Shown in pieces: positions 1-64,000 of a DNA stretch of 64,000 bases; the stretch's first letter is position 1; every line of letters begins with the position of its first letter. The stretch is from an uncultured Lachnospiraceae bacterium (GTDB lineage: Bacteria > Bacillota > Clostridia > Lachnospirales > Lachnospiraceae): the NCBI GenBank assembly GCA_947644545.1, contig CANRZW010000014.1:1-64000 (forward strand). Direction: 5' to 3'. Below the pieces are notes generated by a model. That model saw only the letters and a list, made by a program, of their open reading frames with translations, made no database searches and was not told the DNA's origin. Made by a program: the position numbers and the translations under genes.

Positions 1-111
1 TCGGATGAGCCTATTTTTTAGCTCAATTTTTTCATAGATCACTTGACACTACCTTCTTTCTATTTTGGCGATAGTCTGCGCACTATCTGCCGTCAATCGG
101 CATTCGCCGGA

Positions 112-1002
112 TCAACCCTTTAATGCTCCCACCGTTACACCTTTTACAAAATGTTTCTGAATAAATGGATAGACCAATATGATCGGCCCGATCGCAATAC
201 ATGTGATTGCCATCTTGATTGTCTGCGCCGGCAATATAATGTGAGAAGCCACACTGCTGGACGGATTCGCCGCCAGATACTGAATATTCGACATCATTTT
301 GTAAAGAATATACTGAATCGTGTAATAATCTTCCTTATTGACAAGCATCAGCGGCAGATAGAAATCATTCCAATATTGAAGGGCATAGAATAATGTGATC
401 GTTACAATCCCAGCCTTGGACAGCGGCAATATAATCTGGCCCAATATCCGAAAATGCCCTGCCCCATCGATTTTTGCGCTTTCCACGAGTTCATAGGGTA
501 ATCCATTGAAGAAATTACGCATCAGATACATGTTAAACACATTCATGGCATACGGCAGAAACATTGCCAAATAACTGTCCTTCAGCCCCAGATATTTTGT
601 ACAGACCAGATACCATGCCAGCATTCCTCCATTAAAAAGCATCGTAAAATAGGCAAAGAACGCCAGTTTTTTTCCAAACCTGAATCCTCGTACAGAAATT
701 ACATAGGCATAGCATACTGTGATAAATACGGAAAGTGCAGTACCACAAAATGTTGTAATGATGCTGTTTTTGTATGCTCTGATCAGTTTATCTCCCTGAG
801 ACTGGAACACATACTGATACGTCTCTAAAGACAACTTCCCGGGAAAAAGCGTAAACCCATGAACCGCCACTTCTTCCTCCGGTGTAAAGGACCCTATCAC
901 TGCAAATAAAATCGGAAAAATGCATATCACTGCAGTCAATGCAAGTAACACATAAAATATAATTATCAACAGATTATCTGCTCCCAGCTTCTTTCTCTTC
1001 AT
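112..1002 (-). CDS. Sugar ABC transporter permease, LplC/YtcP type
   Basis: Inner permease of a CUT1-type carbohydrate importer, forming the membrane channel with the product of the gene at 1017-1958. 296 residues, the usual length. About six membrane segments are visible, the first at residues 10-36. The cytoplasmic EAA loop that docks the ATPase lies at about residues 174-195 (ESAKIDGAGHFRILG... ending in LP). The start has a good ribosome site (GGGAGG 7 bases ahead of ATG). It lies 14 bases behind the partner permease, so the two are one operon. The LplB/LplC pair beside a membrane AraC regulator is typical of importers for oligosaccharides such as pectin or xylan fragments in Firmicutes; the substrate cannot be read here. 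No ATPase or binding protein gene is in the window, and the binding protein may lie beyond the left edge. Confidence 0.9.
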   Translation of the reverse strand: MKRKKLGADNLLIIIFYVLLALTAVICIFPILFAVIGSFTPEEEVAVHGFTLFPGKLSLETYQYVFQSQGDKLIRAYKNSIITTFCGTALSVFITVCYAYVISVRGFRFGKKLAFFAYFTMLFNGGMLAWYLVCTKYLGLKDSYLAMFLPYAMNVFNMYLMRNFFNGLPYELVESAKIDGAGHFRILGQIILPLSKAGIVTITLFYALQYWNDFYLPLMLVNKEDYYTIQYILYKMMSNIQYLAANPSSSVASHIILPAQTIKMAITCIAIGPIILVYPFIQKHFVKGVTVGALKG

Positions 1003-1016
1003 CGCTGTTCCCTCCC

Positions 1017-1958
1017 CTAAAACAATGTCGTATCTTTATCAAACTTACCGGCAATCTTATTCGCAGTCATTACGAGGAGAAATCCGAAAATAGACTGATA
1101 CAGCGCAATTGCAGACGCAAATGCCATTTCTCCGTTCTTCACACCGCTCCTGTAAACAAAAACATCGATCAGGTCTGTTGTCGGGAACAATACGGGATTT
1201 AAGTTGGTAAGTCCGATCACCATGTTCAAATTACCTTTCAGCATGTTTCCGACCGAAAGAAGAAACAATATAATGATCGTAGGTTTCAACAGCGGAAGTG
1301 TTATCTTGCGGATGCACTGGAGTTTTGTCGCTCCATCCACTCTTGCTGCCTCAAAAAGGGAAGAATCTATTCCCGTCAAAACGCCATAATAAATAATCGA
1401 GTTATAACCGCAGCTTTGCCATGTGTTCACGATCGTAAGGATTGCAATCCACTTTTTCGGCTGCGCATAAAAGTCAATGGGTTCCTTCCCAAAAGAAATC
1501 AGCAGCTGGTTCAAAAGTCCTGAATCTACATTAAGCAGCGCATACAAGATCGCACCTGTTACCATCCACGAGATAAAATATGGAAGAAACATAAGACTCT
1601 GCGAAAACTTAATGAACATTTTTCCACTGATCTCACTCAGCATAATGGCTACGGCTACAGCAAAGAATGTCCCTACGATAAAAAACAGCAGATTGTACAT
1701 AATCGTAAGGCCTGTGGATCTCATAGCCGTCGAAATGTTATTAAAAAAGAATACAAAATTCTTGTAAATCGGATCAGCCCATGGACTTCCGAATATGCCT
1801 CCTTTAAAGTTATAATCTTTGAATACCAGAACAATACCTGTCATTGGAAAATAGGAAAAAACAAGTAAAGCAAGCACTCCCGGCAGGGCCAGGATATATA
1901 ATGGAATATCCTGCTTCAACTTCCCAAATCTCTTCTGTCTGCCCTTCTCTGTGTACAT
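1017..1958 (-). CDS. Sugar ABC transporter permease, LplB/YteP type
   Basis: Second permease of the CUT1-type sugar importer. With the chosen start at 1958 (ATG, AAAGGAG eleven bases upstream) it is 313 residues; an upstream in-frame ATG at 2015 lacks a comparable site and falls close to the promoter. About six membrane segments; the EAA loop (FEAARVDGATKLQCIRK, then LP) is near the C-terminal third. It is first in the operon, behind its own promoter at 2002-2029, and separated from the upstream regulator gene by a hairpin. Family assignment is firm from the paired LplB/LplC order; the substrate is unknown. Confidence 0.9.
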   Translation of the reverse strand: MYTEKGRQKRFGKLKQDIPLYILALPGVLALLVFSYFPMTGIVLVFKDYNFKGGIFGSPWADPIYKNFVFFFNNISTAMRSTGLTIMYNLLFFIVGTFFAVAVAIMLSEISGKMFIKFSQSLMFLPYFISWMVTGAILYALLNVDSGLLNQLLISFGKEPIDFYAQPKKWIAILTIVNTWQSCGYNSIIYYGVLTGIDSSLFEAARVDGATKLQCIRKITLPLLKPTIIILFLLSVGNMLKGNLNMVIGLTNLNPVLFPTTDLIDVFVYRSGVKNGEMAFASAIALYQSIFGFLLVMTANKIAGKFDKDTTLF

Positions 1959-2001
1959 CTCATTATCCGCTCCTTTCGTTTTGTCATCATAATGTTTCTC
2001 A

Positions 2002-2029
2002 AGTATACCCTGCAAAGCATTTGGTGCAA
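2002..2029 (-). promoter_or_regulatory. Candidate sigma-A promoter of the sugar permease operon
   Basis: On the minus strand TTGCAC and TATACT are separated by 16 bases. The predicted transcript would start about 35-40 bases before the permease ATG at 1958. It lets the permeases be expressed separately from the regulator gene upstream. Confidence 0.5.
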
Positions 2030-2037
2030 ATAAAAAA

Positions 2038-2087
2038 GATACGCATTCCTTTCACTTTCCTGTCAAAAAGTTCAAAAAATGCGTATC
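2038..2087 (-). terminator. Inverted repeat with T run after the AraC-type regulator
   Basis: GATACGCATT and AATGCGTATC form a perfect 10-bp stem around a long loop of about 30 bases, followed on the minus strand by six T. It lies 24 bases past the regulator stop codon. The large loop makes it weaker than a textbook terminator. Confidence 0.5.
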
Positions 2088-2110
2088 AATTTCATATTTT
2101 TATGCAATTT

Positions 2111-4311
2111 TTATCTCATGCGCTTTACCGCAGATGGCGAAATGCTATATTTTTTCTTGAATTGCGCCGAAAAATAGGATGTTCCTCCATATCCACATAT
2201 TTCGGCCACTTTCTTTACGCTGATATCCGGATTAGAGAGCAGCATTTCTCTGGCGTATTCCAAACACAGATCACTGATAAATTCCGGAAAAGTGACTCCC
2301 ACATATTCATTGAACAGTCTTGAAAAATAAGAGACAGATATATGAAACTTTTCTGCCACCTGCTCCACCGATATGCCCGCATCCCGATAATGCTCCTGTA
2401 TGTAACTGACGGCATCCAGCATGTTCATCCTGATCGTCTTTTCCTGATAAACACTGTTCTCCAGGCAAACACCGCTGATCAACTGTTCCAAATATTTTTC
2501 CAGATCATTTCTGTCATACAATGTAGTCAGCTTAATGTAGTGATCCAAATAGCTTTCCCTGCTCCTCTCAGTCGTTCTGTCCACCCCATAGACACATTCT
2601 GAGAGCCGCACGCAGAAAGCCGCTAATGAAACCAATGCTCTTTTTATATCATAATCGGAAAGATGATCGATGATCCCGGGCACCTTATCCAATGATTCCT
2701 TCTGCATCCCCTTCTTTACCATTTCAATGAGCTCGTCATAAATACCGCCCGGAACATCCTGAGATATTTTATTCTTAAGCATCTCCGTGTCCATACCGAC
2801 TCTGCTCTGCCCAAGCAAATGGTATTTGGCGATCGTCTGTAATTCTCTGAATTGTGTCCTCAAATTTCTCTCTTCTTCTACCAGTCCTGAAAGCACACAG
2901 AAAATGTCACTGCCTGCATTCTGTCCGATCCTCTCACATTCTGTTTCCAGGATTTTCTTCATTGTTTCTTTGTCTTTCAGTTTTTCCTGATAAACCTGCT
3001 CCTTTAAGATCAGCAGAAAGCAGAAAGACTTCGGCTCACTATAAGACAGAATCTTACAACTGTCAAAATGTGTCTCCATTGCAGCATACACCTCTTCCAT
3101 AACCGTTTCACTGACTGCAGGCTGTGAAGTCCAATACAGGATCATGAGGCAGTGCTCCTCTCCTTTTCCGATCTGCAGCACGCCGGGTATATCGATCTCC
3201 TCCTCATCACTGCCGAGAAAACGTAAAACTTTATCAGAATGATACTGCTGTGATATTCTGTAAATTTGATTCAGAATTTTTTCACTTGTTATATCCGCCT
3301 GGCGTTTGCTGTAGCTTTCATCAACTGACATTATTTCTGACTCGGTAAGGCATCTGAAGAAATACTCCAGGGGAAAATACAACTTATTTGCCAGCCAAAA
3401 CGCTAATAAAAAGACGATGATAAAACTGGCTCCCACCACCAGATATACCTTTCCACCAATCTCATCCATCTGCTCCTGAATAATCTGATAGTCCTGGAGC
3501 ATAACAAAATAGATCTCTTTCTTTTCACTGAAAATACCGTTACACAAATATTTGTTTCCGTCCAGTGTGATTTCTCCACTCAGAGGCAGCGCGGCATTCT
3601 TCTCAGTCGACATATATTCCCATACCTGCCGGCAATGTTCGCTTGCTATTTTACCCCCCCCCCTTAAAATAATCGATCCGTCTTTCCCAAACGCCAAAAA
3701 CATGGAATCTTCCAGATTCTCATCCAGAAGCTGCTTTTCCAGTGCATCCAAATCAATTGAATAAATAACCCCTTTCCTCCAAGACTGTCTCTTTGTGTTA
3801 AAAAGACGCAGAGGTTTCTCCTGTCATCCGCCTCTACGAAGAGCATCTGTGTATCATTTTCCGTTTCCATAATCTTTTCTTCAATCTGCTTTTTTTCCTC
3901 CGGTAACGGGTAATACCAGCCATAATATTTAAAGTCCGTTTCGTTACGAAACAAACATACATAATTCTCCACCCCATTGTTTATACTCATCCTGTAGAGA
4001 TAGTGCCCGGACTCATATTCCTCTTTCCAATGGTCATTTGTCGTACTGACATATTGTTTGATCGTCGCCTCATCCCACGCAGTCTGGAGCTGTTTTCTCC
4101 ATGTGTCAATATTACTGTCAATAACATTATCAAGATTATTGAGCTGCATGATTGCCATATGGTATATTGTCGCCCTTGTATGCAGGCTGAAAAGTCCCAC
4201 AACTCCAATAGCCACAACGGCTACTGCCAGGGCCGCAATTACACTATAGCTTAACAATAAAATATTTCTATACTTTTTATTAGTAATATCAATCTTAAGC
4301 TCTGCCCTCAT
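2111..4311 (-). pseudogene. Membrane-anchored AraC-family sensor-regulator, split by a one-base frameshift
   Basis: About 733 codons in two overlapping frames. The upstream frame (4311 down to the stop at 3664) carries a membrane segment at about residues 17-42 and most of an extracytoplasmic sensor region. The downstream frame (about 3775 to 2111) carries the rest of the sensor, a second membrane segment, a cytoplasmic linker and a C-terminal AraC helix-turn-helix pair. Joining the frames with one extra base in the run at 3769-3775 restores a continuous sequence (LGGKG then VIYSIDLDALEKQ). The start ATG at 4311 has GAGGGAG about ten bases ahead; a TTG at 4374 has none. Intact homologues sense an extracellular sugar and activate the neighbouring permeases. 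Either the gene is inactivated here or the base was lost in assembly. Confidence 0.8.
3654..3663. repeat. Homopolymer of ten C (ten G on the coding strand) inside the AraC-type sensor gene
   Basis: Ten consecutive C on the plus strand, read as Arg-Gly-Gly-Gly in the downstream reading frame. With ten G the downstream frame is open; nine or eleven would break it. It is the longest homopolymer I noticed in the window and lies within the predicted extracytoplasmic domain, about 110 bases after the frameshift. Confidence 0.9.
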
Positions 4312-4400
4312 GAAACTTTTCTCCCTCGTCATTTCGTTTATAGCCATTGTATCAGAATGATATCGAAAATTCAATTTTCATACATCTTATTCAATGCCTG

Positions 4401-4437
4401 CAAAAAGAAAAGGGCAGCCCAAAGCGGCTCACCCTTT
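4401..4437 (-). terminator. Terminator behind galE
   Basis: On the minus strand AAAGGGTGAGCC and GGCTGCCCTTTT form a stem with a small bulge around a short loop, followed by TTCTTTTTG. It lies about 60 bases past the galE stop codon and separates it from the AraC-type regulator. Confidence 0.75.
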
Positions 4438-4495
4438 CTTATTATTGTTAACCTGTTCAATTTACATCTCCGGCATAAATACCCTATCGTGATCG

Positions 4496-5512
4496 TCAGT
4501 CATCATATCCGTTCGGATTATTGCTCTGCCACCTCCAGGAATCCGCACACATCTCCCGGATGCCGTACTGTGCTTCCCAGCCAAGCTCTCTCTTCGCCTT
4601 GTCCGCGTTGGAATAGCAGGTCGCGATATCACCGGCACGTCTCGGTTTGATCACATAAGGAACCTTCACGCCGTTAGCTTCCTCGAAGTTCTTCACCATA
4701 TCCAGCACGCTGTAGCCCGTGCCTGTGCCAAGGTTATAGATGCAAAGTCCCGCTTTCTCCTCGATCTTCTTAAGCGCCTTCACATGGCCCAGCGCCAGAT
4801 CCACCACATGGATATAGTCGCGGACGCCCGTGCCGTCATGGGTATCGTAATCATCGCCGAAGACACCCAGCTCTTTCAGCTTGCCCACTGCCACCTGTGT
4901 GATGTAAGGCATCAGATTATTCGGAATGCCGTTGGGATTCTCGCCGATCGTACCGCTCTTGTGCGCACCAATGGGGTTAAAATAACGAAGCAGGATCACA
5001 TTCCATTCCGGATCGGCCTTCTGCATATCGGAAAGCACCTGCTCCAGCATGGATTTCGTCCAGCCGTAGGGATTTGTACACTGTCCCTTCGGGCACTCCT
5101 CCGTGATCGGAATGATGGCCGGATCGCCGTATACCGTTGCGGAAGATGAAAAGATAATATTCTTCACGCCGTTCTTACGCATCACGTCCACCAGCGTCAA
5201 CGTGCCTGCGATATTGTTCTCATAATATTCCCAGGGCTTCTGTACGGATTCTCCTACCGCCTTCAAGCCTGCGAAATGAATACAGGAATCAATCTTCTCC
5301 TGTGCAAAGATCTTCTCAAGCGCCTCTCTGTCCAGAATATCCGCCTTATAAAACTTCACCGGCTTACCCGTGATCTTCTCTACCCGCTCAAGAGACTTCT
5401 CGCTGGAGTTCGACAGATTATCCAAGACCACTACTTCATAACCTGCGTTCTGTAATTCTACCACTGTGTGGGAACCGATATAACCGGCGCCGCCCGTTAC
5501 CAAAATTGCCAT
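4496..5512 (-). CDS. galE: UDP-glucose 4-epimerase
   Basis: Interconverts UDP-glucose and UDP-galactose in the cytoplasm, feeding galactose catabolism and surface-glycan synthesis. 338 residues, the family's normal length. The NAD-binding glycine motif is GGAGYIG at residues 7-13, the catalytic serine/threonine region is SSSATVYG at about 122-129, and the catalytic pair is Tyr149 and Lys153 (YGWTK). It follows the uridylyltransferase gene (stop at 5727) on the same strand after 214 bases, with its own possible promoter between, so the two may be jointly or separately expressed. The pairing makes biochemical sense: one makes a UDP-sugar and the other epimerises it. Confidence 0.97.
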
Positions 5513-5639
5513 TCTAATGCACCCGCCCTTTCTGAATACCGCCTTGTGAAAATGTTATAACACCTGAAATCGTCTGCCTGTTATCCGCTCTTCCAAAATG
5601 TTAACTCACAAGGTATTTCCTGTTTCCTGTCATAATGAT

Positions 5640-5669
5640 AGTGTACACGCAAGACGTCGGTTTATTCAA
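5640..5669 (-). promoter_or_regulatory. Possible promoter of galE
   Basis: On the minus strand TTGAAT and TACACT lie 18 bases apart, placing a transcript start about 120 bases ahead of the galE ATG. Moderate match only. Confidence 0.35.
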
Positions 5670-5726
5670 TAGGTGAATGTTACTCAAACCTGTCAAAATG
5701 TTCGTGAATCACGTTCACCGGCTAAC

Positions 5727-6953
5727 TCACAACTCAATGCCATTCTCCTGGCACAGCACCCGTGCGGTCTCTACGGAATCAATCCCGGTCTCATTCTTGA
5801 TCGGCGCAAACTCATGATTCCTCACCACCTCATAGGGCAGGCAGGAGTCCATCTCGTGAACCAGATCCAGCGCCAGCTGCTCAAACTTATAACCGTTCGG
5901 TTCTTCCGGCTTCACATGCCTTCCCTGCTCATCCAGGTAAGGAATCTTCTTCTCCACGATATGCAGGGGCAGCCGTCCTGCCGCAATCTCCCACAGATCC
6001 TTCTGCCTAAAAAGATAATTCAGGATCACGCCGTAATCATAAGCCGGTTCCCCCTGCTCGTCCACCGCATGCATCAGCTCCGGCGTCATATCATAATATT
6101 CCACGATGGAGGGCCTGCCGTCCTCCAGGCAGATCGCGCCCACTCTCTCATCCGGCGCATTCTTCTTCACCACCTTGGCCCCCGAAGCGCTGCCTGTGAC
6201 GATCGTCGCGCCCACGAAACAGGGATCGGCAATGCGCTGCAGCACGTTGTCCACCGCGAACACATTCAGCCACTCGATTCCGGCCTCCTTCACCTGCTCT
6301 GCCACGCCCCATTTGATCATCGACAGAAACCACCCTGCATTGCCGTTTGGCGATGTGGACATCTTATATTTCTCTTCCATATATACCTTGCCGTTATGAT
6401 CCGATGCCGGCGCCATATCCTGCATGAAGAAAGTCACATAGTCCGAATTGTATCCGAAATAATTCTTTTCCTCAAAAAAGGCTTTGGTCACCTCGTGATT
6501 CTTGTCGCTGGTCATCACATACAGCGGAATCCACGCCTCCGCCTGGTGCACCACCTCCAACAGATTTTCCACCTGTCTCTGGAAAATATAGACCTCCCTC
6601 GTCAGGCCGATATTATACGTTCCCTTCGGCACATCCGCCCCCAGCCGCGTACCCATGCCGCCTGCCAGCATGACCGCGCCAACCTTGCCGGCGCGGATAG
6701 CTTCTAATCCGGCCCGCACAAACTCCTCACGCCGCTCCTCGATCTGTGCAAGCTTCATCACCTCGATCGGTGCAATCTCCCCGCGCGGATTCAGCTCTTC
6801 CTTATGCAGACACTGCGCAAGCACCGACAGATCCGTACTCATAATCTGCGCAAGCAGCGCTTCCTTCTCGTAACCGCTCAGCTCGTCATAATACTGTAAG
6901 ACATGCAGCTGCCCATACTTCTCCAGTTTGTCGTAAGCCTCCTGATATCCCAT
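5727..6953 (-). CDS. UDPGP-type uridylyltransferase (UDP-sugar pyrophosphorylase)
   Basis: Transfers UMP from UTP to a sugar 1-phosphate to make a UDP-sugar. 408 residues. The signature of the eukaryote-like UDPGP/UAP1 family is at about residues 96-111 (LAGGMGTRLGADVPKG), which binds UTP; this differs from the GalU/GlmU type common in bacteria. Substrate may be glucose 1-phosphate, GlcNAc 1-phosphate or a mixture; the sequence does not settle it. A promoter with a 17-base spacer lies at 7073-7101. It is followed by galE on the same strand, which favours a role in making UDP-Glc/UDP-Gal or the N-acetyl forms. Confidence 0.88.
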   Translation of the reverse strand: MGYQEAYDKLEKYGQLHVLQYYDELSGYEKEALLAQIMSTDLSVLAQCLHKEELNPRGEIAPIEVMKLAQIEERREEFVRAGLEAIRAGKVGAVMLAGGMGTRLGADVPKGTYNIGLTREVYIFQRQVENLLEVVHQAEAWIPLYVMTSDKNHEVTKAFFEEKNYFGYNSDYVTFFMQDMAPASDHNGKVYMEEKYKMSTSPNGNAGWFLSMIKWGVAEQVKEAGIEWLNVFAVDNVLQRIADPCFVGATIVTGSASGAKVVKKNAPDERVGAICLEDGRPSIVEYYDMTPELMHAVDEQGEPAYDYGVILNYLFRQKDLWEIAAGRLPLHIVEKKIPYLDEQGRHVKPEEPNGYKFEQLALDLVHEMDSCLPYEVVRNHEFAPIKNETGIDSVETARVLCQENGIEL

Positions 6954-7072
6954 GTTCTTCTCCCTTTTCCACAGTATATTTTCTGTTGCCGTTCCCCTTT
7001 TGCCCTCTTAGAAAATAACCCAGTCCTCTCTCTTCCATTCTTAAGTATTGTTCCCACGCTATAGTTTTCTAT

Positions 7073-7101
7073 ATTCTACCATGAAGCGCATTTTGTCTCA
7101 A
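7073..7101 (-). promoter_or_regulatory. Sigma-A promoter of the uridylyltransferase gene
   Basis: On the minus strand TTGAGA and TAGAAT are exactly 17 bases apart. The predicted leader before the ATG at 6953 is about 110 bases; I see no known riboswitch in it. Confidence 0.55.
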
Positions 7102-7159
7102 TCCATAAAATACTGTATTTGACATTTCATTTCCTGCACCCCATCCCGACCGTCTTCCT

Positions 7160-8515
7160 CTATCCGGCCCGCAGCATCCCCTCCGCCTTCTTCCGCACGA
7201 AGAAAAATGCCGGGACCAGAAACAGATCCGCAAAGATCCATGCCAACGGATTTGCAAAGCACACCGCCGAAAAACCAAACATAGGCACCAGCACGAACCC
7301 TGACAGTCCTCTCGCCAGCATCTCAAAGGCGCCGGCAAACACCGCAAGCCTGCTGAATCCCATTCCCTGGATCAGGAAGCGGACAATATTCACCATCGCC
7401 AACGGGAAATAGAAGATCACATTTCTGCGAATATAATAGACGGCATCCGCCAGGATTGCCTCTTCCCCCGCATTCAAGAACAGCATCAGAAGCTGTCTTC
7501 CCGCCACAAAGACCACCGCAATGGCAAAAAAGGAATAGAGCAGCCCCAGGATCGTACAGGATTTCAACCCTTTTCCCACACGCTCCAGATCCCCCGCGCC
7601 CATATTCTGTCCGCCGTAGGTCGCCATCGTGGATCCCATGGCATCGATCGGACATGCCATCAACATACTCAGCCGGCTGCCGGCCGTCACGGCCGCCACG
7701 GCATCGGAGCCGATTCCATTCACGGCGCTCTGCAGTATTACGCTGCCGATCGCGGTGATCGAATACTGCAGCCCCATGGGGATTCCCATATTACAGAGCT
7801 TGAAGGCATAGCTTCGGTTCCATCGCCAGTCGTTCTTTTCCAACTTCAGGATAGCATACTTTTTCTTCATATAAATAAGGCAGCTTATACCGGCAACGGC
7901 CTGGGACACCACAGTGGCCACCGCCGCCCCCGAAACTCCCATATGTAATACAATAATGCACAAAAGATCGAGGAAAATATTCATCACCGCCGACAACATC
8001 AGGAAAATAACCGGCGTCTTGCTGTCCCCCAGGGAACGAATGATCGCCGCCGTCATATTGTACAGGAACGTCACCGGAATACCCATGAAAATAAAGACAA
8101 TATAGGAATAAGACCCGTCTATGATATTCTCTGGTGTGCGCATAAGCTGCAGAATCGGCCGGCACAACAATACTACCAGGATCGTTATGATTCCCGCAAA
8201 AACCACCGACAGGCGCACGCAGTTCCCCACGAATCTGCGCAGATTATCCTCATGCCCTGCACCAAATTCCTGGGCAATCGGAATCGCAAAGCCGTTGCAC
8301 ACTCCCATGCAGAATCCGATGATTAGGAAATTCACGGAACCGGTGGCGCCCACAGCCGCCAGCGCATCCACGCCCAGATAATGCCCGACAATAATCGTAT
8401 CTACCATACTGTAGAACTGCTGGAAAAGCAGACCGAACAGAAGCGGTACCGCAAATCCCAGAATCAGCCGCATGGGGCTGCCTTTTGTCATATCCTTTTC
8501 CATAATGATAACCAT
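7160..8515 (-). CDS. MATE family efflux transporter (first of three)
   Basis: Cation-coupled multidrug/metabolite exporter of the cytoplasmic membrane. About 451 residues with roughly twelve hydrophobic segments in two similar halves, the normal MATE size. Typical features are GTIIVGHYLG-like sequence in the first helix pair (VDTIIVGHYLG) and repeated SLGDS/AAVGATGS turns. The start at 8515 has GAGAGG just upstream; a second ATG four codons in is also possible. It stands alone between the uridylyltransferase and the GH51 gene. Substrate unknown. Two further MATE genes at 13382 and 18679 are only distantly similar, so these are separate paralogues rather than recent duplicates. Confidence 0.93.
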   Translation of the reverse strand: MVIIMEKDMTKGSPMRLILGFAVPLLFGLLFQQFYSMVDTIIVGHYLGVDALAAVGATGSVNFLIIGFCMGVCNGFAIPIAQEFGAGHEDNLRRFVGNCVRLSVVFAGIITILVVLLCRPILQLMRTPENIIDGSYSYIVFIFMGIPVTFLYNMTAAIIRSLGDSKTPVIFLMLSAVMNIFLDLLCIIVLHMGVSGAAVATVVSQAVAGISCLIYMKKKYAILKLEKNDWRWNRSYAFKLCNMGIPMGLQYSITAIGSVILQSAVNGIGSDAVAAVTAGSRLSMLMACPIDAMGSTMATYGGQNMGAGDLERVGKGLKSCTILGLLYSFFAIAVVFVAGRQLLMLFLNAGEEAILADAVYYIRRNVIFYFPLAMVNIVRFLIQGMGFSRLAVFAGAFEMLARGLSGFVLVPMFGFSAVCFANPLAWIFADLFLVPAFFFVRKKAEGMLRAG

Positions 8516-8662
8516 GCTCCTCTCTCAGTGTACGAACGTATTCAAAACACCAACAACATAGCACATTCACTTCCAAACTGCAATATTTATTTTCTGAGAG
8601 TTCCTTCTCCGGATCATCGTTTAAGCCTGTTGCCTGCCTGTTATCTTCCCCAGAACAAGAAA

Positions 8663-8691
8663 ACACCCCGGCGCATCAGCATCCGGGGTGT
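8663..8691 (-). terminator. Terminator of the GH51 gene
   Basis: Perfect 9-bp GC-rich stem (ACACCCCGG with CCGGGGTGT) around an 11-base loop, followed on the minus strand by TTTCTTGTTCT. It sits about 30 bases past the GH51 stop codon. Confidence 0.85.
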
Positions 8692-8722
8692 CTTCATTTA
8701 TGGTAAAGCAATAAGGAAAAAC

Positions 8723-10309
<1,587 letters not shown>

Positions 10310-10406
10310 CTAACTGTCAGACTCTCAGCTGCCTCCTGCGGAATACGATATATCAATCATTCTAACAGACATCATGAAAAATACTATATCTTTTCTTCCG
10401 CTGTAT

Positions 10407-10435
10407 TTGACTTTTTTTCCGATTTGCTATATGCT
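10407..10435 (+). promoter_or_regulatory. Promoter of the AraC-type regulator
   Basis: TTGACT and TATGCT are separated by 17 bases, about 35 bases before the regulator start at 10476. The region lies between divergent genes and probably also holds the GH51 promoter, which I could not place with confidence. Confidence 0.55.
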
Positions 10436-10475
10436 TTGATTTTGAAAAGAACACCTGAAAAGAGGAGGCCCACTC

Positions 10476-11252
10476 ATGTTTTATCCTGGTTACTGCGACT
10501 ACAACCGTTCCAATCCAGACTACGACACGATCAACCGCCCCTCCGGCAGCGGAGACTATCTGTTCCTCTATCTGATCACGCCCATGAGGATACAGTTTGA
10601 CACGGAGACTATCGTTACGAAGGAAAACGCCTTTCTGCTCTACACCCCGGGAGAGGCGCAGATCTATCAGGCGGTCAGGCGCTTTAAGAACAGCTTTGTT
10701 CATTTTACATGTGATAACGGGAATTTTCTGAAAGATTATGACCTGCCCGCCAACCGGGTCGTCTACCTGCCCGATCCGGGCGCCATGAATGCCGTGCTCA
10801 GAAGCATCTATGTGGAAAGTGTCTTAAAACAGGATTTTTATGCAGAGCATATGGATCTTCTGATCCGTCAGCTGTTTATCCTTTTTTCCAGACAGCTGCA
10901 CACCTGGCCAGGCGGTTCCGGCATCCCTGCCGACCTCTATGAACAATTCCGCAAGGCAAGGATCGAAATCCTGACCAACCTCACCGGTGAATGGAATTCC
11001 GAGAGCATGGCCGCCCTGACTAACCTGGGCGTCAGCCAGTTCTACAACTACTATCAGCTCTTCTTCAACCGTTCCCCCAAGGCGGAACTGCTGGAAGCCA
11101 GACTGGAGCGTGCCAGGTACCTGCTGCGCGTGGAAGCCATGCCTGTAGGACAGGCCGCCGCCCAATCGGGCTTCACGAACCTGTCCCACTTCACGCGTTA
11201 TTTCAAGAAAGAATGTGGCATGACGCCTTCTGCTTACGCACAGAATACGTGA
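10476..11252 (+). CDS. AraC family transcriptional regulator
   Basis: 258 residues. The N-terminal two thirds resemble an AraC-type effector-binding region; the C-terminal 100 residues carry the double helix-turn-helix, clearest in the second half (QSGFTNLSHFTRYFKKECG, then P.AY). The start follows GAGGAGG by 8 bases. Divergent from the GH51 arabinofuranosidase with 253 bases between start codons, which suggests it controls that gene and itself in response to arabinose or arabino-oligosaccharide (inference). Unlike the regulator at 2111-4311 it is soluble. Confidence 0.9.
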   Translation: MFYPGYCDYNRSNPDYDTINRPSGSGDYLFLYLITPMRIQFDTETIVTKENAFLLYTPGEAQIYQAVRRFKNSFVHFTCDNGNFLKDYDLPANRVVYLPDPGAMNAVLRSIYVESVLKQDFYAEHMDLLIRQLFILFSRQLHTWPGGSGIPADLYEQFRKARIEILTNLTGEWNSESMAALTNLGVSQFYNYYQLFFNRSPKAELLEARLERARYLLRVEAMPVGQAAAQSGFTNLSHFTRYFKKECGMTPSAYAQNT

Positions 11253-11276
11253 TCTGTAAATAACCTGGCGGCTTTC

Positions 11277-12635
11277 TTAGAGGAAAATATACTTGCAGAC
11301 AAACAGCACTGCCAGAATATACATAAGCGGCGTGATCCTCTTCGCCTTACCGCATACCGCATTGATCACCACATAGGAGATGACGCCCACTGCAATTCCC
11401 TCAGAGATGCTGTACAGAAGCGGCATGGCCAGCAGGCACAGATATGCCGGTATCGCCTCGGTCAGATCATCGAAATCGATCTGGGTCACAGCCGTGATCA
11501 TCAGGAAGCCCACAAACAACAACGCCGGCGCCGTAGCGAATCCGGGAATGGCCGTAAAGATCGGGGCAAAAAAGATCGCCAGCAGGAACAGGAAGCCGGT
11601 TACAACAGAAGCCAGGCCCGTCCTGCCGCCTTCCGCCACGCCGGAGGAGCTTTCCACAAAGGTAGTGGTCGTGGAAGTGCCAAGTACAGCACCTGCACTG
11701 GTGGCAATGGCATCCGCCAGAAGCGCCTGCTTGATGCGCGGCAGCTTGCCATCCCGATCCAGCATATCAGCCTTGTTGGCGCAGCCGATCAGAGTTCCCA
11801 GCGTATCGAAAATATCCACAAACAGGAATGCCAGGATAATAACGATAAAATCCGTGATCTTCACCGCGCCGAAATCCGCCTTGAAACACTGGCCGAAAGT
11901 CAGCCCGAGGGAAGTCATGCTGAAACTGCTCCAGGAAGGAATCAGAGAATAGTAGCCCGCATCCGGCGTAACCGTATACAATCCGGTCAGCTGACAGAGG
12001 ATACCCAGGATCCAGGTCGCGAAAATACCGATCAGGATAGAACCCTTCACCTTCTTAATATGTAAGATTACAATCAGGAACGTGCCGATAATCGTCAGAA
12101 GCGCACTGATACCGGCCGTATGGAAATCTGCCGTAAAATCGATCACGGTCACGAGCGTGGAATCCGAATTGACCACGATCCCTGCATTCTGGAAACCGAT
12201 AAAGGCAATGAACAGGCCGATTCCGACGGAAACGCCTCTTTTCAGCTGCATCGGAATTGCATTGAAGATCGCTTCACGCACGTTAGTCACCGACAGCACA
12301 ATAAAGATCAGACCTTCCACAAACACTGCCAGCAGCGCAATCTGCCAGGAATATCCCATGGCGCCGCATACCGTATAGGCAAAGTACGCGTTCAGGCCAA
12401 GTCCCGGGGCGAGGGCGAAGGGATAGTTGGCGAGAAGCGCCATCGCCAGCGTACCGATAAAGGACGCAAGCGCCGTGGCCATCAGGATGGCATTGCTGTC
12501 CATGCCGGAAGCCGACAGGATCGACGGGTTGACCGCCAGAATGTACGCCATGGTCATAAATGTGGTGACGCCGGCAACTACTTCCGTTTTGATGTTTGTG
12601 TTGTTTTCTTTGAGTTTAAACCATTTCTCTAACAT
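11277..12635 (-). CDS. NCS2-family purine permease (adenine/guanine/hypoxanthine)
   Basis: Proton-coupled nucleobase uptake across the cytoplasmic membrane. 452 residues from the ATG at 12635 (AAGGAG eight bases upstream; the preceding GTG is not needed). About twelve to fourteen membrane segments; the AzgA/PbuG-type features include the N-terminal TFMTMAYILAVNPS and the FVDIFDTLGTLIG region. It is 38 bases behind apt in the same direction, so import and salvage of adenine are probably one operon. It converges on the AraC gene with only 24 bases between stops and no clear terminator. Confidence 0.93.
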   Translation of the reverse strand: MLEKWFKLKENNTNIKTEVVAGVTTFMTMAYILAVNPSILSASGMDSNAILMATALASFIGTLAMALLANYPFALAPGLGLNAYFAYTVCGAMGYSWQIALLAVFVEGLIFIVLSVTNVREAIFNAIPMQLKRGVSVGIGLFIAFIGFQNAGIVVNSDSTLVTVIDFTADFHTAGISALLTIIGTFLIVILHIKKVKGSILIGIFATWILGILCQLTGLYTVTPDAGYYSLIPSWSSFSMTSLGLTFGQCFKADFGAVKITDFIVIILAFLFVDIFDTLGTLIGCANKADMLDRDGKLPRIKQALLADAIATSAGAVLGTSTTTTFVESSSGVAEGGRTGLASVVTGFLFLLAIFFAPIFTAIPGFATAPALLFVGFLMITAVTQIDFDDLTEAIPAYLCLLAMPLLYSISEGIAVGVISYVVINAVCGKAKRITPLMYILAVLFVCKYIFL

Positions 12636-12673
12636 CACTTTTCTCCTTTTCTCATAAGTGGGTTTACAGTACC

Positions 12674-13207
12674 CTATTTGCCTTCATAGATGATGACGCT
12701 GTCAACATCGTAGCCTTTCAGGCGCTCTCTTCCCTTAAGCCCCGCCAGTTCCATCAGGAAAATCACCTTGACTACTTCGCCGCCCAGCTCTTCGATCATC
12801 TGAATGCTCGCTTCTATTGTGCCGCCCGTGGCAATCAGGTCGTCTACCACCACCACCTTCTGCCCCGGTTTGATGGAATCCTTATGCATCTCCACCACCG
12901 CGCTGCCGTATTCCAGATCATACTCCTTGGAAATTACGTCCAGTGGCAGCTTGCCCTTCTTGCGGACCGGCACGAATCCTTTATGCAGGGCATAGGCGAT
13001 CGGCACGCCGAAGATGAACCCCCGCGACTCCGTTCCCACAATCACGTCAAACGCAACACCGTCCAGCATCTTCTTCATGGAATCGATCGCCAACGCCAGC
13101 CCTTCCGGATCCTGCAGCACGCTCGTCACATCACGGAATATAATCCCCTTCTCCGGAAAATCCGGGATACTGCGCACGTATTCTTCCATTTTCTTCTCAT
13201 TTTTCAT
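12674..13207 (-). CDS. apt: Adenine phosphoribosyltransferase
   Basis: Converts adenine and PRPP to AMP and pyrophosphate, a purine salvage step. 177 residues from the ATG at 13207. An upstream in-frame ATG (13222) starts within the ribosome site GGGAGG and is not likely used. The PRPP-binding loop VVVVDDLIATGGT is clear, preceded by the conserved GTESRGF.FG and RKKGKLP segments. First gene of the apt-purine permease operon. I looked for a purine riboswitch upstream and did not find one. Confidence 0.97.
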   Translation of the reverse strand: MKNEKKMEEYVRSIPDFPEKGIIFRDVTSVLQDPEGLALAIDSMKKMLDGVAFDVIVGTESRGFIFGVPIAYALHKGFVPVRKKGKLPLDVISKEYDLEYGSAVVEMHKDSIKPGQKVVVVDDLIATGGTIEASIQMIEELGGEVVKVIFLMELAGLKGRERLKGYDVDSVIIYEGK

Positions 13208-13313
13208 TCGTAAACCTCCCATTCAACTATGTCACAACATCGTAGAAACGTACACTTCCGGATTTCAGTATATCATAATCGGCCAAAAACACCCAGAGAT
13301 TCTTCACGCCATA

Positions 13314-13343
13314 TTGACAAAATCCCCGGCGCAAGAGTATCCT
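13314..13343 (+). promoter_or_regulatory. Candidate promoter of the second MATE gene
   Basis: TTGACA and TATCCT separated by 18 bases, about 40 bases ahead of the ATG at 13382. The spacing is one over ideal. Confidence 0.45.
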
Positions 13344-13381
13344 TATATAACATTGCACAAAAGCAAGGAGGTTTTTTTCCT

Positions 13382-14785
13382 ATGAATATGAAAACGAAAG
13401 GCCTGTTCTCCAACAGTAGATTCTATTCCCAGATCTTTCGGCTGGTGGTACCGATCATCATCCAAAATCTGCTCAGCGCAGCAGTCAATTCCGCAGATGT
13501 CGTCATGCTCAATTACGTGGGACAGTCCTCGATCTCGGCCGTATCGCTTGCATCCAATTATGCAAGCGTTCTCTTCATGGTCTTCTATGGGCTGGGTACC
13601 GGCGCAACCATATTGAGCGCACAGTACTGGGGCAGGAAAGATCTGCAGGCGATTCAGGTGATCGAAGGTATCGCCCTGCGCTTTTCCCTGTTGATCGCAT
13701 TTGCCTTCTCGGCCTGCGCTCTGCTGATACCCGATAAAATGATGCAGCTCTTTACGACGGATACAGAGCTGATCCGGATCGGCGCCGATTACCTGCGGGT
13801 AATGTCTGTCACCTATCTTTGCTGGGCCATCGTGGAAGTATATCTGTCCATCCTGCGCAGCATCGGACAGGTGACCACTTCCATGGTACTGAATATCATT
13901 GCCTTTTCGCTGAATATCCTGCTGAATGCCGTCTTTATCTTCGGTCTGTTCGGCGCGCCGAAGTTAGGCGCCACCGGCGTGGCCATTGCCACCGCACTCT
14001 CCCGTATCGTAGAGCTGATCGGCTGCTTCCTTGTGTCTGCGTTCAGCAAAGAGCTTAAGCTAAACCTGGCTTATCTTTTTGTCCGCAACAAAGTATTGCT
14101 GAAAGATTTCATCCACCTGTCACTGCCGGCCCTGGCCAATGATATCTCCTGGAGCGTGGCCTTCTCCATGTATTCCGTGATCCTGGGACATCTGGGCACA
14201 GACGCCGTGGCCGCCAACTCTCTGGTGGTGGTAGTCCGCAACTTCGGTACCGTTCTCTGCTTCGGAACCGCCAGCGCCGGCGGCATCCTGCTTGGCAACG
14301 TAATGGGTGAGAACGACATGGAACGCACGAAGGAGTACGCCTCCAAATTGATGAAACTGACCATCCTCACCGGCGCCATCGGCGGCATCATTATCCTCGC
14401 GATCACGCCCTTTGTACTGCACTTCGCGGCTCTGACCGAGACGGCGATGCATTATCTGAAATACATGCTCTTCATCAACAGTTACTATGTCATGGGCGCC
14501 GCCGTCAATACGACGCTGATCGCCGGAGTGTTCCGGGCCGGAGGCGATACACGCTTCGGACTGATCTGTGACACGATCGATATGTGGTGCTATGCGGTTC
14601 CCCTTGGCTTCATCGCCGCCTTCGTGTTTAAGCTGCCGGTATTAGTCGTTTATTTCCTGCTCTGCACCGATGAATTCGTAAAATGGCCCTGGGTCATCAA
14701 ACGCTACCGGAGCGGAAAGTGGCTGCAGAATCTTACAAGAGATAATCTTTTTACCGAGGAGAACAGCGGAACCGGATCAGAATAG
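13382..14785 (+). CDS. MATE family efflux transporter (second of three)
   Basis: 467 residues from the ATG at 13382, which has a strong AAGGAGG eleven bases upstream; the open frame extends further 5' but without a start signal. About twelve membrane segments, ADVVMLNYVGQSSISAVSLAS in the first pair and a related motif in the second half. Multidrug or metabolite exporter, substrate unknown. It is followed after 47 bases by the tRNA-dihydrouridine synthase on the same strand, so the two may share a transcript although they are unrelated in function. It is transcribed away from apt. Confidence 0.93.
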   Translation: MNMKTKGLFSNSRFYSQIFRLVVPIIIQNLLSAAVNSADVVMLNYVGQSSISAVSLASNYASVLFMVFYGLGTGATILSAQYWGRKDLQAIQVIEGIALRFSLLIAFAFSACALLIPDKMMQLFTTDTELIRIGADYLRVMSVTYLCWAIVEVYLSILRSIGQVTTSMVLNIIAFSLNILLNAVFIFGLFGAPKLGATGVAIATALSRIVELIGCFLVSAFSKELKLNLAYLFVRNKVLLKDFIHLSLPALANDISWSVAFSMYSVILGHLGTDAVAANSLVVVVRNFGTVLCFGTASAGGILLGNVMGENDMERTKEYASKLMKLTILTGAIGGIIILAITPFVLHFAALTETAMHYLKYMLFINSYYVMGAAVNTTLIAGVFRAGGDTRFGLICDTIDMWCYAVPLGFIAAFVFKLPVLVVYFLLCTDEFVKWPWVIKRYRSGKWLQNLTRDNLFTEENSGTGSE

Positions 14786-14832
14786 AAACCAGACGAACGG
14801 ATAGAGTCGGACTTAAGGAAAGGACACCGGAC

Positions 14833-15942
14833 ATGCTATACTACGCAGCGCCGATGGAAGGCATCACTACCTATATATACCGCCGGGCGCACGCACGTTT
14901 CTACGGCGGCATTGACAAATATTTTACGCCCTTTATCGCAGGCAGGAAGATGACCACCCGGGAAGTGAGGGACATTCTCCCCAAAAACAATGCCGGCGTT
15001 ACGCTTGTGCCGCAAATCCTCACCAACAAAGCGGCGGACTTTCTGGAGATTGCGGATCGGCTTGCCTCTTACGGGTACGACACCGTCAATCTGAACCTTG
15101 GCTGCCCTTCCGGCACTGTCACCGCCAAGAAGCGCGGTGCGGGATTCTTAAGCGAACCGGAATCGCTGGATGCCTTTCTCTCTCAGATCTATGAGAAGTG
15201 TCCGCTGCGGATATCCGTGAAAACAAGACTCGGTATTTCGGACCTGAACGAATGGGAGAAACTGCTGGCTGTCTATGCCAAATATCCGGTACAGGAACTG
15301 ATCGTCCACACCCGGCTGTTGCAGGAATTCTACACGGGCGCCCCGCATCCGGAAGCTTATGCAGATGCCGTATACCGGCTGCACGGGATTGGCAGTACGC
15401 AGGTCCGCTCCGCACAAATCGGACTCTGTTACAACGGAGATATCCTGTCTGCAAAAAGCCTGAACGATGTGCAAAGCAAAGTTGCCTCCTGCATTGCTGC
15501 ATATGATGACTATCAGTGTGATGAAACAGGCAGTCCTGCCGCCGCTTCTTCCGTGATCGACCGTATCATGATCGGCCGCGGCCTGCTGCGCAACCCTGCC
15601 CTGGCCAGGCAGCTAAAGGATAAACAGCCGCAATCCCATAACATAACCGACGCCGGCCACGACCGCAGTGCGCACGACGCAGAGACGCTCCGCGCCTTTC
15701 ACGACGTAATTCTGAACGATTACCGCGAGATCATGTCGGGAGATCTTCCTGTCCTGTTCAAAATGAAAGATCTCTGGACTTATATGATCGATGCCTTTAT
15801 AACTTCGGATCCCACAAGATCCCCGGAAGGGACTGACCGGCATACGGTCGAGAAATATTTGAAAAGAATCCGCAAGGCCGACCGGATCCCGGAATATACG
15901 ATCGCTGTGGACAGCCTTTTTCGGGAATGCTTCCTCCGTTGA
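14833..15942 (+). CDS. tRNA-dihydrouridine synthase
   Basis: FMN-dependent reduction of uridine to dihydrouridine in the tRNA D-loop. 369 residues. The N-terminal APMEGIT, the NLNLGCPSG segment with catalytic Cys91, the following K.RGAGFL and the IGRGLLRNPAL segment of the TIM barrel define the Dus family; which Dus subtype is not clear. AAGGA lies about ten bases before the ATG. Probably co-transcribed with the upstream MATE gene. It converges on the ABC importer operon with 77 bases between stops. Confidence 0.93.
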   Translation: MLYYAAPMEGITTYIYRRAHARFYGGIDKYFTPFIAGRKMTTREVRDILPKNNAGVTLVPQILTNKAADFLEIADRLASYGYDTVNLNLGCPSGTVTAKKRGAGFLSEPESLDAFLSQIYEKCPLRISVKTRLGISDLNEWEKLLAVYAKYPVQELIVHTRLLQEFYTGAPHPEAYADAVYRLHGIGSTQVRSAQIGLCYNGDILSAKSLNDVQSKVASCIAAYDDYQCDETGSPAAASSVIDRIMIGRGLLRNPALARQLKDKQPQSHNITDAGHDRSAHDAETLRAFHDVILNDYREIMSGDLPVLFKMKDLWTYMIDAFITSDPTRSPEGTDRHTVEKYLKRIRKADRIPEYTIAVDSLFRECFLR

Positions 15943-16019
15943 CAGAAGCAGGACCAGTACCGCTGCCATCCCGATCACCCGCGCCTCTATCTGAAGCAGG
16001 GCAGGCACCAGTTCTACTT

Positions 16020-16805
16020 TCACCCCTGTGCATATCTGGTCAGGAATTGCTTCGTCCGTTCCTCCTGCGGATTATCGATCACCTGTCTGGGAACTCCTTG
16101 TTCCACGATCACGCCTTCATCCATAAAGATCAGCTGATCGGACACATCTCTGGCGAATGCCATCTCGTGCGTGACGATGATCATGGTCGTCTTCCGATCT
16201 GCAAGCGCACGTATAACCTTCAAAACTTCTCCTGTCAGCTCCGGATCCAGCGCAGATGTAGGTTCATCGAAGCACAGGATATCCGGCTGCAGCGCCAATG
16301 CCCTGGCAATCGCCACACGTTGCTGCTGTCCTCCGGACAGCTGATGGGGATAGTGCGTCATGCGCTCCGCCAGTCCCATCTGCCGAAGCAGCGCTTCTCC
16401 ATGCGCCTCTATCCGCGCATAGATCTCCTTCTTATGCTGCTTAAAATCAGGCTGCTCCTTCGCCAGAAGCTTCTCGGACAACATGACATTCTCCAAAGCC
16501 GTATACTGTGGAAACAGGTTGAAAGACTGGAATACCATCCCGAAGTGCAGACGCTTGGTGCGAAGTCCCTTTTCCTGCTCCCAGCGAGGCATGGAAGCGT
16601 CAAAAAGCGTCTCTCCCCTCACCGAGATCGAACCGCCATCCGGCGTTTCCAGAAAATTCAGACAACGCAGAAGCGTCGTTTTGCCGGAACCCGAAGAGCC
16701 GATGATCGCCAGTGCGTTCCCCTCTTCCAGCGAAAAACTAACATTGTCGAGCACCTTCGTATTATCAAACCGTTTCTCGATATTTCTCACTTCCAAAATC
16801 GCCAT
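16020..16805 (-). CDS. Amino-acid ABC transporter ATPase (importer 1)
   Basis: Energises the polar amino-acid importer encoded with 16848-17504 and 17561-18439. 261 residues from ATG 16805 (AAGGA nine bases upstream). Walker A GSSGSGKT at about 36-43, the Q-loop at VFQSFNLFPQ, signature LSGGQQQR, Walker [15 protein letters not shown] and the switch histidine in THEM are all intact. Closest to the GlnQ/HisP class. Last gene of the operon binding protein-permease-ATPase. Confidence 0.96.
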   Translation of the reverse strand: MAILEVRNIEKRFDNTKVLDNVSFSLEEGNALAIIGSSGSGKTTLLRCLNFLETPDGGSISVRGETLFDASMPRWEQEKGLRTKRLHFGMVFQSFNLFPQYTALENVMLSEKLLAKEQPDFKQHKKEIYARIEAHGEALLRQMGLAERMTHYPHQLSGGQQQRVAIARALALQPDILCFDEPTSALDPELTGEVLKVIRALADRKTTMIIVTHEMAFARDVSDQLIFMDEGVIVEQGVPRQVIDNPQEERTKQFLTRYAQG

Positions 16806-16847
16806 GTTCTCTGATCCTTCCAAATAGTTCTGTTTGTCCGGCAGATT

Positions 16848-17504
16848 TTACCGGAAATAATCCAGCTTCCGCTCAATGTAATTGAACAACAGCGTCAGCA
16901 CCCCCACAAACACCAGGTAAAACACGCCCGTATAGAACAGCGGCCATGTCAGACCATTGCTCTTCATAAAAGAATATCCCGCAAAGGTCAGCTCATAGGC
17001 CGCGATCATGCGCGCCAGAGACGTATCCTTAACCAGCGTGATCACTTCGTTCGACAGCGGCGGCACGACTCTTTTTACCATCTGCAAAAGTGTGATCCGG
17101 AAAAAGATCTGGCTCTTCGTCATGCCCAGCACTTCTCCGGCCTCCCGCTGACCCGCCGGAACGCCTTCGATCCCGCCCCGGAAGATCACCGAGAAATAGC
17201 AGGCATAATTAATGCTGAATGCCACCACAGTGGCCGTGATACGGCCGCTTTCATTACCGCTCCATATATTGTGCCCCAGCCACAGGCCCGGCCCATAGAA
17301 AATGATGATCAGCTGCAGCATCAGCGGCGTGCCGCGGATAATCCACACCAGCACCTGGATCAGATACCGCGGCAGCCTCCATCTGCTCATGGAACCAAAT
17401 GCAAGAACCAGCCCGAAGGGCAGCGAAAACAGCAATGTAAACAGAAAAATCTGAAACGTCGTCAACAGACCGTCCAACAGGGCTCGTGTCACATTCCAAA
17501 ACAT
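16848..17504 (-). CDS. Amino-acid ABC transporter permease (importer 1)
   Basis: Membrane channel of importer 1, HisM/GlnP class, probably a homodimer because only one permease gene is present. 218 residues, about five membrane segments. The EAA-type loop (REAGEVLGMTKSQIFFRITLLQ) is at about residues 135-160. AAAGGAGA lies just before the ATG at 17504. It is 56 bases behind the binding protein gene, and the gap contains a hairpin at 17524-17550. Confidence 0.95.
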   Translation of the reverse strand: MFWNVTRALLDGLLTTFQIFLFTLLFSLPFGLVLAFGSMSRWRLPRYLIQVLVWIIRGTPLMLQLIIIFYGPGLWLGHNIWSGNESGRITATVVAFSINYACYFSVIFRGGIEGVPAGQREAGEVLGMTKSQIFFRITLLQMVKRVVPPLSNEVITLVKDTSLARMIAAYELTFAGYSFMKSNGLTWPLFYTGVFYLVFVGVLTLLFNYIERKLDYFR

Positions 17505-17523
17505 AAGATATTTCTCCTTTAAA

Positions 17524-17550
17524 GCCGACAGCGGACGCAGGGCTGCCGGC
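17524..17550 (-). promoter_or_regulatory. Intercistronic hairpin between binding protein and permease genes
   Basis: On the minus strand GCCGGCAGC and GCTGTCGGC form a nine-bp stem (one G-U pair) with a nine-base loop, directly before TTTAAAGGAGA. Such a hairpin can protect the upstream message or partly stop transcription so that the binding protein is made in excess over the membrane parts. Confidence 0.5.
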
Positions 17551-17560
17551 TTACAGTATG

Positions 17561-18439
17561 CTAGTTTGCAGGTACTACGATCACCTGCGCATTGTTACAG
17601 TAAGCGTTGGTACACTCCATCGCCGAGGTGGTCTCCGTGGTCAATGTCATACCGTTCCACACCACATCGATCGTCTTTGACTCTAACTCCATAATCTTGT
17701 TATCCCAGTCGATCACCACAAACTGTACTTCCACACCAAGCTTCTCTGCCGTGAGGCGGGCCATATCTGCGTCAAATCCGATCCACTCTCCGGCTTCGTC
17801 TTTATAGTCCATCGGCTCAAACTCCGTGATGCCCACGATCAGGCTCCCTTTTTCCTGAATATAGGCTACATCGCTGTCCTCTGTGGATGCCGCAAACTCC
17901 ACTGTATCCTGCGCCACCAATGCTTCCTGTACGCCGTACATCTCTGCGATCTCCTGCATGGTACCGTCGGCATAACTTTCTCCGAATACGGCATTGATAT
18001 AGGAGGCCAGATCGGAACCCTTGCGGCATCCCACGCCATATTCTTCCGTCGTCAGCTCTGTCGTGTGCGTCAATCCCGGATAGCTGGTGCCTTCTCCGAT
18101 CATGGCACCCGCCATCAGCAGGTCGATGATCGCCGCATCAGATGTGCCCGCCGCAACCTCCATCAGTGCATCGGCCTGAGAGGTCACCACATTTGTCTGA
18201 TATCCATTATCCTGTGCAGCAGCCTCACCTGCGGAGCCCGCCTCCACCGCATACACCAAACCATCTCCTGCGGAAGACGAAGCGTCTGTCTCCTCTGCGC
18301 CGGCAGCGTCCGCATTTTCCGGCGTATCTGCCTGGGCTTCCTCCTGCGCCCCATCGCTTGCAGCTGCATTGCCGCATCCTGTCAATACCGTACCCACTGC
18401 CATGGATATCGCCAGCATAAGTGCAAATTTCTTTTTCAT
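17561..18439 (-). CDS. Lipoprotein substrate-binding protein with circularly permuted lobes (importer 1)
   Basis: Extracellular solute receptor, 292 residues. Signal peptide with lipobox LTGC (Cys22), acidic low-complexity linker 23-60, then the two lobes of the SBP_bac_3 fold in reversed order. Residues 61-175 match the normal second lobe (YAVEAGSAGE, ADALMEVAAGTSDAAIID, EEYGVGCRKGSD, YADGTMQEIAEMYG). Residues 191-292 match the normal first lobe (YIQEKGSLIVGITEFEPMDY, GFDADMARLTAEKLGVEVQF, IDVVWNGMT) and the protein ends at the strand that normally crosses between lobes (QVIVVPAN). Residues 176-190 join the old C-terminus to the old N-terminus. The arginine that usually follows TxxE in the first lobe and grips the amino-acid carboxylate is Thr270 here. 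AAAGGAGGAG precedes the start. Ligand unknown. The binding protein at 21354-22307 has normal order. Confidence 0.9.
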   Translation of the reverse strand: MKKKFALMLAISMAVGTVLTGCGNAAASDGAQEEAQADTPENADAAGAEETDASSSAGDGLVYAVEAGSAGEAAAQDNGYQTNVVTSQADALMEVAAGTSDAAIIDLLMAGAMIGEGTSYPGLTHTTELTTEEYGVGCRKGSDLASYINAVFGESYADGTMQEIAEMYGVQEALVAQDTVEFAASTEDSDVAYIQEKGSLIVGITEFEPMDYKDEAGEWIGFDADMARLTAEKLGVEVQFVVIDWDNKIMELESKTIDVVWNGMTLTTETTSAMECTNAYCNNAQVIVVPAN

Positions 18440-18481
18440 AATACTCCTCCTTTATATCTGCAATTTTGAAATCCGAATTGT

Positions 18482-18510
18482 ATTTTATCATGGTAGTGTA
18501 GTAAAGTAAA
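18482..18510 (-). promoter_or_regulatory. Promoter of importer 1 operon
   Basis: On the minus strand TTTACT and TAAAAT are 17 bases apart, about 40 bases before the binding protein start at 18439. Confidence 0.5.
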
Positions 18511-18678
18511 GATAAATTTTTCATCTGGCGAAATTATCCTTTTATCTTTTTACAGACAAGGACCGACAAATTTGTAACAGTTCGGAGAATTGTTCCATAT
18601 TGTATTGAAAAAGAAAATTATATGAAATATAATAAATATAGTAACTCACATCAAAACATTCAAGGCAGGTATCTCACA

Positions 18679-20055
18679 ATGACAACGCAAAGCGATCAAC
18701 CCCTGAAACAACCGAACCACAGCCGCGAAAATATCCGAATCACAATGAATATGGCGTGGCCTTCTATCGTGGAATCTTTTTTCGTGGCTTTTGCCGGACT
18801 GGTGGATTCTCTGATGGTAAGCTCTCTCGGCTCCTATGCGGTAGCCGCCGTAGGGCTGACAACCCAGCCTAAATTCGTAGGATTATCCTTATTTTTCGCA
18901 GTTAATGTGGCGATCTCGGCTCTGGTCGCAAGGCGGAGAGGAGAGGAAAAGCCGGAAGAAGCCAACCGCATCTTAAGCACGGCTCTTGCCTTCATTCTTG
19001 TTGCGGCAGTGATCATAAGCGTTCTGCTGGTAACCTTCGCCAGCCCGATCATCAATCTGTGCGGTTCCACGCCCGAGACCCATGACAGTGCGGTGACTTA
19101 TTTCCGTATCATTATGGGCGGCATGATCTTCAACTGTATCCAGATGGGCATTAATTCCGCCCAGCGGGGCGCCGGCAACACAAAGATCACCATGCGTACC
19201 AACGTGACTTCCAACACGGTCAATATCATCTTCAACTATCTGCTGATCGGCGGCCACTTCGGTTTCCCGGCGCTGGGAATTCAGGGCGCGGCGCTGGCGA
19301 CGGTTCTCGGCACCGTAGTCGCCTGTATTATGAGCATTCTCTCAATCCTGAAACAAGACTGCTTTATCAGCATCCCTTATATCCTGAAGAATAAAGTATG
19401 GCCAATGGCCAGAACCTTACATAATCTGATCCATGTAGGCTACAGCGTTTTCTTTGAACAACTCCTTATGAGAGTCGGCTTTATGATGACCGCGATTATG
19501 GCCGCCAAACAGGGAACCGACGCCATGGCCGCCCATCAGGTAGGCATGAATATTATGGGGCTTTCCTTTTCTTTCGGAGACGGCCTGCAGGCTGCAGCCG
19601 TAGCCTTGATCGGACGCAGCTTGGGCGCCGGTGACGAGAAACTGGCCAAGGAATTCGGCAGTATCTGCAAGCTGTTCGGCGCTGTCATTTCCGCCTTTCT
19701 TGCCGTGCTTTACTTCTTCGGTGCAGAGCCTCTTCTCAGCCTGTTCTTCGAGGAAGCGCATATTGTCGCCATTGGCGTCGGCATCATGCGGGTCATTATC
19801 TTCGTGGTCGTCTTCCAGATCAGCCAGGTAGTGTATATGGGTTGTCTGCGCGGCGCCGGCGACACGCTCTATACGGCTGTTGCCTCCACGATCAGCGTCA
19901 CTTTCATCCGTACACTGGCATCCTGGCTGGGCGGCTACGTGTTCGGATTTGGCATTATCGGTATCTGGCTGGGCGTCCTGGCCGACCAGATTTCCCGTTT
20001 CCTCTTTGCCTCCATACGATTTAAGAAAGGCAAGTGGACACAGATTAAGATCTAG
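18679..20055 (+). CDS. MATE family efflux transporter (third of three)
   Basis: About 458 residues from the ATG at 18679; an upstream in-frame ATG at 18622 has no ribosome site, while 18679 has only a weak AGG, so the start is uncertain. Roughly twelve membrane segments. The first half has FVAFAGLVDSLMVSSLGSYA and the second half the matching VGFMMTAIMAAKQGTDAMAA, the normal MATE repeat. Stands alone, ended by the hairpin at 20092-20127. Substrate unknown. Confidence 0.92.
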   Translation: MTTQSDQPLKQPNHSRENIRITMNMAWPSIVESFFVAFAGLVDSLMVSSLGSYAVAAVGLTTQPKFVGLSLFFAVNVAISALVARRRGEEKPEEANRILSTALAFILVAAVIISVLLVTFASPIINLCGSTPETHDSAVTYFRIIMGGMIFNCIQMGINSAQRGAGNTKITMRTNVTSNTVNIIFNYLLIGGHFGFPALGIQGAALATVLGTVVACIMSILSILKQDCFISIPYILKNKVWPMARTLHNLIHVGYSVFFEQLLMRVGFMMTAIMAAKQGTDAMAAHQVGMNIMGLSFSFGDGLQAAAVALIGRSLGAGDEKLAKEFGSICKLFGAVISAFLAVLYFFGAEPLLSLFFEEAHIVAIGVGIMRVIIFVVVFQISQVVYMGCLRGAGDTLYTAVASTISVTFIRTLASWLGGYVFGFGIIGIWLGVLADQISRFLFASIRFKKGKWTQIKI

Positions 20056-20091
20056 GCAACTGCCTGCCGTCGTCGTTTTCCCTTAACTTAG

Positions 20092-20127
20092 AAATGGACC
20101 GATACCTAATCGTACCGGCCCATTTTT
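20092..20127 (+). terminator. Terminator of the third MATE gene
   Basis: AAATGG-A-CCGATAC pairs with GTACCGG-C-CCATTT around CTAATC, followed by TTTTCTAT. It may also serve the convergent flavin-binding gene. Confidence 0.8.
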
Positions 20128-20136
20128 CTATACTCT

Positions 20137-20568
20137 TTACTCCGTAAAATCAATCTCGTACCAGGTTCCGTGATCCGCAAGAGACGCGTCCGTCAGCCTG
20201 ATCCGAAGAATACAGGTATTGGGATCATTTTCATCGGTATGCCCGTTATCGTACCATTCCGCGAAAACAACCCGGAGTTTATCGGCAATCTCCCGGTTCT
20301 CTTCCTTAAGGATATGTCCCATATTCTCAGCTTTGCCATGGCCGCTGAACCACTCGCCGCATACCGCCACCTCCGGATGCTCGGCAATGTGCCGCATCTT
20401 ATTGGACAGCGCATAGGTTATGACATAAAAAGATCCCTCTTCATAATAGCTGTCCACAATACGCACATATGGCCTGCCGTCCTCAACCGTTGCAAGAGAC
20501 AGCAGTGTATCGCAGCCGAAGCGTTCCTCCATGATCTGTTGTATTCCGGGCGTTAATTTTTCACTCAT
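20137..20568 (-). CDS. Pyridoxamine 5'-phosphate oxidase-like flavin-binding protein
   Basis: 143 residues from the ATG at 20568 (AGAGG about ten bases upstream); the frame opens 17 codons earlier at a start without support. Small split-barrel protein of the PNPOx-like superfamily, seen from LSLATVEDGRPYVRIVDSYY, the strand FYVITYALSNKMRHIAEHPEVAVCGEW and the C-terminal strand. Such proteins bind FMN or F420 and reduce varied substrates; the true substrate cannot be told, and it is too short to be PdxH itself. Monocistronic. Confidence 0.8.
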   Translation of the reverse strand: MSEKLTPGIQQIMEERFGCDTLLSLATVEDGRPYVRIVDSYYEEGSFYVITYALSNKMRHIAEHPEVAVCGEWFSGHGKAENMGHILKEENREIADKLRVVFAEWYDNGHTDENDPNTCILRIRLTDASLADHGTWYEIDFTE

Positions 20569-20683
20569 ATCGCAGATACCTCTTTTCTTTCGTCTATATA
20601 GATTAGGGCGTAAAAACAATAAATGTGTTTATCTTTTCCTCTTTATTATAATCTTTTTCAGAATAAAAGCAATGTTTGAATGA

Positions 20684-21196
20684 AACATTTGGCCTGTTCT
20701 GCAAATCGGCATCCTGAACTTCACACTCTTTCCCGAACACCCTGAGTTCTATGCCACCTATCAATTATTAAATGTTAAAAATCATTCATTATATAGTGAC
20801 AAACTACGTATTTCCGTGTTAAACTTAACACAGATAGAACTCGCAACCAAAGAGGACAAGTCCTGCCAGCTGGACTCCTGGGCGAACCTCTTCACAGCCA
20901 CCACTTGGGAGGAATTAACTATGCTTGCACAGAATAATGAATACATTGAAGAAGCCGCCGATACTGTCTTTCGGCTCTGCCAGGACGAACGCGTCCGCAT
21001 GGAATGTGAAGCCCGCGAGGATTATTATCGCACGCAGTTGGGAATCCAACAGATGATGGACAGACAGGAGGCTGCCTTAAAAGCACAGGCTGCTGCACTT
21101 GAATCTCAGACTGTAGAAATTAAAGCACAGGCTGCAGAAATTGACAGACTCCATACCTGGATGAAAGCACATGGATACGATCCGACAGACATTTAA
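20684..21196 (+). pseudogene. 5'-truncated Rpn/PD-(D/E)XK transposase-family remnant
   Basis: An open frame after TGA at 20681 with no start codon until 20816. It begins within the typical middle of the family (GILNFTLFP, YSDKLRISVLNLTQIEL) and runs through the C-terminal part (EEAADTVFRLCQDERVRMECEAREDY) to a Gln/Ala-rich coiled coil. The catalytic N-terminal PD-(D/E)XK nuclease domain is missing altogether, so it cannot be active. Full-length members are around 300 residues and move or recombine within Lachnospiraceae genomes. If anything is translated from ATG 20816 it would be a 126-residue helical fragment. Confidence 0.75.
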
Positions 21197-21230
21197 CGCT
21201 CCCACATATTTTTATGCCGGGCCGCAAAAC

Positions 21231-21279
21231 AAAACCGATGCCGACAGAGTCTGATACTGCTCTGCCCGACATCGGTTTT
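21231..21279 (-). terminator. Terminator of importer 2 operon
   Basis: Long stem AAAACCGATG-CG-CAGAG with its complement around a ten-base loop, with two small mismatches. On the minus strand it is followed by TTTTGTTTTG. About 75 bases past the binding protein stop. The stem could also stop plus-strand transcription of the Rpn remnant. Confidence 0.85.
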
Positions 21280-21353
21280 CCTATTCTAATTCATTTTATA
21301 CGGATACCGAACAACACTATCCGATGTAATATCATCTATGTGACGGCCGATGC

Positions 21354-22307
21354 TTATTCTGCCGTTACTGCTTCCGTATACTGTACACCCAGATCGGAGA
21401 TTGTGCCGTCTGCCAGCTTCGCCTCGATCGCCTTATTGATCATATCAAGCAGCGCCGTGTTGCCCTTCTGTACGGCAACTGCGTACTCCTCGGACTCGAA
21501 CGCAGAAGCATCCTCCACGATCTTCAGCCCTTCGTTGTCATCCACATACTTCTGTGCGGTAGCAGAATCGATTACCACTACATCACATTTACCGTTAACC
21601 AGTTCCATCACTGCCTCGGTACCCTTCTTGAAAGCCTCATAAGAGTAACCCATGTCATTGACGCAAATCTCACCGGTGTAACCCTGCACAACACAGATCT
21701 TCTTATCTGCCATATCTGTTGCCGCCGCGATATCGGAATCTTCCTTCACGATCATTACCTGGGTAGCCGTATAATAAGGCACAGAGAAATCAACCGCTTC
21801 CTTACGGTCTTCGGTCACGGTCATCGCTGCGATCGCTGCATCTATCTGACCATTCTGCAAAGCCACCAGCAAAGAATCGAACTCCATATTCTCTATTGCC
21901 GCTGTCATCCCGTTATCCTCTGCGATCTGCTTCGCGATTGCCATATCGATACCGTCATACTGATCGATCACACCGCTTCCCGTCACAAACTCAAAAGGCG
22001 GAAACTCTGCATTCGTACCGAATGTCAGAACACCTTCTGTCCTCGTCGTAACCGTTCCCGCTGCCTCTGCTCCAGCCTCTTCTTCACCGGCTGTCGTCTC
22101 TTCCTCTGCCGCATCTTCCACTGCTGCCTCTGTATCTGCCGCCGCGTCTGTGTCCTCTGCCGCGTTTTCTACAGATGCCTCTGTGCCTGCTGCTTCCGTG
22201 TTCGCTGCATCTGACGCTGCATCCTTTTCTCCTCCGCATGCTGTCAGTGTGGATACCGCCATGGCCATGGCCAGTATCAATGCTGCTGCCTTTGTCGCTT
22301 TCTTCAT
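21354..22307 (-). CDS. Lipoprotein amino-acid-binding protein, normal lobe order (importer 2)
   Basis: Extracellular receptor of importer 2, 317 residues. Signal peptide with lipobox LTAC (Cys24), a long Glu/Ala/Asp-rich linker to about residue 85, then SBP_bac_3 in the standard order: first lobe about 86-190 (GTNAEFPPFEF, YDGIDMAIAKQIAEDNG, AAMTVTEDRKEAVDF with the carboxylate-binding Arg168), second lobe about 191-310 (KKICVVQGYTGE, GKCDVVVIDSATA, EEYAVAVQKGN, LADGTISDLG). GGAGGAG precedes the ATG. Placed last in its operon, after the ATPase with a 207-base gap, unlike importer 1 where the receptor comes first. Ligand probably a polar amino acid. Confidence 0.95.
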   Translation of the reverse strand: MKKATKAAALILAMAMAVSTLTACGGEKDAASDAANTEAAGTEASVENAAEDTDAAADTEAAVEDAAEEETTAGEEEAGAEAAGTVTTRTEGVLTFGTNAEFPPFEFVTGSGVIDQYDGIDMAIAKQIAEDNGMTAAIENMEFDSLLVALQNGQIDAAIAAMTVTEDRKEAVDFSVPYYTATQVMIVKEDSDIAAATDMADKKICVVQGYTGEICVNDMGYSYEAFKKGTEAVMELVNGKCDVVVIDSATAQKYVDDNEGLKIVEDASAFESEEYAVAVQKGNTALLDMINKAIEAKLADGTISDLGVQYTEAVTAE

Positions 22308-22348
22308 AATATTCTCCTCCTATTCAAAACTTGTTGTTGCATCAGGCT

Positions 22349-22374
22349 GCCCGTTACTGCCCGTTACTGCCCGT
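22349..22374. repeat. Short tandem repeat, 10-base unit
   Basis: GCCCGTTACT twice plus a partial third GCCCGT, in the gap between ATPase and binding protein genes of importer 2, about 40 bases before the binding protein start. No function visible. Confidence 0.85.
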
Positions 22375-22514
22375 GCAACTCTCTATATCTAAACCGTGCT
22401 TTCTCTTCTATCCCTGCTGAATGCACTACCGACAGATCTCCGCCAGCGCATCCACAGGATAAAACAGGCCACCGGTTCGATACCATTTTCTCTGCCTTCC
22501 TCTACAGTACTTTG

Positions 22515-23237
22515 TTACAGTACCTTGCTTAAGAAAAGCCTCGTCCTCTCATTCTCCGGATTGCTGAATACTTCCTGCGGAGCACCGCTCTCCAGGACAA
22601 CACCCTGATCGATAAAGAGTACCCGGGAAGCCACTTCTCTGGCAAATCCCATCTCATGGGTGACAATAACCATTGTCATACCGGACCTGGCCAGATCCTT
22701 CATAACATCCAACACCTCACCCACCATCTCCGGATCCAGCGCCGAAGTAGGTTCATCAAAAAGCATAATCTCCGGGTTCATGGCCAACGCCCTGGCGATC
22801 GCCACTCGTTGTTTCTGTCCGCCGGAAAGCTGTGCCGGATAAGCATCCGCTTTTTCCGCCAGATTGACACGCTCCAAAAGCTCCTGTCCCTTTTTGACCG
22901 CCTCTTCTTTGGTCATCTTCTTAAGCAACACCGGCGCCAGTGTAATATTATCCATGATCGTCAGATGGGGAAACAGATTAAACTGCTGAAACACCATACC
23001 CATCTTCTGTCTGACCACATTGATGTTGACTTTCGGCGTATTGATCAGCTCATCATCCACATAAATCTCACCCTCCGTCACATCCTCCAACAAATTCAGG
23101 CAGCGCAGGAAGGTACTCTTGCCCGATCCTGACGGACCGATGATGACCACTACCTCCCCCTGGGAAATATGTTCATCAATTCCGTTCAGGACCACCAGAT
23201 CCCCGAATTTTTTATGCAAATTTTTGACTTTGATCAT
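22515..23237 (-). CDS. Amino-acid ABC transporter ATPase (importer 2)
   Basis: GlnQ-class ATPase of importer 2, 240 residues, the standard length. Walker A GPSGSGKS at about 34-41, [10 protein letters not shown], signature LSGGQKQR, Walker [15 protein letters not shown] and THEMGF switch region all intact. Lies 141 bases behind the permease and 207 bases ahead of the binding protein on the same strand. Confidence 0.97.
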
Positions 23238-23378
23238 AAGACACTCTCCTTCTTATGCAGCTACGGCTCCCGAACCCTGTCAAACACACGCACGTCCGGC
23301 TTAAAGCTGCGCCATAAACAAAGCTGTGCAGACCCTTCTTATATTTATACAATTATTTATACAATCTGTCTCTCGATC

Positions 23379-24077
23379 TTACCTGACATCTGATTTCCGC
23401 AAATGATTCTCCACCTGACGAAGCGTCAATGTCAGTATCTTGATCAGCACATAGTAGATTACTGCCGTTCCAAACAGCGGCATACCCGGTTCAAAAGTCG
23501 CACTCTTGATAAAATCACCGGCCTTCTGAATATCCATCAGCCCCACATAACCGACAATGGCCGTCTCCTTGATCAACACGATAAACTCATTGCACAGCGC
23601 CGGGAAAATATTCTTTACCGCCTGCGGAATCACGATCCTTGTCATCGTCTGGAAGGCATTAAGCCCCAACGATCTGCCCGCCTCGGTCTGTCCGTGATCC
23701 ACGGAAAGGATACCGCCGCGGATGATCTCCGACACATAGGCACCGGAATTGATACCGAAGGCGATCGCCGCAATGATCCATTTATCCAGATTAATCGATG
23801 CAAAGACGACGAAATAGATGACCATAAGCTGGGTGACGGATGGCGTCCCGCGAATGATATCCGTATAGATCCCGCCGACTGCCTTAAACAATTTATTCCT
23901 GGAAAGATTACTTATGGCCACCAGCATACCGATCAAAATACCGATGATTACCGCCAGCAGAGAGACCTTGATCGTAACGCCGATACCACTGAATAACAGC
24001 TTATAGCGGTCCTCCTTGATAAAACATGTATAAAACAAGTCGCAGAAATCAGCAAACCATAGTTCAATCCCTGTCAT
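23379..24077 (-). CDS. Amino-acid ABC transporter permease (importer 2)
   Basis: HisM/GlnP-class membrane channel, 232 residues, about five membrane segments. The ATPase-docking loop (TEAGRSLGLNAFQTMTRIVIPQ) is at about residues 130-155. First gene of importer 2 operon (permease, ATPase, receptor). Only one permease gene, so the channel is probably a homodimer. Confidence 0.95.
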   Translation of the reverse strand: MTGIELWFADFCDLFYTCFIKEDRYKLLFSGIGVTIKVSLLAVIIGILIGMLVAISNLSRNKLFKAVGGIYTDIIRGTPSVTQLMVIYFVVFASINLDKWIIAAIAFGINSGAYVSEIIRGGILSVDHGQTEAGRSLGLNAFQTMTRIVIPQAVKNIFPALCNEFIVLIKETAIVGYVGLMDIQKAGDFIKSATFEPGMPLFGTAVIYYVLIKILTLTLRQVENHLRKSDVR

Positions 24078-24179
24078 CTGTTGTACTTCCTTCCTGTCAT
24101 GTCAAGCCTAAAACCATTGATCTTTCAGGCCCTCTCTATCCTCACATTACACATTGCTGCCCGGCTTTCCCAAACAACT

Positions 24180-24212
24180 CAACCCGCATTATATCACAAA
24201 CAATGCGGGTTG
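24180..24212 (-). terminator. Perfect inverted repeat after the anti-sigma gene
   Basis: CAACCCGCATT and AATGCGGGTTG form a perfect 11-bp stem with an 11-base loop, 41 bases past the anti-sigma stop. The minus-strand tail is only mildly T-rich (AGTTGTTTGG), so it may end transcription weakly or insulate the next operon. Confidence 0.55.
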
Positions 24213-24253
24213 AAAAGCATAAATATTAGTTATTTATGAATATGTTAAATCTG

Positions 24254-25507
24254 CTAAAAGTCCACCTTTACACCAAACAGCGCGCCGTCTATGATCTTCT
24301 GATCGTCTCCTTTCAATTCATCCATAAACTGCATATAGTCGCATACATATACATACACTGTATCCGTATTTCTGCCGTAGGTGGAAAAGACCTCCCCATT
24401 TCCTCCCTGAGTGTCCAGCCGCTTTTTGTCTGCGTCTAATACCGTAATGACATAATCACTCCGCTCCACATCTTCCGGCAGAAGAATCTGCGCTCTGATC
24501 TCGAAAGCCGTCTTTTCCACGAAAGCAACCCCGACACCATCTTCATTGGTCTTGTTGAGCCGGACTGTCTGCGTATCTTCCAAATTCCTGTTGACCTCGA
24601 TCTCGAAATTCCATGTGCCTGCATAATGTTTCGTCAACGGCTCCGGTATGCTCACCACCTCACCGGTTTCCGGATCACGCGCCTGCGTCTCTTCATATTC
24701 CAGCAGTTCGCCATAAATATCGGATATCTCCAGATAGTAAGTGAACTGCTCCGACAGCGTATCTTCTTCCGCCGTATCGGCACACAGCAGATCATCATCT
24801 AACGAAACCATGATAATGCCTGCAAAAGTCTTACTGTCCACAAAGTTTCCTTCTATATAGTAAGGTGTTGGAAATCCATTGGCAGCCGCGTTTTTCCTCT
24901 CTTCCTTCCCCATTCCCGGCACATTGTAATAACTATCCGTTCTCAGATACAGAATGTCGTAATCCAGTATATAACCTTCCATGTTCTTCGTCTTGATAAA
25001 ATCCGCCGGAAAATCCTCTTCGTTTTCGATACATAATGCCAGATACAATGCCTGCTTGGTGCAGTTCGCCTCGGATACCGTGACCGTCAATCCATTGGAA
25101 GTCTGCATATACGGACTGGCTGAGTTTTTCCCGGAAAGTCCGTCGTCACTTTCTCCTGATGCATCCGCTGCTTCTCCACCCTGTGCGCCCTCGTTTCCTT
25201 GCAGCGCCTCTTCTTCCACGTAGACTTTGGCACTGTCGCTGAAATCTCCTTTATAACTGACCTTCCCCTGCACCATCGTAAATATCCGTCCGATCAAAGG
25301 CAGTCTCGCTGCCAGGGAAGGATTCGACACCATCAAAACACCGGCGCATACTACCACGAGGGCTGCTGCCGCCGTCACACCAAAACGCAGCAGTAGTTTA
25401 CTTTTATGAAGTTTTCTCTGTTCCCTGATCCCTTCCTGAATCCCGGCCTGTACGATCCTGCTCAATTCTCTCGGAATCGGAATTGCGTCAAATCTGTCAT
25501 TTTGCAT
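24254..25507 (-). CDS. DUF4179 membrane protein, predicted anti-sigma factor
   Basis: 417 residues. About 40 cytoplasmic residues, one membrane segment at about 42-63 (VTAAAALVVVCAGVLMVS), then a large extracytoplasmic part beginning with the DUF4179 signature (PLIGRIFTMVQGK...Y). The sequence from about 150 on is beta-rich. The start overlaps the end of the sigma factor gene by 11 bases, so translation is coupled. In Firmicutes this arrangement marks a membrane anti-sigma factor that holds its sigma factor until an envelope signal is received. The short cytoplasmic tail would bind sigma. The signal is unknown. Confidence 0.85.
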   Translation of the reverse strand: MQNDRFDAIPIPRELSRIVQAGIQEGIREQRKLHKSKLLLRFGVTAAAALVVVCAGVLMVSNPSLAARLPLIGRIFTMVQGKVSYKGDFSDSAKVYVEEEALQGNEGAQGGEAADASGESDDGLSGKNSASPYMQTSNGLTVTVSEANCTKQALYLALCIENEEDFPADFIKTKNMEGYILDYDILYLRTDSYYNVPGMGKEERKNAAANGFPTPYYIEGNFVDSKTFAGIIMVSLDDDLLCADTAEEDTLSEQFTYYLEISDIYGELLEYEETQARDPETGEVVSIPEPLTKHYAGTWNFEIEVNRNLEDTQTVRLNKTNEDGVGVAFVEKTAFEIRAQILLPEDVERSDYVITVLDADKKRLDTQGGNGEVFSTYGRNTDTVYVYVCDYMQFMDELKGDDQKIIDGALFGVKVDF

Positions 25508-26042
25508 AGCGTCTTTCCTCCTTATATTCTTCCCGGCCCTTCTCCAGGCAGCTGCGCAGCTGCTTCTTGGCCCGATACAAATACACCTTTACGCTTCCTT
25601 CCGGAATATCCATGATCCTTGCGATCTCCCTGATCTTCAATTCCTGGAAATAGAAGAGTATGACCACACTCTTATACTGCTCCCGCAGGGAATCGATAGC
25701 ATCGTAGAGATCCACTTTCTCTTCGATCAGATAATTCTCCACGCCCTTCTCCCGGTATTCATCCAAAGACACCGTCCGCGTCTGCTTCTTATCCGTCCAG
25801 ATACAGTTAAGTAAAATCCTCGTAATCCAGGTCTTAAAATATTCCGGTTCCTTTAGCTTTCCGATCGCCAGCAATCCTCTCATCACGCATTCCTGCACCG
25901 CATCCAGCGAATCCGCCTCGTTTTTTACATATAAAAAGGCTGTCTTATACAAATAGACCTGATGCTGCGCAATCAACTCACCGTAAGCGGCTTTATTGCC
26001 TTTGATAGCTTTTTTCACAAGCCGAATCGTATCCTCTTTCAC
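25497..26042 (-). CDS. ECF RNA polymerase sigma factor
   Basis: 181 residues. Region 2 at about 10-75 (AYGELIAQHQVYLYKTAFLYVKNEADSLDAVQECVMRGL), region 4 at about 115-170 with the helix-turn-helix (YFQELKIREIARIMDIPEGSVKVYLYRAKKQL). Start is GTG at 26042 with AAAGGA ten bases ahead. It forms a coupled operon with the DUF4179 anti-sigma. An ECF-type promoter at 26101-26131 suggests self-activation. Divergent from the RsiV-like lipoprotein gene. Confidence 0.94.
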   Translation of the reverse strand: MKEDTIRLVKKAIKGNKAAYGELIAQHQVYLYKTAFLYVKNEADSLDAVQECVMRGLLAIGKLKEPEYFKTWITRILLNCIWTDKKQTRTVSLDEYREKGVENYLIEEKVDLYDAIDSLREQYKSVVILFYFQELKIREIARIMDIPEGSVKVYLYRAKKQLRSCLEKGREEYKEERRYAK

Positions 26043-26100
26043 TTTCTTCGTTTCCTTTCGTATGATTGCCGGTGCGCGCTCCCGGTTGTGTTTTACATAG

Positions 26101-26131
26101 ATTAGATTGCCGGCGCATGAAAAAGGTTACA
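26101..26131 (-). promoter_or_regulatory. ECF-type promoter of the sigma/anti-sigma operon
   Basis: On the minus strand TGTAACC followed by TTTTTC and, 17-18 bases on, TCTAAT. The AAC -35 core and T-rich spacer start are usual for promoters read by Firmicutes ECF sigma factors. It lies about 55 bases before the sigma GTG start, so the factor probably activates itself. Confidence 0.55.
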
Positions 26132-26167
26132 CCGTCATAGAATAAATTTAGCCGTTATCCCCAAAAC

Positions 26168-26188
26168 TTGCATCATTGTTGCATCATT
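26168..26188. repeat. Direct repeat TTGCATCATT with 11-base period
   Basis: Two exact copies at 26168-26177 and 26179-26188, spaced one helical turn apart. They directly abut TTGACA (26188-26193), which has a poor -10 (TACCGA) 17 bases on, upstream of the gene at 26273. A candidate activator or repressor site. Confidence 0.6.
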
Positions 26189-26238
26189 TGACAAAGCCGG
26201 CTTGTTATTTTACCGATATCGTGTCATACTGAGTCATG

Positions 26239-26256
26239 TCCGTGAACGTACACGGA
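26239..26256 (+). promoter_or_regulatory. Small hairpin before the RsiV-like gene
   Basis: TCCGTG and CACGGA form a 6-bp stem with loop AACGTA, ending four bases before the AAGGAGGAG ribosome site. It may affect translation. Confidence 0.3.
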
Positions 26257-26272
26257 TATAAGGAGGAGCTTT

Positions 26273-27682
26273 ATGAAAAAAAGGACAATCATGACATCCA
26301 ATACACTTTTTACTGCGCTGTTATGCGCTGCCATAGCCTGCGCCACATGTGCCTGCAAAGCCGGCACAGATGCCCATGACACTGAAGATGCCGGGCAAAG
26401 TAGCACGCCCGATACCGACATTTCCGGTCAAACGCAGGACATCGATCAAAATACCGGTTCGAATCAAAACACCGCACAGAATACCGACTCTGAAACCGAC
26501 ACCGCAGAAGCAGACTCAGGAACCGGAACCCCGGACATCGATCCGGAAACTGACACAACCGTCAGCGTCTTTCCATCCCACATTCGGATTGAGATGCAGC
26601 ATGAAGAAGAAGATCTCACTGCCGATGACGGCGCCGTCCTCTGCACTACCAGTTATACTTATCCTGTTGTTTCCATAGAGGGAAATGATGACGCCGCCGA
26701 AAAGATCAATGCGGATATCCGCTCCCGGCTCGATTCTTTTGTGGCCGACACGGAAGTGGAAGAATGGGCCAAGGAGAACTATGACTACCAGACAGAATCC
26801 GAAGACGAATATCCTTTCCTCAGCTACTACGATGATATGCTCTTTAGCATACAAAGATCTGACAGCAATGTCATTTCTTTCACCGTAACATGCTACGCCT
26901 TTACCGGCGGAGCACATGGCAACTACACCACTCAGGGCGTCAATTACAATGCCAAAACCGGGGATGTGATCACCTTTTCCGACTTAAGCGACGATGCCGA
27001 TGCTTTCCATGAGGATACGCTGGCCTTTAACCAGGCCCTGGCCAAAACAGAAGCCTACCAGATGCGTATGTTCTCCGAAGACATGCTCAACGGCGTTTCC
27101 CTGGAAAACGTACTGTATGCCGATGACGCCTGGTATCTGTCTTCCTCCGGCCTGACCTTTATCAGTGATCCTTACGCATTGGGGCCTTACGCTGCCGGAA
27201 CGATCGAATTCATCATTCCTTACACGGATCTGGCCGACATGGGATTCAGCCAAAACTACACCTATGCCGACCGAACGGCCATGAAGCTTCTGACCGGTAC
27301 GGCAAACAGCTTCGATTTAAATGCAGACGGTGAGGAAGAGACGATCCTCTTTTCCACGGAAACGATTGCAAAGGAAGATGATACGTACAGCACGCTGCTG
27401 CACCTTACCATTGACGATGTCGATTTCTCCGACCAGTGCAACGACGTCTTTCAGGAAACCTCAACCGGCTATCCGGTAGACCAGATCTCGGTGTTCGACC
27501 TGAATGTAGACGACGACTATACGGAGTTGGTTCTGCTCTCCGGAGAGAGCGAAGACAATAATTTTGTCTACAGCAGCTATTTCTTCCGTTACACGAAAGA
27601 CAAACGACTGCTTTATCTGGGGAAGGCGAAGGGCGATGCCCTGGATCCGGCAGTGACGATCACTCAAATAGAACAGCCGTAA
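26273..27682 (+). CDS. DUF4163/DUF3298 lipoprotein, RsiV-like
   Basis: 469 residues. Signal peptide with candidate lipid-attachment cysteines at 26 or 28 (the lipobox is imperfect), an Asp/Thr-rich linker to about 100, a DUF4163-like domain (PVVSIEGNDDAAEKINADI...) and the DUF3298 domain (YAFTGGAHGNYTTQGVNYN, then FSDLSDDADAF and the IIPYTDLADMGF end), then about 130 more beta-rich residues with a VCBS-like acidic pattern (FDLNADGEEETILFS, FDLNVDDDYTELVLLS). Related domains occur in the lysozyme-sensing anti-sigma RsiV and in PdaC. Here there is no cytoplasmic part, so it cannot itself hold a sigma factor. Divergent from the ECF operon, so probably part of the same envelope response. Confidence 0.85.
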   Translation: MKKRTIMTSNTLFTALLCAAIACATCACKAGTDAHDTEDAGQSSTPDTDISGQTQDIDQNTGSNQNTAQNTDSETDTAEADSGTGTPDIDPETDTTVSVFPSHIRIEMQHEEEDLTADDGAVLCTTSYTYPVVSIEGNDDAAEKINADIRSRLDSFVADTEVEEWAKENYDYQTESEDEYPFLSYYDDMLFSIQRSDSNVISFTVTCYAFTGGAHGNYTTQGVNYNAKTGDVITFSDLSDDADAFHEDTLAFNQALAKTEAYQMRMFSEDMLNGVSLENVLYADDAWYLSSSGLTFISDPYALGPYAAGTIEFIIPYTDLADMGFSQNYTYADRTAMKLLTGTANSFDLNADGEEETILFSTETIAKEDDTYSTLLHLTIDDVDFSDQCNDVFQETSTGYPVDQISVFDLNVDDDYTELVLLSGESEDNNFVYSSYFFRYTKDKRLLYLGKAKGDALDPAVTITQIEQP

Positions 27683-27690
27683 CTGATCAG

Positions 27691-27721
27691 ACAGGCCGGC
27701 GCAGTAAATGCGCCGGCCTGT
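27691..27721 (+). terminator. Strong hairpin between convergent genes
   Basis: Perfect 13-bp stem ACAGGCCGGCGCA with its complement, loop GTAAA, 9 bases past the lipoprotein stop. The tail (CAGTCCTGTTTAC) is only partly T-rich; the very stable stem probably serves both convergent genes. Confidence 0.7.
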
Positions 27722-27746
27722 CAGTCCTGTTTACATCCTTCGTCTC

Positions 27747-28670
27747 TCACACGGCATTATCTCTTAACGTCAGTGCCCACCACCTATACAGAAAATACGC
27801 AGGAATAGCACAGACATACCAAAGCAGTCTGTTTCCGGATTTTGCATACATCTCTTTCGAACTGTACTTCGCAAAATGACCGTATATGATATATAAAAGC
27901 ATCATTTTAGCTTTTACCTTCAGACATGTTTTCGGATTCTGCAGATAAATGCGTGAACGCAGCACCATCCCTTTGGGAGAATGAATCTTCATCTTTCTGC
28001 CGGTTCTGGTCAATCCTCCCTCCAAATAGTCACAAATATAAATATTTTTATTTATATGAACCATTTTATAGGGACCGGACATCTGCATCCATACCGCATC
28101 CTCAGGCATATATTTTTCACCCTCAAATACCGGAAACGGATATTTTCTTAACAGCTCCGTATAAAAAACTTCTGCCTTATCACCGCCAATATTCCCGTTG
28201 ATCCTTGTTTCCAGATAAGTAGATATCTGTTCATCCTTCGGAAAATACGCCGTGTTGACTCGCCCGTCCTCGTGACAACGCAGGAAACTATATCCGCACA
28301 ATCCTTCCGTTCCTTTATACTTCTCATGATATGCAAGAATCGTTTCCACACTGTCGTCTGGCAGATAATCGTCGCTATCCACAATGAAAGTCAGCTCTGA
28401 CTGTATCATGGCAATACCTCTGTTGAGCGCTGTATGCTTGCCGGCATTCTTCTGCTTTTCATAACGAATTTTTACGATACCTGCTTCACGGTACCGGCCG
28501 ATCAGTTCCTCTGTACTATCCGTGCTGCCGTCATCGATCACAAGCCATTCAAAGTCACTGCATTTCTGCCGCACAAGGCTTTCATACAGCCGCGGCAGCA
28601 GATTCGCTCTATTATACGCGGGCGTAATGATCGTCACACTGCTCTGATCCCCCTGCAAAAAGATTTCCAT
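27747..28670 (-). CDS. Family 2 glycosyltransferase
   Basis: 307 residues, GT-A fold: VTIITPAYNRANLL at the N-terminus, VIDDGSTDST, and the DxD-like FIVDSDDYL at about 100. The C-terminal 100 residues have amphipathic or short membrane-associated stretches (AIPAYFLYRWWAL). Transfers a sugar from a nucleotide donor in a surface-glycan pathway; donor unknown. Its ATG overlaps the stop of the GT4 gene (TAATG), so the two are translated together. Last of the three-gene operon with 28670-29767 and 29812-30930. Confidence 0.92.
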   Translation of the reverse strand: MEIFLQGDQSSVTIITPAYNRANLLPRLYESLVRQKCSDFEWLVIDDGSTDSTEELIGRYREAGIVKIRYEKQKNAGKHTALNRGIAMIQSELTFIVDSDDYLPDDSVETILAYHEKYKGTEGLCGYSFLRCHEDGRVNTAYFPKDEQISTYLETRINGNIGGDKAEVFYTELLRKYPFPVFEGEKYMPEDAVWMQMSGPYKMVHINKNIYICDYLEGGLTRTGRKMKIHSPKGMVLRSRIYLQNPKTCLKVKAKMMLLYIIYGHFAKYSSKEMYAKSGNRLLWYVCAIPAYFLYRWWALTLRDNAV

Positions 28671-29767
28671 TATATAGCATCCTTTCCTTCCGTTGCATCC
28701 GCATCCTGCATTTTCCCCCTGATATCCGCTGCCACAAGGAACCTGCGCGCAATGCTTTCTACAGAATATTTATCCTTTATTCGGGCAGCATTGACTGACA
28801 ACCTCTCCATCAGCTCGTCATCCATGGCAACTCTGGTCATCGCCTGTGCAAGCGCCTGCCTGTCACCCACCGGAACAAGAATACCGCTTTTACCTGGTTC
28901 GATATAAGCTTTTGCACCTCCAATGGGACAATCTGTAGAAATTGTCGGCAGTCCCATTGCCAAAGCTTCCAGCATGGAATTAGAGATCCCTTCAAAATCT
29001 GAAGATAGTACGAACATCCTCGCATCTCTGATTTCTTCTCTAACATTAGCACAGAAACCATGCCACACAACTTTATCGGCAATTCCCAACTTTTCAGCAT
29101 GATTCTTTAACTCTCTCTCAAGTTCACCCTCCCCATATATGTGTAATTCATAATCATTATACTGTACGGAAAAATCAGCAAACGCATTCAACAGCAAGGC
29201 ATGATTCTTCTGCTTATGCAGTCTACCTGCCGTTACCACTCTATGTCTGCGTACACCTTCATACCTCTCCGGTACAGAAGCATCTATAGGATTGGGAATC
29301 ACCATTGCCTTGTCCGCAATCTTTTTCGGAAAATAAGCGATCCCGTCAGGAGTCTGGAACGTAATCTTATCTGCTCTTCTGTATGCCCAGTTTCGCAATT
29401 TTCTGACGTTACAACTATCAGGACTGTTTCGTTCCGCTACCAGAATGTGTCGTTCCATCCCCCAGGTAGTCATAACCGAGAATACCGCACCCATAACACA
29501 GAATGCAAAAATTCGACTGCCAGGATTTTGTTTGAAGTACTTCCGCATGACCGTCAGCCTTTTCCACATCACCATCGGATTACCGCCTGATCTTCGTGCA
29601 ACACTGAAATCTTCCACTGCCGCATTCAGCTCATAGGCATGTTCATAACCCGCAAACTGCATGATCGCAACTTCGTACCCCATCCTGACATATTCATCTG
29701 ACAAGAGTGAAATTACGCGTTCCGTACCTCCTCCTGTCATATTGGGAATAATGAATATTATCTTCAT
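28670..29767 (-). CDS. Family 4 glycosyltransferase
   Basis: 365 residues from the ATG at 29767, which follows GGAGGATAAA; the ATG four codons earlier overlaps that site. GT-B fold: N-terminal MKIIFIIPNMTGGGTERV, C-terminal Rossmann half with AGRLHKQKNHALLLNAFA, VWHGFCANVREEIRDA and the donor-binding E-x7-E region (SSDFEGISNSMLEALAMGLP). Acts in the cytoplasm in glycan assembly. Middle gene of the small glycosyltransferase operon, coupled to the following GT2. Confidence 0.94.
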   Translation of the reverse strand: MKIIFIIPNMTGGGTERVISLLSDEYVRMGYEVAIMQFAGYEHAYELNAAVEDFSVARRSGGNPMVMWKRLTVMRKYFKQNPGSRIFAFCVMGAVFSVMTTWGMERHILVAERNSPDSCNVRKLRNWAYRRADKITFQTPDGIAYFPKKIADKAMVIPNPIDASVPERYEGVRRHRVVTAGRLHKQKNHALLLNAFADFSVQYNDYELHIYGEGELERELKNHAEKLGIADKVVWHGFCANVREEIRDARMFVLSSDFEGISNSMLEALAMGLPTISTDCPIGGAKAYIEPGKSGILVPVGDRQALAQAMTRVAMDDELMERLSVNAARIKDKYSVESIARRFLVAADIRGKMQDADATEGKDAI

Positions 29768-29811
29768 TTTATCCTCCATGATTCAACAACGTTCTTGTAT
29801 ACCGTCATATA

Positions 29812-30930
29812 TTATACTGTCTTATTTATACTGCTTTTGATAGTCTCAATAACCTCCACCAGCTCCTTTTCCTCCGAGATAAAAAGTCTGGCCGAAGCCT
29901 CCAGCGCAATCTCACTCACTTGATTTTCCCGCAGGAAACGGATCTCCTTTCCGGTAAGCTGTCCCATCTTACAGGCATTGACCGCCTCATTGATCCCGTT
30001 AAAATAGTGCATCAGCTCCTCAAACTGCCTGATCTGGTCGATGACGCTCTTCCCATATTCCTGTCGCTCCAGCTCGCAGACCGCGATCACCTGCATGGCC
30101 AGCTTCAGCTCTCCGGTGATGTCCGAAGCCTCCATCAATACATCCGGCCTTTTCTCCAGGACGCCCAGGAAATATGCCTTCGCACCCTCCAGGTCCCCCT
30201 GCCGGAAGAATTCTGACAGCCGTTCTTTCATTTCCCGCGTCTCATACTTCTCCGTGGTCATGCCCACCTTACACTCATACACTTTAAGGCCCTTCACCTC
30301 CACCCAGACAAACAGCAGAAATTCCGAGATAAAGCCAAAGACTCTCTTATGATACTCGTCGTACTGCGTGGCGTCGATCTTCTGTTCCACCTCATCAAAG
30401 ATTGAAAAAAGCCACGCCGCATATTCATCATACAGGGCCTTGGACGTCACCATCATATTGCCGAAATAAGTGCCGTTCCCATGCACCAGCCGTTCAAATG
30501 CCTCATAATAGGCCGGATACTTCTGCCGGATCACCTCTCCTGTCGTCACCAGGTCGAAAATGTTATAGTCACTGGCATAGCCGTCAAAATAGGAATAATT
30601 CAGTTTAAGCTTCTTCGACGTAATGATATCATGATCCTGCAGGATCGCCTGATAATCCTTTTCATTGAGGATCCTTCCCTCCTCCGTGCAGAAATAACGT
30701 CTGTAATGACAGATACCAACGTAATCTGTGGTACGCACATTTTTCCACACCCAGTAGACGCCGGTCAGTTCGCCGTAATAACAGTTTTTGTCCGATATCG
30801 TATCCCCTGTGTCATCGCCCGCATACCCGAAGTCCTCGCCGCAGGCACGGCCCACGTGCAGCGGGACATAGATCGGATCTTCCGGTTCCTTGAATTGCTT
30901 ATGAGTCATGGTGAAGATCGTAACCGACAT
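29812..30930 (-). CDS. DUF4422 glycosyltransferase-like protein
   Basis: 372 residues from the ATG at 30930 (AGAGAGG about ten bases ahead). N-terminal DUF4422 domain: MSVTIFTMTHK, VPLHVGRACG, the SDKNCYYGELTGVYWVWKN segment, DYVGICHYRRYF and the GTYFGNMMVTSK segment. The C-terminal 130 residues are helical and resemble no family I know. DUF4422 proteins occur in polysaccharide loci and are taken as glycosyltransferases with uncertain donor. The frame stays open for 74 codons upstream to 31152, but that extension lies at the predicted transcript start and is unlikely to be translated. First gene of the operon. Confidence 0.88.
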   Translation of the reverse strand: MSVTIFTMTHKQFKEPEDPIYVPLHVGRACGEDFGYAGDDTGDTISDKNCYYGELTGVYWVWKNVRTTDYVGICHYRRYFCTEEGRILNEKDYQAILQDHDIITSKKLKLNYSYFDGYASDYNIFDLVTTGEVIRQKYPAYYEAFERLVHGNGTYFGNMMVTSKALYDEYAAWLFSIFDEVEQKIDATQYDEYHKRVFGFISEFLLFVWVEVKGLKVYECKVGMTTEKYETREMKERLSEFFRQGDLEGAKAYFLGVLEKRPDVLMEASDITGELKLAMQVIAVCELERQEYGKSVIDQIRQFEELMHYFNGINEAVNACKMGQLTGKEIRFLRENQVSEIALEASARLFISEEKELVEVIETIKSSINKTV

Positions 30931-31293
30931 GCTTGTTCTGCCTCTCTTTTCCTGAAATATTGGTGTCTCTATTCTTTGTCCATCGTTAACGGTACTAAAA
31001 ATTCCGTTTTCGGACTTGCCTGCGTTTCCATCTATAACTTTGACAGGAACCCGGCACAGAAATTTGTTATGACGTTCATTATCATTATAAACGACCTTTC
31101 CGGAAAATAAAATAAGTTCTTTTTCACAAATGCCATTGACATTCACACACATTATGATATCATAATGATATCAAATAAATTTCAAACTATAACACTAACC
31201 GACAAAATCCATGCTAGCCACGAACACTTCGGTCAGTGCATAAACTGACATTTGTGTCGCAAGCAACATGGATCACAAGAATGGAGGATCATT
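30931..31293. other. Divergent intergenic region with a long leader for the DUF4422 operon
   Basis: No gene is supported here. The left 220 bases would be the untranslated leader of the DUF4422 operon if the promoter at 31157-31185 is used; I saw no known riboswitch in it. The right part holds the palindrome at 31151-31173 and the GGAGG site of the SPFH gene. Confidence 0.6.
31151..31185 (-). promoter_or_regulatory. Palindrome-overlapped promoter of the DUF4422 operon
   Basis: ATTATGATATCATAAT (31151-31166) is a perfect 16-bp palindrome; its core TGATATCA recurs at 31166-31173, eleven bases on. On the minus strand TTGAAA (31180-31185) lies 17 bases from TGATAT, which falls inside the palindrome. 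A dimeric repressor bound there would block the promoter. Confidence 0.5.
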
Positions 31294-32346
31294 ATGCAAG
31301 AAAAACATGTCGAAGAAAAAATCATTCAAACGAAGAGGAACGGGCTCCCCATACTGTTTGGCATCCTGGCGATGTACGCAGTGGCTATCATCGGCGTCGT
31401 AATCAGCGGTGTCGTACTCGATCATCTTGGCAGTTCCTTTTCCCACCTGCCCCTCAAGATCTTCTTTACGCTGGCCATGGTCCTTTGTATGCTGGTCATT
31501 GCCTTCGGCTGGATCCTTTTCTGCGGTCTTAAGGTGCTTAAGCCCCAGGAGGCGCTGGTGCTTACCCTGTTCGGTAACTATATCGGCACCCTCAAGGATG
31601 ACGGTTTCTATTTCGTCAATCCATTCTGTTCCAGCGTCAATCCCGCTTCTCACACGAAGCTCAGCCAGAGCGGAGACGTCAACAACGTCAATGGCGCCGG
31701 CGGATCGGCAGCCACCACGCAGGAAGCGTCCAGCAAGAAGATTTCCCTGAAGATCATGACCCTGAATAACAGCCGTCAGAAGATCAACGACTGTCTGGGG
31801 AATCCGGTAGAGATCGGTATTGCCGTCACATGGCGTATCGTCAACACCGCCAAAGCCGTATTTAATGTGGATAACTATAAGGAATTTCTGTCTCTGCAGT
31901 GCGACAGCGCCCTGCGCAATATCGTCCGTATCTATCCTTACGACGTGGCACAGGGCATCGATACGACCGGAGACGGCGTCGCAGACGAAGGCAGCCTGCG
32001 CGGCTCCAGCGAGATCGTGGCCGCCAGGATCCGCGACGAGATCCAGGAGAGAGTCCACGAAGCGGGAATTGAAATTATCGAAGCCCGGATCACTTATCTT
32101 GCCTATGCCCCTGAGATCGCCGCAGTGATGCTGCAGCGGCAGCAGGCTTCCGCCATCATCGACGCGAGGAAGATGATCGTGGACGGCGCAGTCGGCATGG
32201 TGGAAATGGCTTTGGATCGATTACATGAGAATCACACCGTAGAACTTGACGAAGAACGCAAGGCAGCCATGGTCTCCAACCTGCTGGTAGTCCTGTGCGG
32301 CAACCACGACGCGCAGCCGGTAGTCAATTCTGGCAGTCTATATTAA
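31294..32346 (+). CDS. SPFH/Band-7 domain membrane protein
   Basis: 350 residues from the ATG at 31294 (GGAGG six bases ahead; an earlier in-frame ATG lacks a site). Two membrane segments at about 17-40 and 50-75, then the SPFH domain from about 80 ([30 protein letters not shown]) to 280, including [30 protein letters not shown] and the [22 protein letters not shown] end. A short Gly/Ser/Asn insert lies at about 125-145. Family members oligomerise into membrane rings or microdomains; the role here is unknown. Followed 18 bases later by a small ribbon-helix-helix protein, evidently its operon partner. Confidence 0.9.
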
Positions 32347-32364
32347 CGAAAGGCGGAAGGCAAT

Positions 32365-32565
32365 ATGGGTGATACAGGTAAGAAACAAGTGCCCCTCAGA
32401 TTATCTGCCAAACTCTATGATGCGATCGCCGCATGGGCAGAAGACGATTTCCGGTCTGTCAACGGACAGATCGAATATCTCCTCACAGAATGCGTAAGGC
32501 AGCGCAAGAAGAACGGAAAGTATGTTTCCGACGAAATCGACGTGCCGCCCAAACTGGATCTTTAA
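32365..32565 (+). CDS. Small Arc-like ribbon-helix-helix protein
   Basis: 66 residues. [39 protein letters not shown] fits a ribbon-helix-helix fold: a short strand and two helices, with NGQIEYLL as the second helix. The C-terminal 20 residues are charged. GGCGGAAGG precedes the start. It is in an operon with the SPFH gene. Two readings are possible: a DNA-binding regulator of that operon, or an adaptor of the SPFH complex. No toxin gene adjoins it. Confidence 0.8.
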
Positions 32566-32585
32566 TGCAATACCTGATATCAGAA

Positions 32586-32632
32586 AATGCCGTTCGGAAG
32601 AATCTTGACAGGATATTTCTTCCGGACGGCAT
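32586..32632. terminator. Bidirectional terminator
   Basis: AATGCCGTTCGGAAGAA pairs with TTCTTCCGGACGGCATT over 17 positions with one wobble, loop of 13 bases. It lies 20 bases past the small RHH gene and 14 before the stop of the convergent radical SAM gene; the minus-strand tail is TTTTCTG. Confidence 0.8.
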
Positions 32633-32646
32633 TCCACTTCTATAAT

Positions 32647-33516
32647 TCAGAAAAATGACAACTGCTCATATCCTTTGTTCTCCGGGAATTCACGCAGATA
32701 CTCAAATACCCGTCCATAATCGCTCACAATGCCATGTTTTCTGCAAAATGCATGAAAAAACTGCATCAGTTCCTCTGACCTGTCACTGGGAATCTCATAG
32801 TCATACCCGTACCGACGGTGGTATTTCTCATGCAACCCCGGAAAATACTGATCAAGAGCAGCGTAAAAATACTCCCGGTCCCCTTGTCTGAGTGTCACGC
32901 CCATACCGAAGCAGATGATTCCATACACGTCTGCCTGCGCACAGTATTCCAAAATTCCCTGAATGTTTTCCATGGTATCGTTGATATAGGGAAGAATCGG
33001 TGACAGCCACACTACCGTCGGAATACCATTCTCCTGCATCGTCCTCAACACTTCAAAACGCCTTCTCGTCGTACAGACATGCGGCTCCACGATACGGCAC
33101 AGATCCTCGTCGTAAGTGGTCAATGTCATCTGCACCACACATTTGGCTTTGCGATTGATACTGGTAAGCAGATCCAAATCCCGCAGGATTCTGTCTGATT
33201 TCGTCTGAACGGTAACGCCGAAGCCATAGGTATCTATCAATTCCAGGCACCTGCGCGTCAGCCCTAACTGCTCCTCACAATGCATATATGGATCGCACAT
33301 GGCCCCGGTGCCGATCATGCACTTCTTCCTCTTGGAGCGGAGCGCCCGTTCCAACAGCTTTGGCGCATTCTGTTTCACCTCAATATCCTCGAAGGGATGC
33401 GTAAACTGATAACAGGCGCTGCGGCTGTCACAGTAGATACAGCCATGAGTACAGCCCCGATACAGGTTCATGCCGTTATGAGAAGATAAAATACCCTTAG
33501 CCTCTACAAAGTGCAT
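32647..33516 (-). CDS. SplB-like radical SAM protein
   Basis: 289 residues. The 4Fe-4S cluster motif is CTHGCIYC near residue 22-29 (CxxxCxxC with the last two split by IY), followed by the GAMCDPYMHCEEQLGLTR segment of the COG1533/SPL-type family. Further conserved stretches: TVQTKSDRILRDLDLL, VQMTLTTYDEDLCRIVEPH and WLSPILPYINDT. Resembles spore photoproduct lyase relatives, but it lacks the true SplB length (about 340) and could act on another substrate. Monocistronic, convergent with the SPFH operon. Confidence 0.87.
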   Translation of the reverse strand: MHFVEAKGILSSHNGMNLYRGCTHGCIYCDSRSACYQFTHPFEDIEVKQNAPKLLERALRSKRKKCMIGTGAMCDPYMHCEEQLGLTRRCLELIDTYGFGVTVQTKSDRILRDLDLLTSINRKAKCVVQMTLTTYDEDLCRIVEPHVCTTRRRFEVLRTMQENGIPTVVWLSPILPYINDTMENIQGILEYCAQADVYGIICFGMGVTLRQGDREYFYAALDQYFPGLHEKYHRRYGYDYEIPSDRSEELMQFFHAFCRKHGIVSDYGRVFEYLREFPENKGYEQLSFF

Positions 33517-33562
33517 CCCGCTGCTCCTCCGCTTCTATGTAAAATGCCTCCGGATCACGGCT

Positions 33563-34150
33563 TTACTCTTCTTCCTGATCCGGCCGGGGTGATTCTTCCG
33601 CTTTCTCTATGTACCGCATCCTCCACAACCGGTTGACGATCGCTTCCGCGCCGTAACTGATCACAATACCGCTGATTACGCCAAAGAGCACGTCGCTGGG
33701 ATAATGCACGCCCACATACAGTCTCGACAATGCAATCAGCATTGCCAGGATCAACGCCGGTATGCCATACTTCCCCGGCAGCCTGCGAAACATAATACAG
33801 GCCACCGCAAAAGAGCAGCCCGCATGGCCGGACGGAAAGGAAAAGTCTACCGGCCTTCTCACAATGTAGGTAAGCCCCTCGATCACCTCATAGGGCCTGA
33901 CTCTGGCCACCAGGTTCTTAAGTATCATATTATTGATCAGCAGCGTTCCGATAAGCGCCGCTGCCGCCATGCAGCCCACCTTTCTCGTTCTCGGGAGACA
34001 CAACAGCAGCACCGCCAGCACGATCCAGATCGCTCCACCGTTCCCCAGCGTCGTGATCAACCTTAAAATCGGCGTCATCACCGGATTCCTTACATTCTCC
34101 TGCAGAAACAACAGGATATTGCCGTCCAAATTCATTAAAAAATCTACCAT
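33563..34150 (-). CDS. PAP2-family phosphatase
   Basis: 195 residues, about six membrane segments. The three phosphatase motifs are complete: K-x6-RP (KNLVARVRPYE), PSGHAGCS and SRLYVGVHYPSD. Acts at the outer face of the membrane on lipid phosphates; undecaprenyl diphosphate (BacA-like recycling, BcrC type) or phosphatidylglycerol phosphate are both possible. Given the glycan genes in the window, carrier-lipid recycling is attractive but unproven. Lies between the radical SAM and MFS genes on the same strand, 46 bases from the former. Confidence 0.92.
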   Translation of the reverse strand: MVDFLMNLDGNILLFLQENVRNPVMTPILRLITTLGNGGAIWIVLAVLLLCLPRTRKVGCMAAAALIGTLLINNMILKNLVARVRPYEVIEGLTYIVRRPVDFSFPSGHAGCSFAVACIMFRRLPGKYGIPALILAMLIALSRLYVGVHYPSDVLFGVISGIVISYGAEAIVNRLWRMRYIEKAEESPRPDQEEE

Positions 34151-34167
34151 ATTAATCCACCATTCCT

Positions 34168-34200
34168 GCTGTGCCTGCTAATTTGGGCGCAAGCACAGCA
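34168..34200. repeat. Inverted repeat between PAP2 and MFS genes
   Basis: TGCTGTGC and GCACAGCA, a perfect 8-bp stem with a 17-base loop. The T-rich flank is on the plus strand, opposite to both genes, so it is not a convincing terminator. Confidence 0.5.
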
Positions 34201-34324
34201 TTTCTCTTTCACTGTTTATTCTACCACATCCTTTCCTCAATTCCCATCCAAACCTTTTTATCCTGTATCATCATACCGTCACAGTAACTTCCCATCATGC
34301 TCAGCCTGCCTCCTGGTGGGCCAC

Positions 34325-35578
34325 TTATAATACCGAAAAGATCTTCCGCGCCCTCACGGCAACCACAAGCGATACCACTCCTGCTGCCAGCACCACCACG
34401 GCCTCGCGTCCTGCACACAGCTCAAACAGGAAACCATACATCGCATTGCCAAGCGGCTGTGCACACATGGACAGCATCATGCAAAGTGAGATTACTTTCC
34501 CTACCAGATGTTTGGGCGTCTCCGTCTGTACGAATGCCATGATCTGCACACTGAAAACAGTGGCCATTACCATGATCACAAAGCAGCAGGCTGTGAGGAT
34601 CAGATAAACTGCCAGCTCCGATCTTGTCAAAAGCAGCGCAAAACCCACCGGAAACAAGCACAGTGCGGCGATCAACAACAGATTGCCAGCCCTTTTGACT
34701 TGCAGCTTCTGCGCTAGAATCCCCGCTCCGATACCACCCACGATACCGCCCGCCGCCAGGGCCCCTTCCGCATATCCATACAGCCTGTTCGCCAGAGCAT
34801 CCGTAAAGGGCAGAACCTCCGTGACCAGATATGGCAGCCCCACATTAATCAGCGCCGAGAAAAAAAGATTGACACAGCATATCACAATCAGCCCTTTACC
34901 GATCATCGGTTTTTCCCTGCGGATGAAACGGAAGCTCTCCTGCAGATCCTGTTTCATAATCTGCCAGATACTGCCTGCCGTCTCCTGCTTCTCATAGGGA
35001 ATCCTGATAAAAATTTCCATCACTGCAGACAGTACAAAGCAGACCATCCCCACTTCCAGAATCGGAAGCAGACCATATATGCTGTACAAAATACCGCCAA
35101 ATACCGGTCCGAGCAGCGATGCGAAGGAACTGACAATATTAATGACCGCATTGGCCTGCATATAATGTTCCTGTCCCACTAACGCCGGTATGCTCGCCTG
35201 CACAGCCGGCTGATAGGCTCCCGCAATCCCAAATAACAGCATCAGCGTCAGCGCCAGCAGAAAGACCAGGTTCACTCTTCCCTGCAGCAGCAGAAAGCCA
35301 AGAATCAGGCCTGCCGTGATAAAATCAAGCGCCACCATGATGTTTCTCTTATTTACCCGGTCAGCGATCATCCCGCCGACCGGTGACAGTAAGATCATCG
35401 GAATAAAAGCGCATGCCATCACCGTACCGTACAGAGCGGACGAGCCTGTCTGATTTAACAGGTACAATGGCAGTGCAAACCGCACGACCGCGTTGCCGAA
35501 CAGGGAGATAATCTGCCCGATCACCACCAGGGTGAAATCCTTCGTAAATAATTTACTTTCCGTTTTTCCATGTTCCAT
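34325..35578 (-). CDS. Major facilitator superfamily exporter
   Basis: 417 residues from the ATG at 35578; a GTG 11 codons upstream (35611) is an alternative. About twelve membrane segments. The MFS loop 2-3 motif appears as GGMIADRVNKRNIM. Similar to the macrolide-efflux/MefA-like and other DHA3 group members (VVIGQIISLFGNAVVRFALPLYLL). Probably drug or metabolite export. Stands alone, divergent from trkA. Confidence 0.9.
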   Translation of the reverse strand: MEHGKTESKLFTKDFTLVVIGQIISLFGNAVVRFALPLYLLNQTGSSALYGTVMACAFIPMILLSPVGGMIADRVNKRNIMVALDFITAGLILGFLLLQGRVNLVFLLALTLMLLFGIAGAYQPAVQASIPALVGQEHYMQANAVINIVSSFASLLGPVFGGILYSIYGLLPILEVGMVCFVLSAVMEIFIRIPYEKQETAGSIWQIMKQDLQESFRFIRREKPMIGKGLIVICCVNLFFSALINVGLPYLVTEVLPFTDALANRLYGYAEGALAAGGIVGGIGAGILAQKLQVKRAGNLLLIAALCLFPVGFALLLTRSELAVYLILTACCFVIMVMATVFSVQIMAFVQTETPKHLVGKVISLCMMLSMCAQPLGNAMYGFLFELCAGREAVVVLAAGVVSLVVAVRARKIFSVL

Positions 35579-35893
35579 ATCGATTATATCATCCTCTCTT
35601 TTCTGCCACACCGGCGCCCTGACAGAATCACCGATGCGGTCCTTTTTGTGTCATCATAGAAAAACAGAGCCGGTTGCGCGAGATATTCTAGGTGTCAGAA
35701 ACGAAACTATCGGTTGCGGAATATGTCAACCATAAAAAACAGCACCGGAGCAGGTCGGAACCATACCGGGCATTTTTATGCCCTAAAATGTGTTGCTAAA
35801 TTAAGAAAATACTGATAAACAGGGGATCTTTAAAGCACACTTTTCTATAAAACAGTGTCATCTTAAGAAACCCTTAAATATATGAAAAGTCTA

Positions 35894-35922
35894 TTGATTT
35901 TTTCCCCGCAAGATGTTATATA
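35894..35922 (+). promoter_or_regulatory. Promoter of trkA-trkH
   Basis: TTGATT and TATATA separated by 17 bases. The predicted leader before the ATG at 35970 is about 40 bases. Confidence 0.55.
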
Positions 35923-35937
35923 TATTTGCGGATGCCA

Positions 35938-35955
35938 GTGCCGCAAAAACGGCAC
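35938..35955 (+). promoter_or_regulatory. Leader hairpin of trkA
   Basis: GTGCCG and CGGCAC form a perfect 6-bp GC-rich stem with loop CAAAAA, five bases ahead of the GGAGAG ribosome site. A separate CCGCA/TGCGG pair (35907-35931) overlaps the -10 region. Confidence 0.45.
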
Positions 35956-35969
35956 GGAATGGAGAGAAA

Positions 35970-37373
35970 ATGTTCAAGCAAAAGAAACCTGTCGAGCAGG
36001 GCCTGCAGATCATCATCGTCGGCTGCGGCAAGGTCGGGCAGACGCTGATCGCCCAGCTGATCAAGGAAGGGCATAATATCACCCTGATCGATAAGAACCA
36101 ACAGAAAATACAGGAATTGACCAACCTCTATGACGTGATGGGCGTCGTCGGCAACGGCGCCAGTTTCAGCGTCCAGAAAGAGGCAGACATAGACCACACA
36201 GATCTGATCATCGCGGTCACGGATTCGGACGAGCTGAACCTGCTTTGCTGTACCGTAGCCAAGCGTGTCGGCAACTGTTCCGCCATCGCCAGAGTCCGCA
36301 CCCCGGACTACAGCATGGAGGCCAATTACTTAAGAGAACGGCTGGGGCTTGCCATGATCATCAACCCGGAGCTGGAGGCGTCCCGTGAGATGGCGCGTAT
36401 TCTCTACCTCCCCACCGCGCTGGAAGTGGACACCTTTGCCCATGGCCAGGCGGAAATGATCAAATTCAAAGTCCCGGAAGATAACATATTAGACGGCATG
36501 ATGGTAGCCGACCTGGGGAAGACCGTGGGGAAGAACATCGCCGACAATGTCCTGATCTGTGCCGTGGAACGGGACAGCGAGATCTATATTCCTTCCGGTA
36601 ATTTCCGGATCCTGAGAGGAGACTGCATTTCTTTCGTCTCCACCAGACGGGATGCGAAATCTTTCCTGGAAAAGATTGGCTTCAAGACCCACGCGGTTAA
36701 GAATACCATGATCATCGGCGGCGGCAAATCCTCCTACTATCTTGCTACCCAGCTGCTCCATATGGGCATCTCGGTCAAGATCATCGACAATAACCCCAGG
36801 CGCTGTGAGGAGCTGAGCATTCTGCTGCCCAAGGCCGTGATCATTAACGGCGACGGTACAAACGAGGAGCTGCTACGGGAAGAAGGCATAGAGTATGTGG
36901 AATCCTTCGTCCCTTTGACAGGGATCGACGAGGAAAACATCCTGCTGACGCTCCACGCCAGACATGTCTCCCACGCCAAGGTCATCACCAAGATCAACCG
37001 GACCAACTATAAGGGGGTTCTAGGCGGCCTGAACATGGACAGCGTCATCTACCCACGTTATATCGCTTCGGAAGCGATCGTGGCATATGTCCGCGCAAAG
37101 AAAGCATCCATGAACAGCAACAACATCGAGACCCTCTACCATATGTTTGATTTCCGTGTGGAAGCCATCGAGTTTCGTGTCAAAAGCGAATCTATCGTGA
37201 CAGGCGTTCCGCTGGCGCAGCTTTCCCTGAAGAAGGGTCTGCTGATCTCCTTCATCAACCGCAAGGGAGCTATCATCATCCCCAGCGGCCAGGATTGTAT
37301 CCAGGTCGGCGACACGGTTATGGTCGTGACTACACATACGGGCTTTAAGGTACTGCAGGATATTTTAAACTGA
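35970..37373 (+). CDS. trkA: Trk potassium uptake regulatory subunit
   Basis: 467 residues from the ATG at 35970, which follows GGAGAGAAA; the frame opens 19 codons earlier without a site. Peripheral NAD(H)/ATP-binding gating ring of the TrkH channel. Two RCK units: Rossmann motifs IIIVGCGKVGQTLIAQL at about 14-30 and TMIIGGGKSSYYLATQLL at about 245-262, each followed by a TrkA_C domain (second one ends at VMVVTTHTGFKVLQDIL). Length is standard for the double-RCK TrkA. The trkH gene follows after 67 bases. Confidence 0.95.
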   Translation: MFKQKKPVEQGLQIIIVGCGKVGQTLIAQLIKEGHNITLIDKNQQKIQELTNLYDVMGVVGNGASFSVQKEADIDHTDLIIAVTDSDELNLLCCTVAKRVGNCSAIARVRTPDYSMEANYLRERLGLAMIINPELEASREMARILYLPTALEVDTFAHGQAEMIKFKVPEDNILDGMMVADLGKTVGKNIADNVLICAVERDSEIYIPSGNFRILRGDCISFVSTRRDAKSFLEKIGFKTHAVKNTMIIGGGKSSYYLATQLLHMGISVKIIDNNPRRCEELSILLPKAVIINGDGTNEELLREEGIEYVESFVPLTGIDEENILLTLHARHVSHAKVITKINRTNYKGVLGGLNMDSVIYPRYIASEAIVAYVRAKKASMNSNNIETLYHMFDFRVEAIEFRVKSESIVTGVPLAQLSLKKGLLISFINRKGAIIIPSGQDCIQVGDTVMVVTTHTGFKVLQDILN

Positions 37374-37440
37374 CCAGGGACAGGAATAGAGATAAATACA
37401 AGAATAGATAATCTTAGAAAAACACGAACAAGAGGTAATC

Positions 37441-38949
37441 ATGAACAGCTCAATTATTCGTTATGTTTTAGGATGTATTTTAAAGACAGAGGCGGCTCTG
37501 ATGCTGCTGCCCTGTCTTATTGCAGTTATTTACCAGGAAAAAGAAGGACTGTGGTATCTGCCGGTAGCCGCAGGCAGTCTGCTGCTCGGCGTTTTGATGA
37601 GTCTGCGGAAACCGAAAAACAGCGTTTTCTATCTGAAAGAAGGCTGTATCGCCACCGCCCTCAGCTGGATCTTCCTGTGTATCTTCGGCGCGATCCCCTT
37701 CTATCTGACAGGTGAGATCCCGTCTTTTACGGATGCGCTCTTTGAGACGGTATCCGGTTTCACCACCACCGGCGCCAGCATCTTAAGCGACGTGGAAGCG
37801 CTGTCCCATTGTTCTTTGTTCTGGCGCAGCTTCACTCACTGGATCGGCGGTATGGGCGTGCTGGTGTTTTTGCTTGCGATCATTCCCATGAGCGGCGGCT
37901 CCAATATCAACCTGATGCGGGCCGAAAGCCCGGGTCCTTCCGTGGGTAAACTGGTTCCGAAGATGAAAGATACCGTGCGTATTCTTTACCTGATCTATGC
38001 CGGATTGACTCTGGCAGAGATTCTGCTGCTGGTGGCTGGCAGGATGCCCCTCTTCGATGCCGTCTGCACCAGTCTGGGCACAGCCGGAACCGGTGGTTTC
38101 GGTATTAAGAACGACAGTATCGGCGGTTACTCTCCTTACCTGCAGTGGGTCGTAACCATCTTTATGATCCTATTCGGCGTCAACTTCAATGCCTACTGTC
38201 TGCTCTTATTCCGGAAAATAAAAGATTTCCTCCGCATGGAGGAAGTGCGCTGCTATCTGTTGATCATTTTTGCTTCTGTTGCAATCATTACGATTAATAT
38301 ACTCAAAACCTGCACGAGTGCCTTTGATGCCGTGACCAGGGCGGCCTTCCAGGTGGCTTCCATCATCACTACCACCGGCTTTTCCACCACCGATTTCCAG
38401 CAGTGGCCGGAGAGCAGCAAGGTGATCCTGGTTCTGCTGATGTTCGTGGGCGCCTGCGCCGGCAGCACCGGCGGCGGCATCAAGGTATCCCGCTTCGTGG
38501 TATTGTTTAAAACGGTGCGCAAGGAATTCTTTTCCTACATTCACCCGAAGAGTATTAAGAAGATCAAGATGGACGGCAAGCCGATCGATCATGATGTCGT
38601 TCGCTCCATCAATGTATATATGATCACGTTTATGGTCCTTTTTGTCCTCTCCGTATTTCTCATCTCCTTCGAGGATACGGATCTGGTAACCACTTTTACC
38701 GCTGTGGCCGCCACCATCAACAATATCGGACCCGGACTGGAACTGGTAGGTCCTACAGGGAACTTCGGATTTTTCTCGCCCTTCTCCAAATATGTCCTGA
38801 TGTTTGACATGCTGGCCGGACGTTTGGAGCTGTTCCCGCTACTGCTGCTCTTCCATCCGACGATCTGGAAAGACCTGTTCGCCTACAAGAAGACTGTCTG
38901 GAAGGAACACCATAATAAAGCCAGCCGGGTAAACCGACTGGCTCATTAA
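37441..38949 (+). CDS. trkH: Trk potassium channel subunit
   Basis: 502 residues, potassium-translocating membrane protein. All four pore loops with their selectivity glycines are seen: VSGFTTTGASIL, LGTAGTGGFGIK, ITTTGFSTTD and INNIGPGLE. AGAGG lies six bases ahead of the ATG. Works with TrkA from the same operon. A 10-bp hairpin overlaps its last codons (38919-38943). Confidence 0.96.
   Translation: MNSSIIRYVLGCILKTEAALMLLPCLIAVIYQEKEGLWYLPVAAGSLLLGVLMSLRKPKNSVFYLKEGCIATALSWIFLCIFGAIPFYLTGEIPSFTDALFETVSGFTTTGASILSDVEALSHCSLFWRSFTHWIGGMGVLVFLLAIIPMSGGSNINLMRAESPGPSVGKLVPKMKDTVRILYLIYAGLTLAEILLLVAGRMPLFDAVCTSLGTAGTGGFGIKNDSIGGYSPYLQWVVTIFMILFGVNFNAYCLLLFRKIKDFLRMEEVRCYLLIIFASVAIITINILKTCTSAFDAVTRAAFQVASIITTTGFSTTDFQQWPESSKVILVLLMFVGACAGSTGGGIKVSRFVVLFKTVRKEFFSYIHPKSIKKIKMDGKPIDHDVVRSINVYMITFMVLFVLSVFLISFEDTDLVTTFTAVAATINNIGPGLELVGPTGNFGFFSPFSKYVLMFDMLAGRLELFPLLLLFHPTIWKDLFAYKKTVWKEHHNKASRVNRLAH
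38919..38943 (+). terminator. Weak hairpin at the end of trkH
   Basis: AGCCAGCCGG and CCGACTGGCT pair with one mismatch around GTAAA, overlapping the trkH 3' end. The tail has no clear T run, so this is only a possible terminator. Confidence 0.3.
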
Positions 38950-38978
38950 CTTGCTTATCAATTTATAAATATTGTACC

Positions 38979-40109
38979 TTATTCTTCCGGATAAAAGTCT
39001 CCCATGATCAGCCTGATGGCATAGTCGGCATATTGTTTCCGTCCTTCCGCCGACAGGTGAATTCCGTCTTCAAGGTATTTCTCTGCAGTATAGGCATCGA
39101 TGCCGCTTTCTTCCATCGCATTGTAGAACATCACATTATTGTCCTTATTCTGCTCATACACATATCCGGTACATCTGGAAAATTCCACCATTGTGCCGTA
39201 TCCGTAATTCAGGCTGTAGGAATCTCCCACAAAAGTCTTACCATTGTAGACCTGGCAATAATGCGGCGCGATCAACAATATCTTCGCGTCAGGGAATCTC
39301 TCCCGCAGCAGGGTTACCGCTGTCATCAAAGCGCCCGAATAAGTATGGATATCATCAATTCCCAGGGTCTCCCCGTTCTCCAGATATCTGCTCTGTGGAA
39401 TCTGTTTCGTGAGGAAATCATTGATCCCATATTCGATCACAAAATAATCTGTCTTGCTGAAATCACACTGTTTTAAAATCTCACCTGCCGTAAATCCGTC
39501 AAAGATACTGGGATTGATATTACCAAGAATCGCATTCACCACACCCAGCAGGCTCCTGGAATCCCATGTGGCGAAATTGTACTGCTCATTTGGCAGAAGC
39601 GCTGCTGTCGTTCCACCCATTGACATATTGTATACCTTGGCATTGCAGGCATCCGAAATCAAAGACGCTACTCCATGATCTTCGCGCTCATTGTCCAGAA
39701 TACTGTCTCCCATAAAGACGATCTGCATGTCGTACTCCTTATCGTCCACACTGTTCTGTGAAACACTCTGCGCTTCCTCCCCATTCGCTGCCGTCGGATC
39801 CGCAACGCTCTGCTGCTGTGAACTGGTCAGCGTCTTATCGGGCTCGCTGACGCTGCTTTGCTCTTCTCCTGCCGCAGCCGGAACCTCCGTGCCTATTGTC
39901 GGACCGCCTTTTAACTGATCCCACTCTGCTTTCATTTCCTGCATTGCCTGATGATTCTCCTGCTCTAAGGCAAGCCGCTCTTTCTGCATCCTGATCTGCA
40001 CCTGTCCGTATATGATCTCGATAACTGCCAGAATACAGAAACCAATCATCACGATAAACAGCAGCAGATTCCCGTTATATCTCCTTCTTGCATTCTCTTT
40101 ATGATTCAT
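38979..40109 (-). CDS. Membrane-anchored SGNH/GDSL hydrolase
   Basis: 376 residues. One N-terminal membrane segment (about 14-34), a coiled coil (35-66), a Ser/Gln/Glu-rich linker to about 125 and then an SGNH domain: GDSILD with catalytic Ser136, EYGINDFL, and DGIHLS with Asp348 and His351. The catalytic part faces outside. Likely acts as an esterase or acyltransferase on cell-surface glycan, in line with the two MBOAT genes further on. Convergent with trkH. Confidence 0.87.
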   Translation of the reverse strand: MNHKENARRRYNGNLLLFIVMIGFCILAVIEIIYGQVQIRMQKERLALEQENHQAMQEMKAEWDQLKGGPTIGTEVPAAAGEEQSSVSEPDKTLTSSQQQSVADPTAANGEEAQSVSQNSVDDKEYDMQIVFMGDSILDNEREDHGVASLISDACNAKVYNMSMGGTTAALLPNEQYNFATWDSRSLLGVVNAILGNINPSIFDGFTAGEILKQCDFSKTDYFVIEYGINDFLTKQIPQSRYLENGETLGIDDIHTYSGALMTAVTLLRERFPDAKILLIAPHYCQVYNGKTFVGDSYSLNYGYGTMVEFSRCTGYVYEQNKDNNVMFYNAMEESGIDAYTAEKYLEDGIHLSAEGRKQYADYAIRLIMGDFYPEE

Positions 40110-40360
40110 CTTTATCTTGATACCTCCCTTTCACTCTGAAATTCCTATCTTAGATCATTGCTCCAGAGTACTCGTGTTATGTAAATACCATATCACTTTT
40201 TATCCTTTTTGGATAGTTATTGTGCTATTTATTAACAAATCCTTCCGGAAATCTTAAGAATTACATTTTATTTCTATTTGTATCCATACCCTATTATAGT
40301 ATATAATAAAAGCTTAGAAATATACATTTCATTTACCGATACAAAAGAAAGGAGCCTCCC

Positions 40361-42205
40361 ATGTCGTTTGTTAATCATGGTTCACAGCCATCCGAATCAT
40401 CATCCTTTTCGATCGACAGCCAATGGCACAAGAATATTACGCCCTCATCCTCACCCTGGATGTGGCGGCTTTTTTTTCTCATTTTTTTAATATTGTTTTA
40501 TTGTGTAGAGCTGCTATGGATCAAACCGGTGGATGGCATTAACGATGATTGGGGTATGTACAGTACCCTGTCCGGCGCTTATCTCGGATATCCGGATGCC
40601 CATGTACTGTTTTTTCTCTACCCGCTGTCATGGCTTCTCTCCAGATTATATACAGTATGCAGTTTTATCCCCTGGTTTGGATTGTTCCTGCACGGTGTGC
40701 AGATCGTGTCTCTCTATATGATCTATGACCGCAGTATGCTTCTGTGGCAGCGGCATAACAACACGGATGCCTGTTGGAAGCCTGCCCTGACAGCCGCCTG
40801 CATCCTCTTTCTGATTGTAGACCTGAATGTACTCTCCGAGGCGCAGTACACCACCACGGCCGGTCTTTGCGCCGCCGCCGCTTTATTCTGCTTTACAACT
40901 ACACGGAGCAATAACCGGATCGCTTCCTATCTATGGGAAAATAAGCCCGTTTTCCTCCTGGCCTGGATCGCATACAGTATGCGGCAGAACATTCTCTATC
41001 TGATGCTGCCTATGGCGGGCATGCTCTGGATTGCCAAGTGGATTCACTCTTATAAATGCGGCTATACGCAGATTGCCTGCAAGCTTCTTGGCTTCGCCTG
41101 CACCCTTTTGGCAGGCATGGGGATCCTGTATGGCGCCAATGCTGCTGCCTATTCGGAGGAAACCTGGTCGGATTTCCGACAGATCAATCATTACAGAGAG
41201 CGGGTCGGCGATTTCTATACCTGGCCGGAATACGAAGAATGTGCAGAAGCGCTGACGCAGCTCGGCATCACGGAGGAAGAGTACCTGTACCGCCGTAACG
41301 GAGCGCCTCATATCGGCTATGATATGTCTGTAGAAGACTGGAAACAGATGCATGATATTGCCAGAGAATGTTATCTTGACCGCACGAACCTCACCGACCG
41401 TCTGAAGAACATCGTCGTCGGGGGCCTGTCAGTCTTTCTTTATGAGGACGGAATGCAGCCTGCCAATCTGCTGGCCGCCTTTCTGCTCGTGATAACATTA
41501 GCTTTGATCCTGATACAGCGTAACTTCAGCGCCCTGAAAGTCTACCTGCTCTATATGGTCGGCCGTATGGTCAGCTGGGGCTACGTTCTGTACGAAGGCC
41601 GCTTTCCGAAGCGCATCATACAACCACTGATCACGGCAGACTATGCTATATTGTTCGGCATTCTGCTGGCCTTTAATCTGCTCCGGCTGCAGAAACCAAG
41701 ACGCTATACGCTTATCCTGCCTGTCATTGCCGCACTCAGCGTTATGTCACTGATCATAACGAAGAACAATGTGGATGCCAACTACCGCTCCCATCAGGAA
41801 ACATGGGACCAGTTGAAGGCCTACTGTCATGCCCATCCTGACAATCTCTATCTGTGGACCTACGCCTCCGGCACTCTGGAGCATTACTGTGAGTCGCCTT
41901 TTGACCTGACGCTGGATACCTATAACAATTTCCTGTATACGAACTGGGGGGTTATCTTAAATCCCAATACCCTGACGAAGCTGAAACAGCACGGCATCGA
42001 AGACTTCGGTCAGAGTCTCGTAAGCAATGACCACGTATATTTCATCCTGCAGGACGCCCCCTATAATGAGGAACACCCTGTCATCCTGTACTACCGTCAT
42101 ACCTATGACGCGGCCTGTACCGTAGCGGATACCTTTACTGCCGGTGACACCGATTATGTAGTCTATCAGCTTAAGACATCCTCCGCGTCAAAGCCCGCGC
42201 AGTAG
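40361..42205 (+). CDS. Polytopic membrane protein, GT-C-like
   Basis: 614 residues, about ten or more membrane segments from residue 27 to 460, then an extracytoplasmic C-terminal part (about 480-614). The first outer loop has an acidic NDDWGMYSTLSGAYLGYPD, as in GT-C transferases that use polyprenyl-phosphate sugars, but no family is recognised with certainty. AAAGGAG lies nine bases before the ATG. Probably transfers a sugar to a surface polymer. Convergent with the DUF6020 gene. Confidence 0.7.
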   Translation: MSFVNHGSQPSESSSFSIDSQWHKNITPSSSPWMWRLFFLIFLILFYCVELLWIKPVDGINDDWGMYSTLSGAYLGYPDAHVLFFLYPLSWLLSRLYTVCSFIPWFGLFLHGVQIVSLYMIYDRSMLLWQRHNNTDACWKPALTAACILFLIVDLNVLSEAQYTTTAGLCAAAALFCFTTTRSNNRIASYLWENKPVFLLAWIAYSMRQNILYLMLPMAGMLWIAKWIHSYKCGYTQIACKLLGFACTLLAGMGILYGANAAAYSEETWSDFRQINHYRERVGDFYTWPEYEECAEALTQLGITEEEYLYRRNGAPHIGYDMSVEDWKQMHDIARECYLDRTNLTDRLKNIVVGGLSVFLYEDGMQPANLLAAFLLVITLALILIQRNFSALKVYLLYMVGRMVSWGYVLYEGRFPKRIIQPLITADYAILFGILLAFNLLRLQKPRRYTLILPVIAALSVMSLIITKNNVDANYRSHQETWDQLKAYCHAHPDNLYLWTYASGTLEHYCESPFDLTLDTYNNFLYTNWGVILNPNTLTKLKQHGIEDFGQSLVSNDHVYFILQDAPYNEEHPVILYYRHTYDAACTVADTFTAGDTDYVVYQLKTSSASKPAQ

Positions 42206-42236
42206 CCGTCAAATACGCGCTGGCACGGCAGCCGGC

Positions 42237-44123
42237 TCACTGCCTGCGGGCGTAAAGAGCCGTCAGAGACAATAACAGCAGCGCGGTGACCGCCAGCATG
42301 AGCGGATACAGGTAACGAACCAGAACGCAGGGCCCTAACAGGACCGTTCCCGCCAATGCCGCAAGATAGACCGCCGGTATCAGCGCTTCCCATTTCTTCA
42401 ACCCGATACAGCAAATGACATAATAGAACAACAGCCAACAGTAGAAGGCCGGCTGCATGACAAGCGCCAGCGGCGGCAAATACCTCCAAAGCGCGTCTCC
42501 GCCCGCAAAATACCGATACACCGCCTGCAGAAACTGCAGTCTCTGATGTCGCACGTACCCCGGCACAAGCGTCTGTATGTATTCCTGCTGGTCACTGGGA
42601 TAGGTGATCTGAAGATACCCCTTTGCGTAGGAATAGACATCATTGAGATAAGAACTGTCCTCTAAGTACCACATCCCCTTATTCTTTAACAGAAATGCCT
42701 TAACATACTCGCCCGGATAGCGAAGTCCCAGGCTGATCCATTCTTCTCTCAGCGCGCTCAGCTCCTCACTGCTCCCCGAGATATCCCGTTTACTGCGGTC
42801 CGCAATCGCCGGCACATATTCCGGCAGTGCATCCTCTCCCCACACAACGGAGAGCAGTTCCCTGTCCTTCCCGGTCAGCTCTTCCTCGTGGTAAGCCACA
42901 ACTCTGGCGATCTGCTGCGCAGGTACACTCAACATCTCCCGCGCATAGGTATTGCTGGTGGCATGTACTGCAGTCGCCATTCCTGTATTCAGAAGCAGAT
43001 ACAGAAGAAGCGCCGCCGCATGCAGCAGTCCGACCTTCTTACAAAACGTCTTATACGCCTTATCTGCCCGGCGTGATCTTCCATAGGAAAAAGCGCTCAC
43101 CACAATCAAATACAGGATCCACGCATAAATACTGTTGTTGCGGAACAGCAGCAGCAATACCGTCACACCCAGATACGCCGCCAGCCATGCCCTCTGCGGT
43201 ATCTGCTGTCTGGCCGCTGTGACCAGTTCCCATACAAATACGGTAAACACCATGACGAGCGCGCCATAAATGGTATCTTTCGTGATGGAGACTGCCAGCA
43301 TACCATGAGTAGGATAAAAGGCTGCACAGAGCACAAAGAAATAACACACATATCTGGAAACGCCCTTCCTGCGGAGGAACGTATATACATAGGCAAAACA
43401 TCCTGCAACGATCATCATCTGCAGAACCGTATAGATTGCCAGTCCCGCCCGATCTGCATTATGCACAAACGGAAGGACCTCCCCCATTTTCAGGGAAAAG
43501 GAAAGCATTAACGTATGGATCAGCGGGTGATGCGTGGTATAACCGCTGATTCTGATCTGATCCAGCTGCGGTATGACATCATACGCCATAATTGCCGGAT
43601 AATACGTGGCAAAAGGAATCATAAAGCCCGCCATAATCACCGCAAAGGCCATGCAAAATCCTTTGCCGCTCGAAAAGCCGGCTGCCCTGTCCGATATGTC
43701 CGCCGCTCTCCTGCTGCCTGCAGCTTCTCTTTCACTACGCTCACAGACCCATGCAAACAGCATATTCTGGGCGCTATAGGTAAGCGGCGAAAGACACAGA
43801 ATCCAAAGCGTCAGTTCCCATACATGCACGGTTTCTTCCACTTCCGGTATACTGTAATACATACCAAGCACCTGAGCTCCCGTAAAGACCACTGCCAGCA
43901 GACCTCTTACCCAAACAGGAAAAAAGGCCTTCTGATAAAACAAGGCCTTCCTGAACACACACCACATCCCAACTGCCACTGCCAGATAAAATATCCCAAA
44001 CGTATACAACGTGCCTGCACGATAGCAGACCCAAAGGATCCGTCCCACCGTCAGCATCGCGGCAAGCAAGGCCGCGGTCACAATCATATTCTGTACGCTG
44101 CTTTCTTCTTTCTTCATCATCAT
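42237..44123 (-). CDS. DUF6020-like polytopic membrane protein
   Basis: 628 residues with about twelve or more membrane segments. The loop YYPAIMAYDVIPQLDQI followed by THHPLIHTLMLS is the DUF6020 hallmark. Its start overlaps the stop of the GT2 gene by four bases (ATGA), so the two are tightly coupled. The GT2 appears to make a polyprenyl-phosphate sugar and this protein would be the outer-face transferase that uses it (inference). The C-terminal part ends with two helices. Confidence 0.78.
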   Translation of the reverse strand: MMMKKEESSVQNMIVTAALLAAMLTVGRILWVCYRAGTLYTFGIFYLAVAVGMWCVFRKALFYQKAFFPVWVRGLLAVVFTGAQVLGMYYSIPEVEETVHVWELTLWILCLSPLTYSAQNMLFAWVCERSEREAAGSRRAADISDRAAGFSSGKGFCMAFAVIMAGFMIPFATYYPAIMAYDVIPQLDQIRISGYTTHHPLIHTLMLSFSLKMGEVLPFVHNADRAGLAIYTVLQMMIVAGCFAYVYTFLRRKGVSRYVCYFFVLCAAFYPTHGMLAVSITKDTIYGALVMVFTVFVWELVTAARQQIPQRAWLAAYLGVTVLLLLFRNNSIYAWILYLIVVSAFSYGRSRRADKAYKTFCKKVGLLHAAALLLYLLLNTGMATAVHATSNTYAREMLSVPAQQIARVVAYHEEELTGKDRELLSVVWGEDALPEYVPAIADRSKRDISGSSEELSALREEWISLGLRYPGEYVKAFLLKNKGMWYLEDSSYLNDVYSYAKGYLQITYPSDQQEYIQTLVPGYVRHQRLQFLQAVYRYFAGGDALWRYLPPLALVMQPAFYCWLLFYYVICCIGLKKWEALIPAVYLAALAGTVLLGPCVLVRYLYPLMLAVTALLLLSLTALYARRQ

Positions 44124-45055
44124 TCCTCATGTCTTACCCTGCGTGTCACAAGGGTCAGCCTGTACTCAAAATCTCTGCGGTTCTTCAACGCCATATTCGA
44201 CAGCATCAGACCGGCAAACAAAGACTGCAGCGCCGCCAGACCAATAAAGCCGCACACGAACAGCGTCGGAAATCTCAACACCAGTCCGGTCTCAACATAG
44301 GCAATCAGAATCGGAATAAACATAATCACCGCGATCAGCGACAGGAAAACGGCGCACATACCAAAAAATCCCAACGGTTTGTAATCCCTGTACAGCTTCA
44401 ATATCGTTCTGATGACCTTGAAGCCGTCAGAGAACGTGTTGAGCTTGGATTCGCTTCCTTCCGGCCTGTCCCGGTAATCCACGATTACATTCTCAATCTG
44501 CATATTATTATAGACTGCATGGATCGTCATCTCCGTCTCTATTTCAAAACCGGTCGACAACACCGGAAAAGTCTTCACAAAGCCATAGCTGAAAGCCCTG
44601 TATCCGGTCATGATATCCTTGATCTCACAATTGAACAGCCGGTTAATGCTGCTGCGCACGATCGTATTGCCAAAATTATGGAACGGCCGCTTATTCTCCG
44701 TAAAATACGTGGAAGAAAGCCTGTCTCCCACCACCATATCCGCATTGCGGTGCAGTACTTTATCCACCATCTCCTCCGCATATTCCATCGGATAAGTATC
44801 GTCACCGTCCACCATGATATAGCACTCCGCTTCGATCTCCCGGAACATACGCCGGATCACGTTCCCCTTCCCCTGCATATATTCATAGCGGATCACGGCG
44901 CCGGCCTCTCTGGCCAGTTCCACGGTCCTGTCTTTGGAATTATTGTCATATACATAAACCACTGCCTCCGGGAGAGCTGCCTTCGCATCCCGGACTACCT
45001 TGGCGATCGTTTTCTCCTCGTTATAGCATGGAATCAGAACTGCTATTTTATCCAT
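44120..45055 (-). CDS. Polyprenyl-phosphate sugar synthase-like GT2
   Basis: About 311 residues from the ATG at 45055; a TTG five codons earlier is an alternative. GT-A domain with VLIPCYNEEKTIAKVV, VYDNNSKDRT, and the metal site MVDGDDTYPMEYA; then two C-terminal membrane segments (about 225-300). This is the Dpm1/GtrB-like group that loads a sugar on undecaprenyl phosphate. It is coupled to the DUF6020 gene and follows the MBOAT gene after 130 bases. Confidence 0.9.
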   Translation of the reverse strand: MDKIAVLIPCYNEEKTIAKVVRDAKAALPEAVVYVYDNNSKDRTVELAREAGAVIRYEYMQGKGNVIRRMFREIEAECYIMVDGDDTYPMEYAEEMVDKVLHRNADMVVGDRLSSTYFTENKRPFHNFGNTIVRSSINRLFNCEIKDIMTGYRAFSYGFVKTFPVLSTGFEIETEMTIHAVYNNMQIENVIVDYRDRPEGSESKLNTFSDGFKVIRTILKLYRDYKPLGFFGMCAVFLSLIAVIMFIPILIAYVETGLVLRFPTLFVCGFIGLAALQSLFAGLMLSNMALKNRRDFEYRLTLVTRRVRHEE

Positions 45056-45186
45056 CTTCTTAGTTCTCAACCTTTCCTGTCTTCTTCACCATCATGTGAT
45101 CATATTTTGTTATTATTTTCTATTTTATCATACAATGATATACTTGACTATTAAAAATACTGAATTCGCTTATCCACCGATATCTT

Positions 45187-46722
45187 CTAAAATCCCTGAT
45201 AGATAAATTCCGTGGCGCTGTACCCAGGCCCGTAACAGCCAAACAGAATCACGCCAAAAAGCAACGCGTACCACAAAATCCACCGGATCGGCAGCACCCT
45301 GACGCTGATCCGGTCCCGCACGGATCCCTTCTGCTGCAGCCACGATACCATCCCCAAAAGCACAAGCGCCAGAAATGCGATCAACATCTCCAGAGGGTCC
45401 AAGCCCAGATCAAATAAGGATCCGTTCCACCAGACTGCCGGATTCCATACAGACACCGCGCTGCCAAGCATCGCAAACGCATCCTTCACCGAATCTGCCC
45501 GGAAAAACAGATCGCCGATGCACACAAGCAGGAATGTCCTCAAGATCCGCAGCAGATTGATGCCTCTTCCGTCCGGATTGATCCGCCATCTTTTCAGAAG
45601 ATTACCGAACGACGGCGCTAACAGTTCTTCCATCACGATATAGAACCAGTGCAGCAGCCCGGAGCCGATCACGAATTTCCAGTCGCCGCCATGCCAGATC
45701 CCCACCGTCAGCCAGAGTATAAACATCGCCACAAACGTCGCATACTGCTTCCCCTTCTTCTTGCCGAACCGCTCTCTCCACTTCTTGTTCAATTTCGTGA
45801 AAAAGTTCGTCCGCAGTAACGGATAGAACACATACTCCTTCATCCAGACACCCAGCGTGATATGCCACCTGCGCCAGTACTCCGCAATACTTTTGGCAAA
45901 AAACGGGGTTTGGAAGTTCTCCGGAAGCAGAATCCCCAGACTCTCCGATAATCCCAGCACGATATCCATACAGCCGGAGAAATCCGTATAGAGCTGAAAC
46001 GCATAACACACCGTAGCAAACCAGATGTAAGCTCCGGGATAGCTCTCATACCCGCCATATACGGTATTCACCAACATGCCCAGCCGCTCCGCGATCACCA
46101 GCTTCTTAAAGAATCCCCACAACATCCGCTGCAGTCCACGGGTCACCTGGCGGTAATCAAAGCGGTGGGCTGCAAAGAACTGTTCTCCATGTTCTCTGTA
46201 CTTAAGGATCGGCCCGGACAGGATCACCGGAAAGTACATGCCATAGAGCATCATCTTCAGATAATTTCCCTGCGGTTGTGCTATCCCGTAATACACATCG
46301 ATCACATAGCCAAGCAGTGAGAAGGTATAGAACGATACCCCAAGCGGCACCAGAAAATCCACACTGCGGATCAACGCTTCCGAACTGCCAAGCAGACCGG
46401 CAATGCCGTTGATCGTATAAATACCGAAATTCACGTATTTAAGAACCACCAGGATTCCGATATTCACCAGGATTGTCATAAGGAGAATCACTCTGCGCTT
46501 CTTAGCTTCTTGTGCAGGACAAGCCGAAAGCAGTCTGATTCCCATGTAACATGCCGTCACCGACGCTGCCGGGTACAGGATCAGCAGACCATTGCCGCTC
46601 AGAAGGTAATAGGCCACGCTGCACACGAGCAGCAGCACCCACTGCAGCCTCCCCGGAATGATATAATACAATATTAACATTGCCGCAAAAAAACACAAAA
46701 AATAAAATGATGTGATACCCAT
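45187..46722 (-). CDS. MBOAT O-acyltransferase (first)
   Basis: 511 residues from the ATG at 46722 (GGAG six bases ahead). About ten membrane segments. The catalytic His lies in LTVGIWHGGDWKFVIG and the preceding motif is EYWRRWHITLGVWMKEYVF. AlgI/DltB-like, moving acyl groups across the membrane on to a surface glycan. Divergent from a second MBOAT at 47014; the two are not close copies. It heads a minus-strand run with the GT2/DUF6020 pair. Confidence 0.93.
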   Translation of the reverse strand: MGITSFYFLCFFAAMLILYYIIPGRLQWVLLLVCSVAYYLLSGNGLLILYPAASVTACYMGIRLLSACPAQEAKKRRVILLMTILVNIGILVVLKYVNFGIYTINGIAGLLGSSEALIRSVDFLVPLGVSFYTFSLLGYVIDVYYGIAQPQGNYLKMMLYGMYFPVILSGPILKYREHGEQFFAAHRFDYRQVTRGLQRMLWGFFKKLVIAERLGMLVNTVYGGYESYPGAYIWFATVCYAFQLYTDFSGCMDIVLGLSESLGILLPENFQTPFFAKSIAEYWRRWHITLGVWMKEYVFYPLLRTNFFTKLNKKWRERFGKKKGKQYATFVAMFILWLTVGIWHGGDWKFVIGSGLLHWFYIVMEELLAPSFGNLLKRWRINPDGRGINLLRILRTFLLVCIGDLFFRADSVKDAFAMLGSAVSVWNPAVWWNGSLFDLGLDPLEMLIAFLALVLLGMVSWLQQKGSVRDRISVRVLPIRWILWYALLFGVILFGCYGPGYSATEFIYQGF

Positions 46723-47013
46723 CCAGATCTCCAACCGATTCCTTCCAGATTCTTTCTATCGTTAACAGTATGCCCGTCTGCAGCATGTCTGTCTTTTACT
46801 TTGCAACATTATAATAGTAACATATAGCATGGGTTTTTTCTACTTTTTCCTCTACTATAAAGTGTTTTCACCTTCCGGGACGATGTGCAATCATAGCTTG
46901 TAGACTGTTATCCTGCCTGCTACGAAATCCCTGATTGCATAATTCCGGAAATTGCAGTAGAATAAAGCCGATAAAAGAAGTGTATGCTCTATATCATAAT
47001 AAGGAGATTGATC

Positions 47014-48459
47014 ATGCTGTTTAACTCTGTAACATTTGCCATATTTTTACCTATCACGTTCATTTTATACTATTGTGTCCCCCATAAATATCGATGGGGA
47101 TTCCTGCTGGCCGCCAGCTATGCTTTCTATATGAATCTGCATGTAGGTTATGGTTTACTGCTGTTATTCACCACCGTACTGACCTATGCGCTTGCCCGTC
47201 TGTTGGAGGCATCGCCTGAGAAATCCCGTAAGAAGCTCTGCCTGTGGGGCGGCGTTCTTCCCCTGGTATTGATCCTGCTTCTGTATAAGACAGCCAATCC
47301 GCTGATCGCTCAATTGAATGAGATGATCGCGGCAGGCAGGCTGTCTCTGCAGCCGATCACGTTGTCCATTCTTCTGCCGGCCGGTGTATCCTTCTATTTC
47401 TTTCAATCTATGGGATACCTTATTGATGTTTACCGCGGAAAGGTCAAGGCGGAACGGCACTTTGGCTACTATGCCCTGTTTGTCTCTTTCTTCCCCCAGC
47501 TTCTGGCCGGACCGATTGGCAGAGCAGACAGTCTTCTGCCGCAATATAAGAAAGACCGTCCTTTTGTCTATGAGAATGTTACCTATGGCCTGAAGCTGAT
47601 GGTCTGGGGATATTTTAAGAAACTGGTGATCGCCGACGTCTTTGCCGTCACCGTAAACAGCATTTATGACAACGCTCAGGCCTATGTCGGATTTGCCTTT
47701 ATCATTGCGACTCTGATGTTCGCTGTCGAGATCTACTGTGATTTCTCCGGTTATTCCGATATTGCCATCGGATGTGCCCGGCTGTTTGGCATAGAACTGA
47801 TGACAAACTTCAAGAGTCCCTATTTTTCCTTTTCCATCCGGGAATTCTGGAGCCGCTGGCACATTTCCCTGTCTACCTGGTTCCGGGACTATGTCTACAT
47901 TCCCTTAGGCGGCAACAGAGTTTCATTATGGCGTCATTGCCTGAATCTGCTCCTTACCTTTCTGGTCAGCGGTTTCTGGCACGGAAGCAGACTGACCTTT
48001 ATCCTCTGGGGTGGTATTCACGGCCTGCTGCAGATTATCGAAACACTGCTCTTTCCCAAAAAGAGAAACGGGGTTGTGGTAAAGCGCCGCAAACATTGGT
48101 GGCAGCTTCCCATCACCTTTATCCTGCTGTGTTTTACGTGGATCTTCTTCCGCGCCAACACCATACAGGATGCCATGTGGATCATTTCCAGGCTCTTCTG
48201 GGATATTGAACGGCCGCTCAATTACCTGCAGACCGGTTTCACCTGTCTTGGCATCTCACCGATCATTGCCATGGGAATGGGATTATCCGTTCTGCTGCTT
48301 GCCATTTATGACCTGATCAGCCTGAAATATGATGTGATAGCCTTATTTTCCAAACAGAAATTTTTTATCCGCTGGCCCGTATATGTGTTATTCCTGATTA
48401 TAATCGCCTTGTTTGCCCCCAAAGGCGTGGCGACCGAATTTATTTATTTTCAGTTCTAA
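47014..48459 (+). CDS. MBOAT O-acyltransferase (second)
   Basis: 481 residues from the ATG at 47014 (AAGGAG nine bases ahead). About ten membrane segments, AlgI/DltB-like: EFWSRWHISLSTWFRDYVYIPLGG and the active-site LVSGFWHGSRLTFILWGGIHGLLQ. Followed after 42 bases by an SGNH-like protein gene, the usual partner that finishes the O-acyl transfer outside the membrane. Confidence 0.94.
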   Translation: MLFNSVTFAIFLPITFILYYCVPHKYRWGFLLAASYAFYMNLHVGYGLLLLFTTVLTYALARLLEASPEKSRKKLCLWGGVLPLVLILLLYKTANPLIAQLNEMIAAGRLSLQPITLSILLPAGVSFYFFQSMGYLIDVYRGKVKAERHFGYYALFVSFFPQLLAGPIGRADSLLPQYKKDRPFVYENVTYGLKLMVWGYFKKLVIADVFAVTVNSIYDNAQAYVGFAFIIATLMFAVEIYCDFSGYSDIAIGCARLFGIELMTNFKSPYFSFSIREFWSRWHISLSTWFRDYVYIPLGGNRVSLWRHCLNLLLTFLVSGFWHGSRLTFILWGGIHGLLQIIETLLFPKKRNGVVVKRRKHWWQLPITFILLCFTWIFFRANTIQDAMWIISRLFWDIERPLNYLQTGFTCLGISPIIAMGMGLSVLLLAIYDLISLKYDVIALFSKQKFFIRWPVYVLFLIIIALFAPKGVATEFIYFQF

Positions 48460-48501
48460 CAGCGGATACCAGTAGAAATGGAGTAGAAATTGGAGAAGAA
48501 T

Positions 48502-49461
48502 ATGAAAAAAACATTTGACGTGATACGATTTGTATTGAAATGCATCCTGATTCCGGCAGCATCCGTTCTTATCATCTATATGCTGAATAAACCTTATAAG
48601 GAGATTGACGACCAGAAATACCTGGATATTCTTAAATTTGATATGCTTGGCAGGGAGTACTGGGAAATTCATGTTGCCAATCTGGGCAGTTCCCATGGCG
48701 CCTACGATTTCGTCTATGACGACATCATGGCAAGAGGATATATCTGCTTTAACTTCGGCAACACCAGTCAAAGCTATAACTATGATTATGCACTCCTGAA
48801 GGAGTTCGGCCAGTATATGGAAAACGAAAGTGTACTCTTTATTCCCGTATCCTACTTCTCCTTCAATAATGAAGTGGTCAATGCAACAGAAGCCGAGGCC
48901 ATGAGTCTGCGCTACTATCGTTTGTTATCTCCGCAGAACATTCCCGACTATGATCCGTACGTTGATATCATCACCAACAGATTGCCCATCCTGTCTGCCG
49001 GCAAGGATATTCTGAAATTGTTCCCGAATATCAATCCTGTTCTGGTTGCCCATGCTGCCGGTGACGGCGTAGACGTAAACGAATTTGCCGCCCGCGCTCA
49101 GGAACGCTACAGCAGGCATTTTGATAATAAAGCAGACTATTTTCTGCCGGAACGGATCGAGGAACTGTATGCGATCATTGAGTACTGCAAAGAGCATAAT
49201 ATCACACCTGTCCTCATCACCACGCCTTTTTCCAAATATTACAGAGACCTGGTGAGCGAAGATTTTCTCCGGGAATTTAACAGCACAGTCAATACGATTG
49301 CATCCGAGACACAGACAAACTACTACGACTATTCCTGTGACAGTAGATTTCATGAAACACTGGAATATTTCTCTGATTCCGACCATCTGAATGACGCAGG
49401 CGCCCGATATTTCATGAGCATTTTGTGGGATGAAGTGGAAGAACTACAGCGCTATCATTAA
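48502..49461 (+). CDS. SGNH-like O-acetylation partner protein
   Basis: 319 residues from the ATG at 48502 (TTGGAGAAG just ahead). One N-terminal membrane segment (VLKCILIPAASVLIIYML) anchors an outside domain. NLGSSHGAYDF takes the place of the GDS nucleophile block and SDSDHLNDAGARYF holds the Asp/His pair. Such AlgX/DltD-like proteins work with an MBOAT. In an operon with the preceding MBOAT. Converges on the YdjC gene with 19 bases between. Confidence 0.84.
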   Translation: MKKTFDVIRFVLKCILIPAASVLIIYMLNKPYKEIDDQKYLDILKFDMLGREYWEIHVANLGSSHGAYDFVYDDIMARGYICFNFGNTSQSYNYDYALLKEFGQYMENESVLFIPVSYFSFNNEVVNATEAEAMSLRYYRLLSPQNIPDYDPYVDIITNRLPILSAGKDILKLFPNINPVLVAHAAGDGVDVNEFAARAQERYSRHFDNKADYFLPERIEELYAIIEYCKEHNITPVLITTPFSKYYRDLVSEDFLREFNSTVNTIASETQTNYYDYSCDSRFHETLEYFSDSDHLNDAGARYFMSILWDEVEELQRYH

Positions 49462-49480
49462 CAAGTGACTCGAAATCTCC

Positions 49481-50422
49481 CTATGTCCCTGTCACTTCCC
49501 GAATCCGGCGTACGGCCTCCATCTCTACACGCCGATCCGCCCGCAGATAAAACTCTTCGGCTGCTTCTTTACCGATTTCTGACGTTACCTCCTCCGGCAG
49601 CGTAGAACCTGGATGAAACAGGATCTCCAGTACACGGTCCTGTTTCCTGGCCAGCTCCCTGATCCGCGGATACAGTCTGACAATCCGCTCATGATCCATA
49701 TGACCGCTCATGACCAATCCCCACAGATACATCTGCTCCATACGATGCGCCAAGGCATATCGATCAACTCTGTGTGAATAGAATGCCAGGAGCCTGTTCT
49801 TGACAAAATTAATCGGTCGATAAGTGCTCCAAAGCGAAGTCTCTCTTAGGAAGGCTCCCAACATTTCCCGGGAATTGCGGATATATTCCACCTCATAATG
49901 TTCCTCAGTGATCACCTCCGTCAGCGCCTCCCATACAACCGGAATCATATGGGCATGCTGATGGGAATCAATCCGCAGTCCCTTCTGGCCGCATCGGATT
50001 CCTGCGCTTTCTGCCAATCTCATGGCATGGTTCACCGCCGCATCTACCTTCTCGATCTGCGCCTTTACTTCCTTTTTCAGCTGTGCTTTCGCCCCGTTTC
50101 GTTTCCACGGCAGATAGGACATCATAAATAAACCGCCCCAGGATAACCCCATGAGCGAATCACCCGGTTTGGTAAGAAGCGGAATCTCATCCGCTCCTGT
50201 CAGACACCTTCCTTCCACAAAGTCCAGATGCACGGACATCTTCGGCAGGAACGGCAGCTGCGGAATCGCCTCATACAACAACGCCATGCACTGATCAAAG
50301 CAGGACATATTCGGCACGATACTGATGCTGTCAAGCTGACCCCTTTTCATGCAGGACAACATATCCTTAGAAGTATTGACCGTCAACGCATAATCATCTG
50401 CATGTATATCTATCCTGAACAT
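49481..50422 (-). CDS. YdjC-family carbohydrate deacetylase
   Basis: 313 residues from the ATG at 50422, preceded by GGCGGACGGGAA; the open frame extends 36 codons earlier, overlapping the GT2 gene, but without need. Metal-site motifs of the ChbG/YdjC family: HADDYALT (Asp9, Asp10), SVHLDF (His65), DSHQHAHM (His154, 156, 158) and LFHPG. Removes N-acetyl groups from a HexNAc. No signal peptide, so it acts in the cytoplasm. Directly after a membrane-anchored GT2 (19-base gap), as NaxD after FlmF2 in Francisella, where the pair makes undecaprenyl-phosphate galactosamine. That suggests its substrate is a lipid-linked HexNAc (inference). Confidence 0.9.
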   Translation of the reverse strand: MFRIDIHADDYALTVNTSKDMLSCMKRGQLDSISIVPNMSCFDQCMALLYEAIPQLPFLPKMSVHLDFVEGRCLTGADEIPLLTKPGDSLMGLSWGGLFMMSYLPWKRNGAKAQLKKEVKAQIEKVDAAVNHAMRLAESAGIRCGQKGLRIDSHQHAHMIPVVWEALTEVITEEHYEVEYIRNSREMLGAFLRETSLWSTYRPINFVKNRLLAFYSHRVDRYALAHRMEQMYLWGLVMSGHMDHERIVRLYPRIRELARKQDRVLEILFHPGSTLPEEVTSEIGKEAAEEFYLRADRRVEMEAVRRIREVTGT

Positions 50423-50441
50423 TTCCCGTCCGCCCTTCCTG

Positions 50442-51479
50442 TTACTTCTCCCCATCCTCGCATCCCATGTCAGCTTTTGACACGGATCTCTGCGAAAAAG
50501 GTGTGCTGCTGTTTTCTTCTTTCCAGACAAAAGTATCTATGATATATCTGGGCCGGTGTTTCGCCTCCATATAAATCTTACCGATATACTCACCGATAAT
50601 CCCCAGCGAAAGGATCGTGATCCCTCCGATCAGCAGAGAAACCGTCATGGACGTCGTATAGCCAGGTACATTATTTCCCTGTATCCAGTCCGCCAGAATA
50701 ATGACCAGCATGATGCAGCTGAACAGAAATACACTCAGCCCCAGGACACTGATCATTCTAAGGGGTCTGGTACTCATGGAAGTGATTCCGTCCATCGCCA
50801 GTGTCATCATCTTACTCAAGGTATACTTCGAATGCCCTGCCTCTCTGGCCTTGACATCAAAGTAAACTACATCCGAAGGGAATCCCATGGTTGGGATCAA
50901 ACCTCTCAGGAACAGGTTTGTCTCCTGATACTCTGCTAAGGCATCCAACGCCTTTTTCGACATCAGGCGGTAATCCGCGTGGTTGGTGATTACCCTGCTC
51001 CCCAGAAGATGCATCAGATTATAATACAGCGTCGCGCTTCCTTTCTTAAAAAAGCCATCGGAATGCCTGTCATTGCGCACGCCATACACTACTTCACTGC
51101 CCGCCATATAACTGTCTATAAATTTGTCCAAAGCCTCTATATCCTGCTGCAGGTCCGCATCAATGGTCACCACCGCGTCGGCATACCTTCTTGCCGTCAT
51201 CATACCTGCCAGAATAGCGCTCTGATGTCCATAATTCCCCGCCAGACTGATCACGGAAAACATCGCATCTCTTTCCGCCGCCTTATGCAGCAGACGCAGG
51301 GTGTTGTCCTTACTGCCGTCATTTACAAACATGACTTTACTGCCTGCCGCGATCCGCCCAGCCTCCCGCAGACGCCTTATCTTATCACCGAGCACCTGTG
51401 CAGACTTCTCAATGACCTCTTCCTCATTATAACAGGGAACCACCAGGTATACTATCGGTATGTCTTTTCTTAAGTTCAT
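50442..51479 (-). CDS. Membrane-anchored GT2 (GtrB/ArnC/FlmF2-like)
   Basis: 345 residues from the ATG at 51479 (GGAAAG six bases ahead); starts at 51491 or 51527 cannot be excluded. GT-A domain with YLVVPCYNEEEVIEKS, FVNDGSKDNT, VTIDADLQQD and the MSKKALDAL/ETNLFLRGLIP region, followed by two membrane helices (about 245-310). Makes undecaprenyl-phosphate sugar. Same operon as ugd, the UDP-GlcA epimerase and YdjC. Its sugar is unknown; a HexNAc would fit the following deacetylase. Confidence 0.92.
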   Translation of the reverse strand: MNLRKDIPIVYLVVPCYNEEEVIEKSAQVLGDKIRRLREAGRIAAGSKVMFVNDGSKDNTLRLLHKAAERDAMFSVISLAGNYGHQSAILAGMMTARRYADAVVTIDADLQQDIEALDKFIDSYMAGSEVVYGVRNDRHSDGFFKKGSATLYYNLMHLLGSRVITNHADYRLMSKKALDALAEYQETNLFLRGLIPTMGFPSDVVYFDVKAREAGHSKYTLSKMMTLAMDGITSMSTRPLRMISVLGLSVFLFSCIMLVIILADWIQGNNVPGYTTSMTVSLLIGGITILSLGIIGEYIGKIYMEAKHRPRYIIDTFVWKEENSSTPFSQRSVSKADMGCEDGEK

Positions 51480-51568
51480 GCTGCTTTCCATATCCTTTCC
51501 CATCCCTGCTTCCCTGTCATCATCCATCTACTATTATATCCTGTCAAAAAAAGTTCCATAATGCCACC

Positions 51569-52576
51569 CTACACCTGATAGTAATCCCGATACCATGCTA
51601 CGAACTTCATAAGCCCCTCTTCGATCGTCGTATCCGGCTTAAAATCATAATCCCGCATCAGGTCCGTGACATCCGCATAGGTCTGATATACATCTCCCGG
51701 CTGCATCGGCAGATATTCCTTGACTGCCGTTTTCCCCAGACATTTCTCTAACGCCTCGATATAATCCATCAGCTTTTCCGGTTTATTATTGCCAATGTTA
51801 TACAACCTGTAACTGACACCTTTGTCATTCTGTTCCGGCGGATTACAGAGAATGTTCTCCATCCCTTTGACGATATCATCAATATAGGTAAAATCTCTGT
51901 ACATATCGCCATTGTTATAGATCTGGATCGGCTTTCCCGCCAGGATCTTCTGCGTAAACTTGAAATAAGCCATATCCGGCCTGCCAAACGGCCCATATAC
52001 CGTAAAGAACCGCAGTCCAGTCACCGGAATATGGTAAAGTTTACTGTAAGCATGCGCTAACAGTTCATTCGACTTCTTCGTCGCCGCATACAGGCTCACC
52101 GGCTCATCCACCTTATCCTCCGTGGAAAAAGGCACTTTCTCATTCCCGCCATAGACAGAGCTGGACGACGCATAGACAAGATGTTCCACCGGAAAATACC
52201 GACATCCTTCCAAAATATGAAAAAATCCCATCATATTAGACTGCATATAGGCATCCGGGTTGTCAATGCTGTACCGCACCCCTGCCTGTGCCCCCAGATT
52301 CACTACCACCTGCGGTGTATACTCCTGAAACAAGCGGAACACATCTCCCTTATCGCTTAGATCGCCTTTGATAAAAGTATAGTCTTCATACTGCCTCAAA
52401 ATCTTCAGCCGATCCTTCTTTAACCGTACGTCATAATAATCATTCAGGTTATCGAAACCGATTACTCTTGCTCCCTGCTCCAAAAGACTTCTGGACAAGT
52501 GAAAGCCTATAAAACCGGCCCCGCCTGTTATCAAATATGTTTTCGTTCTATCCAGTGAATTCATATTCCTGCTCAT
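51569..52576 (-). CDS. UDP-glucuronate 4-epimerase
   Basis: 335 residues, SDR-type NAD enzyme. GGAGFIGFHL motif near residue 18; the conserved FDNLNDYYDVRLKKDRL stretch, AGVRYSIDNPDAY, SSSSVYGGN and the catalytic YAATKK are those of the CapI/LpsL-type UDP-GlcA 4-epimerases. Converts UDP-GlcA to UDP-GalA, and follows ugd, which makes UDP-GlcA, after 51 bases. The start may be the ATG at 52564 instead; both lack a strong site. Confidence 0.9.
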   Translation of the reverse strand: MSRNMNSLDRTKTYLITGGAGFIGFHLSRSLLEQGARVIGFDNLNDYYDVRLKKDRLKILRQYEDYTFIKGDLSDKGDVFRLFQEYTPQVVVNLGAQAGVRYSIDNPDAYMQSNMMGFFHILEGCRYFPVEHLVYASSSSVYGGNEKVPFSTEDKVDEPVSLYAATKKSNELLAHAYSKLYHIPVTGLRFFTVYGPFGRPDMAYFKFTQKILAGKPIQIYNNGDMYRDFTYIDDIVKGMENILCNPPEQNDKGVSYRLYNIGNNKPEKLMDYIEALEKCLGKTAVKEYLPMQPGDVYQTYADVTDLMRDYDFKPDTTIEEGLMKFVAWYRDYYQV

Positions 52577-52627
52577 ACCTTTCTGGCTCTATTTCCATCT
52601 CAGCCATATCCTTCTGACCATATTTCC

Positions 52628-53938
52628 TTAACGTCCGATACTGTAATACTCCACGCCTGCTGCTCTCATGGCCTCTAAATCATACAGATTACGCCCGTCA
52701 TACACGAGGGGGATCCGCATCCTGTTCTTGAAAGTCTCCGGCGCTACCGCTTTGATCTCTCCCCATTCCGTGAAGATAAAGCAGATATTGGCATCCTGAA
52801 GCGCCTCCTCCGGCGTTGCCGTATACTGGATCGTTCCTCTCTCGCTCTTTCCTTCCGGATACCTCTTCCTAAAATTATCCGCCGCCACAGGATCATAAGC
52901 ATAGATATTGGCGCCGCTCTCCAGAAGAAGCTGTACATTGTCCAGAGACGGCGCCTCCCGCAGGTCATCCGTACCCGCCTTGAAAGCCAATCCAAGCACA
53001 GCTACCTTCAGATCCTGGAATGTGATCATCCGATTGCTCGCCTTGTGGAACAACTTGGTCTTCTGCTCGGCATTCACATCCACCGCCGCCTCAACCGTGC
53101 GCAGTGTATATCCGTTCTGTCTGGCCAGATACTTAAGCGCCTTCGTATCCTTCGGGAAACAGCTTCCGCCATATCCCACTCCGGCATTCAGGAACCGGGA
53201 ACCGATCCGCGCATCATAACTCATACCCTCCGCCACGGCATCGATATCTGCTCCTACCAGCTCACACAGATTGGCAATATCATTCATATAAGAGATCTTA
53301 AGCGCCAGGAAATCGTTGCACGCATATTTGATCATTTCTGCAGAACGCCTGTTTACCGATACGATCGGAAGCCCAAACGGCTCATAGATCTTCTTTAAGA
53401 CCGCCTCAGCCTCCTTACTCTCCGTCCCGATAATGATCCTCGCCGCATGGAGTGTATCATGCACCGCAGAACCCTGTGCCAGGAATTCAGGATTGGAGGC
53501 CACCTCCACCTTGACGTCCCTGATCAGGAAATCCCTGATAAACTGCTCTACTTTATCATTCGTTCCTACCGGAACCGTAGATTTCACTACTACCAGACAA
53601 TCCCGCTCCACAGACTCTGCGATCTGCCTGGAAACCGTCGCAATATAACTTAAGTTCGCGGACCCATCCGGCTGCTCCGGTGTACCTACTCCAATAAAAA
53701 TGGCATCAACGTCCTTATAGGCATTCTGATAATCGGTAGTATAATGCAGTCTGCCGGTAGCATTATTCTTCTGCATCAGTTCTTCCAGTCCCTCTTCATA
53801 AATAGGCGATACCCCCGATTCCATCAGTTTCACTTTCTTCTCATCCACATCCACACAGGTGACGTCGTGCCCTTTCTCCGCAAAACACACGCCTGCCACA
53901 AGCCCTACATATCCTGTTCCCGCAACTGCTATCTTCAT
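52628..53938 (-). CDS. ugd: UDP-glucose 6-dehydrogenase
   Basis: 436 residues. Oxidises UDP-glucose to UDP-glucuronate with two NAD. NAD-binding MKIAVAGTGYVGLVAGVCFA, the substrate loop EFLAQGSAV and the catalytic cysteine in GYGGSCFPKDTKAL are intact. First of an operon with the epimerase, GT2 and YdjC. Upstream is a 120-base gap to the GT8 gene with a small hairpin (54012-54031) and no certain promoter. Confidence 0.96.
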   Translation of the reverse strand: MKIAVAGTGYVGLVAGVCFAEKGHDVTCVDVDEKKVKLMESGVSPIYEEGLEELMQKNNATGRLHYTTDYQNAYKDVDAIFIGVGTPEQPDGSANLSYIATVSRQIAESVERDCLVVVKSTVPVGTNDKVEQFIRDFLIRDVKVEVASNPEFLAQGSAVHDTLHAARIIIGTESKEAEAVLKKIYEPFGLPIVSVNRRSAEMIKYACNDFLALKISYMNDIANLCELVGADIDAVAEGMSYDARIGSRFLNAGVGYGGSCFPKDTKALKYLARQNGYTLRTVEAAVDVNAEQKTKLFHKASNRMITFQDLKVAVLGLAFKAGTDDLREAPSLDNVQLLLESGANIYAYDPVAADNFRKRYPEGKSERGTIQYTATPEEALQDANICFIFTEWGEIKAVAPETFKNRMRIPLVYDGRNLYDLEAMRAAGVEYYSIGR

Positions 53939-54058
53939 CTCTTAAGTCTCCTGCCTTTCTCTATACTCTTATTGTTCTTTAACTATTTGTATATCCCACA
54001 TCGGCTTTCATGATTCTGCTCAGACAGAATCCCAAATCCATGTGAGGAATTTCCTGTT

Positions 54059-54991
54059 TCACTGCTTCTTCAACATTTTCTGTACTTTCCGTATGCCTCT
54101 CACCCAAAGCGTCGGTCCATGGTTCCGCCTCGCCGCTGCTTCATCAAAGAGCCCGCAAAGGTCACCGCTGGAATTCACATACTCCCACCATATCTTACCC
54201 AGGTTAGTGTCATATCGCTTCCAGGGCTTGTCCCCGGCATAATGTATGATCACCGGGTTATGCCTTGCCTCCTCACACTCCTGTGCAGTATAAACCCCTT
54301 CACGTATACACTTATCATAATCCTCCGCCGTCATATACGCAAGACAGTTATACTTTAAGGGCAGATAAGCGATCTTTCCCTGACAGGTTATGTTCAGAAT
54401 ATCCTGATCCTGATAATAAAGCTTCTCCTTCGTCCACTCCCGCCACCGGCTCTCCAGCCCCTGTGCCCTGATCTCGGCCAGATTCATCAACGTGACGCCT
54501 GCATTAATATAATTCCCTCTCATTCGCTCCAGATGGCGCCAGTAAGGACGCCTGCTGTTCATCTCCCATTGATCCGAGAGATTTGCTCCGCCCCGCACGG
54601 CCGCCAGGAATTGCCCTTCCATCGGTGTCTGCCAGAGTTCCTCCAGACTCCCCCGGAAAAGAATGTCCACATCCGTATACAAGATCCGGTCTACATCCGG
54701 TAAAAGACCGGGCAGCCCAAGTCTGAGGTAAGTCCCCGTTGAAATTCCTCTCACTTCATAAGCATTCTGGAATGGATTGTCCAATGCTTTCACCATAAGT
54801 ACGGATTCTCCGTCCCGGCTCTCTACGATCCGGCGCAGCTTCTCCTCCACTGCCATAGCTTCCCGCGTACAGACACAATAAATATGGTAATGAGTCTGCT
54901 CCGCCCTGGTATGATCAAGCAGAGATGCCACCGCCACCTGCACCTGACGGATTAAATTGTGGTCAAAACAAAACGCTACATTGATAACCAT
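54059..54991 (-). CDS. Family 8 glycosyltransferase
   Basis: About 310 residues from the ATG at 54991; GGGAG lies 13 bases upstream, so the start is not firm, and 55048 is the alternative. GT-A fold of the LgtC/GT8 kind: NVAFCFDHNLIRQVQVAVASL, the metal-binding DxD in YTDVDILF, YINAGVTLMNL and HYAGDKPWKR. Retaining transfer of glucose or galactose, or a uronic acid, from UDP. UDP-GalA from the neighbouring genes would be a fitting donor, but this is conjecture. Confidence 0.9.
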   Translation of the reverse strand: MVINVAFCFDHNLIRQVQVAVASLLDHTRAEQTHYHIYCVCTREAMAVEEKLRRIVESRDGESVLMVKALDNPFQNAYEVRGISTGTYLRLGLPGLLPDVDRILYTDVDILFRGSLEELWQTPMEGQFLAAVRGGANLSDQWEMNSRRPYWRHLERMRGNYINAGVTLMNLAEIRAQGLESRWREWTKEKLYYQDQDILNITCQGKIAYLPLKYNCLAYMTAEDYDKCIREGVYTAQECEEARHNPVIIHYAGDKPWKRYDTNLGKIWWEYVNSSGDLCGLFDEAAARRNHGPTLWVRGIRKVQKMLKKQ

Positions 54992-55227
54992 ATTGACAGC
55001 AATACTCCCTGTACATTTTATGCCTGTTCTGTGCTTTCGGTTCTGCAAAGGCTCCCCCTGTATAATTTCCCCAAAAAGTAAAAAAACAGTCCGTTATATC
55101 GTTCACTATATCAGGGAGCCGAAAATCTCCAATCAATATATTATACCAAATTATTCTTGCTATGACGACAAAAATTTAATTATAGTTTCTGCATATGGGT
55201 GTTTAGAAATAACTGCCAGGCAAGCGC

Positions 55228-57600
55228 TTACCACGCACAAACCCAGGCTATATAGTCCTTGAAGTAGATCGGCTCCCCTTCCGCATCCAGAAACCTTATC
55301 GTCCTGGTCCCATTTACCGGCGTTGTCAGACGAAAAAGACTCTTCTTATTCCTGCCGCTGTCTGCCTGCTGTACTTCCGCAATTACCTGATCATCTGCAT
55401 CCAGAAGCTGTATCATACACACAGGCCGGTCAATCCGCGCAGGACGCTCTATCATTACCTCGATCAGATTCTCGTTTACCATTTCGGGCGACAGTTCATA
55501 CGCACTGTGATAACCCGGAATCGTCGCCTCCAGATTGATATTCGACACCTCTTCAAAATAAACCTCTGCACCTACCTGATACAGACTGGCATTCCGGCCG
55601 TATCCCCAGTTATCCGCGCGAACCGGAATAAAAAACGCACTTTCCGTTATCATTTCTTTATGATCCCACCAGCCGGCGTTAATATCCCCGGCATAGACAC
55701 GATGGTCAGAAACCTCCGCATCCGTCCATCCCTGCAGACGCATAATCGGATTTGACAGAGTGAATAGTATGATCAGGAGAAGAATGCCATACCGTGATAT
55801 CCTTTCCCTCCCTTTTTGTATGAGCAGAATACCCCCTGCAAGTAGCAGTAGGTAGAATCCTGCATCCGAAAAAATTTCATACTTATGCCCCATGGCTCTG
55901 AAAGAAATATTTCCCATCTCTTTCCAGGAAGCCGGAACCGATTTGACCGTCACTAGATAGAATGCCGAAACGATCAACTGAAAAAACACCGCCATATACA
56001 ATACAATCCTGCATCTGTCTATCCTTTGGCCCTGCATCCGGGGGACAAATACCGTCGCCACAAAATGCACTGCCAGGAAAGCGGCAGACACCAGGGCCAG
56101 TGTCAGGACAAGTCCCGATCTACTCTGTGCATACCTGCCAAAAGGTGTCAGCAAATACGCGGCAAATTCCACAAACACCCTGCCGACCAGCCTAAACCAG
56201 TATCCGATCTGTCCCATGGAAGCTGCATCAATCCAACCGCTGCCGTCTCCCTGACCTCCAAATGAATAGAGGAGCTGCAAAAAGGCGGCTGACGCTGTCA
56301 CCCAGGCAAACACCTTGTCTCTCTTACCGATGCTCTTATGAAAGAAAAGCAGATACAGAAACATCAGCGGCATCATGACCACATACGTTCCCTTTGTCAG
56401 ACAAATAACTGCACTGGCCGCCATCAATACGATGCAGACCAGACGCGGAAAAGCGTTCAGATCAGCGAGTAAAAGAAGAAGCAGTAAATAAATGCCCCAA
56501 TATCCATGATTTGTGAAGAACAATGTCTCCTCATGGAAGCATGTCATCATAATAAGGATACACCAAAGAATCCTGTTTGACAGGCCCGTCAGCCACTCAA
56601 AAGGATATAAGACAAAGAATGCCCACACCATACTGCACAGCAGGCATGCCGTAGCCTGCATGAAATACAGCGCATATTCGGAAGATAACCTGAGCGCCTT
56701 TACATAGAACAGCGTAATCAGGCGCGGAAGAAGCGGCAGATATCCCGCATCCTCAATCAGAAAATTATGAAAAAAGCTCTCTTCCCTCGCATAGTGCAGA
56801 AAGTTCGTCACGGCCTCCGCATAAGTGGGTTCCAGATAGATCGAACTGTCAAGAATATAGATCACTGCCATAAACAGAGCCGTCATAACAAAAAAGGCAG
56901 CCAGGCACTTTCCTCTGCTTCCGATCCGCCTGCTGCTCACAAGCATTACAAGCGTCACCATACACAGCGCTACGATACCGTAACATAGCAGCCGGATCCT
57001 GTATTCCGTCCCTGTTATGTGGTAATGATAAGCCTGCGCAAGCGTCAAATCCTTTTCCGAGCCATTATAATCCACATTCCCGAAGCCATAATAGTCATTC
57101 CCAGCCAAAAGAGCAAACTCTCCCTCCTCCACATCCACCGTACTAAGACACAATGTCGCCTCTCCACATTCCAACGCTCCCATGTTAAGCGAATCCAGTC
57201 TTGTCCACTCTTCTGCTTCTATCTCGCTCAGTTTGATCATACCCGACTGCACTGTCTGTCCCTGCTCCAACGTACATACAAGCCATCCGTCGCTGTCCCT
57301 GTCACATGCTGCAAACCGCAGTGCATAATACCCCTGCCGCCAGTTCATCTCCTCAATTATTGTCAGCGGCTGCCATATCTTCACCCCGTCATACAACGGT
57401 AAACTCGTTGTACTTTCCACCTCATCGCTTCTGACATCTACCGGCTCTCCGTTAACAATATAACGTGACAGCACAAGCAAAATCAGAAACAGCCCTGCCG
57501 CAAGAACTGCGCATTCTCTTGTCGCTTTCCTGTTGTCACCTGACCCATCCGTCCCAGGTTCGCTCTCGAAAAACATTTTCCTTCCAAACTTTATCTTCAT
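55228..57600 (-). CDS. Large polytopic membrane protein with N-terminal extracytoplasmic domain
   Basis: 790 residues from the ATG at 57600, overlapping the stop of the upstream gene as ATGA. First membrane segment at about 28-48, an outside beta-type domain (about 55-200), then about ten membrane segments (205-610) and a C-terminal outside part (620-790). The family is not recognised. The layout (many helices, a loop with the Tyr/Glu-rich DSSIYLEPTYAEAVTNFLHYAREE) resembles GT-C glycosyltransferases. Coupled to another large polytopic protein, so they may act as a pair. Confidence 0.65.
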   Translation of the reverse strand: MKIKFGRKMFFESEPGTDGSGDNRKATRECAVLAAGLFLILLVLSRYIVNGEPVDVRSDEVESTTSLPLYDGVKIWQPLTIIEEMNWRQGYYALRFAACDRDSDGWLVCTLEQGQTVQSGMIKLSEIEAEEWTRLDSLNMGALECGEATLCLSTVDVEEGEFALLAGNDYYGFGNVDYNGSEKDLTLAQAYHYHITGTEYRIRLLCYGIVALCMVTLVMLVSSRRIGSRGKCLAAFFVMTALFMAVIYILDSSIYLEPTYAEAVTNFLHYAREESFFHNFLIEDAGYLPLLPRLITLFYVKALRLSSEYALYFMQATACLLCSMVWAFFVLYPFEWLTGLSNRILWCILIMMTCFHEETLFFTNHGYWGIYLLLLLLLADLNAFPRLVCIVLMAASAVICLTKGTYVVMMPLMFLYLLFFHKSIGKRDKVFAWVTASAAFLQLLYSFGGQGDGSGWIDAASMGQIGYWFRLVGRVFVEFAAYLLTPFGRYAQSRSGLVLTLALVSAAFLAVHFVATVFVPRMQGQRIDRCRIVLYMAVFFQLIVSAFYLVTVKSVPASWKEMGNISFRAMGHKYEIFSDAGFYLLLLAGGILLIQKGRERISRYGILLLIILFTLSNPIMRLQGWTDAEVSDHRVYAGDINAGWWDHKEMITESAFFIPVRADNWGYGRNASLYQVGAEVYFEEVSNINLEATIPGYHSAYELSPEMVNENLIEVMIERPARIDRPVCMIQLLDADDQVIAEVQQADSGRNKKSLFRLTTPVNGTRTIRFLDAEGEPIYFKDYIAWVCAW

Positions 57601-59957
57601 TGCCACAGCACCCATCTCTGTCCCTCATCTTCGGTCAGTTCCTCCAGCGTTATCTCCCCGTTACGACAGGTTAACGCCAGATCATCGATGGTAATATAAT
57701 AACCGCCCTCCTCTGCCTTCCGAAAGTTCCACCGTACAACAACATCTGCGTTCGGCTCATAAAACAGATTCATGCCATCATCCAGAAAGACAATCGGATA
57801 CATTCCCTCTTCCTGCATCACTGCAGCCAGCGCCTGTTCGTTACTGCGGAAACGCATCCTGATGCCTGCTGCTCCCACACCTGTACCGGACTTCTTTTCC
57901 GAATGCAGCAGGATCTTATGTTCCAAATCATCCACCGTCGATATCTTAACCGCTTCCTGATCACAGGAATCTTTCAACATTGCATTTGAAACGGTTTCCG
58001 CAACCGATGCCACTGTCACCTCGCCGTCCTTCTCCACAATAATAAGCCCCGGCTCTTCCCATGGCGATACGTAATAGTAACCGTCCCTGATGCCCGCCAT
58101 ATATGCCGCATTCTGCCTCTTCTCCAGAAAGCCTGCGTCTCCGGCGTCCTGACGATAGAATTGGGCACGCGCCTCTTCGCCGTCATCCAGGGCAATCGTC
58201 CTTTTAAAAAGATTCGTTCCGGCAAACAATATAGGCAGTATGATCATTATGGTACATCCGCCCGATGCCACTTTATGCCTCTGCAATACATCCTTAAATT
58301 TCTTACCACTGCTTCGGTAGCCGTGCACGGCTGCCGGGACTCCTGCCACATACCGAATCCAATCCGTCAATCCTTTGGCCGCATAAGGAATCATTACCAC
58401 AAAATAGGGGATCGTGTAAGACGCACTGGACTCCCACACAAAGTGAAACAGATAACCGCCCAGAAAGACCACTGCTCCCATCAGTTCATACATATTGTCA
58501 CTCTTCCACTGAAACAGCAAGTAGAAAAGCGCTCCGATCAGCAGAAGCGTCTGCGCATAATTCAGCCAAACCGAGAGAATAACGCTTCCCCGTCCCTCAA
58601 TCAGACTGACCGCGAACGCCGGCAAATCTGTGGCCGGAGCCCGGTTTCTTGTACGATCCAGACTGATAAAGGTAGGATCATTCCATTGAAACGCATTCTT
58701 TCTCGCAAAAAACGGAATTCCGTCATCCAGTATATTTTCTGACATTCTTATCAGAATTTTTCTGATCTCTGCCATTGAAGCTTCTATGATCCTCTCCGTA
58801 TCGTATTCCTGCTCGAGAAAGACTTCCGCGATATAACCACTGTACCCTCCCGGTCCCAGCGGCGTCTCCTGCAGTCCCATAACGACCCATGAGATCATTG
58901 CCTCACCGTCACCTGCCTCGTAACCTGACAGATATTCCACATAACGCTCCGTGACCCGATTGCACCCCATGACGCTGAGACTCATAAGCACAATCATCGT
59001 TAAAGAAACGATCCATTGCTTCCCCGGCTCCCTGCGGGTAAGCAATGCGGTATCCAATGCATCATAAAGCAAAAAGCACGCTATCGCAATCAGATAGATC
59101 AGACAGTTCGTCTTAATCACCGTCGCCAGCCCCATACAAATACAGGCCGGCACAATATATCGGTATTTTCTCGTATCAATATACTTCGCTGCAGAATACA
59201 CTGCCCCCAAGGACAACGCCATGCCCGGAAGAATTCCGTACAGGTACGTAATGTAGAAAGCAAGCGGAACCCACAGAATCAACGCTGCGTATACAATCAC
59301 CGATATCTTCCTGTCCCGTTTCCAGAACAGCGCCGCCAGTTTCGCCAACAGGACATAGATTGCCGTCAGCGCAAGTACATTGACAAACTGAGCTCCCACA
59401 TAATTATCCACGCCAAACAGGAATGACAGAAAATAATAAAAGAGAACAATCCCCGCCTGAAACGGATAGCGGAACAGATAGCCGCCTTCGGCATACGCCG
59501 AAAAGTCTCCATGCCTCCATTGCATGGCCACGCCAAATACCTTTGCAGGATCAGACCCCGGCGCAAGCTGCGTGAGCAGAATCCAAGCCGTTCCGGATAA
59601 CAGTACAAGACAGCTCATGATCCACAGCATGAATCCTTCTCTTCCCTTTTCCTGCCTTATCACCGCTTCCTGCTCGCTTTTCCCTGCCATATGCGTCTGC
59701 AGAACATGCCGGATATGGTAAATCAGCAGTCCCACCACAGTAAACAGCAAAAAAATACCCAGATGCCGCCAGGGATCATCTGCGATATTCAATGTTCTCT
59801 CCTGCCTGCTGCCGTCCTCTCTGACAATCCGGCCAATAAAACTTGTGCTGAACATGCTCTGCAGACAAAGTCCTGTTATAATCAGCGCAAGAAAAACACG
59901 GATCACCGTATTTACGATCGGGTATACAGCTTTTTGAATTGATTCCTGTTTTATCAT
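57597..59957 (-). CDS. Large polytopic membrane protein, GT-C/GT39-like
   Basis: 786 residues from the ATG at 59957 (AAGGA seven bases ahead); the frame is open 30 codons further up, overlapping the end of the GT2 gene. About twelve membrane segments: one at 10-30, one at 60-80, then more from about 105 to 560, with a C-terminal outside domain of about 190 residues (VRWNFRKAEEGGYYITIDDL). An outer loop DFSAYAEGGYLFRYPFQAG and the helix pattern suggest the PMT/GT39 group. The function is inferred. Coupled to the next gene by ATGA. Confidence 0.7.
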   Translation of the reverse strand: MIKQESIQKAVYPIVNTVIRVFLALIITGLCLQSMFSTSFIGRIVREDGSRQERTLNIADDPWRHLGIFLLFTVVGLLIYHIRHVLQTHMAGKSEQEAVIRQEKGREGFMLWIMSCLVLLSGTAWILLTQLAPGSDPAKVFGVAMQWRHGDFSAYAEGGYLFRYPFQAGIVLFYYFLSFLFGVDNYVGAQFVNVLALTAIYVLLAKLAALFWKRDRKISVIVYAALILWVPLAFYITYLYGILPGMALSLGAVYSAAKYIDTRKYRYIVPACICMGLATVIKTNCLIYLIAIACFLLYDALDTALLTRREPGKQWIVSLTMIVLMSLSVMGCNRVTERYVEYLSGYEAGDGEAMISWVVMGLQETPLGPGGYSGYIAEVFLEQEYDTERIIEASMAEIRKILIRMSENILDDGIPFFARKNAFQWNDPTFISLDRTRNRAPATDLPAFAVSLIEGRGSVILSVWLNYAQTLLLIGALFYLLFQWKSDNMYELMGAVVFLGGYLFHFVWESSASYTIPYFVVMIPYAAKGLTDWIRYVAGVPAAVHGYRSSGKKFKDVLQRHKVASGGCTIMIILPILFAGTNLFKRTIALDDGEEARAQFYRQDAGDAGFLEKRQNAAYMAGIRDGYYYVSPWEEPGLIIVEKDGEVTVASVAETVSNAMLKDSCDQEAVKISTVDDLEHKILLHSEKKSGTGVGAAGIRMRFRSNEQALAAVMQEEGMYPIVFLDDGMNLFYEPNADVVVRWNFRKAEEGGYYITIDDLALTCRNGEITLEELTEDEGQRWVLWQ

Positions 59958-60021
59958 CTTATTCCTTATAAATAACTCTGTTATCTCTTCCCGCCTGCGG
60001 CGACCCAAACAATCCCCATGG

Positions 60022-60786
60022 CTATCCATGAAACTGTCTGAGTACAAGCAACGTTCTCTTTAACGTGATCAGCAATGGATACCGAACTTTGTTGCGCTTA
60101 AGCGCCAGATATCCCTCCCAGAAAGAAACCATATAATTGCGCAGCCCCGCATTACTGATGCCGCCATAAAACATGGCTACCAGCACCTCCGGCACATAGG
60201 CAAGCCGATTCTTCTCCTCTTTCAGAAAGCGCACCATGAATTCATAATCCGCAGCACAATGATAGGAAGTGTCATAGACACCATATCGTTCATAAATCTC
60301 CCGTTTCAGAAACATTGTCGGATGCCCCGGCAGCCATCCGTCCGCCAGTCTGCCCTCACCCATATGCCACGTTCTGACAATATGCTCTCCCTCCACATAT
60401 ACTAAATCGGCATGCGCCCCTATACAGCCTTCACCGCCCTGCTCAATTGCCCGCACCAGTTTCGTAACCGCATCCGGCGTACATAATCTGTCATTGCACA
60501 CCGCTATAATATCGCCGGTGCTCATGGCATAGGCCTTATTCATGGCATCATACAGTCCCCTGTCCGGCTCCGAGACCCAGCGAACCTGACAGGAAGAACC
60601 CGTATCTTCATGACGCGCGGCAAATTCCCTGATCAGATCCGATGTGCCGTCCTTTGACGCGCCGTCCACAATAACTGCTTCCAGGAAAGGGTAATCCTGC
60701 TTTTCTATATCGGCAAGCGTTATTTTTAAATTTTCTTTGACATTATAGGTTGTCACCAACAAAGATACTTTCCACATATATTGCAT
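60022..60786 (-). CDS. Family 2 glycosyltransferase
   Basis: 254 residues, single GT-A domain: SLLVTTYNVKENLK, AVIVDGASKDGTSD, and the DRGLYDAMNKAYAMSTGDIIAVCNDR metal region, followed by HPTMFLKREIYERYGVYD. Close to the WcaA/colanic-type GT2. Start at 60786, though an ATG at 60777 is equally likely. Lies between the GT39-like and the polytopic genes on the same strand. Confidence 0.9.
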   Translation of the reverse strand: MQYMWKVSLLVTTYNVKENLKITLADIEKQDYPFLEAVIVDGASKDGTSDLIREFAARHEDTGSSCQVRWVSEPDRGLYDAMNKAYAMSTGDIIAVCNDRLCTPDAVTKLVRAIEQGGEGCIGAHADLVYVEGEHIVRTWHMGEGRLADGWLPGHPTMFLKREIYERYGVYDTSYHCAADYEFMVRFLKEEKNRLAYVPEVLVAMFYGGISNAGLRNYMVSFWEGYLALKRNKVRYPLLITLKRTLLVLRQFHG

Positions 60787-60865
60787 TTTACCCTATTTAA
60801 GCAAAATATGCAATCGGTCAGTCCGCAATCTCAGAATAAACGTAGCAGTTCATCTTTGCACGGTT

Positions 60866-62374
60866 CTATTTCTTCTCCCAAATTTCCACACCCGTTTCTT
60901 CCTTTGTCTGTATCAGCACATAATTCTCCTCAAGCAGCTGCTGCAATTCCTCATCCACACCCATATGAATCCGCATACAGTAAATTCTGTCATAAGAGAG
61001 AAGTTCCTCCACCGGCAGCTGTGCGTAGTTGGGGTAAAACCTTGACTCCTGCTCACTGTGAACCATTCCGTCCACAATATGCGCCGGCGCTTCGTATCCT
61101 CTTTTTTCAAAATAGTACTCTACGAATCCATCCAGCGCGCAGAACTCGTTAGAACCGATAAACAACGTATCTTCGTTCCAGATCCCGCCTTCCCCGGCCA
61201 GGTACTCCGCCGCTTCACGGTAGGGTTCCAAAGGCTTCCTAATAGATCTGTACGCATCACGATAGCTGAGGACAAACGATACCGCCAAAAACAAAATAAC
61301 TACGGTTCGCACCGTCCACATGACAGGTTTTTGCGAAAATCTGTCTGCCAGATCCAATATATAATCGATTCCCAATGCCGTAATCAACAGAATATGAGGC
61401 TGCACTACCGTAAAATACCGTTCTACAAACAAACCGCCTTCCGGATAAATATACTTGCTGAACACAAAAACAAATCCGATCATCCAACCCGTAACGGCCA
61501 CGCAAAACGCCGACAGCAATACCCCGCCCCTTTCAGAACAGGATCTTTGCATCACATACAACGCCCTGCCGACAAGAAATACACCGGTAAGCAGACATAA
61601 ATACCAAAGAATCCGGTTGCCGCTCAGGTAAAATAAGACCGTCCAGAACATATCTTTCCACTCCGGCGTCTCACTCCAATAATTATCCAGACCCCAGCTT
61701 TTATAGTAAAAGGATGCAAAAAGCCACGGAAAATAAATAAGACAGCCCGGAACATAGCATAAAAGATGTTTCCACGATACCTTTCTCAAAATCACCAGGG
61801 CAAGATCAATCACCCCATAAAAGAAAAGCATGATACAGGCAAACCAGTGCGTCCAGAAGCAGAGCGCCACAGCCGTGCCATACAAAACCATACGCTTTGC
61901 ATCCGGCTTTTGAAACTTACCGATAAAAGTATAAAGCACAAGCGCAGACAGGAAAAATGCCATGGCATAGCACCTGATCTCCCACGCCGCCTGCCAGAGC
62001 AGGACACTTGACGAAGCCCCCAGACACAATGCAATGAATCCCGCCCGTTTTCCCTTTAACCTGCCTGCCGATAATGCCAAAAACACAATCCCTGCCAGAC
62101 AAAACAAAATAGAGGGGATCAGCAGATATTTCTCCCCATAAGGCATAATCCGATAAGTCACATACAACAGCATCGGATACAACGGCAGGTTGTTTTCTCT
62201 GTACAGGTAGGTATTCATCACCTGCGGTATACTTAAACCGTCTTTGATAAATCCTATGGACGCCATTTCGTCTGCCCAGAAAGACTGACAATTCCCGTTT
62301 GCAAAAGCGAAAATTCCCATCCAAAGCAAAAGTAAAACTCCCGGAATCCAGTATTTTTTCTCTAATTTCTTCAT
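60866..62374 (-). CDS. GT39-type polytopic glycosyltransferase (ArnT/PMT-like)
   Basis: 502 residues from the ATG at 62374 (AAGGAG nine bases ahead; the frame is open 18 codons earlier). About eleven membrane segments and an outside C-terminal domain from about 385. The first outer loop contains the acidic pair of the family (CQSFWADEMASIGFIKDG). Uses polyprenyl-phosphate sugar at the outer face of the membrane. A candidate acceptor-side partner for the GT2/YdjC pair at 49481-51479. Confidence 0.82.
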   Translation of the reverse strand: MKKLEKKYWIPGVLLLLWMGIFAFANGNCQSFWADEMASIGFIKDGLSIPQVMNTYLYRENNLPLYPMLLYVTYRIMPYGEKYLLIPSILFCLAGIVFLALSAGRLKGKRAGFIALCLGASSSVLLWQAAWEIRCYAMAFFLSALVLYTFIGKFQKPDAKRMVLYGTAVALCFWTHWFACIMLFFYGVIDLALVILRKVSWKHLLCYVPGCLIYFPWLFASFYYKSWGLDNYWSETPEWKDMFWTVLFYLSGNRILWYLCLLTGVFLVGRALYVMQRSCSERGGVLLSAFCVAVTGWMIGFVFVFSKYIYPEGGLFVERYFTVVQPHILLITALGIDYILDLADRFSQKPVMWTVRTVVILFLAVSFVLSYRDAYRSIRKPLEPYREAAEYLAGEGGIWNEDTLFIGSNEFCALDGFVEYYFEKRGYEAPAHIVDGMVHSEQESRFYPNYAQLPVEELLSYDRIYCMRIHMGVDEELQQLLEENYVLIQTKEETGVEIWEKK

Positions 62375-62483
62375 CGTTTTCTCCTTTTCTGCGCTACTTT
62401 TTGACTCAATTTCATTGAATCTGCGCATAAATTTTCAAGCAAGTTCCGGATACTGATTCATGAATGCACCGTTATCATGATTG

Positions 62484-62533
62484 TTGCACTTTCCCTGAAA
62501 ATACGTTACTATGAAAATCAGAGACTTTCATAG
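62484..62533 (+). promoter_or_regulatory. Promoter with inverted repeat over the -10, upstream of GT2
   Basis: TTGCAC (62484) and TACTAT (62507) are exactly 17 bases apart. CTATGAAA (62509-62516) and TTTCATAG (62526-62533) form a perfect 8-bp inverted repeat, overlapping the -10 and the transcript start; a repressor site or an early hairpin. Confidence 0.55.
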
Positions 62534-62609
62534 CAGACGGTGCATAATGAAAGCTTACTGTAAATATGTTTGAATCCCACGTAAACCCGGAGATCACAAG
62601 GAGACCGCC

Positions 62610-63632
62610 ATGCACAATCCAAATCCCCCTCTTTTGAGTGTCATCGTTCCCGTATATAATGTTGAAAAATATATCCGCAACTGTCTTGACAGTATCCTCG
62701 TACAAGATTTCACTGACTATGAAGTCATTCTTGTGGACGACGGCTCCACGGATAACAGTGGAGCTATTTGTGACGAATATGCCGTAAGCCATCCTGCCTT
62801 TCGCTGTATCCACAAAGCAAATGGCGGCCTTCCGTCCGCTCGAAAATGTGGTTATGAGGCCAGTCAGGGAGAATACATCACCTTTGTTGACAGTGACGAT
62901 TGGGTTGCTCCCCACATGTATCGCAAAATATATCAGACAATCCAGGATAGCCGGGCGGATATCATATTCTGCAACTACATTGCCGCTATGTCCGACCGGG
63001 AGGCAGTCTGCACGATGCCCTTTGCACCCGGTTTCTATGATAAGGCACGGTTAGAAAAGGAAATCTATCCCTTCATGCTCTATTCCGGCGCTTTCTACAA
63101 ATATGGTATCTCACCAAACCTTTGGAACAAGGCATTCCGCCGCGGATTGCTCCGAGAGCACCTTATGCGGGTTCCTGAAGATGTAGCTGTTGGAGAAGAC
63201 GCCCTGGCCTCCTATAGCTGTATACTAGATGCAGACTCCGCCTATGTTCTGGAGGATGCACTCTACTATTATCGCAGCAATGCCGATTCTATGAGCAGGC
63301 GCGCAATCCCTGTCGAACGCCTCCCGGAAAACCACAGGATGTTCCAGACCTTTCGCAACGTGATCGACACCATGGCATATCCCTGCATGGAAAAACAGCT
63401 GGACTACTACTTTGTATATCAGAGTCTGCTGACTTATGAACTGATCTTCAGGACAATGACACATTCTCCGTCCTTCAGGCAGATCTTCCTGGAGGAATGC
63501 GAGGTTCCGCTGATACGCAAAGCCTTCCGCAGCGTTGCAATCCGGGAAATCAGTGGTATTCATAACAAGCTTTATGCGTTATGCATCCGTAATAAATGGT
63601 TTACCCTGTTCAAATTATTACTGAAATATTGA
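62610..63632 (+). CDS. Family 2 glycosyltransferase
   Basis: 340 residues. GT-A domain of the EpsJ/CpsG type: LLSVIVPVYNVEKYIRNCLDSIL, DDGSTDNSG, GGLPSARKCG and the metal-binding FVDSDDW. The C-terminal 200 residues are helical and include the AFRR..RE segment common in these enzymes. AAGGAG precedes the ATG. A monocistronic plus-strand gene in the middle of a minus-strand glycan locus, with its own promoter. Confidence 0.93.
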   Translation: MHNPNPPLLSVIVPVYNVEKYIRNCLDSILVQDFTDYEVILVDDGSTDNSGAICDEYAVSHPAFRCIHKANGGLPSARKCGYEASQGEYITFVDSDDWVAPHMYRKIYQTIQDSRADIIFCNYIAAMSDREAVCTMPFAPGFYDKARLEKEIYPFMLYSGAFYKYGISPNLWNKAFRRGLLREHLMRVPEDVAVGEDALASYSCILDADSAYVLEDALYYYRSNADSMSRRAIPVERLPENHRMFQTFRNVIDTMAYPCMEKQLDYYFVYQSLLTYELIFRTMTHSPSFRQIFLEECEVPLIRKAFRSVAIREISGIHNKLYALCIRNKWFTLFKLLLKY

Positions 63633-63635
63633 TAA

Positions 63636-64000
63636 TCAATCATCCTTCCTTTTTTTAAAAACATATACCTTACCCAGAAGATAATTCAGTACGGTAGTGA
63701 TCATGATCATAATGAACTTCCCGATCCTGTCGTCCATAGACAGTGTATTCACAAGAACGATTAATCCAAGAAAATCAACTATGCCGGTAGCTCCTCTTCC
63801 CAGAATATACCGGATAATTTCACGGATCTGCTCCTTGAAATTTGTTCTCGTCCGATAAACAAATTTTTTATTCGTACAGTATGCAAACACTTTTGTGGTA
63901 AGTATACTGAATAAATTGGCAAGTTGGTATACGAGAAATTGTTTTAACAAAAGATAACTGAAATAATTAAGCAGGACAGTCATAACACCCCAAAACAGAT
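63636..64000 (-). CDS. GtrA-family membrane protein, cut by the right edge
   Basis: Stop at 63636; the frame is open to the edge of the window (residues LFWGV ahead of the first visible ATG at 63983 fit the usual GtrA start), so the 5' end is missing. About four membrane segments, with the TNKKFVYRT loop and C-terminal YLLGKVYVFKKR typical of the family. GtrA proteins are thought to move undecaprenyl-phosphate sugar to the outer face. It would serve the GT2/GT-C pairs in this locus. Confidence 0.88.
   Translation of the reverse strand, partial: LFWGVMTVLLNYFSYLLLKQFLVYQLANLFSILTTKVFAYCTNKKFVYRTRTNFKEQIREIIRYILGRGATGIVDFLGLIVLVNTLSMDDRIGKFIMIMITTVLNYLLGKVYVFKKRKDD

Follow-up and report, generated by a model that had tools for sequence, protein, structure and literature searches.

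Binding proteins of ABC importers in which the order of the chain departs from that of their relatives have been described before. Domain dislocation in periplasmic binding proteins was reportedly set out by Fukami-Kobayashi et al. in 1999, and OpuAC, the glycine-betaine-binding protein of B. subtilis, is order-shifted relative to ProX. A lipid-anchored example is TpMglB-2 (Tp0684), a permuted glucose-binding lipoprotein for which the designation 'Type Ic / Cluster Bc' has been proposed, and whose authors raised anchoring as a possible reason for the permutation (PMC4990184). Duplication and fission models of permutation are among the matters reviewed in PMC3320104.

Here we describe a receptor gene from an uncultured Lachnospiraceae bacterium, lying in a window of 64,000 nucleotides (the whole stretch of DNA that was analysed). 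Its product resembles TpMglB-2 in being, as judged by sequence, a naturally circularly permuted and lipid-anchored binding protein of an ABC importer, and differs from it in family: TpMglB-2 has a Type I (Cluster B) fold and a sugar ligand (PMC4990184), whereas the window protein is homologous to SBP_bac_3 receptors. In TpMglB-2 the permutation creates a fourth crossing between lobes; the order of the window protein (order A, below) would instead remove one. In the sections of the TpMglB-2 account considered here there is no mention of a reversal, of a second cut site, or of an orthologue with normal order in the same genus (PMC4990184). For the window protein, a Type I (Cluster B) or MglB-like identity and membership of the OpuAC family were both rejected, with neither a type I family nor an OpuAC family among its Pfam matches up to E 1.

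The polar amino acid receptors of SBP_bac_3, such as ArgBP (6svf), 3hv1, and the cystine receptor 3zsf, are homologous to the window protein over both of its segments, and it is the order of the segments that differs. In GlnPQ, SBD1 and SBD2 (6h30) stand in a tandem arrangement, the stage that a duplication route to permutation would traverse, although these are two whole domains in normal order. Searches of one open-access library found neither a permuted family-3 receptor nor a comparable recurrent, reversible permutation series among binding proteins. Taking the account as a whole, we consider it very probable that the window encodes the permuted receptor of a one-permease importer, that its order has a single origin in its clade and was reversed in one relative (G013), and that separate rotations occurred elsewhere in Clostridia.

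Parts and order of the receptor gene

We name the segments of the fold D1a, the first part of lobe I, and D2n and D2c, the two parts of lobe II; D2c also includes the beginning of D1b, the segment in which the chain returns to lobe I. The parts of the permuted gene and its neighbors are given in Table 1. A family profile search of the window's own genome (E 0.001) found no further receptor gene beyond the two listed there.

Table 1. Receptor and importer genes in the window, with the parts of the permuted receptor
Feature	Position	Strand	Basis
Importer ATPase, TcyN/GlnQ-like	16020..16823	-	Below the equivalog cut-offs shown
Importer permease, BPD_transp_1	16848..17504	-	TIGR01726 permease subfamily domain, 60.8 bits vs cut-off 42.2
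Circularly permuted SBP_bac_3 lipoprotein gene, D2-D1b-D1a (order A)	17561..18439	-	292 aa, ATG start; Pfam, phmmer, rotation test
Residues 191-292, lobe I N-terminal segment (D1a), normally first; terminates at crossing strand QVIVVPAN	17564..17869	-	Pfam, phmmer, model
Residues 176-190 (AQDTVEFAASTEDSD), joint from old C-terminus to a stretch resembling the old pre-D1a tether	17870..17914	-	Sequence comparison
Residues 61-175, lobe II (D2) and lobe I return segment (D1b), normally last	17915..18259	-	phmmer, alignments, model
Acidic Ala/Glu-rich tether, residues 23-60	18260..18373	-	Sequence reading; AlphaFold2 pLDDT < 50 for residues 1-56
Signal peptide and lipobox (LTGC), residues 1-22	18374..18439	-	Sequence reading; Cys22 invariant in 32-sequence A1 alignment
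Normal-order SBP_bac_3 receptor, internal control	21354..22307	-	Pfam, single stretch, profile 1-129

An earlier reading, made from the sequence alone (the sequence-only reading), had the two lobes trading places. The swap of order stands, but the exchanged pieces are not whole lobes: residues 61-175 comprise lobe II together with the C-terminal portion of lobe I, whose N-terminal portion makes up residues 191-292. This composition points to a rotation that placed the new chain ends at the D1a/D2 hinge rather than to a plain exchange of lobes. Beside the lipid-anchored Cys, residues C138, C276, and C281 are invariant in an order-A alignment (n=32). SBP_bac_3 receptors have an Arg that binds the carboxylate of the ligand, and in the alignment with ArgBP the window protein has Thr at this place; because the normal-order orthologues also lack the Arg, substrate and segment order look like separate matters.

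Evidence for circular permutation

The window protein scores 91.9 bits against SBP_bac_3 (PF00497; cut-off 26.4), with the match split over two stretches, and the better stretch aligns profile positions 2-92 with residues 201-291, so that the N-terminal part of the family stands last. The canonical D1a-D2-D1b order within one SBP_bac_3 alignment is not found, the stretches being swapped. Since the family profile scores permuted proteins well above its cut-off, annotation by profile can hide a permutation. Comparison by phmmer with T. maritima ArgBP (6svf) placed residues 194-289 on chain positions 6-102 and residues 60-163 on positions 118-221. The second receptor of the window, chosen in the sequence-only reading as a control, behaves as one, its single Pfam stretch running in the usual order.

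We also scored proteins against a canonical-order profile of 235 positions, built from normal-order proteins, with rotation allowed by writing the core twice. Unrotated, the window protein reaches 176.1 bits (positions 2-107), and with rotation it reaches 321.6 bits (positions 2-234), a gain of 145 bits; an unpermuted alignment, which had been named as the finding that would count against a permutation, thus does not fit equally well. In the 142 normal-order ORFs from which the model was built, rotation adds no more than 0.4 bit; median gains are 141.6 bits for order A (n=119), 55.0 for order B (n=12), and 56.9 for order C (n=4), orders B and C having other cut sites (see below); the smallest order-A gain, -2.1, is that of N200, which covers just 45% of the model columns. 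The order of the Pfam stretches, the phmmer comparison with ArgBP, and the gain in score all agree with the circular permutation of SBP_bac_3 first proposed from the sequence.

In AlphaFold2 models, the window protein shows the strands and helices of its normal-order relative G013 in rotated succession. Mean pLDDT is 77.7 for the window protein versus 89.8 for G013, and pTM 0.65 versus 0.80; the five models of the window protein span 55-78 in pLDDT. The predicted elements of the window protein would fit a two-lobed type II clamp. Sequential Foldseek searches with the G013 model return full-length matches (best E 2.7e-22, to 6svf; TM 0.85 by target for 3zsf_H), and with the window model, as expected from rotation, the top 18 rows each cover 82-111 columns (best E 2.9e-7), which corresponds in length to the lobe I segment. 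VIA-align placed ArgBP on residues 189-286 of the window model. Looser sequential matches across both lobes of the window model are also present, for example to OpuAC.

Distribution of the permuted and normal orders

A conserved lineage of permuted receptors in the Lachnospiraceae had been suggested in the sequence-only reading, and the count of homologues by order agrees with it. At 1e-30, 62 of the 77 genomes of the window's genus have a match, 50 of them permuted and 12 normal, and the other 15 have none at this threshold. Because the same order is seen in 49 other genomes of the genus and in named strains not titled as MAGs, an assembly artefact of the order, the other source of doubt that had been raised, is very unlikely. 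Among the normal-order orthologues in the genus identity is 62-76% per segment, with 82% for G013. Orthologues of both orders at these distances in one genus, together with the apparent reversal in G013, make up a rare natural series on proteins that have been cut and re-joined; as they are close orthologues, they allow breakpoints, linkers, and compensating changes to be read off directly, and what permutation does to a receptor could be measured with near-matched proteins.

Across the family, 74 genomes in an even draw of 397 have a match, 72 of them outside the genus; among the 55 of these 72 that were fetched, 7 are permuted and 48 normal. A scan of named genomes, which favors the query's own order, gave permuted loci throughout the best 80 listed. 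The titles of these 80 records are mostly those of Lachnospiraceae MAGs, with Oscillibacter, Dysosmobacter, and Oscillospiraceae also present, and the named strains with the permuted order among them include Roseburia porci MUC/MUC-530-WT-4D, Oscillibacter sp. PC13, 0.1xD8-71, and 1xD42-87. Separately, a contig listed as viral in IMG/VR has a normal-order orthologue close to its edge (L033, positions 2929-3711, plus strand); this contig may be misfiled bacterial DNA.

Origin of the order in the window's clade and its likely reversal in G013

In a receptor tree built from D1a and D2 arranged in canonical order, 57 permuted proteins and the normal-order G013 form one clade within the normal-order proteins (SH-aLRT 97.7, bootstrap 100), and the same clade is found in a wider tree (100 and 100). 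The permuted operons and G013 likewise form a single clade in the permease tree (bootstrap 100, SH-aLRT 99). By our trees, the order would have arisen once, in the ancestor of the window's clade, and have been reversed once, in G013. Within the clade, G013 groups with eight permuted relatives (SH-aLRT 73, bootstrap 99), several forks between that group and the clade base being weak; with three permuted relatives in the wider thinned tree (bootstrap 98, SH-aLRT 94); and with four in the permease tree (bootstrap 93, SH-aLRT 90). A constraint uniting 26 permuted rows without G013 costs 60 log-likelihood units and is rejected at p 0.049 only.

DNA comparison shows that the signal sequence region and the downstream permease are common to both orders and that two blocks are exchanged. 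The permuted relative G068 has the tether GDAAQTTADNAQTADESDAADTADTANADL ahead of VYAVEAG; in G013, the first part of this tether is kept as the tether, and a stretch like its last part (DTADAAGAEF) links D1a to D2. This hinge linker has 14 residues in G013; of the 55 normal-order proteins that were parsed by pattern (of 142), the 54 others have 20. Base by base, the G013 hinge agrees with the G068 tether at 21 of 30 positions (shuffled mean 11.5), a value reached in 1 of 20000 shuffles, and the agreement is weaker with other near relatives (2, 13, and 35 of 20000 for G027, G071, and G001, respectively); average agreement is 12.2 for 96 permuted tethers and 10.3 for 48 normal hinges.

G013 is likely a reversal to normal order, a reading behind which stands a single assembly. 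That dependence on one assembly leaves room for an assembly fault, or for G013 being a chimera that recombined with a donor of normal order, as does the hinge similarity, which is indecisive taken alone given that the normal-order hinge of G456 reaches 20 of 30. We nonetheless regard either as unlikely, since both segments and the permease are closest to permuted relatives (91% in D1a and 95% in D2), with no normal-order protein in the set above 79% and 70%; since the hinge is short and tether-like, with 9 of 30 bases off the tether, as if diverged since; and since receptor and permease lie on one contig of 195,793 bases. Reversal is thus our preferred reading of G013.

As a separate observation, the 3' end of the G013 gene (L091) has a 12-base direct repeat, TAGAACAGACAA, with a 20-base spacing, that spans the stop codon and is perhaps the trace of a rearrangement.

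Other rotations and cut sites in Clostridia

Wider sampling (a class-wide draw of 391 genomes, plus follow-up) identified three cut sites: order A is cut at the D1a/D2 hinge, order B inside lobe II, and order C earlier in lobe II. Order A is present in other families at 37-47% identity (G744, G617, G579, and G703), in G711, and in more canonical receptors (G043, G044, and G039, also G356, G360, and G948). Order B was found in G706, G826, G571, and G598; in G620, G545, G511, and G665; in G725 and G663; and in one ORF each of L171 and L207, and order C, assigned by eye, in G596, G790, G569, and G539. The ORFs in L171 (at 1448, plus strand) and L207 (at 6259, plus strand) are order-B-like, lie beside order-A genes in named genomes, and have long branches; no permease homologue was found within 1.5 kb downstream of either.

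Each order change counted on the trees may be a gain or a loss, and bootstraps were unsettled in the 131-row, reduced, and permease trees. The receptor tree of 131 thinned rows has 16 order changes, and its well-supported branches force 12 changes between normal and permuted order; removal of seven long rows leaves 12 changes, 11 of them forced, and the permease tree has 13, with 12 forced. AU tests, in which the groups were defined after the tree was seen and A3 and A4 are one genome each, reject single clades of A1+A2 (6e-47), B1+B2 (2.8e-4), and A2+A3 (1.3e-5). If the normal order is ancestral, these results imply at least five separate rotations in the core subfamily, for which six groups are counted (A1, A2, A3, B1, B2, and C), the placement of C being unsure.

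Could there instead have been one ancient rotation common to all permuted groups, with the normal-order relatives as repeated reversals or tree artefacts? G013 has apparently reverted, so reversal is possible, and the deep forks and long rows are unsure. We hold such a history to be highly improbable, however, as the cut sites differ among orders A, B, and C, normal-order relatives sit between the well-supported groups A1, A2, B1, and C in the wider tree, the three pairings are rejected by the AU tests, and the permease tree likewise requires its 13 changes. Separate rotations therefore remain our reading of the permuted groups.

Hinge, anchor, and route of permutation

The gene product would serve an ABC importer of the polar-amino-acid type, one with a single permease, as its membrane-anchored substrate receptor. 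Its chain would pass from signal peptide and tether into lobe II, on to lobe I (D1b), and through the 15-residue joint to D1a, ending at the former lobe-crossing strand, and we infer that it folds as the usual two-lobed clamp, closing on its ligand and docking on the permease as the normal-order orthologues do. In a type II clamp of normal order, the chain crosses between the lobes twice; order A would cut one of these crossings, leaving the D2-to-D1b strand as the sole covalent link between the lobes, and orders B and C would keep both. The lipid anchor is predicted to pull on lobe II, not lobe I, and in each of the three orders the anchored end would lie within lobe II or at its edge. This shift of the anchor, shared by the rotations, and the single covalent strand of order A suggest that anchor side and hinge connectivity are evolvable. 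We lean towards viewing the family-3 receptors of Clostridia in this way, as a recurrent and reversible permutation series with at least five rotations, three cut sites, and at least one reversal within a genus. Provided that the fold is as predicted, the two-lobed clamp survives the loss of one of its two hinge connections together with a move of its membrane anchor, a tolerance relevant to biosensor design and to the way in which importers make use of the anchor.

The most likely route to the order of the window's clade would be duplication, fusion, and trimming. Joint and tether sequences are compatible with permutation by duplication, and the order-A joint (e.g., YGVQEALVEQPASEFTASAEDSDVAYI), in which the old C-terminus is followed by a remnant of the old tether ahead of D1a, reads as such a route would leave it. 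A search for two strong segment copies (75 bits to the window's segments, a level that distant copies could escape) found no tandem-duplicate intermediate in the 301 loci with matches. The permuted canonical receptor of G043 aligns across its joint with GlnPQ (6h30), residues 40-265 matching chain positions 103-324.

Importer operon and selection

The tie to a dedicated permease and ATPase proposed in the sequence-only reading is borne out by the two genes at 16020-17504, both on the strand of the receptor. The permease is below cut-off for the cystine and arginine equivalogs, and a cystine-specific importer (TcyN / cystine permease) was rejected, the ATPase scoring 306 bits versus 406 and the permease 110 versus 300 at the equivalog cut-offs. 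A permease homologue lies within 1.5 kb downstream on the same strand in 117 of 119 order-A ORFs, 9 of 12 order-B, 4 of 4 order-C, and 121 of 142 normal-order ORFs. The median dN/dS is 0.078 in the order A1 clade (202 pairs, 57 genes) and 0.079 in the normal-order genes of the genus (4 pairs, 11 genes). Operon linkage and a dN/dS of about 0.08 in both orders argue that the receptors work, and they speak for the rotated gene being part of a working importer under purifying selection. The altered hinge could be taken as the mark of a decaying or non-functional rearrangement, as could the Thr in place of the family Arg, a residue that is absent in the normal-order orthologues too; with such a dN/dS, presence in 50 of 77 genomes of the genus, and a permease downstream of nearly every order-A ORF, we find decay scarcely credible.

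A working receptor may still have been rotated to no advantage. We see an even chance that the rotation is selectively neutral and unrelated to anchor position or hinge: dN/dS is equal in both orders, tether lengths are similar (medians 20 in order A versus 21.5 in normal order), and both orders are present within one genus, whereas the recurrence of the change, with three cut sites that all bring the anchored end to lobe II or its edge, is suggestive of a role for the anchor.

Two ORFs join receptor and permease in one chain. At L319 (positions 1432-3012, plus strand), an order-A canonical receptor is fused to its own permease in a 527-aa protein with two SBP_bac_3 stretches followed by BPD_transp_1. 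At L258, in genome G023 of the window's genus, a minus-strand ORF (at 2821 on that strand) of 543 aa combines a permease-like part with a second, distant receptor resembling order A; it lies on a long branch, and its D2n match is weak (E 0.041).
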